DNA of 64,000 nt, taken from the NCBI GenBank assembly GCA_016860845.1, contig BOKF01000007.1, forward strand, positions 248,001 to 312,000, written 5' to 3'. Of this stretch, positions 1 through 64,000 are shown one piece after another. The position numbers and the translations under genes were made by a program. The notes beneath the pieces were generated by a model. That model saw nothing but the letters and a program-made list of their open reading frames with translations. It was not told where the DNA came from and searched no databases. The stretch is from Chloroflexota bacterium. GTDB lineage: Bacteria; Chloroflexota; Anaerolineae; 4572-78; J111. Positions within the stretch are counted from its first letter, which is position 1; each line of letters starts with the position of its first letter.

Positions 1-2
1 CC

Positions 3-2747
3 CTGCGCCAATACCAGGACTGTCTCGAGGCGTTGGCGTCCCACAGCGTGTCGCCTCATCCCGAAACCGAAGCCCTGTACCGGCAGATTATGAGCGGCCA
101 GGTGTCGCCGCCGCCCGCAGCCAAGCCTAAACCGGTTTGGCTGCCTCCCGCGCCTATTGCCGTTGAAATGGAACGAAGTACCCCTCTGGCCGGACGGAGG
201 GCGGAATTGGCGAACCTCCAAAGCAGGATGCAGGCGGCCCGGCAGGGTCAGGGCTGTACCATCTTGTTGGCTGGGGAAACGGGCGTGGGCAAAACCAGGC
301 TGGCCTATGAAGCTTTGCGCTTTGCCGCGCTGGTTGGTATGCCAACCCTTATCGGCGCAGCCTATGAAGAGGAAGGGCCTCTGCCCTATCAACCCTTCAT
401 CGAAGCCTTTGAGCGTTACCTGGGAGAGCAGCACCGGCCACCCGAACAGCACCCGATCACCCACTACCAACCGCTGGGATCAAGTGATCCTCAACAGGAA
501 CATTCTGCCCTGTTTAAGGCTACCGCCACTTTTCTGACAACCCTGACTGCCCAGGCCCCGGTAGTTCTGTTATTGGATGATCTGCATGCTGCCGACGAAG
601 CCAGCCTGAGTCTTTTCCATTTTCTGGCCCGGCAGACCCGCTCGACCCCCCTCATCTTGCTGGCCACCTATCGAACCGACCTGGCAACGCGACCTGCCTC
701 CCCCTTCGACCGCCTGCTCAATGCGCTTTACCGCGAGCAGTTAAGCCAGGTGTATCATCTCACCCCTTTAGCGGAGCAAGACGGTGCTCAAATCATCAAC
801 CATATCCTGGAAGGCGCAGCCGACCCGGCTCTGATCAAGGCTATCGCCGAACTGGCCGAGGGCAACCCCTTTTGCACGCAAGAGATCACCCGGGCGATGC
901 TTAAGGACGATCATCTGATTCAAGAAGCAGGCCAATGGCGAATGAGACCGGGCGTTACCCCATCCGTCTCTGCTGAGCTTCAGGAATTGCTGCGGGAGCG
1001 CATGCACCGTTTTGGCTCGAATATTGAAGTGGTGCTCACAGCAGCAGCCATCATTGGGCGAGAATTTCGCTTTCCGGTATTACGAGTAGTGACCGATCTA
1101 CCTGACGGCGAATTGTTGGATGCTCTTGATGCCGCCCTCAGAGGTCATCTTTTGGAGGAAACGGAAGCGGGCTATCGTTTTCGTCACTCCCTGATCCGCC
1201 ATACCCTGTATGATGGGCTTAGCCAGGTCCGGCGGACTTGGCTGCACAGGCGGGTTGCAGAGGCCATTGAGACTTTGTATGGTTCCCAGCCCGACCGTCT
1301 CCGGCTGCATGTGGAATCGCTGGCGTTTCACTATAGCTTGAGCGATCAGCAGGGGCAGGCTTTGCCTTATCTGATCCAAGCGGGACATAAAGCCATAGCT
1401 GTTTATGCCCTTGAAATGGCCGCTGCCTACTTTGAACAGGCCCTGAAGCTGATGGATGAATCGGCTCTGGCTAAGCCAGACCAACGCTGGCACATTCTGA
1501 CACAATTGGCCTGGTGTTCTTATATTCTGGCCGATTCGCGCCAAGCCGTAGCCTATGTTGACCAGGCGCTCGCTTTGGCGGCAACCGAAAATTGGCAGCC
1601 CGTCCCGAAAGAAAAAATACAACTGTATCTGCAAGCCGCCTTCGCCCTGATTACTACCGGCGATATGAATGCTGCGCAGCCCTACCTGGAAGCGGTTCAA
1701 GCGGAAGTAGGCGAAATGGTCGAGGAGTCGGTTGAGTATGCCGATTTGTTGTATTATGTGGCCTTGTGGCACTGGCATCGGGATGAATATCAACAGGCTT
1801 ATGCCATAGCTCAACGTTGTTTAAGGGTTGCTAAAAGCCTGGATGCGCCTGATGTGCTGGCTCGCGCCTATGAAGTTCTGGCCTTGGCGGCTCATTCACT
1901 GGGCAAGTGGCAGGAGGGGCTGGGCTTTGAAGCCCAGCGTTCCGCGTTGACCGGGGCTAACCTTGATTTCTCCGTTGCCTTTGACGCTCATTTGTGTCTG
2001 TGGGAGTATCACCTGTATGGGGATAGGGCCTACGCGGAGGTCAAACATACGGTGGATCAAATGTTGCAGCAGGCGCAACGGATGGGCGCTCCTCGGGCAA
2101 TTGCCGTGTGCCAATCGGTCAATGGGGCGCTTGATTATCAGGTCGGCCGCTGGTCAGAAGCAGAAGCGGCCCTCAGAGCATCAATTCAACTGAATCGCCA
2201 ACTGGGTGCGGCCTCTGGTGAAGCGGTAGCCAGCCAGCGGCTGGGAGATCTGCTGACAGTCCGGGGCCGGCTGGAGGAGAGTCGCTCGATTTTGGAAGAG
2301 GGTGTGCTGGCGGCTGAACGGGCGCACCTGCGCTCACACTGCCAGACCCGGATTTATGCGGCGCTGGCGCGCAACCGGCTGGCAGCCGGTGATTTGACGG
2401 CCGCCGACCAATCCCTGGTCTTGGGGCTAACTGTCAGTGAGGCCCATGGACACTGCGGTACCTGCGAGTCACTGCTGCTGCCGGTGGCGGTGAGTATCCG
2501 CGTTGCCCAGGGAGACCTGACCAGTGCGGAAACCTTTGCCGGCCACCTGGACAAAGCAGCCTCCCGCTACGGCAGCCGCACCTGGCTGGCGCTGGCCAGT
2601 CGGGCTAGGGGAGAATTGGCCGCCGCCCAAGGCGAGATTGAAGCGGCGCTGGGCTGCTTCAAAGAGGCCCAGGCCGGTTTCCAGGCCGCCGGAAACGAGG
2701 TCGAAGTGACCCGCTGCCAGGAGGCTCTGGCCCGGCTCAGCAGCTAA
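3..2747 (+). CDS. BTAD/AAA-ATPase/TPR transcriptional regulator, 5' end missing
   Basis: The reading frame is open from the window edge, so the N-terminal DNA-binding part lies outside. The first visible residues (LRQYQDCLEAL) are the typical end of a bacterial transcriptional activator (BTAD) domain. An NB-ARC/AAA domain follows with Walker A (GETGVGKTR) about 85 residues in and Walker B (VVLLLDDLHAADE). The last 500 residues are helical TPR-like repeats. Proteins of this SARP/MalT-like plan bind DNA and switch on transcription after nucleotide-dependent assembly; the signal sensed is unknown. The stop codon overlaps the end of a truncated glycosyltransferase on the other strand, which suggests a recombination joint. 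Family assignment is firm, target genes unknown. Confidence 0.85.
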   Translation: MRQYQDCLEALASHSVSPHPETEALYRQIMSGQVSPPPAAKPKPVWLPPAPIAVEMERSTPLAGRRAELANLQSRMQAARQGQGCTILLAGETGVGKTRLAYEALRFAALVGMPTLIGAAYEEEGPLPYQPFIEAFERYLGEQHRPPEQHPITHYQPLGSSDPQQEHSALFKATATFLTTLTAQAPVVLLLDDLHAADEASLSLFHFLARQTRSTPLILLATYRTDLATRPASPFDRLLNALYREQLSQVYHLTPLAEQDGAQIINHILEGAADPALIKAIAELAEGNPFCTQEITRAMLKDDHLIQEAGQWRMRPGVTPSVSAELQELLRERMHRFGSNIEVVLTAAAIIGREFRFPVLRVVTDLPDGELLDALDAALRGHLLEETEAGYRFRHSLIRHTLYDGLSQVRRTWLHRRVAEAIETLYGSQPDRLRLHVESLAFHYSLSDQQGQALPYLIQAGHKAIAVYALEMAAAYFEQALKLMDESALAKPDQRWHILTQLAWCSYILADSRQAVAYVDQALALAATENWQPVPKEKIQLYLQAAFALITTGDMNAAQPYLEAVQAEVGEMVEESVEYADLLYYVALWHWHRDEYQQAYAIAQRCLRVAKSLDAPDVLARAYEVLALAAHSLGKWQEGLGFEAQRSALTGANLDFSVAFDAHLCLWEYHLYGDRAYAEVKHTVDQMLQQAQRMGAPRAIAVCQSVNGALDYQVGRWSEAEAALRASIQLNRQLGAASGEAVASQRLGDLLTVRGRLEESRSILEEGVLAAERAHLRSHCQTRIYAALARNRLAAGDLTAADQSLVLGLTVSEAHGHCGTCESLLLPVAVSIRVAQGDLTSAETFAGHLDKAASRYGSRTWLALASRARGELAAAQGEIEAALGCFKEAQAGFQAAGNEVEVTRCQEALARLSS

Positions 2748-2956
2748 CCGAGCTTCGAATATTGGCATTCGAGCTGCTGCAAATAAGCCCTGGCTTCCGG
2801 GTCCGGCGAAGCGTCATCCATCAACACGATCCGCCAGTTGGGGTCTGTCTGCTGAAAAATACCGTTTAGTGCTGCTTCCAGGTGGTGCCGCGTCTGCCGG
2901 AAATCCGGCGACCAGTGCGGAATGACAAAAGCAGCAGGCGCACTCGCAAAATTCAT
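2744..2956 (-). pseudogene. GT2-family glycosyltransferase, N-terminal stump
   Basis: This 70-codon frame begins with a good ribosome site (AAAGGGGGG, about 5 bases before ATG) and reads as the start of a family-2 glycosyltransferase: a beta strand, then HLEAALNGIFQQTDPNWRIV and the nucleotide-binding LMDDASPD motif. Intact GT2 proteins run to about 250-350 residues, so only the first quarter remains. It stops within the last codon of the regulator on the opposite strand. I read it as the relic of a gene cut off by rearrangement; a small functional peptide is unlikely. Confidence 0.6.
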
Positions 2957-3022
2957 TTGACCCCCCTTTCAGATAAGCAAGCGCTGCCACTCCCTCTCCA
3001 GGATTAGCCTCTCCCTGTGAGT

Positions 3023-3050
3023 TTGTGCTGACCGGTTATCTGTTTATAAT
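3023..3050 (+). promoter_or_regulatory. Candidate sigma-70-type promoter for the antiporter gene
   Basis: A perfect -10 box TATAAT lies at 3045-3050. A weak -35 (TTGTGC, 3023-3028) sits 16 bases upstream. The antiporter start is about 75 bases downstream. Support is by motif only. Confidence 0.45.
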
Positions 3051-3124
3051 ACGGCAAATTTTGAGTTGGGCCAATTGCGCACCAGCAATAAAATACAAAT
3101 AGAGCCGTCATAAGGGGAAATTAG

Positions 3125-4819
3125 ATGCATGGGCTGATCGAAGATATTGGTATTGTCGTGGTGGTGGCGACCATTATTGGCCTCATCACCCACAAACTAA
3201 AGCAGCCGATTATCCTGGGCTACCTGATTGCCGGGGTCATCGTCGGGCCGGAAATCGGGCGGCAGTTGATTACCGAACCGGAGAATATCGAAGTCATCTC
3301 CGAAATCGGCCTGATCCTGCTCCTCTTCATCATCGGCCTTGAATTGGATTTGAACTCCCTCATCACCTCGGGCAGACGGCTGGCTGTGGTCGGAGCAGGC
3401 CAGTTTGTTATCTGTGTTTTGTTAGGGCTGGTTGTTTTCTCGGTCTCCGGTTTTAACAGCGGCGAGGGCGGCTTAGATGTGTTGTATGTGGCGCTACTGT
3501 GCGCGTTAAGCAGCACGGCGATTGTCATTAAGTCGCTCAATGATAAATTTGAACTTGATACCCTGCACGGCAAGCTGTCGGTCGGTATTTTAATCATTCA
3601 AGACCTGTGGGCCATCGTCATCCTGGCGCTTCAGCCCAATTTCAACAACTTCCAATTCAGTCTCATCGGCCTGGCGATCCTCAAAAGTGTGCTGCTGGTG
3701 GGGGTTGGCTTTCTGGTCAGCAAATATGTGCTTAAGAATATCTTTGAGTCGATCTCCAAATCGCCGGAGATGGTCGTGTCTGTCTCGATTGGCTGGGCGG
3801 CCCTGGTCGCCGGGGCGGCTGGATTGATTGGCCTGTCCAAAGAAATGGGGGCTTTGATTGCCGGGGTTTCGATTTCGACCTTTCCTTACAGCATTCACGT
3901 CACGGCAAAAACCCTGCCCCTGCGTGATTTCTTCCTGACCTTGTTTTTTGTCTCCCTGGGAATGGAAATCATTGCCCCTGAAACTTCGGTGATCCTGGCT
4001 AGTTTGGGTCTGAGCGCGTTTATTATCTTCTCCCGCTTTGCCAGTATTCTGCCCCTGGCTTTGAAGACCGGCGCCAGCCTGCGGACCGCTTTTATCTCTT
4101 CCTTAAACCTGGCCCAGTTGAGCGAATTTTCCCTGGTCGTGGCTTCGATTGGCCTGGGGCTGGGGCATATCCAGGAATTGACCTTCGCCATTTTGATCTA
4201 CACGATGGCTTTCACTTCCATCGTTTCGTCGTACCTGATTAAATATAACTACCAAATCTACCATCAGTTTGAGCATCTGCTGGAGCGCTTACACTGGCGC
4301 AGCCGGGGCGCAGCCCGCTCCGAGGCAGGCGAGCACAAAGCCCATCCTATTGTCATTCTGGGCTACCATCGCGGCGCTCAATCTCTGGTTGAAACTCTAT
4401 CAGAGCAGTACCCGCAGGTACTTGATAAAATTCTGGTAGTGGATTTCAATGTCGAAGCGCTGCGAGAGCTGCAAGACAGGCAGGTCGCCAGCGTTTTTGG
4501 CGACATCAGTCATCTCGACACGCTGGAACATGTTCACTTGCAGGAGGCTGAGGTCATTATCTCGACCATTCCCGATGCGCTGTTGAAAGGGATCAATAAC
4601 CTGGCCCTGGTCAAAGCCTGCCGGGCCCTGGCGCCCAATGCTACCCTTATTGCCACCGCCGATTTACCGGAGCAAGTTCGCGAGTTAAAGCATGCCGGGG
4701 CCAATGAGGTGATCTTGCCTTACTCGATGGCCGGGGAATACCTGGCCAATTACCTCGGCACGGTTATAGCGGACCAGCTCGAACTGGACGAACCTCTGGA
4801 GGACACCGTGTCAGCCTGA
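3125..4819 (+). CDS. KefB-type monovalent cation/proton antiporter (CPA2) with TrkA-N domain
   Basis: An inner-membrane exchanger expected to swap K+ or Na+ for protons. The first ~390 residues hold about 11-13 hydrophobic segments of the Na_H_exchanger fold, including the LIAGVIVGPEIG signature near residue 36. From about residue 410 a cytoplasmic Rossmann-like TrkA-N domain follows (HPIVILGYHRG, then VVDFN and GDISH), which in this family senses nucleotide. The dinucleotide loop reads GYHRGA rather than GxGxxG. Start is supported by AAGGGGAA about 7 bases before ATG. No KefG/KefF partner is adjacent, so whether this is a glutathione-gated system or a plain antiporter cannot be told. Confidence 0.88.
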   Translation: MHGLIEDIGIVVVVATIIGLITHKLKQPIILGYLIAGVIVGPEIGRQLITEPENIEVISEIGLILLLFIIGLELDLNSLITSGRRLAVVGAGQFVICVLLGLVVFSVSGFNSGEGGLDVLYVALLCALSSTAIVIKSLNDKFELDTLHGKLSVGILIIQDLWAIVILALQPNFNNFQFSLIGLAILKSVLLVGVGFLVSKYVLKNIFESISKSPEMVVSVSIGWAALVAGAAGLIGLSKEMGALIAGVSISTFPYSIHVTAKTLPLRDFFLTLFFVSLGMEIIAPETSVILASLGLSAFIIFSRFASILPLALKTGASLRTAFISSLNLAQLSEFSLVVASIGLGLGHIQELTFAILIYTMAFTSIVSSYLIKYNYQIYHQFEHLLERLHWRSRGAARSEAGEHKAHPIVILGYHRGAQSLVETLSEQYPQVLDKILVVDFNVEALRELQDRQVASVFGDISHLDTLEHVHLQEAEVIISTIPDALLKGINNLALVKACRALAPNATLIATADLPEQVRELKHAGANEVILPYSMAGEYLANYLGTVIADQLELDEPLEDTVSA

Positions 4820-4885
4820 GACTGAGGACATTACAAAATGTTGCATTCATTTTTACATTTACCTCTGTAACTTTTATAAGTTTGT

Positions 4886-6175
4886 TTAGCTGGCTGGCAA
4901 TCGCCGCCGCTGCCTGGGTAGTGAGCCGGAAGGCTGCTCCCGATGAGTCAGATTGACCCACAAAGCACGGAGGATCGCTTTGAAGGGTGGAAAGTGGCGG
5001 ATATTGGCCAGGCGGGTGGTGTGCGGGCCGGTATATTGGCCCAGCCGCGGGTCGCGCACGGCAGCGGAATACATAAGCCGCTCGAAGAGATTGAAGGGGC
5101 GAACCTGGGCAAAATCGGCATCGCGGACAAAACGGCTGCCAAAGGCAGCAGCATGCTGCCGCCGATACTGTTCCAGGGCCTGGTCTAATTTCTCCGGGTG
5201 TGCCTTTACCAGTGCTTCAGCCGCAGCCTCGACCAGCCACTCCGCCGCCTGAATGGCCCAGCCAATGCCCTGGCCCCAGACCGGGTCGGGCGTTACGGTG
5301 GCATCCCCGACCAGAGCCAGGCCGGGCGCCGTGGGCCGGCGAGAGATGAGCGGCATGTCCAGCATACCAAGCACCTCTGAAACCTGCTCGGCGGCCCGGG
5401 GATTGGGTCCGTTGGGTAAGCGGTCAAAAAACCGAATAAAATTTCCTGGCACGTCTTGCTTGAACTCGGCCAGCTTTGATTTGGGTAAAGCACAGGCCAG
5501 CAAGGTCAAGCCGTCATCGTTGGGCAAGGCATAGGCAACCTCTGGCTCCAGATACCAGACCTGGTTCCGCTGGCCGGTAGCCAGGGTCAGGTTGCGGAAG
5601 TAAGCAAAGTAAATAAAGCGGTTGTTTGCTTTCACCTGGCTTGGTAGGCCGGCCAGTTCGGCGGTGCGCGAGTTACGGCCGTCGGCGCCCACCACCAATT
5701 GCGCCCGCAGTTCTAGCTGCTGCCGGTCAGGCCCCTCAGCCCGGATGCCGGAGATGCGATTATTAACGTAAACAAGCTCTCGTAAAGTCGTTCCTGGCCT
5801 GAAATCAACGCCCGGCGTAGCGGCCGCATGACGGCGCAGGATCGGGTCTAAGACCTCGCGGCGAATACTGTAGCCGTAAGAGTTGTTATCCTTTCGTGCT
5901 CCTGCCCCCAGCCAACCCCAGCGTGTCCAGGCTTGACCGCCATTGCGAATGCCTCCGGCCGCCTCGATGTCATCGGCAACGCCAAGCCGTTGCAGGGTCG
6001 GCACTGCGTTGGGTTGAAGATAATGCGTGCAGACTTTTTTGTAGGCATTGATGTCTTGCTGGCGCTCCAGTAAAGCCACCCGGAGGCCCTGGCGAGCAAA
6101 CAGAATGGCCGCTGTACAACCGCCCACACTCGCTCCTACGATAATTACGTCATAATGGCTGACTGATTGTTTCAT
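4886..6175 (-). CDS. FAD-dependent monooxygenase / geranylgeranyl-reductase-like oxidoreductase
   Basis: A cytoplasmic flavoprotein of 429 residues in the PHBH fold group. The N-terminal FAD site DVIIVGASVGGCTAAI is followed by the LLERQ acidic strand end; the second FAD motif is LALVGDATVTPDP near residue 295, followed by GQGIGWAIQAAEWL. Such enzymes hydroxylate aromatics or reduce isoprenoid double bonds with NAD(P)H; the substrate is not readable from sequence. It is transcribed towards the antiporter gene and has AGGG about 7 bases before ATG. No pathway partners sit next to it. Confidence 0.82.
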   Translation of the reverse strand: MKQSVSHYDVIIVGASVGGCTAAILFARQGLRVALLERQQDINAYKKVCTHYLQPNAVPTLQRLGVADDIEAAGGIRNGGQAWTRWGWLGAGARKDNNSYGYSIRREVLDPILRRHAAATPGVDFRPGTTLRELVYVNNRISGIRAEGPDRQQLELRAQLVVGADGRNSRTAELAGLPSQVKANNRFIYFAYFRNLTLATGQRNQVWYLEPEVAYALPNDDGLTLLACALPKSKLAEFKQDVPGNFIRFFDRLPNGPNPRAAEQVSEVLGMLDMPLISRRPTAPGLALVGDATVTPDPVWGQGIGWAIQAAEWLVEAAAEALVKAHPEKLDQALEQYRRQHAAAFGSRFVRDADFAQVRPFNLFERLMYSAAVRDPRLGQYTGPHTTRLANIRHFPPFKAILRALWVNLTHREQPSGSLPRQRRRLPAS

Positions 6176-6209
6176 TATTTTTCCCTTACCTTACAAGTCA
6201 TCTTTCTAT

Positions 6210-6431
6210 TTATCTATGTGAGTTTGCTATATCAGGGATCGCTGAACTACGCTGAGTCTGAATCCTCAATTGCTCTCTGGCAGCCGCCAGCAAGCGATGT
6301 GCAAGGTGACTCAAGAACTTAGCTCGACCCTGGCGCGCTTCCCTGGTGAGCCGCCAAATTTCGGCCTCGCGCTGCCGATCTTGTTGGTGAAGCTGGGCCA
6401 ACTTTAATAATAAATGTGGGTTTAACATCAT
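6210..6431 (-). CDS. Small unknown protein
   Basis: A 73-residue, charged, mostly helical protein that I do not recognise. It is rich in Arg, Gln and Leu and has no membrane segment. A ribosome site (GAAAGGA) lies about 7 bases upstream of ATG. It lies 24 bases after another small gene on the same strand, so the two are probably co-transcribed. Short length makes it uncertain, but the ribosome site and operon spacing favour a real gene. Confidence 0.5.
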   Translation of the reverse strand: MMLNPHLLLKLAQLHQQDRQREAEIWRLTREARQGRAKFLSHLAHRLLAAAREQLRIQTQRSSAIPDIANSHR

Positions 6432-6455
6432 TTTTGATCCTTTCTACGGCTGTAC

Positions 6456-6677
6456 TTAGGCATCCATCCCATAGGCCAAAGCTTTCCAGGCCTCATCTCT
6501 AAGTTTGGATAGGGCGATCAAGTGCAACGTGGTTTTTGTTAAATCGGATTGTTTCGCTTTAAGCTGGATAATTCGCTCTTGAATAACTTCGACCGTGGTC
6601 TTGTCGGCGATCATTTGCTGGACAGCGGTTATATCCGCCTCAATTTCGTAAAAACGCTGGGTCAACTTGTTGCTCAT
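6456..6677 (-). CDS. Small coiled-coil protein of unknown function
   Basis: A 73-residue protein with heptad-like spacing of hydrophobic residues through most of its length (FYEIEADITAVQQMIADKT and onward), so a coiled-coil or helical hairpin is likely. AAAGGGG precedes the ATG by about 9 bases. It sits between two other short minus-strand genes. No family recognised. Confidence 0.55.
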   Translation of the reverse strand: MSNKLTQRFYEIEADITAVQQMIADKTTVEVIQERIIQLKAKQSDLTKTTLHLIALSKLRDEAWKALAYGMDA

Positions 6678-6699
6678 GGTGAATGAACCCCTTTCTTCT

Positions 6700-7011
6700 T
6701 TAGTTAAGTAAGTATGTCCTTACTATATCCACTCCTCGCACCGAGAACGTTGCTGCAAGCGCACCAAAATGCGTTCCACCGGAGGTCATCGTGAATTGAC
6801 CGGGACTGGCTTGACTGTAACTGGCCCCCAATATCTGTTCAACCTGCGTCAATGCAGGTAAAGCCAAATGAGCTGGCCAAATTAGAGAGTGCTGACTGCT
6901 GGAGGTTGCCTTAAAATGGAGATACTGGGTCAGGTGGCGCAGGTTGTATTCGCCGGTCTGCTGGAAACGCGCCAGGTCGTGCTTGTACTCAGTCTTTGCC
7001 TGAGTGTTCAT
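6700..7011 (-). CDS. Small unknown protein
   Basis: The chosen start (ATG at 7011) has AAGAGG seven bases upstream; a longer frame to 7155 exists but lacks a ribosome site. The 103-residue product begins MNTQAKTEYKHDLARF and ends in a Gly/Thr-rich stretch. I recognise no family. It heads a run of three short minus-strand genes, which may form one transcript. Confidence 0.5.
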   Translation of the reverse strand: MNTQAKTEYKHDLARFQQTGEYNLRHLTQYLHFKATSSSQHSLIWPAHLALPALTQVEQILGASYSQASPGQFTMTSGGTHFGALAATFSVRGVDIVRTYLLN

Positions 7012-7234
7012 CGGCTGCCTCTTGAGAATTCGGGGGCAACCAATTCGTCTCCGAAAAGCTCCTCCCAGAGGCTGTCTGCGATCAGGCCGCACGAGACCGG
7101 CTGCCCGCCGGATGTGCGTTTGGACATCTTGCAAGTTCTCAGCGTGGTAATTCATAAAGACTTGTCAATTCTGGACCGAATCGGCTACAATGGTCTTCCT
7201 TATCCAGACTGTAAATGAAAGGGCTACTTAAAAA

Positions 7235-8218
7235 ATGGAGACAGGACGAGATTTTAACCTGGGGGTGATGTTCAGACGTGAGCATGCCCCTGAACATCTG
7301 CCCGATTTCGCCCGCCGGGCCGAAGAGGCCGGTTTTGGTGAACTGTGGGTGGTCGAGGATTGTTTCTATACCAGCGGTATCGCCAGCGCCGTTGCGGCGC
7401 TGGCCTGCACGGATTCCATCACCGTCGGGTTGGGCATCATGCCGGCAGTGGTGCGTAATCCGGTTTTTGCCGCCATGGAAATCGCTACGCTCGCCCGCCT
7501 TTACCCCGAACGGTTTTTGCCGGGTTTTGGTCACGGCGTGGCCGGTTGGATGAAGCAGATCGGCGCGTTTCCCACCTCCCAGCTCAAGGCCCTGGAGGAA
7601 GTGGTGGTCACCGTGCGCCGGCTGCTCGCCGGCGATGAAGTAACGTTTGATGGGACGGAAGTTCAGCTTGATAAGGCCAAACTGGTGCATCCTCCGCAGC
7701 AACCACCACCCATCTCACTGGGGGTCAGGGGGGCCAAATCGCTGGCGCTGGCCGGACGGGTGGCCGACGGCACCATCCTGGCCGAATATGCCGCCCCGGA
7801 GTATGTCACATGGGCGCGGGCACAGATTACGACCGGCCAGCAAGAAGCGGGGCGGACTGTTCCCCACCGTCTCACGGTTTTTGCCTTTACCTGTGTAGAC
7901 GATGCTGGCGCCGCCCGTCGGCAGCTACGTCCCCTGGTCGCGTCGGCTCTCGCTGCCGGTAAAATTGACGCCCAGATTGCGCCGCTGGGCATTCTCCCCA
8001 AAGTTCAGGAATTGAGGGAAAATGGAGGCAGGCAGCGCCTGGAAGAAGATATGCCTGATGAGTGGCTCGATAAACTGGCGATTGTGGGGAGGCCCGCCGA
8101 ATGTGTTCAGGCCGTTCACCGACTGGTAGAAGCCGGAGCCGATACGGTTGTACTGGTACCGTTACCGGGCAAGAGTTTAAGTGAGATAGATGTTTTTGCT
8201 CGTCACCTGCTCTCGTAG
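7235..8218 (+). CDS. Luciferase-like (LLM class) flavin-dependent oxidoreductase
   Basis: A 327-residue TIM-barrel enzyme of the bacterial luciferase / F420-dependent reductase superfamily. Typical landmarks are FARRAEEAGFGELWVVED near residue 26, LGIMPAVVRNP, the LYPERFLPGFGHG strand and the late segment LALAGRVADGTILAEYA. It resembles the methylene-tetrahydromethanopterin-reductase-like branch, which uses FMN or F420; which cofactor is used here cannot be decided. It stands alone, divergent from the small-gene cluster. Confidence 0.85.
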   Translation: METGRDFNLGVMFRREHAPEHLPDFARRAEEAGFGELWVVEDCFYTSGIASAVAALACTDSITVGLGIMPAVVRNPVFAAMEIATLARLYPERFLPGFGHGVAGWMKQIGAFPTSQLKALEEVVVTVRRLLAGDEVTFDGTEVQLDKAKLVHPPQQPPPISLGVRGAKSLALAGRVADGTILAEYAAPEYVTWARAQITTGQQEAGRTVPHRLTVFAFTCVDDAGAARRQLRPLVASALAAGKIDAQIAPLGILPKVQELRENGGRQRLEEDMPDEWLDKLAIVGRPAECVQAVHRLVEAGADTVVLVPLPGKSLSEIDVFARHLLS

Positions 8219-8362
8219 GAGATGAGAAATTAAACAAACATAGTTTGATGTAATTTCTCTGTCCGTTCTCCAGTGGAAAAGACCCCACTCTTAGACCTAG
8301 AAACCGGTGTCTGAAGAAGTGCAAACATAGTGATCGTTAAGTTACAATTGAAAGGATCAGAG

Positions 8363-9214
8363 ATGTTAAGATTAACCGGAAACCGGGTCGCCTGGCCTGC
8401 CCCTGATCTGACAAATTTGGAAGACCTGCGGGGCCAGCTAACCAACCGTCTGGCCATGTTGCTCATCGGGGCGAGTGGGTTGGCCATGTGGTTGGCTTTG
8501 CCTCAAAATCCCTTTTCGCTCGTTGTCTTCGTTTTTTTGGCCGGGCTGTTGAGCCTGGGATTGGGTGTGTATACGCTGGTGGCCCTGCGCCCCGCCCTGG
8601 CCCGGCATCTGCTTGTCTGGGGCCTTGCTGTCGCGCTGCTGGTCGCCATGGCCCTGTTTGCCGGCTCCTGGCTGCCATTTTGGGGAGCGCCGTTGATCTT
8701 TGTTAGCGCGATGCTCATTGCAGGGAGCGAGTTCACCGCAGCGATTGGCGTCGGACTGGCGGCAGGCTGGCTGGTCTGGAACGAGAGCCGGATGTATGCC
8801 CTGCCCGGCTTATGGGTAGAACTGACCCTGAGTGTAGCGGTAGCACGGCTGACCGTCCATACCCTGTATACTACTCTGTATTGGACGCGAAACATGCAGC
8901 AGCGCGCCGACCAGCTCCTCGAAGAAGTCCGCAATCAACGGGTTGAACTGAGCCGCACCCTCAAATCGTCCGAGATTGCCAATTCGCTCCTGCGCCGGAC
9001 CCAGCAGGAACTCATCACGGCGCGCCGGCAGGCCGAGGAGGCCCTGGCCCAGCACGGCAACCAGGTGGTCATCCGCCACCTTGGTGGATTAAAAACAAGC
9101 GACGTTTTGCGTTGTTTGAGCGCCGTCGTCGAAATCTTGCAGCCTCGCTATGACGAACGGTCTGTGCTGGCTGAAGTTGGAGCAGACGGCCGTCCGCGCC
9201 TACTGGTTTCGTAA
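8363..9214 (+). CDS. Membrane sensor protein resembling a histidine kinase that lost its catalytic core
   Basis: ATG at 8363 follows AAAGGA by six bases. After about 25 residues come five or six hydrophobic segments (roughly residues 30-165), then a long coiled coil (QQRADQLLEEVRNQRVELS and on) as found before the HisKA domain of Chloroflexota kinases. Where the H-box and HATPase should begin, the protein instead ends after about 60 residues with no kinase motif. It could be a truncated kinase relic or a membrane-anchored signalling scaffold. A receiver protein lies just downstream on the opposite strand. Confidence 0.6.
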   Translation: MLRLTGNRVAWPAPDLTNLEDLRGQLTNRLAMLLIGASGLAMWLALPQNPFSLVVFVFLAGLLSLGLGVYTLVALRPALARHLLVWGLAVALLVAMALFAGSWLPFWGAPLIFVSAMLIAGSEFTAAIGVGLAAGWLVWNESRMYALPGLWVELTLSVAVARLTVHTLYTTLYWTRNMQQRADQLLEEVRNQRVELSRTLKSSEIANSLLRRTQQELITARRQAEEALAQHGNQVVIRHLGGLKTSDVLRCLSAVVEILQPRYDERSVLAEVGADGRPRLLVS

Positions 9215-9246
9215 ATAACTCAAGTTGTCGTCTAACTGCAAAAGAT

Positions 9247-9333
9247 CACCCTTCGATATGCCTTCGGCACTCAGGATGATCTTCGTCGCATCCCGAGTAG
9301 TCCTGAGCAAAGCGAAGGGCGTATCGAGGGGTG
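9247..9333. repeat. Palindromic intergenic repeat, copy 1
   Basis: Arms of about 33 bases (9247-9280 and 9300-9333) are imperfect inverted copies built around CCCTTCGATA and TATCGAGGGG with inner TCAGGATGA/TCCTGAGCA. A related element lies at 36160-36260 (CGATACG and CGTATCG arms). It resembles REP-type dispersed palindromes and sits between two gene 3' ends, where it may also stop transcription. Confidence 0.6.
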
Positions 9334-9375
9334 CAGCGAAAAAGATAACAGTTTGGGTAAAAGGACTGATTCTGT

Positions 9376-9888
9376 TTAGACGACCCCAAGCTGGCGCAGA
9401 GCTTTCAAAATATTATCCCGGCTAACCGGCTTGGGCAGATAAAGCGAAGCGCCCAGCGAGTACGCCAGTTCAGGATCATTAAAGATGGAGCAAATAATCA
9501 CCGGAATCGGGGCCGTCTCCGGGCGAGCGCGTAGCCGTTGGAGAAACTCCCAGCCGTCCATCTCCGGCATCATCACATCCAGGATGATGGCGTCGGGGAG
9601 CATGTCCTGAGCTAATTTCAATCCCTCCTGGCCGCTGGCGGCGGCCGTCACCCGGCAGGCGTGCCCGGTCAGATAGCGTCCCAGCAGTTCGACCAATCCC
9701 TCATTGTCGTCAACAACCAAAATGGTCGGTCCATGCGCCGGGACCTGTAAGGTCAAGCGGCGCAGCGGTTTTGCCTGATCCTCGTGCTCCATCTTCCAAC
9801 CCAGGCGGTCTATCAGGTGGGTTACCACCGCGACCGCCATCGAAGGGGGTGATGTCCCCTCCGCCCTCCAGGCCGCCGACGAGGTCAT
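9376..9888 (-). CDS. Receiver-domain (REC) response regulator
   Basis: From about residue 53 a complete receiver domain is visible: acidic pair VVDDNE, phospho-acceptor Asp in IILDVMMPEMDGW, Ser/Thr switch region VIICS and Lys in LYLPKPVS. No output domain follows; the protein ends right after the receiver. The 50 residues before it (VTHLIDRLGWKMEH and on) look like the tail of some larger protein, so the gene may be the 3' part of a former hybrid regulator. The start is uncertain because the frame stays open upstream. Likely cytoplasmic. Confidence 0.7.
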   Translation of the reverse strand: MTSSAAWRAEGTSPPSMAVAVVTHLIDRLGWKMEHEDQAKPLRRLTLQVPAHGPTILVVDDNEGLVELLGRYLTGHACRVTAAASGQEGLKLAQDMLPDAIILDVMMPEMDGWEFLQRLRARPETAPIPVIICSIFNDPELAYSLGASLYLPKPVSRDNILKALRQLGVV

Positions 9889-9956
9889 GCAAAAACTCCT
9901 CGCCGATACCCCGAAAATCGAGTAACTCTGGCAAAGACGGTTAGTATTCTCTGCGT

Positions 9957-9992
9957 GAAGCGCGTGTCAGGTGTCCGGGTGGCACGCGCTTC
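9957..9992. terminator. Inverted repeat, possible terminator
   Basis: A perfect 10-base stem (GAAGCGCGTG / CACGCGCTTC) with a 16-base loop, followed on the plus strand by TCTATT. It lies in the 261-base gap before the catabolic operon. The T-tract is short, so a protein-binding site is an alternative. Confidence 0.4.
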
Positions 9993-10149
9993 TCTATTAA
10001 CATGTTGGAGGCTTGTCAGCCCGGAATCGGCGTGATAGAATCCTGGCCGAGGTTAAAAAATGCATCTGGAGCGATTGGATCATCTGGTACTGACCGTTGC
10101 CAGTATCTTACCCCTCTGCAGACTCTAACTTTAGTTGAGAAAAATTACC

Positions 10150-11325
10150 ATGCCCACCATGACCCCGCGAGAGCGCGTGCTGGCGGCCTTAAACCACCAA
10201 GCGCCGGATGTTGTTCCCTTCGATATCGGCGGTATCAAGACCACCAGCCTCAACATTCATGCTTATGAGAAGCTGAGACGCTATCTTGGCCTGGAAACAC
10301 CCGGCGAGATCGCCCATTATCGCAGCCAGCGGGCGCAGTTGCCGGAAGAAGTGTCCTGTTTTCTGGAGACCGACGTGCGCCGGGTGCATGTCCCCTATTC
10401 CCGGCCTTTAGCGGAAACAGTAACAGCCCCGGTGCAGATGGACGAGTGGGGTTCGGAGTGGACCCAGGCTGCGACCGGCCTGTACTTTGTCAGCCGCCCT
10501 GTCCTGGCCCAAGCCGAAACCCTCTCTGATTTGCGCTCATATCCCTGGCCCGACCCGGCTGCCCTGGTCCCTGTCGCCAAACTGGCGGAGACTGCCCGCC
10601 GCTTACGGGCAAAAACCAACTGCGCTATTTGCCTTGACTTGCCCGATACGGTCGTGCATATTTCCCAGAACACGCGGGGGTTTGAGCAGTGGCTGATTGA
10701 TTCGGCGGTGGATATCCCCTTCTTTGAAACCATGCTCGACACCATCACCGAAATTTATCTGGCGATGCTCGACCAACTCTTACCCGCAGCGGGCGACAAC
10801 ATTGACCTGGTTTTAATCTGCGACGACATCGCCATTCAAACCGGCCCCCTCATCAGCCCGGAGGCTTACCGGAAACTGATCAAACCCAGGCAGGCCAGGA
10901 TTTTGCAGGCCATCAAGGATAACAGTCCTGCTAAAATTATTTTTCATAGCTGCGGCTCTATCGCCTGGGCCTTGCCCGACATCATTGACATGGGGGCTGA
11001 TGCCCTGAACCCGGTCCAGGTTTCGGCGGCCGGGATGAATACGGGCTGGCTGAAGCGGGAGTTTGGCGACAAAATCTGTTTCTGGGGCGGGGTTGACACG
11101 CAGCAGATTCTCCCCTTTGGCACGCCAGCCGAGGTAGGTAAGGAAGTCAAAAAGCGGGTCGAGGACCTGGCTGCTGATGGCGGGTACGTGATCGGCTCCG
11201 TCCATATCATTCAGCAGGAAGTCCCACCGCAAAATATTCTGGCCATGGCCGAAGCGGCTCATCTTTACGGAGGCCGTTCCGACGGCAGCCGGTTCAAGGA
11301 GGTCATGCATGAAAGGCGTCGCTAA
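10150..11325 (+). CDS. UroD-family protein (methyltransferase-like), first of three
   Basis: A 391-residue TIM-barrel protein of the uroporphyrinogen decarboxylase superfamily, closer to the MtaA/CmuA-type methyltransferase branch than to HemE. It starts [22 protein letters not shown], a signature of this branch. The metal-site motif HSCG is present near residue 270, while the late cysteine found in MtaA appears as His (GSVH). No haem genes are near; instead the gene leads a sugar-type operon and overlaps the next gene by 17 bases. Role in transferring a methyl group or in another C1 step is inference. ATG at 10150 is chosen, but 10159 or TTG 10135 are possible. Confidence 0.8.
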
Positions 11326-12337
11326 AATTACGCCCGGCGAAGGCAATGTGGCCTTGATAGACGCGCCGGAGCCGCAAGTGCTCCCCCAGCACGTCTTGAT
11401 TGAAGTGAAAGCCGCCGGCATCTGCGGCACCGATTTGCACATCTACCACGACGAATTTAAGAGTACGCCCCCGGTGATTATGGGGCATGAGGTGGCCGGG
11501 GTTGTGGTCGAGGTGGGCGAGGGCGTGGAAAGCTGCCGCCCCGGCGACCGGGTGACCAGTGAAACTTACTTCTACGTCTGCGGCCAATGCCAGTTTTGCC
11601 GGGAAGGATTTATCAATCTTTGCCCCAGCCGCCGCTCGATTGGCAGCCGGGCCAACGGAGCTTTCACCAGGTACTTGTTAGTACCCCAACAGAACATTCA
11701 CCCCCTGCCCGACTCCGTGGATGAACAGGCCGGAGCCTTGACCGAGCCGCTGGCCTGCTGCGTGCGCGCCCTGGAATTGACCCGGGTAGAACCCGGCGAA
11801 ACGGCGGTCATTTCTGGGCCGGGGGCCATCGGTTTGTTGATGATGCAAGTGGTCAAGGCCGCCGGGGCCAGGGTGATTGTCCTCGGGACCAACGCCGACG
11901 AAGCCCGCCTGGAGAAAGCGGCGCAGATGGGAGCCGATTTTGCCTTCAACGTCCAGACCACTGATACTTTAACCACTATTCGGGAGATGACCAACGGCTT
12001 GGGCGCAGACGTGGTGTTTGAGTGCGCTGGCGCGGCTCCATCGGCCCAACACTGCCTTGACCTCGTCCGGCGGCAGGGGCGCTATGCCCAGGTCGGCTTG
12101 TTTGGCAAACCCATCGCCTGGGACCTGGAGCAGGTCTGTTATAAAGAGCTGAAAGTTAGCGGCAGCAATGCCACGGTACCCAGCGCCTGGCGTAAGGCGG
12201 TCGCTCTGCTGGCCAATGGACAGGTGCAAGTGGGGCCGCTGATTTCTCATGTGCTGCCCATCAGCGAGTGGCAGCACGCGTTTAATCTTTTCGAGCAGCG
12301 CCAGGGGCACAAAATCATCTTGACCCCCATCGAGTAA
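11309..12337 (+). CDS. Zinc-dependent medium-chain alcohol/polyol dehydrogenase
   Basis: 342 residues, the usual length for threonine/sorbitol-dehydrogenase-like MDR enzymes. Catalytic zinc ligands are seen in GICGTDLH and GHEVAG; four structural-zinc cysteines are in [15 protein letters not shown] near residue 92; the NAD site is [11 protein letters not shown] near residue 170. It probably oxidises a secondary hydroxyl of a sugar, cyclitol or polyol to a ketone with NAD+. It overlaps the preceding UroD gene and is 11 bases from the aldolase gene, so it belongs to one operon. Exact substrate unknown. Confidence 0.87.
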
Positions 12338-12348
12338 GCAGGTAAACG

Positions 12349-13329
12349 ATGAAAGAACTATCTCCCAGCAAAAGGCGTGGGCTGCAAGCCTGTGCGACCA
12401 ATGAAGGTATTTTTTCTATTTTGGCCCTGGATCACCGCGACTCCCTGCGGGCCATTATCGCTCCCGACGCGCCTCAAGCCGTGAGGCCAAGCCAACTCAG
12501 TGAGATTAAGCTGGCCGTGATTGAACATCTGGCCGGTGCAGCCAGCGCTGTTCTGCTGGACCCTGTCTATAGCCTGGGTCAGGCAATTACGAGTGGACGG
12601 CTGCCCGGTCACGTCGGGGTTATGGCCGCCCTGGAGGAGCATGGCTATTTGAGCGACCCCTACCACCGCCAGACACCCCTGCTGGCCGGCTGGAGTGCCG
12701 CCAAGGCCAAACGCCTGGGGGTGAACGGGATCAAACTGCTGCTGTTTTATCACCCCGAGGCCGGCGCGGCGACCGAGGCCCAGGAGAGGCTGGTTCGCTC
12801 AATCGCCGCCGACTGCGAGCGGTATGAAATGCCCTTTTTCCTTGAGCCAATCTCCTATTCCATCAAGCCTGAGATTAAAAAAGACTCGCCAGAATTTGCC
12901 ACCCAGCGCCGCCGGATCATCATTGACACGGTCCGTCGCCTCAGCCCGCTGGGGCCGGACGTGATGAAGGTCGAATTTCCACTCGATACTCGCTATGAGA
13001 GCGATCCGGGCGTGTGGGCTGAGGCTTGCGTCGAACTGAGCGAAGCTTCGCCAATCCCCTGGACCTTACTTTCGGCGGGCGAATCCTTTGAAGTGTTCAA
13101 GCAGCAGCTCCAGGTCGCCTGCCGGGCCGGCTGCTCCGGCTTTGTCGGGGGACGGTCCATCTGGCAGGAAGCGGCCAGGTTAACTGACGCCGCTCAGGCT
13201 GACTTTTTAAGCAGTACCGCCCGCCGCAGGTTTTTGGAGCTGCAGCAGGTTGCCCTGGCCGAGGGAACTCCCTGGACGCGGCATTTTATCCCTGAGCAGG
13301 TGGACGAGTATTGGTTTCAACAATATTGA
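12349..13329 (+). CDS. LacD/tagatose-bisphosphate-type class I aldolase
   Basis: 326 residues matching the LacD family (tagatose 1,6-bisphosphate aldolase; also sulfofructose-phosphate and deoxyketogluconate-phosphate aldolases). The expected Schiff-base lysine is in DVMKVEFPLD (Lys207). Other landmarks are FSILALDHRDSLR and FVGGRSIWQEA. It should split a phosphorylated ketose into two three-carbon products. Next to an IolC-like kinase, the likely substrate is the kinase product. Confidence 0.82.
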   Translation: MKELSPSKRRGLQACATNEGIFSILALDHRDSLRAIIAPDAPQAVRPSQLSEIKLAVIEHLAGAASAVLLDPVYSLGQAITSGRLPGHVGVMAALEEHGYLSDPYHRQTPLLAGWSAAKAKRLGVNGIKLLLFYHPEAGAATEAQERLVRSIAADCERYEMPFFLEPISYSIKPEIKKDSPEFATQRRRIIIDTVRRLSPLGPDVMKVEFPLDTRYESDPGVWAEACVELSEASPIPWTLLSAGESFEVFKQQLQVACRAGCSGFVGGRSIWQEAARLTDAAQADFLSSTARRRFLELQQVALAEGTPWTRHFIPEQVDEYWFQQY

Positions 13330-13348
13330 TAAAAATCAGGAGTAAAAG

Positions 13349-14380
13349 GTGGACAATTCAAATCGTCTTTACGACATCCTGCATGTAGGCCGGGCCACCA
13401 TTGATTTTTACAGCAACGATGTCGGCGCGCCGTTTGTGGATATTAAAAGTTTTGCCGCTTATGTGGGCGGTTCGCCCACCAATATCTGTGTCGGTGCTCG
13501 CCGGCTGGGGCTAAAAACCGCTCTCCTCACCGCGCTCGGCGCGGACCCTGTCCGCGATTTTATCCTCAACTTCCTGCAGCAAGAGGGCATCGAGACCCGC
13601 TTTATTAACCGCAAACCCGGCCACCGCACCGGGGCGACGGTGCTCGGGATCGAACCGCCCAATAAATTCCCGATGGTCTACTATCGAGAAAACTGCGCCG
13701 ACATCCAACTGAGCATTGACGATGTGCTGGCCGCGCCGATCGCCGCCAGCCGGGTGCTTCAATTTGCCGGGACCAACCTGAGCAAAGAACCCAGCCGCAG
13801 CGCTACCCTCTTCGCCGTCGAATTGGCCCGCCGGGCCGGCACAGAAGTGGTGCAGGATATGGACTTCCGGCCCGACCAGTGGCACGATCCCCGCGCTTTT
13901 GGCGTAGCGATTCGCTCGGTCCTGCCGCTGGTAGATATTGCCATTGGGACAGAGGACGAGATCAATGCCGCGATGCTGGTGGATACCAGCCAGATGCGCC
14001 TGACCCACTCCCAGGTTTCCGACACCAGGGTTGGCGGCGATATCGAAAACGCCATTCAAGCCTTAGTTTCTCTGGGGCCAAAGGCCTTGCTGCAAAAACG
14101 AGGGGAAGCGGGCGTGCGGATTCACCTGGCTCAGGCCAATGGGTCAATTGAACAGATTGACGCGCCCGGCTTCCCGGTCGAGATTTACAATATCCTGGGC
14201 GCTGGCGATGCCTTTGCCGCCGGCTTTCTGTGCGGCTATGTCAAGGGCTGGGATTGGTATCGCTCGGCGCGATTGGGCAATGCCTGCGGCGCGATTGTTG
14301 TTACCCAGCATGGCTGTGCCAATTTTATGCCCACCTTTGCCGAAGTCATGGCCTTTGTCGAAGCGCGGGGAGGGCTATAA
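13349..14380 (+). CDS. iolC: PfkB-family sugar kinase, IolC-like (5-dehydro-2-deoxygluconokinase type)
   Basis: A GTG start at 13349 follows an AGGAG ribosome site. The 343-residue protein has the ribokinase fold with YVGGSPTNICVGARRLG near residue 35 and the ATP/catalytic motif NILGAGDAFAAGF near residue 282. DILHVGRATIDFY at the N-terminus is typical of IolC, which phosphorylates 5-dehydro-2-deoxygluconate in inositol breakdown. The other iol genes (iolB, iolD, iolE, iolG) are absent here, so a related keto-sugar acid may be the real substrate. The aldolase is 20 bases upstream. Confidence 0.78.
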   Translation: MDNSNRLYDILHVGRATIDFYSNDVGAPFVDIKSFAAYVGGSPTNICVGARRLGLKTALLTALGADPVRDFILNFLQQEGIETRFINRKPGHRTGATVLGIEPPNKFPMVYYRENCADIQLSIDDVLAAPIAASRVLQFAGTNLSKEPSRSATLFAVELARRAGTEVVQDMDFRPDQWHDPRAFGVAIRSVLPLVDIAIGTEDEINAAMLVDTSQMRLTHSQVSDTRVGGDIENAIQALVSLGPKALLQKRGEAGVRIHLAQANGSIEQIDAPGFPVEIYNILGAGDAFAAGFLCGYVKGWDWYRSARLGNACGAIVVTQHGCANFMPTFAEVMAFVEARGGL

Positions 14381-14428
14381 CGGATGATAATCGGTAGTCA
14401 ATTAATGTGAGAGGAGTGTTGATTAAAG

Positions 14429-15598
14429 ATGAAAGTAGCCGAACGGACCCGTATCGCCTTCCAGCGGGGCATCCCCGACCGGGTCCCTATCCATAGCTGG
14501 TTGGGCTTGCCCCTGATTCAAACCCTGAAGCCAAAAAACAAAACGATGCGCGAGATGTTGGAGTGGTGGATTGACGATCCGCTGGGCAGCATCGTCAAAA
14601 TGCAGGCCGACCTGGGGCTTGATCCCATGATTACCACTTACAGCCAGCACATCGGCGAGATGGAAATCTGGCCGCGCATGCTCTTCCCCCGTCCCCTGGA
14701 AACCGCCGATTGGCACGAAACCTTCTATGAACGGGCGCGAGGTGAGGGCTGGCGCGAGCACCAGCACCACATTCACACCCCGGCCGGCGATTTAGATTAC
14801 AGCTATCGCACCGAAGACGGCTATGGCACGGCGTCGCAGGATTACTTGCTCAAGGGCGATAAGCCGGAAGAGAAACTGGACGCTCTGCGCTACTTTCCCA
14901 GCGCCGAACTCTACGGTATGACCATCCTCAAGGGCATGGTCGAGAAGGTGGGCAGCGAAGCCTGGTGGCTGCACCACTGCCCGGGTCCCTGGGACATGGC
15001 CGCCCAGGTCCGGGGAATCGTCAACCTGTCGCTGGATATTTATGACCGGCCCGGCTTTGTGCATGAGCTGATGCGCATCTGCACTGACTGGCTCAAGGGG
15101 TTCTACCGGCGGCTGGGGGAAACAGGCATCCATTCCATCTCGATGAACGAAACCTGGGTCGGCGTGGGTCTGGCCCCGAAGGTTTACCGCAAATTCATCC
15201 AGTCTTATGAACAAGAGTGTATTGCCGCCGCGCACGAGGCCGGCTACCTGGTCAGTTTTCACAACTGCGGGCGAGGCACGCAGTTCCTGGAAGATATGAT
15301 TGACACCGGCCCGGACGCCCTGGAAACCATCACCTCCAAAGCGACCTCCGGTGATTTTGACCTGGCCGACGTTAAGCAGCGGGTGGGCCAGCGGGTGTGT
15401 CTATTTGGCGGTTTCAACGAACACCTCCTCAAAAGCGGCGACCCCGCAGTCGTGCAGAATGAAGTAAAACGGTGTATTGACGCCGCTGCCGGCGGAGGCG
15501 GTTACGTTTTGCGAACCACCGGCCAAATCTTTCACGCGGAACCAGGCATGATTGAACTCATGTGCCAGACAGTTCGTGACTACGGGCGGTATAATTAA
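14429..15598 (+). CDS. UroD-family protein, second of three
   Basis: 389 residues. The start (KVAERTRIAFQRGIPDRVPIH) and the core motif HNCGRGTQFLED near residue 277 place it in the UroD/MtaA-like superfamily. It carries a longer N-terminal region than the other two and an IFHAEPG segment where MtaA has its third zinc ligand. GAGG lies upstream of the start. It is strongly diverged from its two neighbours, so the three are not recent duplicates and probably do different steps or act on different substrates. Confidence 0.78.
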   Translation: MKVAERTRIAFQRGIPDRVPIHSWLGLPLIQTLKPKNKTMREMLEWWIDDPLGSIVKMQADLGLDPMITTYSQHIGEMEIWPRMLFPRPLETADWHETFYERARGEGWREHQHHIHTPAGDLDYSYRTEDGYGTASQDYLLKGDKPEEKLDALRYFPSAELYGMTILKGMVEKVGSEAWWLHHCPGPWDMAAQVRGIVNLSLDIYDRPGFVHELMRICTDWLKGFYRRLGETGIHSISMNETWVGVGLAPKVYRKFIQSYEQECIAAAHEAGYLVSFHNCGRGTQFLEDMIDTGPDALETITSKATSGDFDLADVKQRVGQRVCLFGGFNEHLLKSGDPAVVQNEVKRCIDAAAGGGGYVLRTTGQIFHAEPGMIELMCQTVRDYGRYN

Positions 15599-15614
15599 AG
15601 AAGGAGACATTGCT

Positions 15615-16700
15615 ATGGCAAGCATGACCCCTCGCCAGAGGTTTCTGACCGCTCTGCACGGCCAGCAGCCGGATCGGGTGCCGATTTTTGATTGGCTTAA
15701 CAACCCCGCCCTTTACGAAGCCCTGCTGGGCCAGCATCCCGGTTATTACAACGGCCGCCTGGCCGCACAGTTGGCCCAGGCATTGAACCTGGATGCCATC
15801 TGGGTGCCCACGGGCGGGTACAATGCCCTGCCCTCCGAACGCTGGCAGTGGCTGGACGACCACAACTACATTGACGAGTGGGGCACCCTCTACCAGCTTG
15901 AGGAAACCTCCTGGCCGCTGGCCTTCCCCAAGGGTTATCCGGTGCAAACGCCGGAGGATTGGAAAAATCTGACCATCCCCGATCCCAGGGCCGAATGGCG
16001 GCTGCAGTACGTCCGCGAAGCCGTGGCCGAGGCCCGGCGCGAAGCGGATCAGGAGATTGGGGTGGTGGTGGGCCTGCGCGGGCCGATGTCTACCGCCTGG
16101 ATGCTGGTCGGGCTGGTGCAGATGGCTTATGCCATGTACGACTGGCCCGAGGTGATGGACGAAATCTTTAGAACGACGGCCGAGTTCTGGACGCAGATAG
16201 GGCTGCGGGTCATTGAGTTGGGCGTGGATGCGGTCTGCATTCACGATGACCAGGGGGCCAACAACGGTACGTTCTTTAAGCCCGAACACGTGCGGAAACT
16301 CGTGCTGCCTCACCTGAGCCGGGAAATCAAAACCCTGGCCGAAACCGGCACGCCGGTCATTTTCCATAGCTGCGGCAATATCAACGCCATCCTGAGCGAC
16401 ATCATGGAGTTTGAGATTGTCGGCTTAAACAACTTGCAGCGGACGGCCCAAATGGATATCGGCGCGGTCAAGGCCAGGTACGGCCACAAAGTATGCCTCA
16501 TTGGCAATGTGGACGCCAGCAAGGTGATGCCTTACGGCACGCCGGAGGAGATTGAAGCCGCCGTGGTGGACTGTATTCACACCTGTGCCCCCGGCGGCGG
16601 CTACATCCTGGCGACCGATCACTCCTTTCACGAAGGGATTTCGCTGGAAAACGTCCGAGCGTTTATTGAGGCAGGTAAAAAGCACGGGGTATACACCTGA
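15615..16700 (+). CDS. UroD-family protein, third of three
   Basis: ATG at 15615 has AAGGAGA nine bases upstream, which decides it over a longer frame. 361 residues starting MASMTPRQRFLTALHGQQPD; core motif IFHSCGNINAIL near residue 254 and LATDHSFHEG near the end. It resembles corrinoid-linked methyltransferase relatives of UroD. It closes the operon started at 10150. No corrinoid-binding protein gene is visible in the window, so methyl transfer remains inference. Confidence 0.8.
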   Translation: MASMTPRQRFLTALHGQQPDRVPIFDWLNNPALYEALLGQHPGYYNGRLAAQLAQALNLDAIWVPTGGYNALPSERWQWLDDHNYIDEWGTLYQLEETSWPLAFPKGYPVQTPEDWKNLTIPDPRAEWRLQYVREAVAEARREADQEIGVVVGLRGPMSTAWMLVGLVQMAYAMYDWPEVMDEIFRTTAEFWTQIGLRVIELGVDAVCIHDDQGANNGTFFKPEHVRKLVLPHLSREIKTLAETGTPVIFHSCGNINAILSDIMEFEIVGLNNLQRTAQMDIGAVKARYGHKVCLIGNVDASKVMPYGTPEEIEAAVVDCIHTCAPGGGYILATDHSFHEGISLENVRAFIEAGKKHGVYT

Positions 16701-17014
16701 ACAGTGTGCTTTCATCGGCAACACCCCACCTACTTAATTCCTGTATAGTCGTTCATAGATCTGCTCCGGGTTTTAGATAGTTCTCCTCTGTGGGGCAAAT
16801 GCCTGCTTGTCCTCCATTACCAAAAATTTGGGATGCACCTCTCGTTCATTTGCGTTTTAGGGTTATATGCTTATAATAGGTATAACAGAACATTTGTTCG
16901 TGTCTCCATTTGTATTATCTTTGAGGGGCAGCTCAAGGACAGAGATATTTGAAGTACAAGTGGGGAGGCAGCATCTTTATTACAGGTTAGCCCAAAATGA
17001 AAGGAGAGCAAACT
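16701..17014 (+). other. Intergenic gap with candidate promoter
   Basis: No gene is seen in these 314 bases. A perfect TATAAT lies at 16872-16877, with only weak -35 matches around 16849-16856. An AAGGAGA ribosome site at 17001-17007 belongs to the next gene. Confidence 0.4.
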
Positions 17015-18130
17015 ATGAGCAGTGTCCGTGTATTGGTAGGCACCCGCAAAGGCGCCTTCATTCTGATTTCAGACGGGAAACGCGAACAGTGGGACATCAG
17101 CGGCCCCCATTTTGCGGGCTGGGAGATTTATCATCTCAAAGGCTCACCGGCTGACCCGAAACGGCTGTATGCCTCGCAGTCCACCGGTTGGTTCGGGCAG
17201 TTGATCCAGCGTTCCGACGATGGCGGCCAGAGCTGGGAGCCGGTAGGTAATGAATTCGTCTACGACGGCGTTCCCGGTACGCACCAGTGGTATGACGGCA
17301 GCCAGCATCCCTGGGAATTCAAGCGGGTCTGGTATCTCGAACCGTCGCCGGCCGATCCCGAGACGGTCTACGCTGGCGTAGAAGATGCCGCTTTGTTTCG
17401 CTCCGGCGACGGCGGGAAGACGTGGCAGGAGCTTGCGGGATTGCGCAGCGTCAAGGGGCACCTCTGGCAGCCCGGGGCCGGAGGAATGTGCCTCCATACC
17501 ATCCTGCTGGATCCGGGCAACCCCAACCGGATTTTTGTGGCTATCTCGGCGGCAGGCGCGTTCCGCACCGACGATGGCGGGGAGACCTGGCGGCCTGTGA
17601 ACCAGGGTCTGAAGTCCGAGTACGAGCTGCCTGACCCCCACGCCGAGGTTGGTCACTGCGTTCACGGTTTGGCGATGCATCCCTCGCGCCCGGAGGTGCT
17701 GTTCATGCAGAAGCATTGGGATGTCATGCGCACTGACAATGCCGGCGAGTCGTGGCGCGAGATCAGCGGCAACCTGCCGAGCGACTTCGGCTTCCCGATT
17801 GCCGTGCATGCCCACGAGCCGGAAACCATTTACGTCATTCCCATCAAGAGCGACTCGGAACATTATCCACCTGATGGAAAGCTGCGGGTCTATCGCAGCC
17901 GGACAGGCGGGCATGAGTGGGAGGCGCTCACCCAGGGATTGCCGCAAAGCCACTGCTATGTCAACGTGCTGCGCAGCGCTCTGGCCGTTGACTCGCTGGA
18001 TGGGGGCGGTGTTTATTTTGGCACTACCGGCGGGCAGGTGTATGTCTCAACCGATTCGGGCGACACCTGGCTGCCCATCGTCCGTGATCTGCCCTCCGTG
18101 CTGTCCGTCGAAGTCCAGGTACTGCCGTGA
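17015..18130 (+). CDS. BNR/sialidase-like repeat protein, probably a seven-bladed propeller
   Basis: ATG at 17015 sits seven bases after AAGGAGA. The 371-residue product has repeated Asp-box motifs ([40 protein letters not shown]), each marking a propeller blade as in sialidases and Vps10/photosynthesis-factor Ycf48-like proteins. No signal peptide is seen, so it is likely cytoplasmic and not a secreted glycosidase. It overlaps the next gene by four bases (GTGA), pointing to translational coupling with a ubiquitin-like protein. Function unknown. Confidence 0.8.
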
Positions 18131-18423
18131 TCCGGGTGATACTGCCGCCGCACCTACGCCGGCTGGCGCGGGTCAGCGGCAAGGTCGAGCTGGAAGTTAA
18201 GGGACCGGTTACCCAGCGCTCGATTCTCGATGCCCTTGAGGCGAGCTATCCGATGCTGCGCGGGACGATCCGCGATCACGTCACCCAGCAGCGGCGGCCC
18301 TTTATCCGGTTCTTCGCCTGCGGGGAGGACTGGTCCCATGAGCCGCCGGACGCTCCGCTGCCCGATGCAGTCGCTACCGGCGCAGAACCTTTTCTGATCG
18401 TGGGAGCGATGGCCGGTGGTTAG
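18127..18423 (+). CDS. MoaD/ThiS-like ubiquitin-fold protein with C-terminal Gly-Gly
   Basis: 98 residues, GTG start overlapping the stop of the BNR gene. Size, the beta-grasp pattern ([23 protein letters not shown]), an FFACGEDW hairpin and the terminal AMAGG match the MoaD/ThiS sulfur-carrier family, whose C-terminal glycine is adenylated and thiocarboxylated. No MoeB/ThiF-like E1 enzyme is in the window. It may carry sulfur for a specific enzyme or modify its BNR partner; both are inference. Confidence 0.75.
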
Positions 18424-18499
18424 TACTCCTTTTTGATCAAATCCAGATCATGTTTGAGCGTGTCGGCTGTCCACAGCGACAGGGCGGCAACGGTCAACG

Positions 18500-18538
18500 A
18501 AAAACAAAATGGCCTGGCTCATCGAAATGAGTCAGGCC
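18500..18538 (-). terminator. Rho-independent terminator of the LysM/Met-rich gene
   Basis: Stem GGCCTGGCTCAT / ATGAGTCAGGCC (18511-18538; one G-T wobble) with a CGAA loop. On the minus strand it is followed by ATTTTGTTTTT, a clear U-tract, placing it about 40 bases after the stop at 18580. Confidence 0.8.
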
Positions 18539-18579
18539 AGCAGAGGGTAACTCGACAAATATGCCAAATCCGCCCAATT

Positions 18580-19359
18580 CTATTGTGTCATCGCTGCCGT
18601 TTCTGAGAGCAGCTTTTGGGCATCTTCAGCATTCGGGATGCACAACACCCAGCCGGGTTCGATGATATCCGGGTTTTCGATCAGGGCATAACTGCCGGCC
18701 ATCATTGTTTCATCTCCGGCCATGGCCTCACCGGCCATGGCCTTATCGCCCAGCATGACTTCCATCATCTGGCCGTCGGCGCCTGTTGTCATCAGTTTGC
18801 CGTCGGCCAGCATGACTTCCATCATCTGGCCATCAGCGCCTGCCAGCATCAGGTTGCCGTCAACCATGCTGCCGTCGGCGGCCATTAGCTCGCCATCTTC
18901 ACCGGCCTTAACTTCCATCATCTGGCCGTCGGTCCCTTTGACCATCAGCCTGCCATCGGTCTCCATCATCGCTTCCATCATCTGGCCGTCAGGGCTTTCA
19001 AGCATCAGCTTGTTTTCGGCCATCATCGCTTCATCGGTCATAACTTCCTTTTCAGCCATAGCCTGGTCGCCTTCGGCCATCATCGCCTTGTCGCCGGCCA
19101 TCATGGCGGCCTCGTAGTGGGCGTTGGTCGCCTGGGCAATGGCCGGATAAGCCAATACATTGCCATAGAATTTCTCGGCAATTTTGCTGAGCCAGTCGTC
19201 GCTCTGAACGGTGTAATCTTGTTGGCAGGATACAGCCGCCATCATTGCTTCACCGGCCATGGCCTCTTTTTCATCCTGGGCCAGGACTGCTGCCGGCAAG
19301 GCTGCCAGCAAAATCAGCATTGACAAACCAAATACTTTGATTGTTACTTTTTTAGTCAC
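18580..19359 (-). CDS. Exported LysM protein with a methionine-rich repeat block inserted in the LysM domain
   Basis: A signal peptide (residues 1-27, ending VLAQ) is followed by the first half of a LysM domain (YTVQSDDWLSKIAEKFYG, residues 49-66, to ATNA at 80). The second half (ALIENPDIIEPGWVLCIP) comes only at residues 225-242. Between them lie about 140 residues with about 30 methionines, built of DGQMMEV/A (four copies) and DG-x-LM units. The same LysM, uninterrupted, occurs in the tungstate-binding protein at 58510. Cys45 and Cys240 flank the domain and could form a disulfide. Binding of a soft metal such as copper by the Met block is inference. A terminator and an 11-base-periodic operator flank the gene. 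Confidence 0.8.
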   Translation of the reverse strand: MTKKVTIKVFGLSMLILLAALPAAVLAQDEKEAMAGEAMMAAVSCQQDYTVQSDDWLSKIAEKFYGNVLAYPAIAQATNAHYEAAMMAGDKAMMAEGDQAMAEKEVMTDEAMMAENKLMLESPDGQMMEAMMETDGRLMVKGTDGQMMEVKAGEDGELMAADGSMVDGNLMLAGADGQMMEVMLADGKLMTTGADGQMMEVMLGDKAMAGEAMAGDETMMAGSYALIENPDIIEPGWVLCIPNAEDAQKLLSETAAMTQ

Positions 19360-19445
19360 TTCGAATCCTCCTTAAACTAAATAAAAAATCGAAAGGTGGT
19401 TAAAGCTCGTGGCCACGAACTTAGTCTGCCTTTCGAGTATGCAGG

Positions 19446-19478
19446 GTAAATCTTAAGTATCTCTTACGAATTTATTAC
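19446..19478 (-). promoter_or_regulatory. OmpR/PhoB-type tandem operator (three 11-base repeats)
   Basis: On the minus strand three consecutive 11-base units read GTAATAAATTC, GTAAGAGATAC and TTAAGATTTAC, each beginning with (G/T)TAA. Direct repeats with one helical turn are the hallmark of OmpR/PhoB winged-helix regulators. The site ends about 87 bases before the LysM/Met-rich gene start. A similar array lies before the Nudix gene at 25612. Confidence 0.5.
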
Positions 19479-19540
19479 GTCGCCTCAGTTCGGAAACGGA
19501 TAAACCGGCTCCTCTCGATTCACGCGAGCAGAGGCTGGCT

Positions 19541-20047
19541 CTATATCCAATCTATCCTCCCCTTACTGGATTTTTTCTGCCACAGGCTGTCCAGTCCCCA
19601 GGATTGGAACTGCGTGGAGACCAGAAAAAGTCCGTGCCACATGACGAGCATCAGGTAAGACCAGGGCCACTCCCCCGGCACATCAAGCAAGCCAACCGCC
19701 AAATTGAGTGACCAGAGCAACCCCAATCCTGCCCCCACCCGGCTGAACAGGCCCAGAGTCAAAGAGAGACCAATGACCAGCTCAACAAAAAAGGTCAGCC
19801 AGGCGAAGAGGAAGAAGTTGGGCATAACGATTGTGGCGACGAAATCGGCATAGAGCGGCACGGTTGGATGGGCTACCTCCAGGTGCAGCCAGTCCAACAG
19901 GCTTCTATGGCCGGCCGGAGCAGTAAAGGTGGGGGGCAGTTTCCAGCGCAGCGAAGCCAACCACAGCAGGCCAATCAGGCTGCGATTGCCCGACAGAACC
20001 ACCGGGAAAAGTAAATTGAGTGAGAGTTGCTTGAGTTGATCGGCCAT
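19541..20047 (-). CDS. DoxX-family membrane protein
   Basis: About 168 residues if ATG 20047 is the start; the frame stays open to 20206 and no start has a good ribosome site. Four hydrophobic segments are visible (LLFPVVLSGNR region, FFLFAWLTFFVELVIGLSL, GLGLLWSLNLAVGLL and SYLMLVMWHGLFLV), the DoxX/DoxD topology. It resembles the protein at 26361, which suggests paralogs at the two sides of the radical SAM cluster. DoxX proteins are linked to thiosulfate:quinone oxidoreductase and to oxidative-stress complexes; the role here is open. Confidence 0.72.
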   Translation of the reverse strand: MADQLKQLSLNLLFPVVLSGNRSLIGLLWLASLRWKLPPTFTAPAGHRSLLDWLHLEVAHPTVPLYADFVATIVMPNFFLFAWLTFFVELVIGLSLTLGLFSRVGAGLGLLWSLNLAVGLLDVPGEWPWSYLMLVMWHGLFLVSTQFQSWGLDSLWQKKSSKGRIDWI

Positions 20048-20057
20048 CAGGGTAATT

Positions 20058-20090
20058 GTAAGATTCTCGTAATATTTTCCTAGTATGCTC
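20058..20090 (+). promoter_or_regulatory. Possible 11-base direct-repeat operator before the radical SAM operon
   Basis: Units GTAAGATTCTC, GTAATATTTTC and CTAGTATGCTC follow one another at 11-base spacing about 100 bases before the radical SAM start. The third unit fits poorly. It overlaps the 5' region of the divergent DoxX gene. Confidence 0.35.
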
Positions 20091-20192
20091 CAAAAGTCCA
20101 CAGAGTCAAGATTAAATTTTTCCATCGAGTTTTTGCAGCAGAATATCAGCTTATGGGACATAGTAAACCTTGCTCCTATAGGAGGAATCCAC

Positions 20193-21320
20193 TTGTCTGA
20201 GTTCATTCCATTGCTTCTCTCGTCATCTCCGCCCCAAGAGTCGCTGAGGCCGCTGCCGGAGCAGACCTTCCTCCCCGACGCTTATCGCCTGCCCGACGGA
20301 GCAGCCAAAGGCCCGATTTCACCGATCACTCCCCGGGTGGTCTTCATCGAAGTTACCAACCGCTGCAATTTACTGTGCCAAACCTGTCCCCGCACCTTTT
20401 TCGACCGGGAGCCGTTGAAAACACTCACCTGTGCCGAGTTTGTCCAGATTGCCGAGCAGTTCCCGGAGATGCGCCGCGTCCTGCTGCACGGCATTGGCGA
20501 ACCGCTGCTCAACAAAGAACTACCCCACATCATCAAATACTTAAAAGGGCGCGAGGTTGAGGTGATTATCAACTCCAACGGCACCCTGCTGACGCCCGTT
20601 TGGCAGGAAGCGTTGGTGGAAAGCGGCCTCGACCAGTACCGCTGCTCGATTGATGGCGCCAGGCCCGAAACCTATGCCCGGATTCGGGGCGCTCATGCAC
20701 TCCCGAAACTGGTCGAAGGCTTGGCCGGACTCGTCAAAACCAAAGCCCGCCGGCAATCCAAAACACCCCGCCTTTCTATCTGGTGTGTGGGTACCAAAGA
20801 AAACCTGGCCGAGTTGCCGGATTTGGTGCGGTTGGCGGCTCGGTTAGGGGTGCCGGAACTTTACTTACAGCGTCTGGTTTACTTCGCCCACGAGCCGGAG
20901 CAGCAGTTTGGCATGGCGCATGATGACCGGGCCATTTTCGGCCCGGATCAGGATTACCAGGAGGAGATTATTGACGCCTGTGAGTTGCTGAGCGCCGAGT
21001 TAGGGGTTGACTTCCGGGCTTCGGGAGCGCGCGCCCCCCGCCACAGCCTGGAAGCTGCCCGACCAGCCGATTTTACTCCCTGGCAGGAATGTATGCGCCC
21101 CTGGACCACGGCCTATGTGACCGCTAACGGCAACTGTCTGCCCTGCTGCATTTCCCCTTTTGCCACCAGCCATTACCACAGCCTCATCCTGGGCAACCTG
21201 TTTGAGCGGCCTTTTACCGAAATTTGGAATGATCACTTTTACCGGCAATTCCGCACCACCCTGATGAGTTTGCAGCCCCATCAAGCTTGCGCCAGTTGTG
21301 GCGTGTATTGGAGTCTGTAA
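20193..21320 (+). CDS. Radical SAM/SPASM-domain protein
   Basis: TTG at 20193 follows a strong GGAGGA site by six bases, which decides it over longer in-frame starts. The 375-residue product has the [4Fe-4S]-SAM motif CNLLCQTC (Cys58, 62, 65) and HGIGEPLLN as the GGE-type SAM loop. A C-terminal SPASM-like region carries several cysteines (ECMRPW, NCLPCC, CASCGVYW) for auxiliary clusters. SPASM proteins often modify peptides or act in cofactor synthesis. It opens a tightly spaced run with an acyl-CoA-dehydrogenase-like gene 25 bases downstream. Substrate unknown. Confidence 0.87.
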   Translation: MSEFIPLLLSSSPPQESLRPLPEQTFLPDAYRLPDGAAKGPISPITPRVVFIEVTNRCNLLCQTCPRTFFDREPLKTLTCAEFVQIAEQFPEMRRVLLHGIGEPLLNKELPHIIKYLKGREVEVIINSNGTLLTPVWQEALVESGLDQYRCSIDGARPETYARIRGAHALPKLVEGLAGLVKTKARRQSKTPRLSIWCVGTKENLAELPDLVRLAARLGVPELYLQRLVYFAHEPEQQFGMAHDDRAIFGPDQDYQEEIIDACELLSAELGVDFRASGARAPRHSLEAARPADFTPWQECMRPWTTAYVTANGNCLPCCISPFATSHYHSLILGNLFERPFTEIWNDHFYRQFRTTLMSLQPHQACASCGVYWSL

Positions 21321-21345
21321 ATAACTATTTTTGAAGGAGAACCCC

Positions 21346-22485
21346 ATGACAATTGCTACACAAACAAATTATCTGGAACGCTTAGAACCGATTGTCACCG
21401 AGGTGATTGCTCCGGCGGCGGCCGAGATTGACCGCACAGGGGCGTTCCCACGGGCGGCGGTGGAGGCGCTGGGTCGGGCGGGCCTCCTGGGCCTGGTCAG
21501 CGCCGTCGAGGTGGGCGGGCTGGGCCAGGACCACCGGGCGGCGACCCTGGTCATGGAGCGGGTGGCCCAGGCGTGCGCCTCCACTTCGATGGTCCTTTGT
21601 ATGCACTATGCCGCAGCGGCGGTTATCGAGGCGCATGGGCCGCGTGAGGTGCGCCAGGCGATTGCCGCGGGCCGCCACCTCTCCTCGCTGGCTTTTTCCG
21701 AAGCCGGTTCGCGCAGCCACTTCTGGGCGCCGGTCAGTACCGCCAGCCGGGTAGCGGGCAATGGTCATGTTCGGCTGGACGCCCAGAAAAGCTGGGTCAC
21801 TTCAGCCGGCCAGGTAGACAGTTATGTCTGGTCGAGCCGCCCTCTGGCGGCAGAAGGGACCAGCACCATCTGGCTTGTCCCCAGCCAGGCAGCCGGGCTG
21901 CGCGTGACGGCGCCTTTTGATGGTCTCGGCCTGCGGGGAAATTACTCCAGCCCGGTTATTGCCGAGGGCGTACTGGTTGAAAAAGCAGCGATGCTGGGGC
22001 CAGACGGGGGCGGTTTTGAGGTAATGATGAATATTGTGCTGCCCTATTTCCAGTTTATGAGCGCCGGCTGCTGCATCGGTCTTATGGAAGCGGCCACCAC
22101 TAAAGCAGCGGCGCACGTTGGCGGAACCCGGCTGGAGCATCTGGGCAGTTCTCTGGCCGACCTGCCCACCATCCGGGCCTATGTCGCCCGCATGCGGATC
22201 AAAACTGATATGGTGCGAGCATTGGTCCGGGATGCTCTGGATGCGCTGGAAAGCGGGCGGGCTGATACCATGCTGCGCGTTCTGGAGGTGAAAGCTGCCG
22301 CCAGTGAAGCCTCGACCGAAGTGACCGACCTGGCCATGCGGGTCTGCGGGGGCGCGGCCTTCCGCAAAGAGGTGGGTGTCGAGCGCCACTTCCGCGATGC
22401 CCGGGCTGCGACCATTATGGCCCCTACCACTGATGTTTTGTACGACTTTATCGGCAAGGCCGCTTGCGGGCTGCCGCTGTTTTAA
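21346..22485 (+). CDS. Acyl-CoA-dehydrogenase-like flavoprotein without the usual catalytic Glu
   Basis: ATG at 21346 follows GAAGGAGA. 379 residues covering the N-terminal helical, middle beta and C-terminal helical domains of the family (RAGLLGLVSAVEVGG; SLAFSEAGSRSHF; MRVCGGAAFRKEVGVERHFRDARAA). Where short-chain dehydrogenases have the EGT motif with the catalytic base, this protein reads MAPTTD. It may use a base elsewhere, as isovaleryl-CoA dehydrogenase does, or work as a flavin oxidase or hydroxylase. The context of radical SAM, DinB and sulfur-carrier genes argues against plain fatty-acid oxidation. Confidence 0.82.
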   Translation: MTIATQTNYLERLEPIVTEVIAPAAAEIDRTGAFPRAAVEALGRAGLLGLVSAVEVGGLGQDHRAATLVMERVAQACASTSMVLCMHYAAAAVIEAHGPREVRQAIAAGRHLSSLAFSEAGSRSHFWAPVSTASRVAGNGHVRLDAQKSWVTSAGQVDSYVWSSRPLAAEGTSTIWLVPSQAAGLRVTAPFDGLGLRGNYSSPVIAEGVLVEKAAMLGPDGGGFEVMMNIVLPYFQFMSAGCCIGLMEAATTKAAAHVGGTRLEHLGSSLADLPTIRAYVARMRIKTDMVRALVRDALDALESGRADTMLRVLEVKAAASEASTEVTDLAMRVCGGAAFRKEVGVERHFRDARAATIMAPTTDVLYDFIGKAACGLPLF

Positions 22486-22497
22486 GGAGAAAAAGCG

Positions 22498-23028
22498 GTG
22501 GGCAAACAAGTTGACCAACTTATCAGTATGCTGCAAAGCTCGCTGGCCGAAACGCTGGAGGTGTTAGCCCGGCTGAGCGAAGCTGAACTGGACGATCCGT
22601 CCGACCATCCCTGCGCTATGGGGGGGACGGTGCGCGATCTGCTGACCCACAACATTGATCATGAGCGCATGCACGTCGGCCAAATTTACAGCGCCCGTTA
22701 CAGCTTGCGCCACATGCAAAAGAGCCAGGCCGACCGGCTCGTGGCCGAAACGCTGCGCGCCCGGACCGATTTGATCGCCGCCCTCATCGGCCTGCCCGAC
22801 AGCGCCCTCGATACGCGCACCCCCGACGACCAGTGGACTATTCGGGAGATGATTGAACACACCATTTACTGGGAGCGCCATTCCATAGACGACCTGGCCC
22901 ATCAAAAACTGGCCCACCGGCTGCCCACGGACCGGCCCCACCCGGTACTGGCAGTGACCGATCCTATCTACGGTAAGCTGGTGACTTCTGAGAATGATGC
23001 CCAAAAATCGCTTGCTGCCTCATCTTGA
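22498..23028 (+). CDS. DinB-like four-helix metal-binding protein
   Basis: GTG start with AAGGAGA about nine bases upstream, 12 bases after the dehydrogenase gene. 176 residues with helices typical of the DinB/YfiT superfamily: SLAETLEVLARLSEAELD, then DLLTHNIDHERMHVGQI with His residues, and WTIREMIEHTIYWERHSIDDL with further His. The family includes thiol transferases dependent on mycothiol or bacillithiol and maleylpyruvate isomerase. In this operon a thiol-handling role would fit, as inference. Confidence 0.78.
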   Translation: MGKQVDQLISMLQSSLAETLEVLARLSEAELDDPSDHPCAMGGTVRDLLTHNIDHERMHVGQIYSARYSLRHMQKSQADRLVAETLRARTDLIAALIGLPDSALDTRTPDDQWTIREMIEHTIYWERHSIDDLAHQKLAHRLPTDRPHPVLAVTDPIYGKLVTSENDAQKSLAASS

Positions 23029-23060
23029 GGTACAATGCGGTTACTGATATAGGTAAAATT

Positions 23061-23288
23061 ATGCAAGCTGATGTCATCCTTGATGCGGGAGAAACGGGCT
23101 GTGGTGAGCTAATTATGCTCGTCTTCCAAAAAATGAAAACTCTCTTCCCTGGACAAACGCTCGAAGTCGTCGCTTATGACTTGGCGGCTGAAACCGACAT
23201 CTCGGCCTGGTGCCGCATGACGGGCAATTTGCTTTTGGAGCAAAGTACTGCAACTCAACCGAAGCACTTTCTTATTCAAAAAAGGTAA
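23061..23288 (+). CDS. TusA/SirA-like sulfur-carrier protein
   Basis: ATG at 23061 gives 75 residues. The pattern ILDAGETGCGELIM followed by PGQTLEVVAYDLAAETDISAW and a C-terminal hydrophobic strand is that of TusA, where a persulfide forms on the cysteine of D-x-x-G-x-x-CPxP. Cys14 is kept, but the two prolines are replaced (CGEL). It is followed 26 bases on by a DsrE-like gene, a pairing known from sulfur-relay systems. Confidence 0.75.
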   Translation: MQADVILDAGETGCGELIMLVFQKMKTLFPGQTLEVVAYDLAAETDISAWCRMTGNLLLEQSTATQPKHFLIQKR

Positions 23289-23313
23289 GTAAATCAATTC
23301 CAAGAGGAACCCT

Positions 23314-23673
23314 ATGACTAAGTTATTAATTAACCTAACAACGGCTAAAGATAATCCCGATAGAACGGTCGTAGCTTTCGTTGTAGCCAACGCCGGTGTA
23401 GCTGCCGGGCAGGAAGTGACCATTTTTCTCAGTGTAGAAGGCGTCCGCCTGGCGGTTGCTGGGTACGCCGACGATATTTCCTCTCCCGGTTTTAAACCCC
23501 TCAAAGAATTATTACCTGATTTTATCAATAATGGCGGCAAAATTTGGGTGTGCCCACCCTGCTTTAATGCCCGTGAGTTAGACAAGGAAAATTTGATTCC
23601 CAACGCAAGTTTTGCTGGTGGGGCTGCTGTCGTCGAGTTGCTAGCCCAAGGTGCGGCTAGCCTGAGCTACTAA
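23314..23673 (+). CDS. DsrE/DsrF-like protein
   Basis: 119 residues with the Rossmann-like DsrE fold: KLLINLTTAKDNPDRTVVAF, EVTIFLSVEGVRLA and the C-terminal active-site region IWVCPPCFNAREL with Cys80 and Cys83. Such proteins accept or pass sulfur as persulfide, often next to TusA. Start has AAGAGG upstream. The next gene begins one base after the stop, so the two are co-translated. Confidence 0.82.
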   Translation: MTKLLINLTTAKDNPDRTVVAFVVANAGVAAGQEVTIFLSVEGVRLAVAGYADDISSPGFKPLKELLPDFINNGGKIWVCPPCFNARELDKENLIPNASFAGGAAVVELLAQGAASLSY

Positions 23674-23674
23674 A

Positions 23675-24484
23675 GTGTTTGAGCAACAAATTGAACCCCA
23701 GATCGCCTGTGATCCACCGGCGTTTCAATGGAAATTATGGCTGTATACCAATTACGACTGCAATCTGCGCTGTTCGTACTGCGTGGCTAAATCCAGCCCT
23801 AATGCGCCGCGCCGGGCGCTGGGCCTGACAAACGTGCAGCAGTTGGTAGATGAAGCTGTTGAGCTTGGCTTCAGCGATATTTTCTTCACCGGTGGTGAGC
23901 CGTTCATCCTGAACGAGATTTACGATATGCTGGCCTACTCGTCGGCGCGGGTCAAGACAACCGTGTTGACCAATGCCATGATTCTGCGCGGCCCACGCCT
24001 GGATAAATTGTGCGACATTGCCAATGATAACTTGATCGTCCAGGTCAGTTTGGATGGCGGCCAGCCCGAACATCACGACGCTTACCGGGGCAAAGGTTCT
24101 TGGGCCAAAACCGTCGAAGGAATCAAACTGCTGCAAGCGCGAGGTTTCCGCGTCCGCCTGAGTACCACCGAAACACCGGCCAACTCAGCTCACCTGGCCC
24201 AGGTTTGCGACTTTCATCACAGCCTGGGCATCCCCGACGAGGACCATTTTGTGCGCCCCCTGGCCCGGCGCGGTTACTCCAGGGAGGGGCTGGAATTGTG
24301 CATGGCTAACCTGATCCCCGAAGTAACCATCAACCTCGATGGGGTGTTCTGGCACCCCCTCTCCACCGACGCCGATATGCTGGTCAGCCGTAAGCTGTTT
24401 CCGCTGGCCGCCTCGGTGGAGCGCATCCAACAACAGCTTGCGGTGCTGGCCCAGGGCGGCGTGCCGCTGATGACCTTCACCTGA
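23675..24484 (+). CDS. Radical SAM protein, compact, no SPASM domain
   Basis: GTG start directly after the DsrE gene. 269 residues; cluster motif CNLRCSYC (Cys29, 33, 36), GGE motif FFTGGEPFILNE, and VQVSLDGGQPEHHDAYRG typical of MoaA/PqqE/NirJ-like proteins. The C-terminus is shorter than SPASM relatives and has no second cysteine cluster. Tight coupling to TusA- and DsrE-like genes suggests chemistry that ends in sulfur transfer, but no substrate can be read. Confidence 0.85.
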   Translation: MFEQQIEPQIACDPPAFQWKLWLYTNYDCNLRCSYCVAKSSPNAPRRALGLTNVQQLVDEAVELGFSDIFFTGGEPFILNEIYDMLAYSSARVKTTVLTNAMILRGPRLDKLCDIANDNLIVQVSLDGGQPEHHDAYRGKGSWAKTVEGIKLLQARGFRVRLSTTETPANSAHLAQVCDFHHSLGIPDEDHFVRPLARRGYSREGLELCMANLIPEVTINLDGVFWHPLSTDADMLVSRKLFPLAASVERIQQQLAVLAQGGVPLMTFT

Positions 24485-24521
24485 GGGTAGGGCAACTGGC
24501 TTCCGGGTGAAGCGATATAAA

Positions 24522-24560
24522 GTAACAGAGTAGCAAGGTTGCAGGGTGCTACTTTGTTAC
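24522..24560 (+). repeat. Intercistronic hairpin
   Basis: GTAACAGAGTAGCA and TGCTACTTTGTTAC (13 of 14 paired) enclose an 11-base loop between the radical SAM gene and the RAM-domain gene. No T-run follows on the plus strand, so it may be a processing or attenuation point or a dispersed repeat. Confidence 0.55.
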
Positions 24561-24589
24561 CCTGAAATTCAATTCAAGGAGTGTCCACG

Positions 24590-24865
24590 ATGATCCAAGC
24601 CTTTGTTTTTATCGAAGCCGAACCGGGCCGGGTGCAAGAGCTGGTCAAAGAGCTGGCCGGCATGGAACTGGCCAGTTCGGTTATCAAGCAGGTTTACGCT
24701 GTGACCGGGCGCTGCGACCTGATTGCCCTCATCGAAAGCCCCGATCTCCCCTCTCTGGGCGACTGAGTCGCCAACGGCATAGGGAACGCCGTGGGCGTTC
24801 GCCGCACTGAAACCAGCCTGATCGTCTGGTCCGAAGCCGCTCCTTCCCCGCCAACTTCTTCATAA
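24590..24865 (+). CDS. Lrp/AsnC-type RAM-domain protein with in-frame TGA (candidate selenocysteine)
   Basis: ATG at 24590 follows CAAGGAG. The frame reads IQAFVFIEAEPGRVQELVKEL and CDLIALIESPDLPSLGD, a stand-alone ligand-binding domain of Lrp/AsnC regulators, then TGA at 24764-24766 (residue 59). The same frame continues as VANGIGNAVGVRRTETSLIV, which is exactly the missing end of the domain, to TAA at 24863. With the TGA read through, the length (91 residues) matches the family. A perfect 7-base hairpin lies 24 bases after the TGA. Selenocysteine, a Trp-to-stop mutation or a sequencing error are all possible. Confidence 0.6.
24784..24800 (+). promoter_or_regulatory. Candidate bacterial SECIS hairpin of the RAM-domain gene
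   Basis: GAACGCC and GGCGTTC pair perfectly around the loop GTG. The loop begins 24 bases after the in-frame TGA and its first base is G, as required in bacterial SECIS rules (loop 16-37 bases after UGA, G in the first two loop positions). Support is by structure only. Confidence 0.45.
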
Positions 24866-24886
24866 AATTGTGCCGAGGAGGAAGCC

Positions 24887-25615
24887 ATGAATCCAGATAT
24901 TCGCGCCGGAGTACAACACGCCTACTCCGCTGCGGCTGAAAATCCGCAAGCCGGGCATCCCTTTCCGGTGGGCCGGCTCTTTGCCGAGAGCCTGGGCTAT
25001 TCGCCCGAAGTGCTGGCCGATATTCCGGCGGCGGCCATTGATGCTTTTGCCGGCGTTTCCAACGCGGCTGTTTTTGCCGACATTCCGCCCGGCGCAACCG
25101 TGCTTGACCTGGGCTGCGGGGCCGGCCTCGACTCGTTGATCGCCGCCCGGCGGGTCGGCCCAACCGGAAAGATTATTGGGATAGATTTTAGTGAAGCGAT
25201 GTTAGGACGGGCGCGTCAAGCTACTGCAGAAGCCGGGATCAGCCATATTGAATTTCGTCGGGCCGATGCTGAAAATCTCCCTCTTGATGACGCCTCAATT
25301 GATGTCGCCCTGGTCAACGGTATCTTTAATCTAAACCCGATGCGCGACTCTATCTTCCGCGAGCTGGCTCGCGTGGTGCGGCCCGATGGGTTCATCTACG
25401 CCGCGGAGCTTATTCTGTGTGAACCGCTGCCCCCTGAGACCCTGGCGAGTGAAACGAATTGGTTCGCCTGAATTGCCGGGGCCAAGGAAGGTGGAACCTT
25501 CCTATCTGAGTTTCGTGCCGTTGGTTTCAAGGAAGCCCGGCTGCTGCGCACCCTGCGCAATGCGCGAACAAAAAACCCCCACGTGCTGGCCGCAGAGGTA
25601 TGCGCCCAAAGGTAA
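24887..25615 (+). CDS. ArsM-like SAM methyltransferase with in-frame TGA at a conserved Cys position (candidate selenoprotein)
   Basis: ATG at 24887 follows CGAGGAGG. 242 residues if TGA 25469-25471 (residue 195) is read through. ArsM-like features are [16 protein letters not shown] N-terminus, [10 protein letters not shown], the SAM loop [30 protein letters not shown] and [20 protein letters not shown]. After ETNWFA comes the TGA, then [19 protein letters not shown] in the same frame; ArsM proteins have a metalloid-binding Cys right before (I/V)AGA. The early ArsM Cys (GCGNP region) is Val here. A perfect hairpin follows. Terminated at the TGA it would lose its last 48 residues. Confidence 0.72.
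25485..25503 (+). promoter_or_regulatory. Candidate bacterial SECIS hairpin of the methyltransferase gene
   Basis: AGGAAGGT pairs with ACCTTCCT over 8 bases around a GGA loop. The loop starts 21 bases after the TGA and begins with G; a GGU lies at the top of the 5' arm. Stem length, loop size and spacing all fall inside published bacterial SECIS limits. Confidence 0.55.
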
Positions 25616-25655
25616 CAAAAACATAACCTTTCTGTAAGAGAATGTTAATTTTTGC
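25612..25655 (+). promoter_or_regulatory. OmpR/PhoB-type operator with four 11-base repeats
   Basis: GTAACAAAAAC, ATAACCTTTCT, GTAAGAGAATG and TTAATTTTTGC lie end to end, each with TAA at positions 2-4. This spacing is typical of Pho-box-like sites. It starts in the stop codon of the methyltransferase extension and ends 40 bases before the Nudix start, so it probably controls the Nudix gene and those after it. Confidence 0.55.
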
Positions 25656-25695
25656 ATGGCAAAATAGGGTCATACCCTGCCAATGAGGAGTTAGG

Positions 25696-26238
25696 ATGCC
25701 CCCTAAAGCCTGGAAAACCCGCTCTTCGCGCCGGATTTACGAGAACCCCTGGATGAAGCTGCGCGAAGACATTGCCGAAATGCCTGACGGCAAAACCACT
25801 GTTTACGGCGTCATCGAGTGCGCCGAGTGCGTGGGCGTCTTGCCCTTTATTAATGACGATCATGTGGTCATGGTGCGCCAGTACCGCTACGTTTTCGGCG
25901 AAGATCATCGCTGGGAAATGCCGACCGGCGGGGTCAAGCCGGGCGAGTCGCTGGAAGAAGCCGCTCGGCGCGAGTTGCGCGAGGAGGTGGGCTACCATGC
26001 CGCCGAGTTGCAGCACGTCAGCACCTACTTTCCCAGCAAATCTATTGTGCGCGAAACTGGATACCTCTTCATAGGCCGAGGCTTGACCCAGGTGAAGGCC
26101 GTTCCCGACGAAACCGAGTTTCTGGAAACCGCCATTTTTCCGTTTGAACAGGTGCTGCAAATGGTCAACGACAGCGAAATCCGCGACAGTATGACCGTGA
26201 TTACCGTGCTGCATGCGGCCCGGCTGCGAGGGAAATAG
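25696..26238 (+). CDS. Nudix hydrolase, ADP-ribose pyrophosphatase type
   Basis: 180 residues. The Nudix box GGVKPGESLEEAARRELREEVGY fits G-x5-E-x7-REUxEExGU with all metal-binding glutamates present; it is preceded by VVMVRQYRYVFGEDHRWEMPTGG, typical of ADP-ribose/nucleotide-sugar pyrophosphatases. GAGGAG lies nine bases before ATG. It hydrolyses a nucleoside diphosphate linked to another group; ADP-ribose or a sugar nucleotide is likely. It stands behind an OmpR/PhoB-like operator. Confidence 0.88.
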   Translation: MPPKAWKTRSSRRIYENPWMKLREDIAEMPDGKTTVYGVIECAECVGVLPFINDDHVVMVRQYRYVFGEDHRWEMPTGGVKPGESLEEAARRELREEVGYHAAELQHVSTYFPSKSIVRETGYLFIGRGLTQVKAVPDETEFLETAIFPFEQVLQMVNDSEIRDSMTVITVLHAARLRGK

Positions 26239-26360
26239 CTGGGGTGAGGCAGGGTGTAACGTTTGGGCAGAGAGTGGGACTATTCAAACGGTGACACGAG
26301 GAGACTCTTCGCATCCTCGCCTCACCAGTCATCGCATTTTTATTGTCGCAGGAGAATTTT

Positions 26361-27035
26361 ATGGCTACCGATACCCTATCCCAACCCAAAGCTTCTACCT
26401 GGGAAGATACTTTCAGGAAAGTGGTCCTGGTTCTGTCCCGGATTGCGCTGGCCTATCTTTTCTTTGCCAGCCTTTTCTGGAAAATGCCGCCTACCTTTGG
26501 CTGTCCCTCCGATTATGCTTTTGCCACCGCCAACGCCGACGGCAGAATTGTGCGCAGCCAAGGGCTGTGTGACTGGATTGGCGTTGAAGCGGTCTGGTCA
26601 CAGCGGCCGCGCCAGTTCTTTGTAACTAATCTGGATAACCAGGGTGAGCCGGAAATTGCCCTTGATGTAAGCTGGCTGACCCGAATGAACGGCGCGTTCC
26701 TGGAAAATTTTGTCAAACCCAACATCCACTGGTTTGGCTATGTAGTTTGGGGGATGGAGGCGTTCATCTTCGTCACTCTTTTCTTCGGACTGTTCAGCCG
26801 GGTGGGCGGATTGGTGGCCCTGGCCCAGACGGTCCAGTTGCAGATTGGCCTGGCCGGCATCAGCAGCCCGTTTGAATGGGAATGGAGCTACCATCTGATG
26901 GTGCTGGTGGCGCTGTTGATCGTTGCCTTTGCTCCCGGCCGGTATTTTGGACTTGACGCCTGGCTGCGCCCGCGCCTGCAAGCCGCGGCGGAAGGGGGTA
27001 ATCGCCTGGCGGGAGTGCTGTTGTGGTTGACCTGA
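26361..27035 (+). CDS. DoxX/DoxD-like membrane protein
   Basis: ATG at 26361 has AGGAG nine bases upstream. 224 residues with a first segment IALAYLFFASLFWKMPPTFG, a roughly 80-residue loop outside the membrane containing Cys and Trp, then three more segments (VVWGMEAFIFVTLFFGLFSRVGG, QTVQLQIGLAGI, LMVLVALLIVAFAPG). The KMPPTF and GLFSRVG motifs are shared with the protein at 19541. Likely a DoxX family quinone-linked membrane subunit; function unproven. Confidence 0.72.
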   Translation: MATDTLSQPKASTWEDTFRKVVLVLSRIALAYLFFASLFWKMPPTFGCPSDYAFATANADGRIVRSQGLCDWIGVEAVWSQRPRQFFVTNLDNQGEPEIALDVSWLTRMNGAFLENFVKPNIHWFGYVVWGMEAFIFVTLFFGLFSRVGGLVALAQTVQLQIGLAGISSPFEWEWSYHLMVLVALLIVAFAPGRYFGLDAWLRPRLQAAAEGGNRLAGVLLWLT

Positions 27036-27051
27036 AACGAAGGGCGTGAAA

Positions 27052-28071
27052 ATGCGTCTCACCGCGCTTGGCCTGAATTTGGCTCTATTGGTTTTCTCCG
27101 CACTCATTGCTTTGGTCGGGGCGGAGATGGCGCTGCGCTGGCTGGGCTACCAGCCATGGCAAGTCAAAGAGGTTACGATTGCGGTTGAGCCGGGCGGTAA
27201 ATTTTTCACCAAGCACCCTACACTCGGCTACACTCATCTGCCGGGAGCGTTCGACGTCACCTTGCCGGATGGTTATGTTTTTCAGGTGACACATCAAGCC
27301 GACACCTTGCGCATCACCCATCCACCTGATCCGGGTTTGGATGAGTCATCAAAAGATGCGATTTGGATTTTTGGCTGTTCCTTTACGCATGGGTGGACCC
27401 TGAACGACGCCGAAACCTACCCCTGGCTGTTACAGCAGCAACTGCCGGAGTATGAGGTGGTCAATTTTGGGGTCAGTGGATACGGCACGCTGCAATCGTT
27501 GATCCAATTTCAAGAGGCGCTGGAAAAACAGCCCCGGCCGAAACTGGTCATCATTGCTTACGCCTCGTTTCACGATCAGCGCAACACCCTGCTGCGGTTA
27601 CGCAGCAAACAGATCGTTCCCTGGAACAAACTCGGCCCCATTGTCCAGCCGTATGCCACGCTGGACGAAGATGGGAATTTGAACTACGACCTGGCCGAAA
27701 TGACTTACCACGAGTTTCCCCTGATGCGCGTCTCGGCCCTGGTGAACTTTATCGAAACCACGTATGATTACAAAGTCGAGGATGCTTTTTATCACAGCCA
27801 CGCCGTGACCCAGGCCCTGATCAAGGAGTTTTACCGCCAGGCCCAGGCGCACGGCATCGAGCTGGTGGTGGCAGGCCTGTTATCAGATCGCTTGACCGCC
27901 GACACCCTGGCCTTCAGCACTGCTGAAGGCATCCCAACTGTGGATATTTCGGTGGATCTGTCCGTCCGCGCCCATCGCAACTGGCCGCACGACCCCCATC
28001 CCAGTCCCGCAGCCAACCGGCAGTATGCGCAAAAGCTTGAAGCATTTTTAAGAAGCGAAATATTGAAGTAA
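27052..28071 (+). CDS. SGNH/GDSL-type hydrolase, membrane anchored
   Basis: ATG at 27052 is preferred to GTG 27046 because of spacing to GAAGG. An N-terminal hydrophobic stretch (LGLNLALLVFSALIALVGAEMAL) is a signal anchor. SGNH blocks follow: IFGCSFTHGW with the nucleophile Ser, VNFGVSGYGTLQ, and DPHPSPAANRQYA near the end with the Asp/His pair. Such proteins are often O-acetyl esterases or acyltransferases of surface glycans, which fits the glycosyltransferase genes downstream. Confidence 0.78.
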   Translation: MRLTALGLNLALLVFSALIALVGAEMALRWLGYQPWQVKEVTIAVEPGGKFFTKHPTLGYTHLPGAFDVTLPDGYVFQVTHQADTLRITHPPDPGLDESSKDAIWIFGCSFTHGWTLNDAETYPWLLQQQLPEYEVVNFGVSGYGTLQSLIQFQEALEKQPRPKLVIIAYASFHDQRNTLLRLRSKQIVPWNKLGPIVQPYATLDEDGNLNYDLAEMTYHEFPLMRVSALVNFIETTYDYKVEDAFYHSHAVTQALIKEFYRQAQAHGIELVVAGLLSDRLTADTLAFSTAEGIPTVDISVDLSVRAHRNWPHDPHPSPAANRQYAQKLEAFLRSEILK

Positions 28072-28081
28072 CAACCTTCAA

Positions 28082-29455
28082 ATGTTCAACAACATTCAAT
28101 CTAAAATCCTCGCCCTCGGGCTGCTGTCATTACTGCCATACCTCGCTGCCTGGTACCTGGGCGACCTGCGCGAGCAGACCCTTGGCTTTGAAATCATTTT
28201 TTTTGTGGCCTTTGCGCTATATGCCGGGGTTGTTGTGTTGACGCTGCGCCGGGCAATAGGGTCAAACCGCGAATTGATCGCGGCCTTTATTTTGGCGGCG
28301 CTGATGCAAGGTTGCTTGATTTTTACGCCACCCACCCTGTCCGATGATATGTATCGTTACATTTGGGATGGCCGGGTCCAGGCGCAAGGTCTTAGCCCTT
28401 ACCGTTACCCGCCCAAAGCGCCGGAGCTGGCCTACCTGCGTGATGAAGCTGTCTGGCCCCACATCAACCGCAAAGCCTCGGTCACGGTTTATCCCCCGGC
28501 GGCCGAGATGACCTACAGCTTTTTATGGCGCATCTGGCCGGACAATGTGCGCTGGTTTCAAATAGCAATCGCCGGGAGCGGGCTGCTGGCCGGGGGCTTA
28601 TTGATTGGCCTGCTGCGGGCGCTGGACCGTTCCCCGGCGCGGGTTTTGATCTATCTCTGGTCGCCGCTGCTGGCTTTTGAAACCGCTCATGCCGCCCATG
28701 TGGATGGTCTGATCCTGCCGCTGCTGGTCGGGGCCTGGTGGGCGCGGGTCAAAGAGCGAGACAGCTTGGTGGGGGTTCTGCTGGGGCTGGCAGCGGCCAT
28801 GAAGTTTTATCCGGCCCTGCTGCTACCGGCCTTGTGGCGGCCCCACCATCCCCAGGGACGTTGGCGGCTGCCGCTGGCCTTTACAACCACAATGATGGTC
28901 ACTTACCTACCCTACCTGTTACGGTACGGCGGCGAAGTGATCGGTTTTTTGCCCAAGTATTTAAAGGAGCAGTTTAACATCGGGCCGCTGCCCAATCTGC
29001 TGCTTTCATTCTTCCATCAAGCCGGTTTTGAGGCCAAGCAGGGCATGGGGCTCCTGCTGCTGGCAATCCTGGGCTTAATGAGCCTGGCGATGGTTTTACA
29101 GCCGGCCAAAGACGGTGAAGCCGCCCTGCGCCGGTGTATCTGGTTGATCGGCGCTTATACTTTGTTATCCTACAACTTGTTTTCGTGGTATCTGCTGTGG
29201 CTGTTACCGCTGCTGGCGCTTTTTGTGCAGCCAGGTTCCTGGTTTGGCTTGAAAGCGAATGCCTGGACAGGCTGGTGGTTGTTCAGCGGATTGGCTGCCT
29301 TATCCTACACTTTTTTTATTGGCTGGAAACCCGTGCCCCTGGCGCAATGGGCCCAGTTTTGGCCGCTCTACCTGCTTTTGGGGCTGGACTTGGTTCGGCG
29401 GGTGAGGCTGTGGCAGACCGTCCACAATAACCAATGGGCAGTAAGTAATCAGTGA
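28082..29455 (+). CDS. Polytopic membrane mannosyltransferase-like protein (DUF2029/GT87 type)
   Basis: 457 residues with about 11-12 hydrophobic segments. The conserved lumenal loop LSDDMYRYIWDGRVQAQGLSP carries the acidic residues expected of polyprenyl-phosphate-sugar-dependent GT-C enzymes; VYPPAAEM follows. It probably adds a hexose, perhaps mannose, to a lipid or glycan on the outer face of the membrane. Eleven bases after the SGNH gene and followed by a relative at 29511. Confidence 0.78.
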   Translation: MFNNIQSKILALGLLSLLPYLAAWYLGDLREQTLGFEIIFFVAFALYAGVVVLTLRRAIGSNRELIAAFILAALMQGCLIFTPPTLSDDMYRYIWDGRVQAQGLSPYRYPPKAPELAYLRDEAVWPHINRKASVTVYPPAAEMTYSFLWRIWPDNVRWFQIAIAGSGLLAGGLLIGLLRALDRSPARVLIYLWSPLLAFETAHAAHVDGLILPLLVGAWWARVKERDSLVGVLLGLAAAMKFYPALLLPALWRPHHPQGRWRLPLAFTTTMMVTYLPYLLRYGGEVIGFLPKYLKEQFNIGPLPNLLLSFFHQAGFEAKQGMGLLLLAILGLMSLAMVLQPAKDGEAALRRCIWLIGAYTLLSYNLFSWYLLWLLPLLALFVQPGSWFGLKANAWTGWWLFSGLAALSYTFFIGWKPVPLAQWAQFWPLYLLLGLDLVRRVRLWQTVHNNQWAVSNQ

Positions 29456-29480
29456 ACAGTCTGACTGATAACTGATTACT
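29444..29480. repeat. Short inverted repeat at a gene end
   Basis: AGTAATCAGT (29444-29453) and ACTGATTACT (29471-29480) are perfect inverted copies over the stop codon of the preceding gene. No T-run; it looks like a low-complexity filler repeat between two membrane glycosyltransferase genes. Confidence 0.5.
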
Positions 29481-29510
29481 GGCGATAACCAATTATTATC
29501 GAGGCGTGGA

Positions 29511-31034
29511 ATGCGGTCAGATTTAAAAAGCTTCAGCCGGGTATTTCCCTGGCAAGGACAGCCGGCTCGGCTGGAAATTCAGAGTCTAACGGCGCTGCTG
29601 GTGCTGGCCGGCCTGGCGGGATTGAGCCTGTTTATCTATCTCTGGCTTTTTGTGCGGCCCTACAGCCTGTTTACGTGGTACGAGGAGCCGAAACTCACAT
29701 TGCGCCCCTTCACCCAGGATGACCCCTCGACGCTATGGTGGTTGGTTTGGGCTTTTTTGGTGCAAGGGGGCCTGTATTGGATGGGCTGGCGGCTGGCGCT
29801 CCAGCTTCGGGGACGGGCCGCCTGGCTGATTGTGCTAGGTGGAGCGGCGGCTTTTAGCATCAGCCTGCTGTTTCTTTATCCGCTCGACGCTGCCGATATT
29901 TTTGATAACATTATGCACGGTCGCATTTTGGGTGTTTATGGGGCTAACCCCTTCCGTGAAGTGGCCAGACAGTTTGCCAGCGATCCGTTTTATCCGTATG
30001 TGGCCTGGCAGCGGACTCCTTCGGCTTATGGACCTATTTGGGAAATGCTGGCGGGAGGGGTGGCCCGGCTGGCCGGCGACGGCGTTATTGCCAATGTGCT
30101 GGCTTTCAAGCTGTTGAATGGCCTCTTTCTGGCGCTCAGTCTCGGTCTGGTCGCTGTAAGCCTGCGCCAGATAGCCCCGGAACGGGCGCTGGCCGGGGTA
30201 ACCTTGCTGGCCTGGAATCCGGTGGTGTTGTATGAAACTATCGGCAACGGCCACAATGATATAGTTATGGCTGTTTCGCTGCTGGCGGCAACCTGGGCCA
30301 TGCTTAAGCGCCGCTACACCCTGGCTGTTCTGGCCTTGCTGACCGGTGCATTGATCAAATTCATCCCCCTGTTGTTAATTCCGGTCGCGGTTCTGATGGC
30401 ATTGCGCCATTTGTCTGACTTCCGCGCCCGGCTGCGCTTTCTGGTGACCACCTCCCTGGCGGCTGCCGTCTTGATTGTAGCGGCTTATGGCCCTTTCTGG
30501 TACGGTCTGGAAGGGTTGGGGCTTGGCCGGCGGACTGAACTCTTCACGGCCTCACTGCCGGCGGCGCTGAGGGCCTGGCTCTATTTGACCTGGGGCATCA
30601 AGGGCATGGGCTGGGCGATTGGCCTGGCTGCGGCCGGCCTGACCACCGTATTTGTGTTATGGCAAAGCCGGCGAACCTGGGCCGATCCCTCTTGGCTGAA
30701 CTTTGTCCAGGTCAGCTTCAATATCTTGCTCTTTTACCTATTGGTAACCTGCCTGTGGTTTCAGCAGTGGTATGCAATCTGGCCGCTGGTGCTCGCCGCC
30801 CTGCTCCCGCCGGGACACGCGCCGCGCCTGGCGGTTCTGTTCAGCTATGCCGCCATGTCCAAACATTTAATCTTTGGCCCGCTGTTGTTCTGGGTGCGTC
30901 CCCGGCCGCCACGAGCAGAATTGGAACTAATTTTTGGCCCGGCCGTCCTGTTACTGCCCTGGCTCTACACCCTGTTAGCCTTGTGGCTGACTCGACCGGC
31001 AAAATCTAACAATGATACCATAGAATGTCCATGA
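29511..31034 (+). CDS. Second polytopic glycosyltransferase-like membrane protein (DUF2029/GT87 type)
   Basis: 507 residues, about 12 membrane segments. The GT-C loop reads DAADIFDNIMHGRILGVYG, with GPIWEML and later ETIGNGHNDIVMAVSL. It is diverged from the gene at 28082 but shares plan and order of motifs. Lipid-linked sugar is the probable donor. Its end overlaps the start of the TIGR04282-like gene by 10 bases, supporting one transcript. Confidence 0.76.
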   Translation: MRSDLKSFSRVFPWQGQPARLEIQSLTALLVLAGLAGLSLFIYLWLFVRPYSLFTWYEEPKLTLRPFTQDDPSTLWWLVWAFLVQGGLYWMGWRLALQLRGRAAWLIVLGGAAAFSISLLFLYPLDAADIFDNIMHGRILGVYGANPFREVARQFASDPFYPYVAWQRTPSAYGPIWEMLAGGVARLAGDGVIANVLAFKLLNGLFLALSLGLVAVSLRQIAPERALAGVTLLAWNPVVLYETIGNGHNDIVMAVSLLAATWAMLKRRYTLAVLALLTGALIKFIPLLLIPVAVLMALRHLSDFRARLRFLVTTSLAAAVLIVAAYGPFWYGLEGLGLGRRTELFTASLPAALRAWLYLTWGIKGMGWAIGLAAAGLTTVFVLWQSRRTWADPSWLNFVQVSFNILLFYLLVTCLWFQQWYAIWPLVLAALLPPGHAPRLAVLFSYAAMSKHLIFGPLLFWVRPRPPRAELELIFGPAVLLLPWLYTLLALWLTRPAKSNNDTIECP

Positions 31035-31771
31035 TTAATTCTTCCACAGTTCACAATTCACAATTCATTATTCACAATTCCCCAGTCACCAACGCTCTCC
31101 TGGTCGTCGCCAAACGTCCGGCCCCCGGCCAGACCAAAACCCGTCTCTCTCCCCCCCTTTTATCCGATCAAGCCGCAGCGCTCTATGAGTGTTTCTTACG
31201 CGATACTCTGGACTTGATGCGCCAAGTAACCAGTGCTCAGCCGGTCATCGCCTACCTGCCCCCCTCAGAAAAAGCCTATTTTGCCGAATTAGCGCCGGAT
31301 TTTGAACTGATTTTACAGGATGGCCCTGATTTGGGCGTCCGGCTGGATAATGCGCTGACCCACTATTTACAGCTTGGTTATCAACGCGCAGTCATTATGG
31401 ATAGCGACAGCCCAACCCTACCCGCCCCTTACCTGGCGGCTGCCTTTGAGGCGCTGGAGAGGGTTGATGTCGTCCTGGGGCCATGCGACGACGGCGGCTA
31501 TTATCTGATTGGGCTGAACCGCCCCGCCCCGCGACTGCTGCGGGAAGTGCACATGAGTACGCCTCGTGTTGTCGCCGATACCCTGGCCCTGGCCGCAGAG
31601 GAAGGGCTGCGGGTCGAACTGCTGCCAGCCTGGTATGATGTGGATGACGTTGCGGCGCTGACCCGGCTGACCACTGAACTAACCCAAACGCCGCTCCCTA
31701 CTGCCCGCCATACCCGTGCTTTTTTTGCGGCCCATAGAGAAATTACGGCAATGATAGAAACAAGCCGGTGA
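31025..31771 (+). CDS. TIGR04282/DUF2064-type glycosyltransferase
   Basis: 248 residues. NALLVVAKRPAPGQTKTRLSPPL is the nucleotide-binding start of this family, followed by VIMDSDSPTLPAPYL with the DSD metal motif and LGPCDDGGYYLIGL. The family (guanylyltransferase-like fold) occurs in arsenosugar and other glycolipid clusters. The first ~20 residues are encoded by tandem copies of TTCACAATTC and look like recent filler, so the native start may have been lost or replaced. Cytoplasmic. Confidence 0.8.
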   Translation: MSMINSSTVHNSQFIIHNSPVTNALLVVAKRPAPGQTKTRLSPPLLSDQAAALYECFLRDTLDLMRQVTSAQPVIAYLPPSEKAYFAELAPDFELILQDGPDLGVRLDNALTHYLQLGYQRAVIMDSDSPTLPAPYLAAAFEALERVDVVLGPCDDGGYYLIGLNRPAPRLLREVHMSTPRVVADTLALAAEEGLRVELLPAWYDVDDVAALTRLTTELTQTPLPTARHTRAFFAAHREITAMIETSR

Positions 31772-32472
31772 ACGGGATGGATCGCGTCACCGTAATTATT
31801 CCGGCCTTGAACGAAGCCGGCAATATCCAACGCCTGGTGAAGGAAATCCTGGCAACTGCGCCGGTGCGGGTTGTTGTGGTCAACAACGGCTCAACCGACG
31901 CCACAGCCCAGGAAGCTCATGCGGCGGGCGCTCAGGTAGTTCTCGAACCGCGCCGGGGCTATGGCTACGCCTGCGCCGCCGGGGTGACTGCGGCCCAGGA
32001 GGCCGACATCCTTGTTTTTTTGGATGGGGATTACAGTTCCCTGCCCAGCGAACTGCCCGTTGTCCTGACCCCAATCCTGGCTGGCGAAGCCGACCTGGTG
32101 CTCGGCTCGCGCTACCGGGGCCACATTGCGCCGGGAGCAATGCCGCTCCACCAGCGTTTTGGTAACTGGCTCGTGGCACGTCTTATGAATTGGTTATACC
32201 GCCTATCCATCACCGATCTAGGACCTTATCGAGCCATTCGCCGCTCCCTGTTGGAACAACTCGACATGCAGGAGATGACCTTTGGCTGGCCGACCGAAAT
32301 GATGACCAAAGCTGCCCGCCAGGGAGCGCGGCTGGTTGAAGTGCCGGTCAGCTTTCACCCGCGCCGGGCTGGACGTTCCAAAGTAAGCGGTACCGTGCGG
32401 GGTACTTTTTTAGCCACCTGGTTTATTCTGGGCATCACCCTGCGTTATGCCTGGAGCCAATCAAAGCGATAG
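31768..32472 (+). CDS. GT2-family glycosyltransferase, DPM1-like
   Basis: The GTG start overlaps the previous stop (GTGA); ATG 31777 is an alternative. 234 residues: VTVIIPALNEAGNIQRLVKEI, VVVNNGSTDATAQEA, VFLDGDYSSLP with the DGD metal motif, and VPVSFHPRRAGRSKVSGT. It resembles soluble dolichyl/undecaprenyl-phosphate mannose or glucose synthases and could make the lipid-linked sugar used by the two membrane transferases upstream. Confidence 0.85.
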   Translation: MNGMDRVTVIIPALNEAGNIQRLVKEILATAPVRVVVVNNGSTDATAQEAHAAGAQVVLEPRRGYGYACAAGVTAAQEADILVFLDGDYSSLPSELPVVLTPILAGEADLVLGSRYRGHIAPGAMPLHQRFGNWLVARLMNWLYRLSITDLGPYRAIRRSLLEQLDMQEMTFGWPTEMMTKAARQGARLVEVPVSFHPRRAGRSKVSGTVRGTFLATWFILGITLRYAWSQSKR

Positions 32473-32575
32473 AAATTGCCGCCCGATAAGAAGCCGCTAT
32501 GCGTCCCTTGTGCCTGTAACGAATACCCCCGAAGCAAGACTAACCCCTACCGGCCTGATTCTTAGGAGGACCCCC

Positions 32576-32950
32576 ATGACTAGAATTTTACTGGTTGAAG
32601 ACAATGAGATGATCCGGGACATGCTTTCAGAGCGACTGGAGCGGAAAGGGTTTCAAGTTTATCGGGCGGTTGACGGCGCGCAGGGGGTCGCCCTGGCTAA
32701 AGCGGGCAGCCCCGATTTGATCCTGCTGGACATGAGTTTGCCGGTGGTGGATGGCTGGCAGGCGGCCCGGCAGCTTAAGGCCAGCGCCGATACGCAGGCT
32801 ATCCCCATCATCGCCTTGACCGCTCACACCATTGCCGGAGACCGGGAGAAAACGCTGGCCGCCGGCTGCGATGACTACAGCACCAAGCCGGTTGACTTTC
32901 CCCAACTGCTCACCAAGATTCAGGCCCTGTTAAAAATGGAGGCTGCCTGA
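32576..32950 (+). CDS. Single-domain response regulator
   Basis: ATG at 32576 with AGGAGGA seven bases upstream; the longer frame is rejected. 124 residues, only a receiver domain: acidic cluster LLVEDNEMIRD, phospho-Asp in LILLDMSLPVVDGW, Thr in IIALTAHT and Lys in DYSTKPVDF. It resembles DivK-type regulators. The next gene, a receiver stump, starts in its stop codon. Confidence 0.88.
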   Translation: MTRILLVEDNEMIRDMLSERLERKGFQVYRAVDGAQGVALAKAGSPDLILLDMSLPVVDGWQAARQLKASADTQAIPIIALTAHTIAGDREKTLAAGCDDYSTKPVDFPQLLTKIQALLKMEAA

Positions 32951-33048
32951 TGAAGCCTCAACCCAGTTCCGTGTTGATTGTGGACGATAACGAAGATATT
33001 CGCAGCCTGTTGCCGTTTATTGTGGTCGGATTTGGCACTTTGAGGTAA
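32950..33048 (+). pseudogene. Receiver-domain stump
   Basis: ATG overlaps the stop of the regulator before it (TGATG). MKPQPSSVLIVDDNEDIRSLLPFIV is the start of a receiver domain with its acidic pair; after about 25 residues the match ends and the frame closes with TAA at 33046. Intact receivers are about 120 residues. A deletion or insertion joint lies near 33022. Confidence 0.65.
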
Positions 33049-33149
33049 AATTGCTAAGGTCTGCGGGGCGGCGTGTGTACCGCAGGCGTCGGGCGGCTCA
33101 ATCTGACTATCAGGTGAAAATACATTGCATTTAAGGGAGTGGTTAGATG

Positions 33150-33201
33150 GTAAGTGATGGCTTCGGAGTCCAAAGTTGAGCTTTGGGACCCCATCACTTA
33201 C
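33150..33201. repeat. Long imperfect hairpin
   Basis: GTAAGTGATGG and CCATCACTTAC form a perfect 11-base outer stem; an inner GTCCAAAG/CTTTGGGAC pairing extends it with a bulge and a TTGA loop. It lies between the receiver stump and the zinc-ribbon gene and may be a terminator or a mobile palindrome. Confidence 0.55.
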
Positions 33202-33236
33202 TTTGCAACCACAACCCATTTAAGAGGGGGTGCTTC

Positions 33237-33818
33237 GTGCCTGAACATAAACCCAACGCGTCCAATTTTATCAACCTGCAATGCCCCACCTGTGGCGCTG
33301 GCCTGCAGGTGGCCGGCGAAAAGAACCAGTTTGCCTGTGACCACTGCGGCAACAGGTATCTGCTTGACCGCAAGCTTGAAGATCTCGATGTGGCGCAACG
33401 GGAGCATCTCGAGCCGAACGTTACCTACACCCACCAAATCCAGCAATGGCTGCGGGTGGCCGAGTATGAAGTCTTTCTGCATGGCATTTCGGTGGAAACC
33501 GTCAAAACGGAGCAGGTGCTGTATATTGACGTTGCCTATCGTAACCAGTCAGCCACAGCTCTCAAATGCCGTCACGATCAATGGGTCGTGTTTGATAAGG
33601 AGGGATATACCTACGAGCCGGTGAAAGATTACGACTCTCCAGAGTTGTACGAAGGCAATGCCAAACGGTATTTGGGAATGACACGTATCATTACGCCTGG
33701 CATGCGCCTGAGAGGCTGGCTCGGGTTCCTGATCCCCCCCTCGACTACCATTGAATACCTGCAATTTTCGGGGGGCACACCCGCCAAAACGGTTGAGTTT
33801 GAACTTCAATTAAAGTAG
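33237..33818 (+). CDS. Zinc-ribbon protein of unknown function
   Basis: GTG at 33237 follows GAGGGGG. 193 residues: a zinc ribbon CPTCGAGL plus CDHCGNRYLL near residues 16-43, a linker, then an all-beta domain (VLYIDVAYRNQSATALKCRHDQWVVFD, MRLRGWLGFLIP) resembling DUF4352-like immunoglobulin folds that assist ligand or surface binding. No signal peptide. Role unknown. Confidence 0.65.
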   Translation: MPEHKPNASNFINLQCPTCGAGLQVAGEKNQFACDHCGNRYLLDRKLEDLDVAQREHLEPNVTYTHQIQQWLRVAEYEVFLHGISVETVKTEQVLYIDVAYRNQSATALKCRHDQWVVFDKEGYTYEPVKDYDSPELYEGNAKRYLGMTRIITPGMRLRGWLGFLIPPSTTIEYLQFSGGTPAKTVEFELQLK

Positions 33819-33859
33819 AGCTAAAGGGGATGTGGGCACGCAGGGAGAGTATTTTCTCA

Positions 33860-33882
33860 ACCGGCGGCCCGCAACCGCCGGT
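33860..33882. repeat. Inverted repeat before the peptidase gene
   Basis: ACCGGCGG and CCGCCGGT pair perfectly around CCCGCAA, 17 bases before the M24 peptidase start. It may hide or expose the ribosome site or end the upstream transcript; no T-run follows. Confidence 0.4.
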
Positions 33883-33898
33883 CAATAAGGAGATGATC

Positions 33899-34987
33899 AT
33901 GGCTGAAAGTAAAAACCGGTTGGTCCAGTTACAAACAATGATGCAGGCGGCCCATGTTGACCTGGTCGCCATTGGCCCTACGGCCAATATGCGTTACCTG
34001 TTGGGCTACGTCCCCCACCCCGACGAGCGCCTGTGCCTGCTGCTGGTTACTTTGGAAAAAGTGGGACTGGTCGTCCCCACCTTAAATGCCGGGGATGTCG
34101 CCGCTCACACCGACCTCCCTTTGGAGCAGTGGCCCGATGCCGAAGGGCCGTTCCAGGCCCTCCGGCGAGCCGTGTCGGGTCTCTCCGTCAAACGGCTGGC
34201 TATTGATGGCACCATGCGGGCCGATTTTTTGTTGCCCCTGTTGGCCGCTACCAACCAGCCGGAAACGATCACCGTGGAGGGGCTGCTGGCCCCGCTGCGG
34301 GCGCGCAAGTCGGCAGAGGAAATCGAAGCCCTGGCCCTGGCTGCGGCGCAGGCGGGGCGAGCCATGCAGGCGGCGATGGCTGCCTGCCGGCCCGGCGTAA
34401 CCGAGGCCGAGGTCGCCTGGATTGTGGAGGAAACCTTTCGCAAGGATGGAGCGGAAGCGGTCACTTTTTCCCTGGTTGCCTCCGGCCCTAACGGGGCTTT
34501 TCCGCACCACCATAGCGGGCCGCGCCGGCTGCAAGGGGGAGATGCCGTTATCATTGATATTGGGGCCACCCTGAACGGTTACCAATCAGATATGACCCGG
34601 ATGGTCTTCATCGGTGAGCCGCCGGCCGATTTTTTAAAGGCGTATGAGGCTGTTTTGGCGGCGAATGAACGCGGTCGAGCGGCGGTCAGGCCGGGGGTTA
34701 TGGCCCAGGAAGTGGACCGGGCCACCCGCAGCACCCTGGAGGCTGCCGGTTATGGAGACTACTTCATCCACCGCACCGGGCATGGCCTGGGCCTGGAGAT
34801 TCACGAAGCGCCCTACATTATGGCCGGCAACGAGCAACCCTTAGAAGAAGGCATGGTCTTCAGCGTGGAACCGGGCGTTTACCTGCCGGGGCAGTTTGGT
34901 ATCCGTATTGAAGATATTGTGGCCGTCACCGGCACGGGTGTCCGCACCCTGACCGGCTTTGACCGCCAGTTGGTGATAAAAAAGTAA
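33899..34987 (+). CDS. M24-family Xaa-Pro aminopeptidase-like metallopeptidase
   Basis: ATG at 33899 after ATAAGGAG. 362 residues with an N-terminal creatinase-like domain and a C-terminal pita-bread domain. Metal ligands are visible: Asp in VIIDIGA and SDMTRMV, His in HRTGHGLGLEIHE, Glu in FSVEPGVY and Glu in IRIEDIV. It cleaves the N-terminal residue before proline in peptides; cytoplasmic. The gene appears to stand alone. Confidence 0.9.
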   Translation: MAESKNRLVQLQTMMQAAHVDLVAIGPTANMRYLLGYVPHPDERLCLLLVTLEKVGLVVPTLNAGDVAAHTDLPLEQWPDAEGPFQALRRAVSGLSVKRLAIDGTMRADFLLPLLAATNQPETITVEGLLAPLRARKSAEEIEALALAAAQAGRAMQAAMAACRPGVTEAEVAWIVEETFRKDGAEAVTFSLVASGPNGAFPHHHSGPRRLQGGDAVIIDIGATLNGYQSDMTRMVFIGEPPADFLKAYEAVLAANERGRAAVRPGVMAQEVDRATRSTLEAAGYGDYFIHRTGHGLGLEIHEAPYIMAGNEQPLEEGMVFSVEPGVYLPGQFGIRIEDIVAVTGTGVRTLTGFDRQLVIKK

Positions 34988-35006
34988 GCCCCCAGAGAGA
35001 AATTAA

Positions 35007-35089
35007 GGTGACAGGCACTTATCGGACTAATCATTGGGCTTATTTGAACAGAACCTACCTCTATTTAGGATTTAAAAGTGCCTGTCACC
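35007..35089. repeat. Inverted-repeat element (REP/MITE-like)
   Basis: Perfect 14-base arms GGTGACAGGCACTT and AAGTGCCTGTCACC enclose 55 bases. The AAGTGCCTGTCACC motif is common in REP-type palindromes linked to Y1 transposases in other bacteria. It lies directly before the tyrosine recombinase gene. Confidence 0.6.
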
Positions 35090-35126
35090 TGGTTTTTCCT
35101 TAAATTTGAAAGAACAAGGGTTCGCA

Positions 35127-36134
35127 ATGCCAGAAAAAATTGATGCCGACAATTTCCAAACTGCCAGTGCTGCCTTTCTGGACAGCCTTCCCAGCAGTAA
35201 AGAACCGACTCGCCAGACTTATGCTGCTGCCCTGGCTGCCTTTGCCCAATACCTCGAACAGGCCAAAGACCTTACCCTGGATACGCCGCTGAGGGACTAT
35301 CCGGAGAAAATATTACTTGACTTCTTCCTCTGGCTCGACCGGCGCGGCTACTCCTCCTTCACCCTCAACACCTACCTGGCCGCCCTGCGCCGCTTCTTTC
35401 TCTTCCATTATACGGCCCGCAACCTGGGGCCGGAGTTTGATATTATCCGCGCCCAAAACCTGCTCAAGGGCAAATTGAAGCTGCACTACCCCCAAACCCG
35501 CGTCCCTGATAATCTGCCCAGTTTGGTGCTCTATTACGACCAGCAGCCTCTGCCGCCCGCCGGTGGTGGTAAAGAAGCCCGGCTCCAGCGCTTGTGTTTG
35601 CTGCGCGATCGAGCGATCCTGCATACCCTCTATGCGACGGCGGGCCGGGTCTCCGAGGTGGCAGCCCTGACCCGCCAGGACGTGGCTGAAGGGGAGACCG
35701 ACGAGGTGTTGATTACCGGCAAGGGGGACAAAGAACGCTGGCTCTACTTGACCCCGGAAGCGCTGGCGGCGATCCGGGCTTATCTGGTTGAGCGGGTTGA
35801 TGTCAAGACCGGGCTGTTTGTCAGCCATGGCCGAGACAGCGGCAAGAAGCTGTCTCGGACCAGCCTGTGGCGGGTGGTCAAAAAGGCGGCGGAAGCGGTC
35901 GGCTTGCCCGATGTCAGCCCGCACACCTTTCGGCACTGGCGAGCCACCCAGATGTTGAATGACGAGGTGCCGTTGGAGATCATCCAGGAGCTATTGGGCC
36001 ACAGCGACATCGGCACGACGCGGAAGGTCTATGCCCACAGTAAGCGGCAGCGGGTCAAGGAGGCTTTCCAGAAGCACAGCCCTTCGCCCCGGCAGGCCCT
36101 GGAGAATAACCAGCAGGATGAGCATAGCTCCTGA
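35127..36134 (+). CDS. Tyrosine recombinase / integrase, XerC/D-like
   Basis: 335 residues from ATG 35127. An N-terminal SAM-like core-binding domain (KEPTRQTYAAALAAF) precedes the catalytic domain. Active-site residues are Arg in ATAGRVSEVA, Lys in TGKGDKERW, His-x-x-Arg in SPHTFRHWRA, His in LLGHSDIGT and Tyr in RKVYAHS, so it should be active. It could resolve chromosome dimers or be part of a degraded mobile island; palindromic repeats flank both sides. Confidence 0.88.
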   Translation: MPEKIDADNFQTASAAFLDSLPSSKEPTRQTYAAALAAFAQYLEQAKDLTLDTPLRDYPEKILLDFFLWLDRRGYSSFTLNTYLAALRRFFLFHYTARNLGPEFDIIRAQNLLKGKLKLHYPQTRVPDNLPSLVLYYDQQPLPPAGGGKEARLQRLCLLRDRAILHTLYATAGRVSEVAALTRQDVAEGETDEVLITGKGDKERWLYLTPEALAAIRAYLVERVDVKTGLFVSHGRDSGKKLSRTSLWRVVKKAAEAVGLPDVSPHTFRHWRATQMLNDEVPLEIIQELLGHSDIGTTRKVYAHSKRQRVKEAFQKHSPSPRQALENNQQDEHSS

Positions 36135-36159
36135 GCTGTCAACTCTGTTGGCCCAAAAA

Positions 36160-36260
36160 CGCCGCCTCGATACGGCATTCGCTGCGCTCAGCCTACTCAG
36201 CATGCATTTTCGGGGCCGATTTCGCATGCTGAGTGCCCGTTAGGGCGTATCGAAGCGGCG
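36160..36260. repeat. Palindromic intergenic repeat, copy 2
   Basis: Arms CGCCGCCTCGATACGGC and GGCGTATCGAAGCGGCG with an inner CTCAGCATGC/GCATGCTGAG pairing. It is a relative of the element at 9247-9333 (shared CGATACG...GCTCAG core). It follows the recombinase stop by 25 bases. Confidence 0.6.
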
Positions 36261-36400
36261 TAATCGGCAAAGGTCAACAGACCCTGGCAGATTGCAATAA
36301 TAAGGTATATTCCTTTTAGCCGGAGTAGTAAAACAGGTGCTTTGGCTGAAATGCAGACACTACCGGCCAAGGAATATGTCACTCGACTGTCTCACTTTTT

Positions 36401-36419
36401 GTAACGGTCAAATTGTTAC
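36401..36419 (+). promoter_or_regulatory. GTAAC inverted repeat upstream of the ATPase gene
   Basis: GTAAC (36401-36405) and GTTAC (36415-36419) flank nine bases about 85 bases before the next start. The half-site resembles the GTAACG repeats near 39624, 52182 and 56068. Confidence 0.35.
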
Positions 36420-36501
36420 CAGCGATACCAAAGAGGACTACGAGTGTGGTTTAATAGATCTTAAGAGAGGTCACAACGATGACCAAACCGGAGATCGTAT
36501 C

Positions 36502-36966
36502 ATGCCGTCTAACCACACACCCTCAACTCACGCCGATCAAAACCCTGCCTGGAAAGTTGTGGCCGAATTCAGCCTGCCTAGCCAGCCCGGCAGTGACCCT
36601 CTGGCCTGGGCACAGCTCATCACCGCTGTGCGCGGGTTGAACCTATCGCCGGCTAACCTGGATCGCCTCAAAACCGCCATCGCTAAAGCGACCCTGAATG
36701 CCATCGAGCACGGCAGCCCTCACCAACCTGAATTATCGGTTTTCATTCGGATCCTGGCTTTAGAACAGGTCGAGACCGGCCAGGGCCTTGGAACAATCTT
36801 TGACCTCCAAACGCCTGACCCAACGGCCAAGGGGTCGGGGCAGCGGTTGGGACAAGCCTGGGGATTTTTTCTCATTCACAAGGTGAAGGGCGAAGGGGAT
36901 GTTCAGGCAGAGGCAGCCCGGCACACCCTTGAATTATTTTTGTATCGAGAGGGCGATTTGAGATGA
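36502..36966 (+). CDS. RsbW-like anti-sigma-type ATPase
   Basis: ATG at 36502 with GGAG eight bases upstream. 154 residues; KTAIAKATLNAIEHGSPHQPEL holds the N-box (N-A-I-E-H) of GHKL ATPases as in RsbW/SpoIIAB. A clear G1 box is not seen, though GQRLGQAWGFFLIHKV at the C-terminus matches the usual late segment of these proteins. It may control a sigma factor or serve in a partner switch; no partner is adjacent. Convergent with the NB-ARC regulator gene, six bases apart. Confidence 0.68.
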   Translation: MPSNHTPSTHADQNPAWKVVAEFSLPSQPGSDPLAWAQLITAVRGLNLSPANLDRLKTAIAKATLNAIEHGSPHQPELSVFIRILALEQVETGQGLGTIFDLQTPDPTAKGSGQRLGQAWGFFLIHKVKGEGDVQAEAARHTLELFLYREGDLR

Positions 36967-36972
36967 AAGCGG

Positions 36973-39597
36973 CTAAGTTTGGAGAAGCTCCGTGACTACC
37001 GTCTCGAAACTCTTGGCCTGGGTTTGGACAGCCGCCACCTGCGGCGGAGGCAGGTGGGTTTCAATGGCCGCCAGCAGCCGCCCGGCGCGATCTTTGGCCT
37101 CTTGAGTGCTGGCCGGATGTTGGAGGACGTGCGTCACTAATTCCAGGGCCGCTTCAATCACCCCCTCCTGTACGCGCAAAGCGGCCAGGCCGATCAAAGC
37201 ATCAAGCGCTACCGGGGTTACCTGCGTCTCCCTGGCTACAGTGAGGGCCTCCAGATAGCAGCGCCTGGCCCCGGGCTGGTCCTCAAGAGTCAGCAGGGTA
37301 GCGCCCAAGTTGTTCAGTGTCTGGGCCAGGTCACCCTGGTCGCCGATCTCATGCCAGATGGCAATACTTTCCTGAAAGAAGCGCCGGGCTTCGAGCGGAC
37401 TGCCCCTGGCCTGGCTCACCAGGCCCAGGCTGTTGAGGGCGACGGCAATGTTATAGCGGTCCTCCAACGCCTGACTGAGGGCCAACCCTTCCTCCAGGAG
37501 TTGTTGCGCTTCGGCATACGCGCCCTGGGCATAAGCCGCCATACTGAGTACGTTGAGCGAGGAGGCGATGGACCAGGTATTGCCCATCTCCCGGCTCAGC
37601 GCCAGGCTCTCACTCAACAAGCGATGCGCCTCGTCATACTCGCCCAAATAGTAAGCCGATAGGCCCAGTTGCCGTAAACAAAACGCCGCGCCCCAACGAT
37701 CGTCAAGGGCCTGCTTCATCAACAGGCCCTCGTGCAGGAGACGGCGGCCTTCAGCATAATCGCCCATCACGGAGGTCACCGTCCCCAGGAAGGCTGTGGC
37801 CTCCGATAGTGCGACACGGGCGGAGAGGGAGCCGTTATTAGCCAGGGGGTGGAGGAGGGCGAGACTGCGCTGAAGCAGGTCTCGACCCTGCGGATGCTGG
37901 CCCTGCCGAAAACAGAAGAAACCCTGGTAGTTCAGGGCTTGCCCCAGGGCCAGGCGCTGCGCCCATGCAGCGCTGGAGGGCGGCGGGATTGTAGATTCCT
38001 CAGTCGCTTGTAGACTTTGTACTGCCTGTCCAAAGAGCGGCACGCCCTCCCGACAGTTGCTGCGTGACTCGTATAGCCAGAAGAGGGTGTCCGCGGCCTG
38101 GTTTATTTCTTCAGCCTGCTTGTGAGTAGCAGCCCAATTCCAGGCGAGACGTAAATTGGCAATCTCCGCAATCAGTTCCGCAATGACTGCCGGCCGGTCC
38201 GCCCCTTTTAAGGCTGTCCCCCGGCGTTCCAGCAAGGCCGCATAGTATTGGCAGTGACGGTTCCGAATCTGGGTGTACTCCGGCTCATCCTCTTGGAGGC
38301 GGCCGAGCGCGTACTGCCGCACCAGTTCATGCAGATCGTAGCGGCCCATATTCGTGTCAGTTCGACGTAGCAGTGACTTGGCAACCAGGGCTGAGAGCAG
38401 GGCTAACGAGGCCCCGGTGACGTATTCCGCCGCTGCGCGCCCAAAGCCGCCCCGGAAGACCGATACCTGCCGCAGCACCCGCTGCTCCTCCGGCGAAAGC
38501 AATTGCCACGAATGGTCGAACACGGCGTTGAGCGAGCGATGCCGCTCCGGGATGTCCCGCGCGGAAGCTACCAGGAAATCCAGGCTGCGCTCGATCTCAT
38601 GGGCGATCTCCTGGCATGACAGGGTCAGCACCCAGGCCGCTGCCAGCTCGATCCCCAATGGCAGTCCTTCCATCAACTGGCAGATACGCAGGACAGCCGG
38701 ACGGTCTTCGGGGGTCAAGGTGAAGCTTACCCGCGCCTGCCTGGCCCGTTGCAGGAACAACTTGGTTGCGCTGCTTGTCTCCAATTCGTCCGTCTCGGCG
38801 CTTTCCGGAACGGGCAAGCCCTGCACTTCAAACACCCACTCCGCTTGTAAGTGTAACGGCTCGCGGGATGTGGTCAGCAATTTGATTTCGGGTGTGCCTT
38901 GCAACAGGTCAGCCACCAGGGCAACGCTCGGGGCATCGGCCAGCAGGTGTTCGAAATTGTCGAGTACCAGGAGCAGCGCCTTCTCGCGCAGGTAATGGAG
39001 CAGTTGATCGCCGCGATCGGTCGCACCGTAGAGGACGAATCCCAGGCCATCGGCTATGGCCGTGATAATTTGTTCCCGGCCCGTGAGAGGGGCCAGAGGG
39101 ACGAGGGCGACACCCTGGGCAAATTCCGTTTGCTGCTGGGCCGCCGTCTGCCAGGCCAGCCGGGTCTTGCCGATGCCGCCCGGCCCGACTAACGTCAACA
39201 AGCGGCACTGCGGGTCTCGCAGCAGCCGGTCAATGGTCAGCAGTTCATGCTCACGGCCCAGTAAGGGCGTTGAGGGCAGAGGTAGCGTTGACTTGCGCGG
39301 TGGGAGCAGATGCTCCAAGAAGCGCTGAGTTTTTGGAATTGAAGAGGCCCCTTCCAGCCGGTCAACCCGGCGCTCCCCACGGGCTACTTGTAGGAAAAGG
39401 GGGAGTTGGTCGGCTGGAATATGCAAACACTTCGCTAACAGTTCAGCCACCTGGCGGGAAGGCCGCCGCTCGTCCGCTTCGATTTTGCGGATGGTTGCCG
39501 CCGTACAGCCGGCACAATTGGCCAGCTCTGCCTGGGTCAGATCCAGTTTTTTGCGCCGCTCCTTGAGCCACGCCCCAAAAGAAACCAGAGTCTCCAT
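36973..39597 (-). CDS. XRE-family HTH / NB-ARC ATPase / TPR regulator
   Basis: 874 residues. A Cro/C1-type helix-turn-helix ([21 protein letters not shown], residues 20-40) is followed by an NB-ARC domain with Walker A GPGGIGKT (138-145), Walker [13 protein letters not shown] and the [12 protein letters not shown] motif, then a winged helix and long TPR repeats ([20 protein letters not shown] type). It is a STAND-class regulator expected to oligomerise upon binding a signal. GTAACG repeats upstream may be its own operator. A target is not evident. Confidence 0.88.
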
Positions 39598-39959
39598 CTC
39601 AACCTGCTATCTGCAATTTGCTTGTAACGTTTTTTGTAACGCCCAATGTCTTACTCGGCGTTACCTAATTCAGGTCAAGTTATGATTTCATGGGATGAAA
39701 GTTGGAAACAGGGGACGGCACCATTGTACCGTAAATCTCATCAAAAAGCAACGACATTTCTTTCAATACAGTAACTCCAAATTTGGAAACCGGATGAGCA
39801 ATTTTGAGCCAATTTCGCGGAGTGAGGCATCCTCAGATGCCGAACGTTGCTGCATCTGAGGATGCTGGCTCCTCATATTTGGAATTGTTGCTTTCGATAG
39901 TTTGCGGGCGATGGCGTAAAAGTTCCCTGGGTGTATTCTTATCTGTTTAGGAGGTAGAC
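39598..39959. other. Divergent intergenic region with operators and a 14-base hairpin
   Basis: No gene seen. GTAACG-N6-GTAACG lies at 39624-39641. GTAACGCC (39636-39643) also pairs with GGCGTTAC (39657-39664). ACAGGGGACGGCACC near 39710 resembles REP sequences. A perfect 14-base stem GCATCCTCAGATGC / GCATCTGAGGATGC occupies 39827-39865. AGGAGG at 39949 serves the next gene. Confidence 0.55.
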
Positions 39960-40712
39960 ATGGCAAGGTTTGACGAGCTTGTGATGGATGCACGGATGGG
40001 GACGGAGGCGATCACGACCCGCATCGGAGCAGTGGCGCTGCCCCTCGGCATCATTCTGTTCGTGGTGGCAACGGCCATATTTCATCCCCACCGGGAAGAC
40101 CCTATGGATAATCCGGCCGTCTTTATGGAGTACGCCCAAAGCGATAGCTGGGTGGTTGTCCACTTCGTCCAGTGGGTCGCTGCTTTACTGTTAATCGGCG
40201 GGTTGGTCTCCCTTTACTACTCCATTACGACAAAGCCAGGAGCGGGTGCCGGCGTAGCCCGCTTTGGTCTTGCGGCGGCGGTTCTGACAGCAGGGGCTTT
40301 CACCATGCTCCAGGCCGTGGACGGCGTGGCGCTCAAGTGGGCTGTGGATGCCTGGGCAGGTGCTCCCGCCAGCCAAGAGGTCGCTGCCTTCGCGGTTGCC
40401 AAAGCATTGAGATGGACTGAGTATGCGCTTCAGAGCTATTCGAACATCCTCCTGGGACTTACCCTGATGCTTTATGCGCTGGCGATGGCGTTGGGCGCCA
40501 GCTACCCCCGTTGGCTTGGATGGTTCGCTGCGGGTTCGGGAGTCGCCTGGATCGTCCACGGCGTGATGGTGCCCTATGTTGGCCTCTTCGACTCGATCCC
40601 CAGGCTGGTGGCCATAGGTCTCTTTGCTGTGTGGGCGTTCATCATAGCAGTGTTGATGTGGCGCAACAGTAGCCGTGGATACACCGCTCGCCTGGAAGTA
40701 GCTCCCCAGTGA
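39960..40712 (+). CDS. Six-segment integral membrane protein, unknown function
   Basis: 250 residues; AGGAGG stands six bases before ATG. About six hydrophobic segments (GAVALPLGIILFVVATAIF, HFVQWVAALLLIGGLVSLYYS, LAAAVLTAGAFTML, ILLGLTLMLYALAMALGASY, GVAWIVHGVMVPYVG, LVAIGLFAVWAFIIAVLMW). It resembles DUF4386-like proteins of unknown role. No neighbours in the same operon. Confidence 0.65.
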   Translation: MARFDELVMDARMGTEAITTRIGAVALPLGIILFVVATAIFHPHREDPMDNPAVFMEYAQSDSWVVVHFVQWVAALLLIGGLVSLYYSITTKPGAGAGVARFGLAAAVLTAGAFTMLQAVDGVALKWAVDAWAGAPASQEVAAFAVAKALRWTEYALQSYSNILLGLTLMLYALAMALGASYPRWLGWFAAGSGVAWIVHGVMVPYVGLFDSIPRLVAIGLFAVWAFIIAVLMWRNSSRGYTARLEVAPQ

Positions 40713-40756
40713 CGCTACCCGTCAGCCCATGCTAACAGCTTCTCTTTTTTTGATCG

Positions 40757-40903
40757 CTAGCAGCCTGTCGGAGAACCCAATGCAAACCGGAAATTATTCG
40801 TCAGAACGTCATTTTTGTACCAGAAAGATAGGCCCATTTGCCAGTTAAAGCGACGAAAACCGAAAAATATTTGGGTAAATTTTTCTCTCCGACAAACTGC
40901 TAG
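40757..40903. mobile_element. MITE-like element, 147 bases
   Basis: Terminal inverted repeats CTAGCAGCCTGTCGGAGA and TCTCCGACAAACTGCTAG match at 16 of 18 positions. The element has no coding capacity. A CTAG at each outer edge could be part of the repeat or a target duplication. It lies beside a truncated gene, so it may mark an insertion hot spot. Confidence 0.6.
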
Positions 40904-41037
40904 GGGGTGGAGGTTCGCCTTCCCAAATGTGTACCCCCTGTCATCTGAGCAGGTCAAGTCGAACAATTCGCCGTAGAGCCGACGGTCCTGACAGGCCGCG
41001 GCCTGAGTTCAACCGTTAGGTCTCAAGGATAGGTGCA

Positions 41038-41205
41038 ATGGAAACTGGAGCAGATATAACGATCAAAGAGGTCGCTGACCTGTTGTTCGCTGCCCGCGAA
41101 AGGATTGACTTCTACTGGAACTTTTACGTCGTGGTTGTCATTACGGTGATTGGCTGGCTTGTTTCTGTCAATAAGACGCTCACGCGGTCAAGGAATTTGA
41201 TATAT
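41038..41205 (+). pseudogene. Truncated small membrane-protein gene fused in frame to the ATPase leader
   Basis: METGADITIKEVADLLFAARERIDF followed by a membrane segment YVVVVITVIGWLVSV looks like the first half of a separate small protein. The frame runs without a stop into the copper ATPase gene, whose own ribosome site and ATG come 213 bases later. The sequence between about 41190 and 41250 is AT-rich and unlike either protein, which suggests a rearrangement joint. Confidence 0.4.
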
Positions 41206-41250
41206 TCAAACCAGACTATAAAATTTCTTATCATTCTTAAGGGGGACACA

Positions 41251-43404
41251 ATGGCTACACATCAAGGACATTTGCACGATCATGGGGAGCATATGGGGCA
41301 GCACGGCTCTCATAGTGACCACACCCCGGCTAAGGCTCAAGCCCATACCGGCCACGGCGCCGACCATCAAACGCAGCGCATTTCCTCAGCCACAGCCCAC
41401 GCCGGCCACAGCGGCCATGAAGGACACGACAAACACGCCGGCCACAGCGAGGCGATGTTTCGGGATCGCTTCTGGCTGACCCTGCTGTTGACCATCCCGG
41501 TGCTCATTTACAGCGAGATGATCCAACACTTGCTGGGCTTTCATCCGCCCGTTTTTCCCGGTTCGGCCTGGATCGCGCCCATTTTATCGAGCGTGATTTT
41601 CTGGTGGGGCGGCTGGGTCTTTCTACAAGGGGCGGCGGCTGAACTGCGCCACCGCCAGCCGGGGATGATGACCCTGGTGGCAATGGCCATCAGCACCGCC
41701 TACCTCTACAGCATCGCCATTGACCTGGGCCTGGTGGAGGGCATGTCCTTTTACTGGGAGATGGCCACCCTGGTGGTCATTATGCTCCTCGGTCACTGGA
41801 TGGAGATGCGGGCCATTGGCAGCGCCCAGAGCGCCTTGAATGAACTGGCTAAATTATTGCCCGACACGGCGGAACGGATCGTCGAGGGCCGCACCGAGCA
41901 GGTGCCGGTCAGCGCCCTCACCCTGAACGATCTGGTGCTGGTCCGGCCAGGGGCGCAGGTTCCGGCCGACGGGCAGGTGGAAGAGGGTGAAAGCCAAGTC
42001 AACGAGAGCATGATCACCGGCGAGTCGCGCCCGGTGTCCAAGCAGCCGGACAGTGAGGTCATTGCCGGCACAGTCAACGGCAGCGGCTCTTTGCGGGTGC
42101 GGATCACCCGCACCGGCGAGCAGACGATGCTGGCCGGGATTATGCGCCTGGTGGCCGAGGCCCAGAGCAGCCGCAGCCGGGCCCAGGATTTGGCCGACCG
42201 GGCGGCCTACTGGCTGACCTTTGTGGCCCTCGGTGTGGCGGTGGTGACCCTGATCGGCTGGGTACTGGCGCGAGGATTTGATAACTACACCCTGGAACGG
42301 GTGGTGACGGTGCTGGTGGTCGCCTGTCCCCATGCCCTGGGACTGGCCATTCCCCTGGTCATTGCCATCTCGACCACCCTTTCGGCCCGCAACGGCATCC
42401 TGGTCCGTGACCGGCTGGCGTTGGAACAGGCTCGCCATCTGAACGTGGTGGTCTTTGACAAAACCGGTACCCTGACCAAGGGCGAGCAAGGATTGGTGGC
42501 GGTTGCTACGGCTGAGGGGATGGGCGAGGCCGAGGCCCTGGCCCTGGTCGCCGCCGTGGAAGGTGACAGCGAGCATATCATCGCCCGTGCTTTGATCGAG
42601 GCGGCGAATGAGCGGGGCAGTCAGATACCAAAAGCCAGTGACTTCCAGGCGTTGCCGGGGCGCGGCGTCCAGGCTACGGTGACCGGGCGAACCTTGCAGG
42701 TCGGCGGGCCGCGCCTGCTGGAGCAGGAGGGAGTGGATCTGCCGGAGAGCCTGACGCACCAGGCCCACCAGTGGGGGGAACGCGGCCAGACGGTGGTCTA
42801 CCTGGTGGAGGAAGGCCGGGTATTGGCCGCCTTTGCCCTGGCCGATGTCATCCGCCCCGAAAGCCGCGAGGCCGTGACTGCTCTCAAACAGCAAGGCATC
42901 CAGGTGGCCATGCTGACCGGCGACTCCGAGGCGGTAGCCCGCTGGGTGGCCGGCGAGTTGGGTGTTGATACCTACTTTGCCCAGGTGCTGCCGGAGCATA
43001 AGGCCGAGAAGATTAAAACCTTGCAGCAGCACGGCCAGAAGGTGGCCATGGTCGGCGATGGGGTAAATGACGCTCCGGCGCTGGCCCAGGCCGATGTGGG
43101 CATCGCCATCGGCGCGGGCACGGACGTGGCCCGCGCGTCGGCAGGGATTGTGCTGGTGCGCAACGATCCGCGTGACATCGGGCGGATCATCCAACTGAGC
43201 CGGGCCAGTTATCGCAAGATGGTTGAGAATTTGAGTTGGGCGGTGGGCTACAATGCCATCGCCTTACCGCTGGCGGCGGGGGTGCTGGCCGGGCTGGGTT
43301 TTGTGTTACCGGCCTGGGTGGGAGCTGTGCTCATGTCGCTGAGCACCATCGTCGTGGCCATCAATGCGCAGACGTTGCGCGGCCTGGATCTTCGGCTAGG
43401 GTAA
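41251..43404 (+). CDS. copB: CopB-type heavy-metal P1B ATPase (Cu+/Ag+ or Cu2+ export)
   Basis: ATG at 41251 follows TAAGGGGG. 717 residues. The first 66 residues hold 17 His in HxH/GHxxHxGH patterns and no CxxC domain, as in CopB. Landmarks: TGES 256-259, intramembrane metal motif CPH 359-361, phosphorylation loop DKTGT 403-407, hinge GDGVNDAP. CPH instead of CPC marks the CopB subgroup. The usual SEHP of the nucleotide domain reads SEHI. It pumps copper or silver out across the membrane. No CopZ or regulator gene is adjacent. Confidence 0.9.
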   Translation: MATHQGHLHDHGEHMGQHGSHSDHTPAKAQAHTGHGADHQTQRISSATAHAGHSGHEGHDKHAGHSEAMFRDRFWLTLLLTIPVLIYSEMIQHLLGFHPPVFPGSAWIAPILSSVIFWWGGWVFLQGAAAELRHRQPGMMTLVAMAISTAYLYSIAIDLGLVEGMSFYWEMATLVVIMLLGHWMEMRAIGSAQSALNELAKLLPDTAERIVEGRTEQVPVSALTLNDLVLVRPGAQVPADGQVEEGESQVNESMITGESRPVSKQPDSEVIAGTVNGSGSLRVRITRTGEQTMLAGIMRLVAEAQSSRSRAQDLADRAAYWLTFVALGVAVVTLIGWVLARGFDNYTLERVVTVLVVACPHALGLAIPLVIAISTTLSARNGILVRDRLALEQARHLNVVVFDKTGTLTKGEQGLVAVATAEGMGEAEALALVAAVEGDSEHIIARALIEAANERGSQIPKASDFQALPGRGVQATVTGRTLQVGGPRLLEQEGVDLPESLTHQAHQWGERGQTVVYLVEEGRVLAAFALADVIRPESREAVTALKQQGIQVAMLTGDSEAVARWVAGELGVDTYFAQVLPEHKAEKIKTLQQHGQKVAMVGDGVNDAPALAQADVGIAIGAGTDVARASAGIVLVRNDPRDIGRIIQLSRASYRKMVENLSWAVGYNAIALPLAAGVLAGLGFVLPAWVGAVLMSLSTIVVAINAQTLRGLDLRLG

Positions 43405-43428
43405 TGGGGTAGGGTCAGGGTCTAAATG

Positions 43429-43530
43429 AAACCACAAAAATTGTTCGGAATGGTAGGGACGACCCTTGCGGTCGCCCCGGCGGGGCAGGCGCAAGGCCAT
43501 GCCCCTACCTACCGGAATTAATATGTGGTT
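43429..43530. repeat. Inverted repeat between convergent genes, possible two-way terminator
   Basis: AAACCACA with GGTAGGG (left) and CCTACC with TGTGGTTT (right) form an imperfect long hairpin with inner GC-rich pairing (GGGACGACCCTTGCGG; CGCAAGGCC). T-rich stretches flank both sides (TTTTATTTA on plus, TTTTGTGGTTTCATTT on minus). Located between the ends of the ATPase and dehydrogenase genes. Confidence 0.5.
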
Positions 43531-45285
43531 TTATTTAGCCCATGACTGCCAGAACCTTTCGACCAGGGCCTGTTCAGCCTCCGCCGTCCAAACCTCTCCC
43601 GGAGCCAGCCGCTCGGCGACCTCGGGCAAGCTCTGTTTGAGTTCGGTCACAGCCGTCAGGGACAGGCCGCGTAATTGGGGAAAGATGACCACTTTCCCCG
43701 GATAACGCCCCTCCATCATGGCCTGGATGCCATCCAGGGCGGCCTCTAACCCGCCCACAGCCGCCACGGACCGGTTGGGCGAGAGTTGGTGTGCCAGGGT
43801 TTTTTGAATGACCGTCTCCTGGTCGGCCAGGGCCGAGCCAGAGGTGCCGGTATATTGGGCGTTGTGCAAGTAGACTGCGCTCAGGTTGAGCGGGGCCAGC
43901 GTGCCGTTGGGCACTCCGGCAAAGAAGACCAGCATCCCATCGGCGGCCAGAACCGTCGCTGCCTCGGCCATCACCGCTGCCGCCGGGACGGAAACAATCA
44001 CATCGTCCGCGCCGCGCCCCTGGGTTTGGCGCATGACCATCTCATGAAGCGACTCCTGGGCGGCGGCCGGGTTGAAGGTAAGCAGTCGCCGGTGATGAGC
44101 CTCGGCCAGCCCGCTGAAACGATCCGCCAGGGCTGCCAGCCGCATGGCACTGACATCTGTGGCGATGATGACGGCTGGACCATGCTCCAATTCAATGGCC
44201 CGCTGGACGTGCATCTGGCCCATTGGCCCGCCCGCGCCCACAAAGAGGGCCGTTCCGCCTGGCCGCAGGTCGCAGCGATTGCGGGTTTCGCCATACGAGA
44301 CGGCAATATCAGGGCCAGAATTACCGAGATAGGCGGTGTAATCATAGTGGATGCGGCCCACATCAACCTGCACCTCGCCGTCGAGGGGCGTCTGTCCCAC
44401 CAGGTTGAAAGTCCCCCGGCGGGCGATCAATTTGGCGGCCTCACCGACGGCTGTGGCGGAGCATGGATTCAGAATAATGATATCGTCAAAGCCGGCATGA
44501 TCGGTCAATTCCGTTTTGAGGGCCGGGTAATCGGCCGGAGTTAACCCGTTGCGGATCACCAGGTCTACCTCGCGCCGGGCCGCTTCCTGCCGGAGCAGCT
44601 CCAACAGGCTCGGCGGCAGATCGCTGGCGACAATGAGGGTGGGAGCTTCCAGGCCGGTTGAGAATTGGTAGTCAGCGGCGTCGCCCGGCTGGCCGACAAT
44701 CCACATGCTCCCGTCCGGCCGGGGAGTGAGCCGGCGGCGCTGGGTGTAAGCTGCTTCCACGCAGGCCCACGGCTCGGTTAAGGCAGTTTCGGCATAGCCC
44801 AGCTCGCCCGGCAGGGGCAAAACGTACGTTTGCCGGTCGGCATTGAGCACTTCCGGGCCGATCAGGTGGAACTGAGTCAGGCCGCCCGGAATGGTATAAC
44901 CGTAAGCGGTGCTCCGGCCTTTAACATAAATGTCGGGCTGGAGGGCTAACCGCTGGCCGGGGAAATATTGCCCGGCCAGGTTCTCACCCACCCTGATTAC
45001 GGTCAGAGCCACTTCGTGCCCCAGCCGGGTCGGTTCGACGGCCAGGTTGCGGTGGTAGAGCTTGGGATGCTCGCCGCCCTGCTTGATCAATTTTACATCG
45101 GAAAAACACATCCCCACCGCATCCACCCGCACCAAAAGCTGGTCGGGGCCTGGCTCCGGCACAGGGAATAGTTCGGGCTGGCCGTTGCAGCCAATATTTT
45201 CTACCCCTGGGCCGTACATGTTCCATGACCACGTTTCCACCGGGATGGACTGCGCCGGCGAGCGATATTCGTCAAAAATAGACAT
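43531..45285 (-). CDS. Long MDR-family zinc dehydrogenase with two Rossmann-like regions
   Basis: 584 residues, against about 340-420 in ordinary MDR enzymes. The catalytic domain has GMCFSDVK (Cys60) and GHE (89-91). After the ALTEPWACVEAAY motif there is a first Rossmann-like stretch (MWIVGQPGDAADY to NPCSATAVGEAAKLIARRG) and then a second with an intact NAD loop (ALFVGAGGPMGQMHVQRA near residue 345). It resembles L-sorbose-1-phosphate reductase-like proteins. Its start lies five bases after the HPr-EI stop, so it is the last gene of the PTS operon and probably oxidises the phosphorylated polyol taken up. Confidence 0.72.
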   Translation of the reverse strand: MSIFDEYRSPAQSIPVETWSWNMYGPGVENIGCNGQPELFPVPEPGPDQLLVRVDAVGMCFSDVKLIKQGGEHPKLYHRNLAVEPTRLGHEVALTVIRVGENLAGQYFPGQRLALQPDIYVKGRSTAYGYTIPGGLTQFHLIGPEVLNADRQTYVLPLPGELGYAETALTEPWACVEAAYTQRRRLTPRPDGSMWIVGQPGDAADYQFSTGLEAPTLIVASDLPPSLLELLRQEAARREVDLVIRNGLTPADYPALKTELTDHAGFDDIIILNPCSATAVGEAAKLIARRGTFNLVGQTPLDGEVQVDVGRIHYDYTAYLGNSGPDIAVSYGETRNRCDLRPGGTALFVGAGGPMGQMHVQRAIELEHGPAVIIATDVSAMRLAALADRFSGLAEAHHRRLLTFNPAAAQESLHEMVMRQTQGRGADDVIVSVPAAAVMAEAATVLAADGMLVFFAGVPNGTLAPLNLSAVYLHNAQYTGTSGSALADQETVIQKTLAHQLSPNRSVAAVGGLEAALDGIQAMMEGRYPGKVVIFPQLRGLSLTAVTELKQSLPEVAERLAPGEVWTAEAEQALVERFWQSWAK

Positions 45286-45289
45286 CTTG

Positions 45290-47401
45290 TTACTTCTCCA
45301 AATCTTCGCTTACCTGCTTGATTGATTGACTGTCAACCAGACTCCGCACCTCGGCGGCGGTGGCGCATGCCAAAGCCTGAGCTGCCAGGGACTGCGTAGC
45401 TGACCGGGATAACGTGCGGATTTGGGCCTTGACTGCCGGGATGGCCGGTATGCTGGCGCTCAACTCGTCTACCCCCAACCCAACCAGCAGCGGGATGGCC
45501 TGGGGATTGGCCGCTAGCTCCCCGCAGACGCCGACCCACTTGCCGGCGGCGTGGGCTGCCTGAACCGTTTGGGCAATCAGCCGCAGCACCGCCGGGTGCA
45601 GTCCGTCGGCCTGGGCCGACAGGGCCGGGTGAGTTCGATCCATGGCCAGGGTGTATTGGGTCAGGTCGTTGGTGCCGATGGAAAAGAAGTCAACCTCGCG
45701 GGCAAAGCTGTCGGCGATAAGGGCGGCGGCCGGCACTTCCACCATGATCCCCAGCTCGACCGGGGCGCTGTTGAGGTCCATCTGAGCGATGGCCACCTGC
45801 TGCCGCACGGCGCGCCAATCTTCCAAAGTGGTAATCATTGGGAACATGATTCGGCAGGGACCAAAAGCGGCGGCCCGCAGAATGGCCCGCAGTTGGGTCT
45901 GTAGTAGATCCGGGCGGGCCAGGCATAAGCGAATACCCCGCTGTCCCAGAAAGGGATTCTCTTCCGGCGGCAAGGGCAGGTAGCTTAAGGGTTTGTCGCC
46001 GCCCACATCCAGGGTGCGGATGATGACCGGCCGGCCTTCCAAAGCCAGGAGAATGTCCCGGTAGACCTCAAACTGCTCTGCTTCGCTGGGCGGGGTAGGC
46101 CGGTCGAGAAAGAGAAATTCGGTGCGCAGCAGGCCCACCCCTTCGGCCCCACAGCCGGCCGCCTGGCGGGCATCGGCCAGACTGCCAATATTGGCCACCA
46201 CCTCGACCCGGTGGTTATCCAGGGTGATGGCTGCCGCGGCGGCCGCGTTCAGTTCAGCGGCGCGGCGAGCCTGAAAATCCTGCCGTCGCTGCCGGGCTGC
46301 GGCCTGGATTTCGGCCGCGGGATTGAGGGTCAGCGTCCCGGCTTCGCCGTCAAGGATGGCCGGTGTGCCGTTGGGTACGGTCAGGAGGTCAGGCCCGGCC
46401 CCGACCAGGGCGGGCAGGCCCATAGCCCGGGCCAGAATGGCCGTGTGGCCGTTGGCCCCACCCGCCGCCGTGCAGAAACCCAGCACCCGGCCGGGATCAA
46501 GGGTAACGGTATCGGAGGGGGACAGGTCGTGAGCGATCAGGATGACCGGCTCGGAGGGCAGTTCCGGCCCCGAGCTTGCCCGGCCGGCCAGGTGACGCAG
46601 CACCCGCTGGCCCACGTCGCGCACATCGGCGGCGCGGGCGGCTAATAGCTCGTCCCGCAGTTGGGCCAGGGTCGCTGCCAGCAAGTCAACGGCCTGCTGC
46701 CAGGCCTGGGCGGCGCTACGACCGGCGCTCACCTGGACCGCAGCGGCCTCGCTTAATTCCGGGTCGGCCAGGATGGCCAGGTGCGCTTCAAAGATGGCCG
46801 CCTCAGTTGGGCCGATGCGCTGGAGCACCTGCTGGTGCAAGGTTTGCAGCTCGGTTTTGGCGCTGGCGACAGCGGCTTCCAGCCGGGTTATTTCCTCGAA
46901 TGGCGTGGCTGTGGCAGTTTCGGGCAGGGTAATGGCGCTGGGCTGAAATTGGAAGACCGGTCCCACGGCGATACCGGCAGCAGCCGGAATCCCTCGCCGG
47001 ATAGGGCCGGCCTCACCCGACTGCGCCGGAGACGGCCCGGCGGCAGCAGGTGGGATGGCCGGGAGCGTCTCGGCAGCTTGAGTTTGTCGAAGGACGGTTG
47101 GGGCCGGGCCGGCTGGATGGCCGTTCCCACCCGGAAGCTCATCGCCCAGGCCGCTCTCAACGGCCGTTTTTAAGACCGCCAGGGCTTCGTCTTCGTCCGG
47201 CCCGTCGGCGCTGATACAAATTTGCCCGCCACGCTCAACCCCCAGGGTCAGCACAGAGATAACACTTTTGGCGTTGGCTTTTTTAGGCCCGTGCTGCACC
47301 CGGATATTGGCCTGAAACTGCTTGGCCGCGTTGACAAAGACCGCTGCCGGACGAGCGTGCAGGCCCGTCGGGTTTTGAATGATCAAATCGAGTTGTTTCA
47401 T
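45290..47401 (-). CDS. HPr-enzyme I fusion of the sugar phosphotransferase system
   Basis: 703 residues. HPr domain first: PTGLHARPAAVFVNAAKQF with phospho-His15 and the regulatory-site region SVISVLTLG. A Pro/Ala-rich linker (about 100-135) leads to enzyme I: phospho-His in GGANGHTAILARAMGLPALVG, the PEP-binding barrel with LLRTEFLFL, DVGGDKPL and catalytic Cys in WVGVCGELAANP. It takes phosphate from PEP and hands it to the EIIA encoded next. AGGAGG stands before ATG. Such a dedicated fusion makes the operon self-sufficient. Confidence 0.92.
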   Translation of the reverse strand: MKQLDLIIQNPTGLHARPAAVFVNAAKQFQANIRVQHGPKKANAKSVISVLTLGVERGGQICISADGPDEDEALAVLKTAVESGLGDELPGGNGHPAGPAPTVLRQTQAAETLPAIPPAAAGPSPAQSGEAGPIRRGIPAAAGIAVGPVFQFQPSAITLPETATATPFEEITRLEAAVASAKTELQTLHQQVLQRIGPTEAAIFEAHLAILADPELSEAAAVQVSAGRSAAQAWQQAVDLLAATLAQLRDELLAARAADVRDVGQRVLRHLAGRASSGPELPSEPVILIAHDLSPSDTVTLDPGRVLGFCTAAGGANGHTAILARAMGLPALVGAGPDLLTVPNGTPAILDGEAGTLTLNPAAEIQAAARQRRQDFQARRAAELNAAAAAAITLDNHRVEVVANIGSLADARQAAGCGAEGVGLLRTEFLFLDRPTPPSEAEQFEVYRDILLALEGRPVIIRTLDVGGDKPLSYLPLPPEENPFLGQRGIRLCLARPDLLQTQLRAILRAAAFGPCRIMFPMITTLEDWRAVRQQVAIAQMDLNSAPVELGIMVEVPAAALIADSFAREVDFFSIGTNDLTQYTLAMDRTHPALSAQADGLHPAVLRLIAQTVQAAHAAGKWVGVCGELAANPQAIPLLVGLGVDELSASIPAIPAVKAQIRTLSRSATQSLAAQALACATAAEVRSLVDSQSIKQVSEDLEK

Positions 47402-47429
47402 TAATCTACCTCCTGAGGCTTGTCGCCGC

Positions 47430-47876
47430 TCAGACCGTTTCAGTTTCTTGCGGGCGGCTGAGCCTTTCGATGATTTCCAGGGGGTCGGTCAGGCGGGCCA
47501 GACGCTCGGCCTCTTCCGGCTCTTCCAGAACCTCGGCCAGGTTGGTCAGCACCCCGATGTGTTCGTTGGCTGTGGCGGCGATGCCAATGACCAGATAAGC
47601 GGTTTCATCGGGATTCCAGGCAATGCCCTGGGGAAACTGCACCACCGAGATGCCGGTGCGGTAGATGCTGCCCTTGTCGTCAAATTGGCCGTGGGGGATA
47701 GCCACGCCGTTGCCGATGTAAGTAGACATGGTCTGCTCGCGCGCCAGCATGCCTTCAACATAGCTGGGCGCCACGTGGCCCGCCTTGACCAGCAGTTCGC
47801 CGGCCAGCCGGATCGCGCCTTCTTTGTCGGTGGACGGGGCATGGAGTTGAACGGTTTCGATACTGATAATGGCCAT
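47430..47876 (-). CDS. PTS EIIA component, mannitol/fructose type
   Basis: 148 residues. The phosphorylated His62 is in the signature YIGNGVAIPHGQ; GELLVKAGHVAPSYVEGML and LVIGIAATANEHIGVLTNLAEVL are typical of the PTS_EIIA_2 fold. It shuttles phosphate from the HPr-EI protein to EIIB. Spaced four bases from EIIB and 28 from HPr-EI. Confidence 0.9.
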   Translation of the reverse strand: MAIISIETVQLHAPSTDKEGAIRLAGELLVKAGHVAPSYVEGMLAREQTMSTYIGNGVAIPHGQFDDKGSIYRTGISVVQFPQGIAWNPDETAYLVIGIAATANEHIGVLTNLAEVLEEPEEAERLARLTDPLEIIERLSRPQETETV

Positions 47877-47880
47877 CGCT

Positions 47881-48204
47881 CTAGCCTATCTCTTCGATCT
47901 GGCCGCCGGTTTGGAGGGCTTTCATAATCAGATCAAAGGCGGGAATATTCATAAAATTGTCAAACGGCAGCACAACCGCCCAGGGCGCTTTCTCACGGAC
48001 CAACTTGGCCAGGCCCTTATGCACCACCACCACCTGGGCATCCTTAGGGATGGCCCTGGCCGGGGAATGTTCCACCTTAACGGCCAGGTTGGCCTGTTTG
48101 ACTTTCTTTTTGAGTTGATTGGTTACCATCAAGCTAGACCCCATCCCGGCTTCGCAGGCAATGATGATCTTCTTCACTTCATTCGCAGCAATTGATTTTG
48201 CCAT
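47881..48204 (-). CDS. PTS EIIB component, mannitol type
   Basis: 107 residues from ATG 48204, with AAGGAG six bases upstream. The phosphocysteine lies in IIIACEAGMGSSLMV, as in MtlA EIIB. It phosphorylates the incoming substrate. Here EIIB is a separate protein, while in many bacteria it is fused behind EIIC. Confidence 0.9.
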   Translation of the reverse strand: MAKSIAANEVKKIIIACEAGMGSSLMVTNQLKKKVKQANLAVKVEHSPARAIPKDAQVVVVHKGLAKLVREKAPWAVVLPFDNFMNIPAFDLIMKALQTGGQIEEIG

Positions 48205-48296
48205 CACACACTCCTTATATGGCGATAAATGGGGGTCAGGGTGAGGGCAGCCGCCCGATGAGCCTGGTCAGTACCCCACCCCAACACCGGATAAAG

Positions 48297-49391
48297 TTAG
48301 TTGGCCGGCGTGGCTGCCCCATGAGGGGACACTGTCTCAACCTCACCGCTCCACTCGGTCGCTTCTTCTTCGGAGTCAAACTCTTTTACCGGATAAAGCT
48401 TGAGAATGAAAGACCCGGCCAGAAAGGAGGCGACGGCGGCAATCAGCACCCCGGTCAGCACGGCAAAATGCTGGCCCGGCGGTGTTACGGCCAGATAAGC
48501 AAAAATGGAGCCAGGAGCCGGGGTCGCAACCAGGCCGGCGTTCATAATCACAAACCAGAGGTCGGCCAGGATGCCGCCGGCCCACAGGGCCACAATCATA
48601 ATCGGATGAGCCAGAACAAAGGGGAAATAGATTTCATGGATGCCGCCAAAGAAATGGATAATGATCGCTCCCGGCGCGGTTTGTTTGGCTAACCCTTTCC
48701 CGGCAAACCAATAGGCTAAGAGCAAGCCCAAACCCGGCCCCGGATTGGTTTCAAGTAGAAACAGGAGCGACCGGCCGGTTTCCTTGGCTTCAGTTACGCC
48801 GAGAGGACCTAAAATGCCGTGATTGATGGCGTTATTCAGGAATAGAACTTTCGCCGGTTCAATGAATATGTCAGCGATGGGCAGCAGGCGCGAATCAACC
48901 AGGAATTGGACGCCCGCGCCCATAGCCATTGTGATACCCTGGACCACCGGCCCAATGAGTACCTGGGCCAATAAAGCCAGGATTGTGGCCAGAATACCCG
49001 CCGAGAAGATATTAACCAACATTTCAAAGCCGGAAGGTACCTTGTCTTCCAGGGCTTCATCAATTTTCTTGATTAAGAAACCCCCGAGCGGCCCCATAAT
49101 CATGCCGCCGATGAACATGGGTACATCAGTGCCCACCACGGCCCCCATCGTCGCTGCCGCGCCAACCACCCCGCCGCGGGTGTCGTACACCAGCCGGCCG
49201 CCGGCAAAACCAATTAATAGGGGCAGCAAGTAAGTAATCATGGGGCCGACCAGCTTGGCGAAGTTTTCATTCGGAATCCAGCCGACAGGGATAAACAGGG
49301 CCGTAATCAAACCCCAGGCGAGGAAAGCGCCCAGGTTGGGGATGACCATCGCCGCCAAAAAACCACCAAAACGCTGCATTTTTTCTTGCAT
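48297..49391 (-). CDS. mtlA: PTS EIIC permease, mannitol type
   Basis: 364 residues of the mannitol EIIC family. MQRFGGFLAAMVIPNLGAFLAWG and EPAKVLFLNNAINHGILGPLG are diagnostic; GGIHEIYFPFVL is the substrate-site GIxE motif. About eight membrane segments. The last 30 residues are a charged tail ending without EIIB. It binds and moves a hexitol such as mannitol for phosphorylation by EIIB. GAGGAG lies before ATG. Confidence 0.9.
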   Translation of the reverse strand: MQEKMQRFGGFLAAMVIPNLGAFLAWGLITALFIPVGWIPNENFAKLVGPMITYLLPLLIGFAGGRLVYDTRGGVVGAAATMGAVVGTDVPMFIGGMIMGPLGGFLIKKIDEALEDKVPSGFEMLVNIFSAGILATILALLAQVLIGPVVQGITMAMGAGVQFLVDSRLLPIADIFIEPAKVLFLNNAINHGILGPLGVTEAKETGRSLLFLLETNPGPGLGLLLAYWFAGKGLAKQTAPGAIIIHFFGGIHEIYFPFVLAHPIMIVALWAGGILADLWFVIMNAGLVATPAPGSIFAYLAVTPPGQHFAVLTGVLIAAVASFLAGSFILKLYPVKEFDSEEEATEWSGEVETVSPHGAATPAN

Positions 49392-49476
49392 TTCAAAATT
49401 CTCCTCTTGTGATGAGCAGACAATTTACAAAATTAAGGAATAGTAAACTTTTGGGTGGAGCCGTGCTGGCTTCAAT

Positions 49477-49505
49477 TTGGTGGCATTCGTGAAAAAAGGT
49501 ATAAT
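49477..49505 (+). promoter_or_regulatory. Candidate promoter for a plus-strand small RNA
   Basis: TTGGTG (49477-49482), a 17-base spacer and a perfect TATAAT (49500-49505). It points away from the EIIC gene and into a structured, terminated stretch with no protein gene. Confidence 0.55.
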
Positions 49506-49511
49506 AACGCC

Positions 49512-49612
49512 AGCAGGCAGGGAGCGCTCACGGCCAACGAACTGAGAGTCTCCGGTCTGTGTTTCGGAGAGACACCGTTGGGCTGCCAAATCCACGACGG
49601 TGTCTCTTTATT
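49512..49612 (+). ncRNA. Candidate structured small RNA with intrinsic terminator
   Basis: Downstream of the promoter three nested stems can form: GGCAG/CTGCC (49516/49583), CCAACG/CGTTGG (49534/49576) and GTCTCCG/CGGAGAGAC (49548/49565). The 3' strand AGAGACACCGT (49568-49578) can instead pair with ACGGTGTCTCT (49597-49607), followed by TTATTTT, a typical intrinsic terminator. The two folds exclude each other, as in attenuators. No plus-strand gene lies downstream, so a free-standing RNA of about 100 bases is the simpler reading. No known RNA family recognised. Confidence 0.5.
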
Positions 49613-49663
49613 TTGAGCGGAATAGGTTCATCTACACCTCCTTTCGGTTACACCTTCCACCCA

Positions 49664-51235
49664 TCAAGTGAGCCAGTTGGTAATGGTTTCGATATCTTCG
49701 GGTACCAGGAGCGGGTGGACCTGGATAACCGGCAGGCCAGGGCGAGGCGTTTGGACCGGCACGGTCGAGATGAGCAATTGAGCCTCGGCGACCCGCTCCG
49801 GCGAGAGTTCCCGCAATGACAGCACCCCCACTATCTCCAGGCTGGGAAAGCGCGCTTTCAGGCGCGCGACTAACAACTGCGCGGTGGCCATGCCGCTGGG
49901 GCAAATAATCAGGACCTGTTTGGGCCGGCTGGCGCTTTCGCGGATGAAGGCGGCCCGGAGCAGCAGGGCCAGGGTATCTATCTCGCCCGCCGGCAAAACA
50001 ACGCCGCTGCGCTCGGTGACCACTACAGCCAGTTCTTGAGCAATGCCGTATTCGCGCGGGTACTGCCGGGCTAAGCTGCTATCCGACCAGGAAGGCGGCG
50101 ACCATAGGCCAAAGCGCTGCCGCATCAAAACCGGGATCACATGAGCCGCCAGGCCGTCCCGCAAGGGGGTATCGGTGCGAAGCTGGGGCGTGGCAAAAGC
50201 CTGGGCCACTTCGGCCATCAATACATCAATCAGTTCGGTAAAGAGGGGGTCTATCTCCAGGTCACCCGGCCAGCTTTGGTCGCGCAGTCCGGCCAGTAGC
50301 TGCATGGCAATACCGGCAATCTCGCCGCTGCGCCAGGCCTGGGGCCGGTGAGGCCAAAGGCGGCGGGACACATCGGTGGCGACGCTCCACACTTTCTCAG
50401 CGTGCAGCCAGGCCAGGGTAGCACCATCCTCCTGGAGATAATAGCCGCGGCCGGCCCGGCCCGCCTGAACGGCCAGGCCCAGCGCTAGATGCAGGACGGC
50501 GTCGTCGGTGAAGCGGCCGCCCAGTTGAGCTTCGGCATGAGCCACCCAGCCAAAAGCGGCCTGGGTATCCCATTGCTGCAGGAGGCGGTTGGTCAGGTGG
50601 ATGATCGGCAAGGAAGCGTTACTGGCCAAAGAAAAGGTCAGGCCGATCCCGTGGGCCATAGCTGTTAACGGGTCTTCAAAGGGCATATCACCCCACAGAA
50701 GAGCCGCCAATAACTGCCGCCGGGCCAATTCTGTGCCGTGAAATTCAAGGCCGTAATTGGGCTTGCGGATCAAAGTCAGGCCAAAGGAATGCGCCCAGGG
50801 TTCAATCCGCTCTAAATCCTTAAAGACGGTGGTGCGGGATATGGCTGCGGTATATTGCAGCCAGCTAAGAATCAGGGGTTCAGGGGTAGTCAGCAGGTGC
50901 AGGGTAAAAAGCTGCTGGCGTTGGCCCGCTGTCAGAATCAGTTGAAAATCAGGTGAGGCGTTTAATTCTTGCAAGAGGTGCTGGCGCTGTGCAGGAGAAC
51001 ATTTGACTTCGATGCCGACGCCGGGGGTGGCCGTGAGCATGGCATCGTGCTGGGCCAGCCAAGTTCGGACCGGTTTGAGCCGGTAATTGACCTGGCGTGA
51101 GGAAAGATGGGAGTGTTGGGCCAGTTCCGCAATTGCCAGCGGTTCATTTGCTTTCAATAACTGGCACAGCAGGTCCTTCTGCTGCATCGTAAGTGAAACC
51201 ATAACTCTGTTAGCACCTTTGCTTGATAGTGACAT
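49664..51235 (-). CDS. PRD-domain transcriptional regulator of the PTS operon (MtlR/BglG-like)
   Basis: 523 residues. N-terminal helix-turn-helix (ELAQHSHLSSRQVNYRL), a second HTH region (ISRTTVFKDLERIEPWA), two PTS regulation domains with His residues (about 180-390) and a GatB-like EIIB domain with Cys in LIICPSGMATAQLL. The C-terminal EIIA found in many MtlR proteins is missing. Phosphorylation by the PTS should tune its activity. It lies directly upstream of EIIC in the same direction and most likely activates the operon. Confidence 0.85.
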   Translation of the reverse strand: MSLSSKGANRVMVSLTMQQKDLLCQLLKANEPLAIAELAQHSHLSSRQVNYRLKPVRTWLAQHDAMLTATPGVGIEVKCSPAQRQHLLQELNASPDFQLILTAGQRQQLFTLHLLTTPEPLILSWLQYTAAISRTTVFKDLERIEPWAHSFGLTLIRKPNYGLEFHGTELARRQLLAALLWGDMPFEDPLTAMAHGIGLTFSLASNASLPIIHLTNRLLQQWDTQAAFGWVAHAEAQLGGRFTDDAVLHLALGLAVQAGRAGRGYYLQEDGATLAWLHAEKVWSVATDVSRRLWPHRPQAWRSGEIAGIAMQLLAGLRDQSWPGDLEIDPLFTELIDVLMAEVAQAFATPQLRTDTPLRDGLAAHVIPVLMRQRFGLWSPPSWSDSSLARQYPREYGIAQELAVVVTERSGVVLPAGEIDTLALLLRAAFIRESASRPKQVLIICPSGMATAQLLVARLKARFPSLEIVGVLSLRELSPERVAEAQLLISTVPVQTPRPGLPVIQVHPLLVPEDIETITNWLT

Positions 51236-51383
51236 TCTATCATCGTTTGGTCCGATCCGAACGACGAATTCAGGTGGTTTCTCGTGGGGGAATTATAACA
51301 AAAGTTAACCATTCCTTATACTAATTGAGACCTCGGCCAAGTCAGCCCTATCCTTTCAAGGAAAGGCTGATCTCCCCAAGCAG

Positions 51384-51734
51384 TTATCCTGCTTGAGCTT
51401 CCAATTCGCTAAAGAAAGAGTCAACCACTGTCCGCGTTGCATTGCCCCGGACGCCAAACATGAGCTTATTACCCAACGGATCTACCGGGTAAGCTGCTAT
51501 CGAAATCCGGCTGCTTTCCGGCGATACTTCTTCCGTTTTAACAACGATCTGGACCCGGTTCGGCAGCATTTGGTTTTTGACCTGTTTGTTAAATGTCGCC
51601 ATGAACTGTCCCGCCGCCGGATTGCTTTTTTTATCAGCTTTCCCGCCCAGTTTGGTGAGCACGTCCGCCACCACCTGGCTCATTTTTTGAGGGGAGTGGT
51701 TATAGGTTTTTGCCTGGTTAATATCGTACGCCAT
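51384..51734 (-). CDS. Small conserved-looking protein of unknown function
   Basis: ATG at 51734 follows AAGGAGG. 116 residues: MAYDINQAKTYNHSPQKMSQVV, a KSNPAAGQFMATFNKQV strand region, and ISIAAYPVDPLGNKLMFGVRG. An alpha-beta pattern with no signal peptide; it looks like a START/polyketide-cyclase-type or DUF1499-like small domain, but I cannot name it. Single gene. Confidence 0.6.
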   Translation of the reverse strand: MAYDINQAKTYNHSPQKMSQVVADVLTKLGGKADKKSNPAAGQFMATFNKQVKNQMLPNRVQIVVKTEEVSPESSRISIAAYPVDPLGNKLMFGVRGNATRTVVDSFFSELEAQAG

Positions 51735-51895
51735 ATCGTTCCTCCTTCTTTGAGTGGTCACAGTATAACACCAAATAGTCTTTTTGAGTCGTCTAATTCA
51801 TTTATCATCTGGTCAGGCAGATATGACAAAAATTGACCATTTGGGGATGTTCGAGGCGTTACCTAGTGTAGAAACAGGGGACCTTTTCGGATTAG

Positions 51896-51955
51896 CCCTC
51901 ACCCCGTCGCTGCGCGACTCCCCTCTCCCATTGGGAGAGGGGGTGGGGGTGAGGG
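51896..51955. repeat. GC-rich palindromic repeat
   Basis: CCCTCACCCC and GGGGGTGAGGG form the outer arms and CCCTCTCCCA/TGGGAGAGGG the inner hairpin. This type of dispersed palindrome is common in many bacterial genomes. Confidence 0.6.
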
Positions 51956-52153
51956 CCGACGCCCCACCGTTTTTTCCCGAATATCTCTTCTGAGACTGCA
52001 CTAGCGTAAAGCACGAGGACACCCAAGCCTAACCATCCGCCCAGGCAGCGGAGACGAAAGGCCGGTTCAAGCGGTTGGGTCGGGGTCTCGTTCATCCTAA
52101 CCTTGTCTCATCAATCCCAATTAGCTGGATTGTACTGCCTCATCGTCTTTTTT

Positions 52154-52225
52154 CATTACGAACATCGTTACCTGTTGGTCTGTAACGCTGACCGTAACGA
52201 GCAAAGGACGAGCCTGAGCTAAACT
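52154..52225 (+). promoter_or_regulatory. Operator region: two GTAACG direct-repeat pairs and a shared -10-like box
   Basis: GTAACG-CTGACC-GTAACG lies at 52182-52199. A second pair lies in the opposite direction at 52154-52171 (reads GTAACG-N6-GTAATG on the minus strand). CTAAACT (52219-52225) begins 25 bases after the start of the second half-site. The same layout and spacing occur at 56068-56111. Confidence 0.55.
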
Positions 52226-52288
52226 GTAAGCAAAATGAGCGGCGAAATAATGGCTGATCTGGTTTATCGCCGCATTAGGAATAATCTC

Positions 52289-53287
52289 ATGATGAAAGAC
52301 ACTCTGCGCTTAAGCCTGCTTTGTTTGCTCCTACTCTTTTCTATTGCCTGCACTCCCTTAGGGGATGAAACGAAACCAAGACCGGCGGATTTCAGTCTCC
52401 AATACCATTGGTCGGAGAGCGCCTTGCCGCCGCCTTATCACTACGAGTACACCCTTCACCTCGGCCCCGGCTCGCAAGGGCTTATTGAGTTCTGGCCGGA
52501 CTATCCCAATCCTGGCATACCGATTTGGACCGAAACCTTTGAGTTAAAGGCGGGGGATTTAGAAAAGCTGTATACCCTTTTGCAAGCGAAAGGGTTGCTT
52601 GAAGCGCAGGAGCGATCCAGCCAGGGACCGCCGCCCGGCGCTCCAGCCGATGGGCTGCAAGTGACGGTGCAGGGCCGCCAGATTTCGCTGCCCAGCTATG
52701 TTGCCGGCGAGAAGGAAGCCGAAGGCATTGCCGAAGTGTACGAAGCAGTCAAGGCGCAGGTACCGGAGCCGATTTGGACTAAACTGATGGGGCAGTATGA
52801 GCAGTACCAGCAAGATTTCTTGGCCGGGCGACAGCCTGCGGGGAACACCTTCACACCGACCCCTACCCGCACTAGTGTTCCAACAGGAACGAATGAGGTG
52901 ATTGAGATTGACGGCTTTGAGGGGGTCATCTTCTCGGCCGAGAATGCGGAGACGACAGGTGTGGCTAACCAGGGTGAGACTTACTGGACGCCCTCACCGG
53001 CTGGTGTCTTAGCTTTGGAAAAACAGCTTGGCCCGTACTTGCAGGAGACCGCCCCGCAAGACTATCCAGGCCCTCTCAGAGGATTGTCTGAATACAAACG
53101 GCAATATGTAGGTCTTTTGGTCAACGAGCAGCAATTCATCCTGGTGAACTTTTTCTGCAGTGCCCACGGAATTGCCTGACAGCACGAATTTGTGTCTGTC
53201 GCCGATGGCGGCTCCTGCTACTTCGAGGTCAAGTACGAGGTAGAAACAGGCGATTTCTCAGCTTTATCCATCCATGGGGAGTCATAA
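52289..53287 (+). CDS. Lipoprotein with in-frame TGA near the C-terminus
   Basis: ATG at 52289. A lipoprotein signal (LRLSLLCLLLLFSIAC, lipobox SIAC) targets it to the cell surface. The mature part is a mixed alpha-beta domain with a Pro/Thr linker (TFTPTPTRTSVPTGTN near residue 190) followed by a second domain. The frame meets TGA at 53177-53179 (residue 297) right after FFCSAHGIA, then continues QHEFVSVADGGSCYFEVKYE to TAA at 53285. The continuation looks like genuine protein. A 6-pair hairpin follows the TGA at 24 bases. Nonsense mutation, sequencing error or selenocysteine are possible. Function unknown. Confidence 0.6.
53198..53212 (+). promoter_or_regulatory. Weak candidate SECIS hairpin of the lipoprotein gene
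   Basis: GTCGCC pairs with GGCGGC (one G-T wobble) around GAT. The loop starts 24 bases after the TGA with G first. The stem is short, so chance is a real option; it is listed because the spacing equals that at 24784. Confidence 0.3.
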
Positions 53288-53332
53288 ACGTCAAGCTGGG
53301 GGTGAAACAGCAAAAAGTGACACCATTAACTT

Positions 53333-53468
53333 GACAATGTCACATTAAAAAAATGGCTCACGGATGAACACAGATTTACACGGATAAGGTTAAAAATTAT
53401 AAAAATCTGTGTTTATCCGTGTTAATTTGTGAGCTAACTTACCCGGTACGTTTAAATGTGACATTGTC
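53333..53468. mobile_element. MITE-like palindromic element, 136 bases
   Basis: Perfect 14-base terminal arms GACAATGTCACATT and AATGTGACATTGTC. Inside, ACACAGATTT and AAATCTGTGT form a second hairpin, part of a CACGGATxAACACAGAT repeat found in many genomes. No coding capacity. Lies between the lipoprotein and the LDH2-type gene. Confidence 0.6.
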
Positions 53469-53484
53469 GAATTAAAAGACTCGC

Positions 53485-54579
53485 TTAACGACCCATAGGG
53501 GTAGGCGGAGAAACCCTTAACTTTTCCGACCAGGGCTGTAGGCTCGGCAGGATTGTGGGATACAAGGCGACGCCTTGCTCAACCTGCTCGGCCCGCAGCC
53601 GGAGCGCCCGGCTTCCCGGCAGACGAACCGGCGGGCTGCCCGGTTTGGGTGCGTTGTTGCGACAAGCCTCGGCCAGCCATTCTGTTTCCCTGAGGAAATT
53701 TTCTCGCCCCCCAAAAGCGGCCGGGTCAATCACTTGCAGCAACACCGAAGCCCCCCATTGCTGCGGCTGCTCCGAGCGGCCATGCCCCGCCAGCGCCGAA
53801 GTCAGGGCTTCGACCAAAAGACCCAAAGCGAAGCCTTTATAGCCCAGATCAGTTGCCCCAAGCGGTAGAATAGACCCAGGCGGGTCAGTAAACAGATCAG
53901 CCGGATTATCACTCACCTTGCCCTGGTTATCCAAAAGCCAGGGGCCGGGAAGTCGCTGCCCGGTCTGCTGTAATCGCCCGACAAGGCTCAGGCTGGTGGT
54001 GGACATACTTATATCGAGAATAATCGGTTCACCCAGGGTGGGTATCCCGGCCGCCACCGGATTAGGGGTATACAGCGGCTGAGTACCACCATAGGGGGCG
54101 ACCACTTTACCGGCAGGATCGGATGAAAGCAGGAGAATGAGCAAGCCCTGATCGGTGACTCTTTTAAGATAAGCCGCCAAACAGGCAATGTGATGGCTCT
54201 GCTGGATCGCCACCGTAACCACAGGATGAAGCTTAATTCGCTCACAGGCCAGGTCTATGGCTTTGACCACCAGCCAGGGGCCAGGCAGGTAGCGGCCATG
54301 CCAGGTGATGGCTGCCCCCCGATCGGTGATAATTTCCGGCTCGCCGGCGGTGGCCATCGAGCCTGCTTCCAATTCCCGGAGATAGACGGCGAGGAGTTGC
54401 AAGCCGTGGGTAGAATGTCCGAGCAGATCGGCTTCCACCAAAACTTCAGCAACAGTGTTAGCGCGCTCTGGAGCAAGCCCGGCCCTTTGTAATAACTCGC
54501 TGGACCATTTTATTAAATCTGTGGCGGCATAGCGCTCTGCTTGAAGCCCCTGGATTTGTTCGTTTGTCACTTGTTCCAC
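53485..54579 (-). CDS. LDH2-family (malate/L-lactate-type) NAD(P)-dependent oxidoreductase
   Basis: 364 residues. Family landmarks: STHGLQLLAVYLRELEAGSM, the catalytic-site region QQSHHIACLAAYLKRV, PNPVAAGIPTLGEPIILDISMS and LGYKGFALGLLVEALTSALAGHG. These enzymes reduce 2-keto acids or imines (malate, lactate, ureidoglycolate, delta1-piperideine-2-carboxylate). 19 bases separate it from the iron-type dehydrogenase upstream, so the two likely work on the same hydroxy-acid. Confidence 0.85.
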   Translation of the reverse strand: MEQVTNEQIQGLQAERYAATDLIKWSSELLQRAGLAPERANTVAEVLVEADLLGHSTHGLQLLAVYLRELEAGSMATAGEPEIITDRGAAITWHGRYLPGPWLVVKAIDLACERIKLHPVVTVAIQQSHHIACLAAYLKRVTDQGLLILLLSSDPAGKVVAPYGGTQPLYTPNPVAAGIPTLGEPIILDISMSTTSLSLVGRLQQTGQRLPGPWLLDNQGKVSDNPADLFTDPPGSILPLGATDLGYKGFALGLLVEALTSALAGHGRSEQPQQWGASVLLQVIDPAAFGGRENFLRETEWLAEACRNNAPKPGSPPVRLPGSRALRLRAEQVEQGVALYPTILPSLQPWSEKLRVSPPTPMGR

Positions 54580-54598
54580 TGTTATCTCCTGGAACTAT

Positions 54599-55876
54599 TT
54601 ACCAACAGGTCAGCGAATCTAGAAAAAGCTGTTTGAGGTCCTCAGCACTGGCCGGGCGAGGGGATAACTTGGTCACGCGATGCTGGGGCAGTGTCCCGGC
54701 CACCAACTGCTCTACGTCCTCCGGTCCAAAACCGACCGCGCTTAACCCATTGGGCATCCCCGTCCGGCGCATCAAATCAATTACGGCCCCGGCCAGCAAA
54801 TCGCCGGCGCCGGACGGGTCGGCCCCGGCAACGTCTACCCCCATTAACCGGGCTGCGTCCAGGTGGCGCTGCGGGTTGACCGGTGCAGTAAAGCGGAAGA
54901 CGGCCGGCGCGTTCAAAATGACTGACATCCCGTGCGGAATGATGGGATGAGCGGAGGTGTACCCTTCCGGTTTGAAAGCGCGGACCATCCCGGAGACCGG
55001 GTAGGACATGCCGTGGGGCAGATGCACCCCGGCATTCCCAAAACCAACCCCGGCAAAGGCCGCCGCCAGGAGCATCTGCCCGCGCGCCTCATCATCTTCA
55101 GGATCGTCAATGGCCTGGATCAGGTTTTGGGAAACGATTTCGATGGCCCGTGCGGCCCAGATATCGCTGATGGGGTTGGAACCCTGGTAGGCCGGCCGCA
55201 GGCTGAGCTGTTCGGGCGCGGGTCGCTGGTTGTAGGGGAGCGCGGTCATCGACTCCAGGGCGTGGCTGAGCACGTCCAGCCCGCTGCACGCGGCGACCAT
55301 CTTGGGCAAAGTGCGGGTGTTATCGGGATCAATGATGCCCATCACCGGGCGCAGGGCGCGATGGGCAATCCCGGTTTTGGCGTGCATTTCCAGGAAATCA
55401 AAAATCGCTACCCCGGTTGTTTCGCTGCCGGTGCCGGCGGTGGTCGGTATGGCAATTAAGGGTTTCAGGCGTCCGGGTACGGGCTGTCCTTGGCCAATCG
55501 GGGGGTTGACGTAGGTCAGGAAATCCGCCGGGTAGGTGGCGTATAAGTTGGCGGCTTTAGCCGTGTCCATACTGGAACCACCGCCGACGGCGACATAGCC
55601 ATCGAAATTCCCCTCCGTGGCGAATTGAATCGCCTCCTTGAATGAGATATCGGTTGGCTCGACCCGCACCTGGTCGAACAGAACGGCGTCAAGGCCCTCC
55701 GCACGCAAGGCGGTCAGGGTCACAGCAACCGGCTCCAGAGGGGCCAGGTTAGGATCGGTCACGACCATGACCCGCCGGGCGCCAAACTGTTTCAGATCAT
55801 GGCCGACCTCGCGCGTCGCACCGGGGCCGAATTTGATGCTGGACGTATCCATGGTAAATATGGTTTCAAACGTCAT
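54599..55876 (-). CDS. Iron-containing alcohol dehydrogenase, hydroxyacid-oxoacid transhydrogenase-like
   Basis: 425 residues. MTFETIFTMDTSSIKFGPGATREVG, GGGSSMDTAKAANLYATYP, IPTTAGTGSETTGVAIFD and metal-ligand regions SGLDVLSHALES and LPHGMSYPVSG match the ADHFE1/HOT branch, which couples oxidation of 4-hydroxybutyrate to reduction of 2-oxoglutarate. Iron ligands Asp and three His are in place. Together with the LDH2 gene it suggests 2- or 4-hydroxyacid turnover. Confidence 0.85.
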   Translation of the reverse strand: MTFETIFTMDTSSIKFGPGATREVGHDLKQFGARRVMVVTDPNLAPLEPVAVTLTALRAEGLDAVLFDQVRVEPTDISFKEAIQFATEGNFDGYVAVGGGSSMDTAKAANLYATYPADFLTYVNPPIGQGQPVPGRLKPLIAIPTTAGTGSETTGVAIFDFLEMHAKTGIAHRALRPVMGIIDPDNTRTLPKMVAACSGLDVLSHALESMTALPYNQRPAPEQLSLRPAYQGSNPISDIWAARAIEIVSQNLIQAIDDPEDDEARGQMLLAAAFAGVGFGNAGVHLPHGMSYPVSGMVRAFKPEGYTSAHPIIPHGMSVILNAPAVFRFTAPVNPQRHLDAARLMGVDVAGADPSGAGDLLAGAVIDLMRRTGMPNGLSAVGFGPEDVEQLVAGTLPQHRVTKLSPRPASAEDLKQLFLDSLTCW

Positions 55877-56067
55877 TGTTTTTACCTGCCTGTTAATGGA
55901 TTGGGAAATATAAAAGCATTCTGGGCAGAAAACTCAACGGGGTGAATTCCATTCGATTGGCCTTTTCTGCCATAAAGATGCCTCTCTTCGCCCGAATCCT
56001 AACGTCATCTGCGCCATTGCGCAAATTATCCTGGCTGCACGGATGAGGCTACCAACTTTTCCGCTTC

Positions 56068-56111
56068 GTAACGCTGCCCGTAACGATCAGTAGATACCTT
56101 CAGGCTAAACT
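56068..56111 (+). promoter_or_regulatory. GTAACG direct-repeat operator with -10-like box
   Basis: GTAACG-CTGCCC-GTAACG at 56068-56085, then CTAAACT at 56105-56111. Half-site spacing (12) and distance to CTAAACT (25) equal those at 52182-52225. It lies 30-75 bases before the TPM gene start. Confidence 0.55.
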
Positions 56112-56142
56112 ATGGACAGTAACACCCTTACCGGAAAGGATC

Positions 56143-56964
56143 ATGCGTATGAGAAAGATGCTTGGCTTTTTGTTTGGCCTGCTGGTGAGCCTGTGGTTAG
56201 GAGTCTCCCTGGCCGTGGCCCAATCCGGTTACCCCCAACCCACCGACCCCTACATCAATGACTTGGCTCATCTATTGAACGAGAGTGATGCGGCCAGTAT
56301 CACTAAACTGCTCAATGAACTCAAACGCCAAAGAGGCATCGAAGCGACAGTCGTCACCCTCAACTCGATCCACGATTACCCCACCGGCGATGAAACTATC
56401 GAAGCCTTTGCCACCCACCTTTTCAACACCTGGGGCATTGGCGACAAGGCCAACCACAAGGGGGTGCTGATTTTGGTGGCGGTGCAAGACCGTAAAGTGC
56501 GGATTGAGCTAGGGACCGGCTATGAAAGCCAGTATAATGACGAGATGCAGCAGATCATCAACGAGCACATGCTCCCGGCTTTCAAACAGGGTGATTACAG
56601 CCGCGGTCTCTACCAGGGGACCAGAGCGATTATAGCGACTCTGACCGGCGTTTGGCCGCCCGATGAGCGGCCGGTTCAATCAAGGGGTGGGGGCAGTAAT
56701 GTGCCGGTCACGGGGGTCTCGTCGCGCCAACAGAGTGACAACCGGATGGGGATTTTTCTCTTTGGCGCCTTTGTGGTGATCGTCGGCTATTTGATTCTGG
56801 CGCACATTTTTGGTTGGCCGGTAGGGAACAGCCGGTCTGATGATGATGACAATCACCCTTCATGGTCGTCTCGGTCCAGCAGCAGCCATTCCAGTAGCTC
56901 TTCCAGTAACAATTCATTTGGCGGCGGCCGCTCGTCAGGCGGGGGGGCCAGCGGCAGTTGGTAG
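56143..56964 (+). CDS. TPM-domain membrane protein (YgcG-like)
   Basis: 273 residues. Signal peptide (1-26, ending AVAQ), then a TPM domain (INDLAHLLNESDAASITKLLNEL; GVLILVAVQDRKVRIELGTG), a membrane segment (IFLFGAFVVIVGYLILAHIFG near 208-228) and a Ser-rich tail ending in Gly/Ser repeats and GSW. TPM proteins of bacteria have unclear roles (photosystem repair in plants; a possible acid phosphatase or protein-quality function). Behind a GTAACG operator. Confidence 0.82.
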   Translation: MRMRKMLGFLFGLLVSLWLGVSLAVAQSGYPQPTDPYINDLAHLLNESDAASITKLLNELKRQRGIEATVVTLNSIHDYPTGDETIEAFATHLFNTWGIGDKANHKGVLILVAVQDRKVRIELGTGYESQYNDEMQQIINEHMLPAFKQGDYSRGLYQGTRAIIATLTGVWPPDERPVQSRGGGSNVPVTGVSSRQQSDNRMGIFLFGAFVVIVGYLILAHIFGWPVGNSRSDDDDNHPSWSSRSSSSHSSSSSSNNSFGGGRSSGGGASGSW

Positions 56965-56968
56965 CGTT

Positions 56969-57709
56969 TTAATAAACCATCTCGCCGCGGACAAAGGCGG
57001 CGGTGCGCGGGTCGGAGGGGGTCTCAAAAAAGGTCGAGGTAGCGGCAATTTCCACCAGGCGACCCTCCAGGAGCAGGCTGGTGCGATGGGCCAGCCGCTT
57101 GGCCTGAAAAACGTTGTGGGTGACCAGCACCACCGTCGTACCCTTCTGACGATTTTCCTCAGCCACAATATCCTCAATCAGCTTGACATTGTAGGGATCA
57201 AGGTTGGCCGTGGGTTCGTCGAGCAGCAGCACGGTTGGCTGAATGACCAGGGCACGGGCCAGAGCCACTCGCTGCGCTTCACCGCCGCTTAAGGTGCGAG
57301 CTGACTGGTGGGCCAGTTTGCTCAGGCCAACCCGTTCCAGGGCCTCCGTCACGGCCCGGTCAATGATCTTTTTATCCTGGCCGCGCACTTTCAGGCCATA
57401 GGCCACGTTGGCGGCCACGGAGCGATTGAGCAGCACCGGGGTTTGGAAGACGGTCGTCACCTGGCGGCGCGTCTCCAACGGCAGGGTGCTTCCGTTCGGG
57501 GAACTCTGTTCAAAGGTCAGGTCGCCGTTGGTGGGCCGCTCCAAAAAGTTGAGCAGGCGCAGCAAGGTACTCTTTCCCGTGCCGCTGGGGCCGACAATAG
57601 CCAGAATTTCACCCTCATAAATCTCCAGCCAATCTATCTGGACGATGGGGCGGCCATTATAACTCTGGGTCAGATTGCAAAGTTGATAAATCACTCGACC
57701 GGCCATCAA
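56969..57709 (-). CDS. tupC: ABC transporter ATPase, tungstate type
   Basis: 246 residues. Walker A GPSGTGKST, Q-loop VFQTPVL, signature LSGGEAQRVALARAL, Walker B TVLLLDEPTANLD and switch His in VLVTHN. With the permease and TupA-like protein upstream it forms a complete uptake system; its oxyanion is probably tungstate. Cytoplasmic face of the membrane. Confidence 0.82.
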   Translation of the reverse strand: MMAGRVIYQLCNLTQSYNGRPIVQIDWLEIYEGEILAIVGPSGTGKSTLLRLLNFLERPTNGDLTFEQSSPNGSTLPLETRRQVTTVFQTPVLLNRSVAANVAYGLKVRGQDKKIIDRAVTEALERVGLSKLAHQSARTLSGGEAQRVALARALVIQPTVLLLDEPTANLDPYNVKLIEDIVAEENRQKGTTVVLVTHNVFQAKRLAHRTSLLLEGRLVEIAATSTFFETPSDPRTAAFVRGEMVY

Positions 57710-57720
57710 ATTGTCACCTG

Positions 57721-58419
57721 CTACCTGTTAATATCCCGACCCTGCAAGTGGGTCATCATAAAATTCGTACAGAAAGATAGAATGAGCAAAATAATACCCA
57801 GGGCAATGGCCAAATCGAAATTCCCTTTCTGCGTTTCCAAAATTATCGCGCTGGTCAGGGTACGGGTTTTCCCGGCGATATTGCCGCCGGTCAACATGAC
57901 CGCGCCCACCTCGGAAATGACCGCGCCAAAGCCGGCTGCCATCGAGACGATCACGCCCACCCGGGCCTCCAGCAAAATAGCCACGGTCGCCTGCCAATCG
58001 GTAGCGCCCAACGCCCGTAACTGCTGCCGCAGATTAGGATTGACGCTCATCACCGCCGCCATGGTAAAACCGGCCACCAGGGGAAAAGCGATGATGGTCT
58101 GAGCTACGCTCATCGCTCTAGGGGTGAACAGCCAGCCCAAGGGGCCAAAGGGGCCGCTGCGAGAGAACATCAAATAGACAAACAGACCGATAACCACCGG
58201 CGGAAAGCCCATCCCGGTGTAAAGCAGGGCCATCACCAGCCGCCGCCCGGGGAACCGCTTCAACCCCAGGAACGCGCCCAGGGGAATGCCTACCAGGGAA
58301 CTAAACAACAGCGACACCCCGGCGATCAGCAGCGATAACCAGATGACTTCATACAGCGCCGGGCTGAACCCAAAGATCAGTTCAAAAGCCTGGATGAATC
58401 CTTGAAATAAATCGTTCAT
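57721..58419 (-). CDS. tupB: ABC transporter permease, tungstate type
   Basis: 232 residues with five or six membrane segments. The EAA loop is seen as LRALGATDWQATVAILLEARVG. The region GFGAVISEVGAVMLTGGNIAGKTRTLTSAI is characteristic of TupB-like and sulfate/molybdate permeases. Eleven bases from the ATPase gene. Confidence 0.82.
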   Translation of the reverse strand: MNDLFQGFIQAFELIFGFSPALYEVIWLSLLIAGVSLLFSSLVGIPLGAFLGLKRFPGRRLVMALLYTGMGFPPVVIGLFVYLMFSRSGPFGPLGWLFTPRAMSVAQTIIAFPLVAGFTMAAVMSVNPNLRQQLRALGATDWQATVAILLEARVGVIVSMAAGFGAVISEVGAVMLTGGNIAGKTRTLTSAIILETQKGNFDLAIALGIILLILSFCTNFMMTHLQGRDINR

Positions 58420-58429
58420 GGCCCTGTGA

Positions 58430-58508
58430 GGAGGATAGAAGATAGTAGATGGTAGATGATAATTGCTATCCTCTATCTTCTATCTTCTATTCCATCCTCT
58501 ATCCTCTA
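58430..58508. repeat. GATAGAAGATAG-type short repeat cluster
   Basis: Several copies of GATAGAAGATAG/CTATCTTCTATC on both strands fill the spacer between the binding-protein and permease genes and can pair with each other. Such a hairpin could lower downstream expression relative to the binding protein. Confidence 0.5.
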
Positions 58509-58509
58509 A

Positions 58510-59703
58510 TTACTGCGGTTTAGCTGCGTTCCAGGCGGTCGAGTCGGGCACAAAAAGAGGCTGGCCAAATTTATCCGCCCCAAACTGGCTGATCAAGGTT
58601 TGCGTCTCCAGCGAGGTCATCCATTCGACAAAGGCATGCGCTCCCGCCGCGTTGACACTGGGGCACTTCTCCGGGTTTACTTCAATGACCCCATAAGGAT
58701 TGAACAGACGCGAATCGCCTTCGACCAAAATCTCCAACTCCGTCCCTTCCAGCTTGCGGGCCAGGTAGGTCGCCCGGTCGCTGAGGGTGTAGGCCTGCTG
58801 TTCGTTGGCGATGGTCAGCACGGCGCCCATCCCCTGTCCCACCGACTGGTACCAGTCGCCTTCGGGGCGCTTGTAGGGCTTGGTCGGGTCCACATCGGCA
58901 GCTTCAATCAGGGTCAAGCCCGTCGCTTCCCACAAGCTTTGCTCTTTGGTGTGCGTGCCGGAATTGTCGCCCCGCGAAATGAACGGACTTTGGGTTTCGG
59001 AAATTTTGATCAGGGCAGCGCCGGCGTCGGTCATTCCTTTAATTCCGGCCGGGTCTGAGGCCGGACCAACGATGACAAAGTCGTTGTACATCACATCTTG
59101 CCGGTTGATTCCCGCGCCATCGGCCACAAAGGCATCTTCCTGCTTGCGAGCGTGGACCAGCACCACGTCGGCGTCGCAGTTGCGGCCCAATTCGATGGAC
59201 TGGCCCGTACCGACGGCGATCACTTCCACATCCGCGCCGTAGCGGGTTTCAAAATCGGGCAGGATTACGTCCAGCAAGCCAGAGTCCTGGGTGCTGGTGG
59301 TAGTCGCCAAAACCAGCCGGCCGACCTGCTGCCCGGTCGGCTGAGCGGGTGAGACCGCTACTTCCGGCGCGGCCAGCGAGCGCTCCAGTAAAGCTTCAGC
59401 GTCGGCAGGGCTGGGGACGCACAATTTCCAGCCAACTTCGATGACATCCACATTTTCGATGGCGGCAAAGCTGCTGTCTTCGGCATTTTTGGCATTGGTG
59501 GCTTCGGCAATGGCCGGGTAGGCCAGCACATCGCCATACGCTTTTTCGGCGATTTTCGACAGCCAGTCGTCGGCCTGGACAACAACCTCCTGCTCGCAAA
59601 CGACCGCGCCTTGTAACGGCGGCGCAGCGATAGCCGCCGGAACCAGGCTGCCGAGAATGAGCGCCAACAGAACAAACACGAAAAGAAATCTTTTGATTTG
59701 CAT
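58510..59703 (-). CDS. tupA: TupA-like tungstate-binding protein with N-terminal LysM domain
   Basis: 397 residues. Signal peptide (1-27), LysM-like domain (residues 36-98: VQADDWLSKIAEKAYGDVLAYP to VIEVGWKLCVP; Cys36 and Cys95 bracket it), Pro-rich linker, then a periplasmic-type oxyanion-binding domain starting LATTTSTQDSGLLDVILP with DVVLVHARKQEDAFV, typical of TupA. The LysM part is closely related to that of the Met-rich protein at 18580. LysM could hold the binding protein at the cell wall, an unusual solution in place of a lipid anchor. Confidence 0.83.
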   Translation of the reverse strand: MQIKRFLFVFVLLALILGSLVPAAIAAPPLQGAVVCEQEVVVQADDWLSKIAEKAYGDVLAYPAIAEATNAKNAEDSSFAAIENVDVIEVGWKLCVPSPADAEALLERSLAAPEVAVSPAQPTGQQVGRLVLATTTSTQDSGLLDVILPDFETRYGADVEVIAVGTGQSIELGRNCDADVVLVHARKQEDAFVADGAGINRQDVMYNDFVIVGPASDPAGIKGMTDAGAALIKISETQSPFISRGDNSGTHTKEQSLWEATGLTLIEAADVDPTKPYKRPEGDWYQSVGQGMGAVLTIANEQQAYTLSDRATYLARKLEGTELEILVEGDSRLFNPYGVIEVNPEKCPSVNAAGAHAFVEWMTSLETQTLISQFGADKFGQPLFVPDSTAWNAAKPQ

Positions 59704-59788
59704 AGCCTAAAATCCTTTCTTCTTATCTCCTTATTGATTTATTTGAATGAGCGCCTCAATGACACTCACTACCCAACAAGCTTGGTCG

Positions 59789-60883
59789 TTATTCCACCCA
59801 CTGCACCCGGCCTGTTTCGCGGACTTCGTACCCCCCCAGCGCGGTCATGTCCGCTTTGGCGGTATCGGTCGCCAGCCAGTGCGCCAGGGCCTGAACGGGT
59901 GAAGCGCTCCACACCTCCGCCGGAATGACCAGGTCGTACCGCTCCAGGGTTAAGGGAATGAAACGCAGCCCAAAAGCCAGAGCCGCGGCCTCGACCCCCA
60001 GCCCCACATCGGCCTGGCCTTCGGCAATCATCTGGGCCACTTCGGAGTGGGTAGATTTTTCCTGCTCATAGCCGGGCAGTTGCTCCGGGGTTATCCCCAA
60101 TTGGTGCAGGTGGGCGTCAAGCCAGACCCGTGTGCCGGCGCCACGCTGGCGATTGATAAAGCGCAGGCCGGAGTGGGCCAGCTCTTCCAGAGTGGACACT
60201 ACCGCCGGGTTCGTCGTGGAAACGATAAAACCCAGGCGGCGATGGGCTAGGGTCAACAAGGCGACCCGCTGCCCCGGCAGCAGCCGCCGGACAAAGGGGA
60301 TGTTGTAGGTATCGCTCTCCTCGTCCCACAGGTGGCAGCCGGCCAGATCAGCCTCGCCCTCGGCCAGGGCAATCAAGCCGCCCAAACTGCCGGTGAAGGT
60401 TAGTTGGGGCGTCTCACCGGGGGCAAAGTCGGCAAACCGGGCGGCGATGAGGGCCACTGCCGGGTCGTGGCTGCCGACAAAGCGCAGGCGCTGCTCCGCA
60501 AGCTGAACGTGGGTATGGTTTAGGGTCCGCCAGCGATCCAGGGCAATCCGTACCGCCTGTTCCGCTTCAAGCGGGGTATAACCTGCCGTCAGCGCCTCCA
60601 GCAGAAACGCCTCAGCCCGATGCACCAGGGCGGCCCGGCGCAGCGGTGTCTCCAGCGTGGCCGGGATGGCCGCCATCACGTGAGTCCCCTGGCCGGGGCG
60701 GCTGGTCACCAATCCCTGGCGGGCCAACTCCTCGTAGGCCCGTTGAATCGTGCCGATGGTGCAGTTCCAGCGAGCGGCCATCTCGCGCACCGAAGGCAGC
60801 CGGTCGCCGGGATGGAGGACCTCATTGCGTATATCCTGCCGGATGGTCTCGGCAATTTGGTAATAAAGATAGCTCCTGTCCAT
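59789..60883 (-). CDS. GntR-type HTH regulator with periplasmic-binding-protein-like sensor domain
   Basis: 364 residues. Winged helix at residues 1-75 (IAETIRQDIRNEVLHPGDRLPSVREMAARW, TIQRAYEELARQGLV). From about residue 120 a PBP-type domain follows (LRFVGSHDPAVALIAARFADF; QRGAGTRVWLDAHL; GQADVGLGVEAAALAFGL), as in molybdate/tungstate-responsive fusions. It heads the tungstate operon (86 bases upstream of tupA) and probably senses the oxyanion directly. Confidence 0.82.
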   Translation of the reverse strand: MDRSYLYYQIAETIRQDIRNEVLHPGDRLPSVREMAARWNCTIGTIQRAYEELARQGLVTSRPGQGTHVMAAIPATLETPLRRAALVHRAEAFLLEALTAGYTPLEAEQAVRIALDRWRTLNHTHVQLAEQRLRFVGSHDPAVALIAARFADFAPGETPQLTFTGSLGGLIALAEGEADLAGCHLWDEESDTYNIPFVRRLLPGQRVALLTLAHRRLGFIVSTTNPAVVSTLEELAHSGLRFINRQRGAGTRVWLDAHLHQLGITPEQLPGYEQEKSTHSEVAQMIAEGQADVGLGVEAAALAFGLRFIPLTLERYDLVIPAEVWSASPVQALAHWLATDTAKADMTALGGYEVRETGRVQWVE

Positions 60884-61141
60884 GCTGCCGATACCTGTCT
60901 ATAGTTGGGCCGACCTGATAATCTGGATCTCTAAAAGCATTGTTGAGGGAATAGGGATCGCTTCGTGAGTAGTTGCAAGTAAAATCAATCGCGACCGCTG
61001 GTGCATGCTGGCACCTCAAAAGAGATGTATATTTGAGAGGATGCAATTATACTATACTGTTAAAGAGAAGACAAAAATCACTTTTTGGGTTCGGCGGACA
61101 AATTCACTCAGGAGCGATGTCTTACCGTAAAAACGGTGATG

Positions 61142-64000
61142 TCAACCGATGTTGTTTGGCAGGATCTCCTGGATTATTTTCTCAATTTGCTGGTCATTTG
61201 GTGCGGTCGCGGCAGACGGCGCATCCTGGACAGGCATTTCGGCCAACATGCGACGAGCGTTGTTCTTGACGCTATATTCGCCGGCAGGATGAGGAACGAT
61301 ATAAGCCAATAGTTGAGCGGCCCGGTGCAATTGGCCTTCTCGAGTCAGGTGCCGGGCCAGGCCCAACAGCGCGGAGACGGTTTGGGGCTTTGTCTTAATG
61401 TCTAGAGAGGTTTTGAGGGCTGCTAAAAAATAGCGTTTCGACGGCTGATAATCCGCCAGTGCCCAGGCGATTTGACCCAGATGGTCCAGAGCCAGGGCCT
61501 GCCCATAACGCTCGCCGATGTTATTGAAAATATCCAGACTTTCCAGACAGAGCTGGCGTCCTTTTTCCGCTTGACCCAGGCGCCATTTTACCAGCCCCAA
61601 GTGGGTCAGGCTGAAGGCAAGGGCAAAAAGGTTGTGATCGGCGAAAATTCGAAACAATTCGCCCCCTTTTTCCAAAAGCTGGTCGGCCTGGGTGAAATCT
61701 TCCAGCAGGAAGGCCAGACGCCCCAGGCAACTGTACTGCATGCCGACGGCGTTGTCCATCCTAAAACTTTGACAAACAGCCAAACAATCTTCGTGATAGC
61801 GGCGGGCAGTTTGATAATTGCCCAAATTCGCTTCCGTTAGGCCCAGATGCATCAAACTGAGAAACGTTACAAATACGCCGTTCGTCTGCTGGCTGATCGC
61901 CAAAGCTTGCTCAAAATATTGCCGGGCCGAGTCATAACGGCCGACATACCAGTCAATCAAGCCCAGTTGATAAAGCGGAAAGGCTCGATGCCACTGGGTG
62001 CCTGATTCAGTTTGACCTGTCACGGACAAAGCCTGCCGGATCAATTCTTGAGTCTGCTCAAACTGTCCGAGTCTTAAGGTGAACCAACCTTGAAAGGCCA
62101 GCAGATGGCTGTAGATTTCGCCGATTTCGATATAGCCGGTGCTAAACGCCGCCTTTCTCTCCTGATAGATCTGATAAAGCCCAGCCGCCGCCTGCTGAAA
62201 CAGCTCAAGCCCTTCTCCATACCGGCCGCTCAGCTCGTAAAGTTCTCCCAGCCCCCGGTGAATTTTGAGCAGACCTTGTGCACGCCCTTGCTCAACCGCC
62301 CAGGTCCAGGCCAGGCGGATGTTGTTGATTTCAACATCCCAATCAATCAGTGACTTTTTGAAATCTCGCGGCTTATCAATATCTCGCTGCTGGACGTAGT
62401 CCCCAAAGTACATGCAGTGCCGGTCTTTGGCCATCTCATACTCGGCCGGATCATCCATCAGCTTTTCCAGCGCATACTCGCGTAATCGCCCGTGCAAACT
62501 GTACCGCCCCGCTGCTTCTTGCCGCACCAGAGAATGAGCAACCAGGTTGGCCAGCGTTTGAACCGTGGCCTCCGCCACCTGCAGAGCCGCTTCCAGGGTG
62601 AAGCCGCCGGCAAAAACTGACAACTTTTTGTAGACGGCTTGCTCTTCCTCGGACAAAAACCCCCATGAATAATTAAAGACCGCCCGCAGGCTGGTCTGCC
62701 GTTCCGGTACGCTGCGAGTCCGGGTTGTCAAAAAATCCCGGTTGTGCTCGATTTCATGGACAATCTCACGGCAGGACAAACCCCGTATCCAGGCCGCCGC
62801 CAGCTCGATCCCCAGTGGCATGCCTTCCAACAAGCGGCAGATCTGCACGATGTACGGCAGTTCCACCGCCAGATCAAACTCGGCAGATACTCGTTGGGCG
62901 CGCTGGGCAAAGAGTTGGACGCTGTCAAACGTTTCTGAACCGGGAACATCAGTCTCGGGATAGGCCATGCCCCACAGATTAAAAATCCACTCTTCAAAGA
63001 GATTCAGGCCCTGGCGTGAGGTAACAATTAGCTTCAGACCCGGCGCCTGCGCCAGCAGTTTGATCACCACTTTGACGTAGTTGAGCAGGTGCTCAAAACT
63101 ATCCAGCACCAGGAGGAGAGTCTTCTCACGTAAAGCGTTCAAAAGTTGGATTTGGGGTGAGGTACTGCCCGTAAACTGCAGTCCCATTGCCGCGCCGATG
63201 GCTAAGACCAGCGGGTTTGACGCTGACCCATTGGCCCCATCCGTCGGGCTGACCGACCCCAAGGGTACAAAGTAGATGCCGTCTCGAAAAGGAGTGTCCG
63301 GCTTTAATTGGTCAAAGGCGACCCGCTGAGCCAGACGGGTTTTACCCATCCCACCCGGCCCGGTGATGGTCAAAAGACGGCACTCCGGCCTGGCCAGCAA
63401 CGCCGCAATTTGGGTCTGTTCAACTTGACGACCAACAAACGAAGTTGTGGCCGCCCGAAGGTTATGCGGCGGCAGAACATCCGGTTCGACCGGCGGGGCC
63501 GGAGCGACTGGCTCAAGCTGCACCGGCTGAGGAATTTTCCACTCGCCGCTACGGATTGCCTCGGCCAGCGCCTTCGTCTCCGCCGCAGGTTCGACCCCCA
63601 ATTCCGCGGCCAGCAGCCGCCGGCAGGTGTCGTACTGAGCCAGCGCAGCGCTCACCTGCCCCTCCGCCGCCAAAAGTCTCATCAGTTGCCGATACCCGCC
63701 TTCGTGCCAGGGTTCGATGCTTAACAGACGGCGCGCCAGGCTGATGCCGGTGGTAAATTGACGCTGCGCCAAGGCAATGTCAGCCGCTGTTCCCAGCACG
63801 TTCAGAGCGAGTTGGCGCAAGCGTTCCCGTTCCACCCGTACCCACTCCTCAAATAATTCAGCCTCCGGCACGTAAAAGTCGTCCAGAAAATCGCCACGAT
63901 AGAGTTCGGCGGCAGCGGCCAGATTGGTTCCACTTTCAGCGGCATTTTCTAGCGTCTCGACATCCAACCAGGTGTGACTGTGGCGATTGAATTCAACGGT
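61142..64000 (-). CDS. BTAD/NB-ARC/TPR transcriptional regulator, 5' end beyond the window
   Basis: The frame is open to the window edge; upstream of TTG 63967 it reads TVEFNRHSHTWLDVE, the usual BTAD entry, so the start lies outside. BTAD helices (ELYRGDFLDDFYVPEAELFEEW), then NB-ARC with Walker A GPGGMGKTRLA, Walker B TLLLVLDSFEHLL and [13 protein letters not shown], then about 400 residues of TPR repeats (ALALDHLGQIAWALADYQPSKRYFLAALK type). A SARP-like STAND regulator similar in plan to the one at the other end of the window. Target unknown. Confidence 0.87.
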   Translation of the reverse strand, partial: TVEFNRHSHTWLDVETLENAAESGTNLAAAAELYRGDFLDDFYVPEAELFEEWVRVERERLRQLALNVLGTAADIALAQRQFTTGISLARRLLSIEPWHEGGYRQLMRLLAAEGQVSAALAQYDTCRRLLAAELGVEPAAETKALAEAIRSGEWKIPQPVQLEPVAPAPPVEPDVLPPHNLRAATTSFVGRQVEQTQIAALLARPECRLLTITGPGGMGKTRLAQRVAFDQLKPDTPFRDGIYFVPLGSVSPTDGANGSASNPLVLAIGAAMGLQFTGSTSPQIQLLNALREKTLLLVLDSFEHLLNYVKVVIKLLAQAPGLKLIVTSRQGLNLFEEWIFNLWGMAYPETDVPGSETFDSVQLFAQRAQRVSAEFDLAVELPYIVQICRLLEGMPLGIELAAAWIRGLSCREIVHEIEHNRDFLTTRTRSVPERQTSLRAVFNYSWGFLSEEEQAVYKKLSVFAGGFTLEAALQVAEATVQTLANLVAHSLVRQEAAGRYSLHGRLREYALEKLMDDPAEYEMAKDRHCMYFGDYVQQRDIDKPRDFKKSLIDWDVEINNIRLAWTWAVEQGRAQGLLKIHRGLGELYELSGRYGEGLELFQQAAAGLYQIYQERKAAFSTGYIEIGEIYSHLLAFQGWFTLRLGQFEQTQELIRQALSVTGQTESGTQWHRAFPLYQLGLIDWYVGRYDSARQYFEQALAISQQTNGVFVTFLSLMHLGLTEANLGNYQTARRYHEDCLAVCQSFRMDNAVGMQYSCLGRLAFLLEDFTQADQLLEKGGELFRIFADHNLFALAFSLTHLGLVKWRLGQAEKGRQLCLESLDIFNNIGERYGQALALDHLGQIAWALADYQPSKRYFLAALKTSLDIKTKPQTVSALLGLARHLTREGQLHRAAQLLAYIVPHPAGEYSVKNNARRMLAEMPVQDAPSAATAPNDQQIEKIIQEILPNNIG

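Follow-up and report, generated by a model that had tools for sequence, protein, structure and literature searches.

Candidate selenocysteine codons in adjacent genes for a RAM-domain protein and an ArsM-like methyltransferase of a Chloroflexota bacterium

In the 64,000-nucleotide stretch of Chloroflexota DNA analysed here (the window), the reading frame of an ArsM-like SAM methyltransferase is interrupted by a TGA codon and then continues, which raises the question of whether this codon ends translation or specifies selenocysteine (Sec), and whether it is the only such codon of the locus. The interrupted frame at 24887–25615 had been pointed out in a first-pass annotation and is confirmed by re-reading of the sequence: it opens with ATG at 24887, contains a sole TGA at 25469–25471 and runs through another 47 sense codons to a TAA at 25613–25615. 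A second in-frame TGA (24764–24766), absent from that annotation, sits in the gene just upstream. The two genes are termed ArsM-U and RAM-U and are listed together with their neighbours in Table 1.

Table 1. Positions of the candidate selenoprotein genes, their proposed decoding elements and neighbouring genes in the window
Feature	Positions	Strand	Remarks
SPASM-type radical SAM protein	20085..21320	+	best NCBIfam match TIGR04317, 137 bits (cut-off 380)
DinB-like protein	22498..23028	+	PF12867
TusA-like protein (GCGEL...WCRMTG)	23025..23288	+	PF01206, 37.2 bits
DsrE-like protein, VCPPC motif	23314..23673	+	PF02635, 54.1 bits
Radical SAM protein related to the Rv1681 family	23675..24484	+	NF049973, 298.7 bits (cut-off 380)
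RAM-U, stand-alone Lrp/AsnC ligand-binding (RAM) domain gene	24590..24865	+	91 aa, candidate Sec at residue 59
RAM-U, candidate Sec codon (in-frame TGA)	24764..24766	+	helix 2 of the predicted fold
RAM-U, SECIS-like hairpin GAACGCC-GUG-GGCGUUC	24784..24800	+	loop 24 nt after UGA
ArsM-U, ArsM-like SAM methyltransferase	24887..25615	+	242 aa, candidate Sec at residue 195 (UIAG)
ArsM-U, candidate Sec codon (in-frame TGA, codon 195)	25469..25471	+	
ArsM-U, SECIS-like hairpin AGGAAGGU-GGA-ACCUUCCU	25485..25503	+	loop 21 nt after UGA

The interrupted ArsM-like gene

The first-pass annotation had proposed that Sec replaces a Cys in ArsM-U, and this proposal is supported by the ends of homologous proteins, by Cys-containing relatives and by hairpins linked to the TGA. 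Among the best 120 of 5902 database homologs, 114 end exactly at the TGA codon with the residues W-F/Y/S-A/S/T/G, and the remaining six carry Cys (three proteins) or Trp (three proteins) at this column; more distant relatives have Cys there. An alignment of Cys-containing homologs had been suggested as a test of the proposal, and 26 of 61 fetched ArsM genes were indeed found to encode Cys at the column, the other 35 having TGA. These 61 genes are the motif-matched part of the fetched sequences after removal of duplicates and represent a subset of the relatives; an earlier motif had picked up 24 TGA and 49 Cys genes, without L001–L010 and without the window. The presence of the TGA in 35 distinct ArsM genes from many assemblies makes a sequencing error implausible. 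Although the window may be of metagenomic origin, the same codon recurs across many genomes and contigs, and the probability that it arose by an assembly or sequencing error is practically negligible.

A search of 400 Chloroflexota genomes (E <= 1e-40) gave a similar picture: among the 55 ArsM-like matches listed, 25 contain a single internal stop, which is TGA every time, and 30 contain none. TGA at the ArsM column also occurs in records from Phycisphaerae, Methylomirabilis, Acidobacteria, Planctomycetota, Nitrospiraceae and others. Sequence comparison indicates that the protein frame past the UGA of ArsM-U is conserved. A scan of IMG/VR returned seven weak relatives of ArsM (24–35% identity). 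One of the 35 TGA genes, L040 (Clostridium senegalense JC122, 6487), has TGA at the same column (UVTGA) and a weak hairpin; as it comes from a named isolate, it is a possible laboratory-accessible relative of ArsM-U.

In bacterial SECIS elements, a small loop with a G is located 16–37 nt after the UGA. The 8-base stem with a GGA loop that had been noticed behind the TGA of ArsM-U is present, all eight pairs are perfect, and both its spacing and its loop agree with this rule. Folded as a single sequence, it is unremarkable, with z values between −0.6 and −1.3 relative to dinucleotide shuffles. The SECIS search that had been recommended for this region came back empty, as Rfam has no match at the TGA of ArsM-U; there is no gathering-score SECIS match in the window, and 24500–25700 gives four unrelated sub-threshold matches. 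Consequently, the case for the hairpin must be comparative. When a G-type loop and an energy of −8 kcal/mol or better were demanded, a SECIS-like hairpin followed the codon in 29 of the 35 TGA genes vs. one of the 26 Cys genes (Mann-Whitney p 5e-9, with related sequences treated as independent). Synonymous recoding gave p < 0.05 for the hairpin of 17 of the 35 TGA genes and none of the 26 Cys genes, the value for the window being 0.035. Six of the 35 TGA genes do not have a strong hairpin (L101, L111, L113, L008, L009 and L040).

Taken as a comparative case, these data make ArsM-U almost certainly a selenoprotein, in which Sec would replace the conserved Cys of the (C/U)IAGA motif. TGA-type ArsM is an already known selenoprotein family: Table 1 of PMC13188914 lists an arsenite methyltransferase (NF008823, UxxG, WP_011987699.1) as an experimentally verified selenoprotein, and ArsM is also among the selenoproteins listed in PMC9312934. 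NF008823 shares with ArsM-U the methyltransferase fold and the Sec at the Cys of (C/U)IAG; it aligns with residues 30–224 at 169.7 bits (C for Sec), below its 263-bit cut-off, and ArsM-U differs from it in standing beside RAM-U, radical SAM, TusA-like and DsrE-like genes. An N-terminal ArsM part with UxxG, as in ArsM-U, is likewise found in NF041537 (AhpD), NF041536 (DUF2284) and NF047649 (UXPK-star), against which ArsM-U scores 197.9, 159.3 and 185 bits, far under the respective cut-offs of 510, 575 and 460. In these three families, one polypeptide carries an additional Sec domain, whereas the second candidate Sec of the window lies in the separate upstream RAM gene.

The upstream RAM-domain gene

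Read as far as its TGA, RAM-U is an open frame at 24581–24766 encoding 61 aa, or 58 aa counted from the ATG at 24590. Past its TGA, the frame reads VANGIGNAVGVRRTETSLIVW... and stops at a TAA at 24863–24865. The PF01037 model (AsnC_trans_reg) aligns across the TGA, covering residues 10–81 with 35.2 bits (C for Sec), so that RAM-U passes the gathering score of 25 bits. It also shows the RAM fold by structure prediction (best of five models pLDDT 83 and pTM 0.68; others 61–80), with residue 59 lying within a helix of residues 53–66; nearly all of the 39 rows in the alignment used for this prediction end at the UGA. The stand-alone RAM proteins TTHA0845 (2djw) and FFRP-DM1 (2e1a) have the same fold, 2djw being the nearest structure (Foldseek E 1.6e-7, TM 0.76; phmmer E 9.2e-10) and carrying Val at the Sec column.

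The RAM-U family comprises 362 database proteins (E <= 0.001), which are mostly truncated to 57–59 aa. Within the best 120 of these 362, 118 stop at the same codon, their final residues being GD in 116 cases and GN and GE in one case each; the other two read past the column with Ser (P0122) or Trp (P0123). Under an E limit of 1e-12, matches were obtained in one of 301 genomes of a phylum sample (G152) and 11 of 346 genomes of a class sample, and a search of the class of G152 (29 genomes) returned G152 alone again. With the window included, 12 of 13 loci have the TGA codon, the exception being G539 at 40% identity. The comparisons below refer to these 12 loci, i.e., 11 genome matches (66–99% protein identity to the window copy) and the window, with G539 left out as it lacks the TGA. 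Scanning IMG/VR returned no relatives of the RAM protein, and a tblastn search of plasmids gave 11 records with 32–34% identity, nine of which are annotated as Lrp/AsnC regulators.

At the Sec column itself, a single Cys relative was seen (L089), and the remaining seven RAM proteins inspected that lack the UGA carry A, I, V, L or F. In contrast to ArsM-U, the Sec of RAM-U thus does not simply take the place of a widespread Cys. A query with residues 41–80, which span the UGA and the part of the protein beyond it, returned 15 proteins with scores that are weak because the region is short. In thirteen of them (P0242–P0254), a TusA-like domain follows a RAM tail; judged by protein alignment alone, all 13 begin with the codon immediately downstream of the UGA, and they look like the second halves of RAM-Sec-TusA fusion genes. 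Their TusA-like parts keep the cysteine of GC...GP, and the WCRM cysteine is kept in 12 of 13 (WTRM in P0251). Several of these proteins are named TusA-related sulfurtransferase or tRNA 2-thiouridine synthesizing protein A. At the DNA level, G529 encodes RAM-Sec-TusA in one frame, followed by a DsrE-like gene. In P0064, for which the protein level alone was considered, a RAM tail is joined to ArsM and the protein ends at the ArsM UGA.

If both UGA codons were true stops, translation would yield a RAM fragment of 58 aa and a methyltransferase of 194 aa, and the remaining sequences would be decayed or a separate product, perhaps restarted at the GTG adjoining the UGA. Nearly all annotation is of this kind (114 of the best 120 of 5902 ArsM homologs, 118 of the best 120 of 362 RAM homologs), and GTG directly follows the RAM UGA in seven of the 12 loci, so that a stop-start junction can be imagined. 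However, GTC stands in this place in three and ATT in two of the 12 loci, and the protein frame is conserved after each UGA. In ten of the 12 RAM-U loci, the 22 codons before the UGA show 208, 99 and 558 changes at codon positions 1, 2 and 3, the 22 codons after it 221, 180 and 477, and the next 12 codons 395, 372 and 409. The frame ends 21–32 codons past the RAM UGA in ten of 12 loci, just beyond the single predicted domain, and the fusions with TusA and ArsM span the RAM UGA. Moreover, the internal stop is always TGA (25 ArsM matches listed, 12 RAM-U loci) while terminal stops vary: for RAM-U, TAA was found eight times, TAG twice and TGA never, with the frame still open in the stretch examined in two loci. 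Termination at both codons is therefore considered highly improbable.

Reading of the RAM UGA as Sec is in agreement with the hairpin that follows it. Aligned over the 12 loci, its arms read (G)(G/C)G(A/G)(A/G)C(G/A)CC and GG(C/U)GU(U/C)CG(C) around a GUG loop, which lies 24 nt after the UGA in 11 of 12 sequences; G152 has a 5-nt loop at 23 nt. A hairpin with a larger loop had also been considered and was dropped when the alignment showed the GUG triloop. Pairing is found in 85.2% of cells of the 12 sequences vs. 39–57% when the arms are slid by 1–3 columns. Two pairs change on both sides (G-C in seven and A-U in five sequences; G-C in 11 and A-U in one); 21 of 500 shuffles have at least as many double-change pairs. 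The covariation score is 0.214 vs. 0.136 (sd 0.018) in shuffles. The three further pair types were reached by all 500 shuffles (mean 4.0), and the two outermost pairs hold poorly (8/12 and 4/12). Hairpin energies range from −6.3 to −19.0 kcal/mol over the 12 loci; synonymous recoding gave p < 0.05 in seven of 12 (window 0.084), and the full-fold synonymous test a mean z of −0.84 over 12. Combining the recoding results into one value counts related sequences as independent, and such a value is unreliable as a probability. The hairpin is absent from all eight non-UGA RAM relatives, the best candidate among them (L090, −8.9 kcal/mol) being at another position.

It could be argued that ArsM-U is the sole selenoprotein and that the RAM UGA is an accidental mutation spread by descent, given that a Cys relative of RAM-U was found once and that no Lrp/AsnC selenoprotein family appears in the 119-entry 2026 table (PMC13188914). 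Against this stands the retention of the UGA, the frame and the covarying hairpin in all 12 loci, with the 11 relatives at 66–99% identity, and the ending of 118 of the best 120 of 362 homologs at this position. Such an accident is judged most unlikely, and RAM-U is very probably a selenoprotein in its own right. With regard to novelty, AsnC or Lrp is not named in PMC12013277 by term search, and in NCBIfam 20, which includes many selenoprotein models, RAM-U and its TusA fusion match only weakly LysM, LrpA, TusA and similar models, which are non-selenoprotein models. The titles retrieved in a literature search on AsnC/Lrp selenoproteins contained nothing on the topic, and an earlier description elsewhere is possible. 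As far as these sources extend, RAM-U looks like a selenoprotein family absent from the lists checked.

Decoding of the UGA codons

Readthrough of the UGA as Trp, by a near-cognate tRNA or a change of the genetic code, would be another way to obtain full-length proteins, and Trp does occupy the column in four database proteins, three of the ArsM and one of the RAM type. All four (P0021, P0022, P0037 and P0123) are jgi-tagged and come from contigs of 1.0–1.5 kb; they probably reflect the application of code 4 to short contigs during annotation. Within the window, TGA ends 17 of 44 long stop-to-stop frames, the ArsM frame counted, and is thus an ordinary stop; a code change is not involved, and an alternative code was rejected. 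At the DNA level, the codons that replace TGA in ArsM genes are Cys codons, and the hairpins go with UGA. Decoding as Trp is accordingly regarded as extremely improbable.

Insertion of Sec would depend on the corresponding machinery, a search for which had been named as a further test of the first-pass proposal. The closest relative identified, G670, which is 77% identical in DNA across 8.9 kb surrounding the locus, has selA, selB, tRNA-Sec and a TGA-containing selD. Among the 11 genomes with RAM-U, selA exceeds the cut-off in all 11, tRNA-Sec reaches 60 bits or more in nine (it is weak in G579 and G652) and selD is over its cut-off in eight. The tRNA-Sec model also exceeded its cut-off in five of 14 control genomes, and therefore only high scores were used. 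The selB model passed its cut-off in five of the 11 vs. 34 of 40 non-carriers, and pieces of selB were detected in three more RAM-U genomes with the G670 protein. In G662, G529 and G628, selA and tRNA-Sec are present; neither the family model nor the G670 protein revealed a convincing selB, the matches being limited to the N-terminal part at 29–34% identity. This gap may be due to incomplete genomes or to something else. As selA, too, is over its cut-off in 34 of 40 non-carriers, the machinery is a necessary precondition, apparently provided by most of these genomes, and is neither specific to RAM-U nor proof of Sec insertion. All eight selD matches over the cut-off (L188–L190 included) contain one TGA themselves, which independently points to Sec decoding.

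Sequence comparison gives good support to decoding by SelB and tRNA-Sec. In the proposed mechanism, the UGA of both genes would be read as Sec by SelB and tRNA-Sec via a short hairpin with a small, G-starting loop 21–24 nt after the UGA. That two neighbouring selenoproteins are produced from the locus in this manner is very likely.

Gene neighbourhood and proposed role

The most constant neighbour of RAM-U is the Rv1681-type radical SAM gene, which is located upstream on the same strand within 1.5 kb in all 12 loci, the gap being 1.5 kb in G577. This gene (E <= 1e-60) was found in 18 of 346 genomes, among them all ten with RAM-U, and hence also occurs without RAM-U, the rest of the 18 having no RAM-U match. 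Second copies in L209 (G563) and L210 (G662) have no RAM gene within about 1.5 kb. The NF049973 model of the Rv1681 family aligns with residues 20–256 of the window protein, under its cut-off, and opens with a stretch of about 54 positions that weakly matches the TusA-like proteins of these loci (E 0.005 to 3e-5); in the window, the TusA-like and radical SAM genes are separate. A literature search on the Rv1681 radical SAM protein was without result.

Other neighbours were counted in the fetched stretches, some of which are short. A separate TusA-like gene lies near RAM-U in six of 12 loci and is fused to it in a seventh; DsrE-like genes are found in six and DinB-like genes in three of the 12. 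Relatives of the SPASM radical SAM protein occur in eight of 12 loci, including two that are encoded on the opposite strand and are only 42–48% identical, and the SPASM gene of the window is possibly part of a wider cassette. ArsM-U adjoins RAM-U in two of 12 loci only, the window and G670, so that their link is weaker than that between RAM-U and the radical SAM gene; G318 has the radical SAM gene and ArsM-U without RAM-U. These arrangements suggest that RAM-U and its partner genes form one working unit, which is firmest for RAM-U, the TusA-like protein and the radical SAM protein.

TusA and DsrE proteins are persulfide carriers, ArsM methylates metalloids and RAM domains bind small ligands. 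A role can be proposed from these partner families, in which the TusA-like and DsrE-like cysteines would carry sulfur or selenium as persulfide or perselenide, the selenol of RAM-U would receive or sense a chalcogen or metalloid, and the radical SAM enzyme and ArsM-U would modify and methylate this chalcogen or metalloid, the selenol of ArsM-U serving as nucleophile or ligand. Such a selenium-dependent cassette for sulfur/selenium relay and methylation is a tentative assignment, on the doubtful side of even; arsenic is only one of the possible substrates. It is conceivable, though slightly short of evenly balanced, that RAM-U founds a new selenoprotein family and, together with the TusA-like, DsrE-like and radical SAM proteins and ArsM-U, belongs to an undescribed selenium-dependent pathway in which chalcogens or metalloids are carried on protein selenols and methylated. 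Part of this reading, and held with the same reserve, is that the Sec of RAM-U would reside in a ligand-binding domain, not in a thioredoxin-like redox site.

On this reading, RAM-U would have been hidden in databases by a cut at the UGA, which leaves a 58-aa "hypothetical/Lrp/GYD" protein and, in fusions, a "TusA-related sulfurtransferase". With 362 database proteins (E <= 0.001), the family can hardly be called rare, yet 118 of its best 120 members are cut at this codon. Its constant radical SAM neighbour and natural fusions provide a ready hypothesis. If true, a RAM-fold selenoprotein family would widen the known places of Sec and would suggest that selenols may bind or relay something, beyond thiol-type redox.
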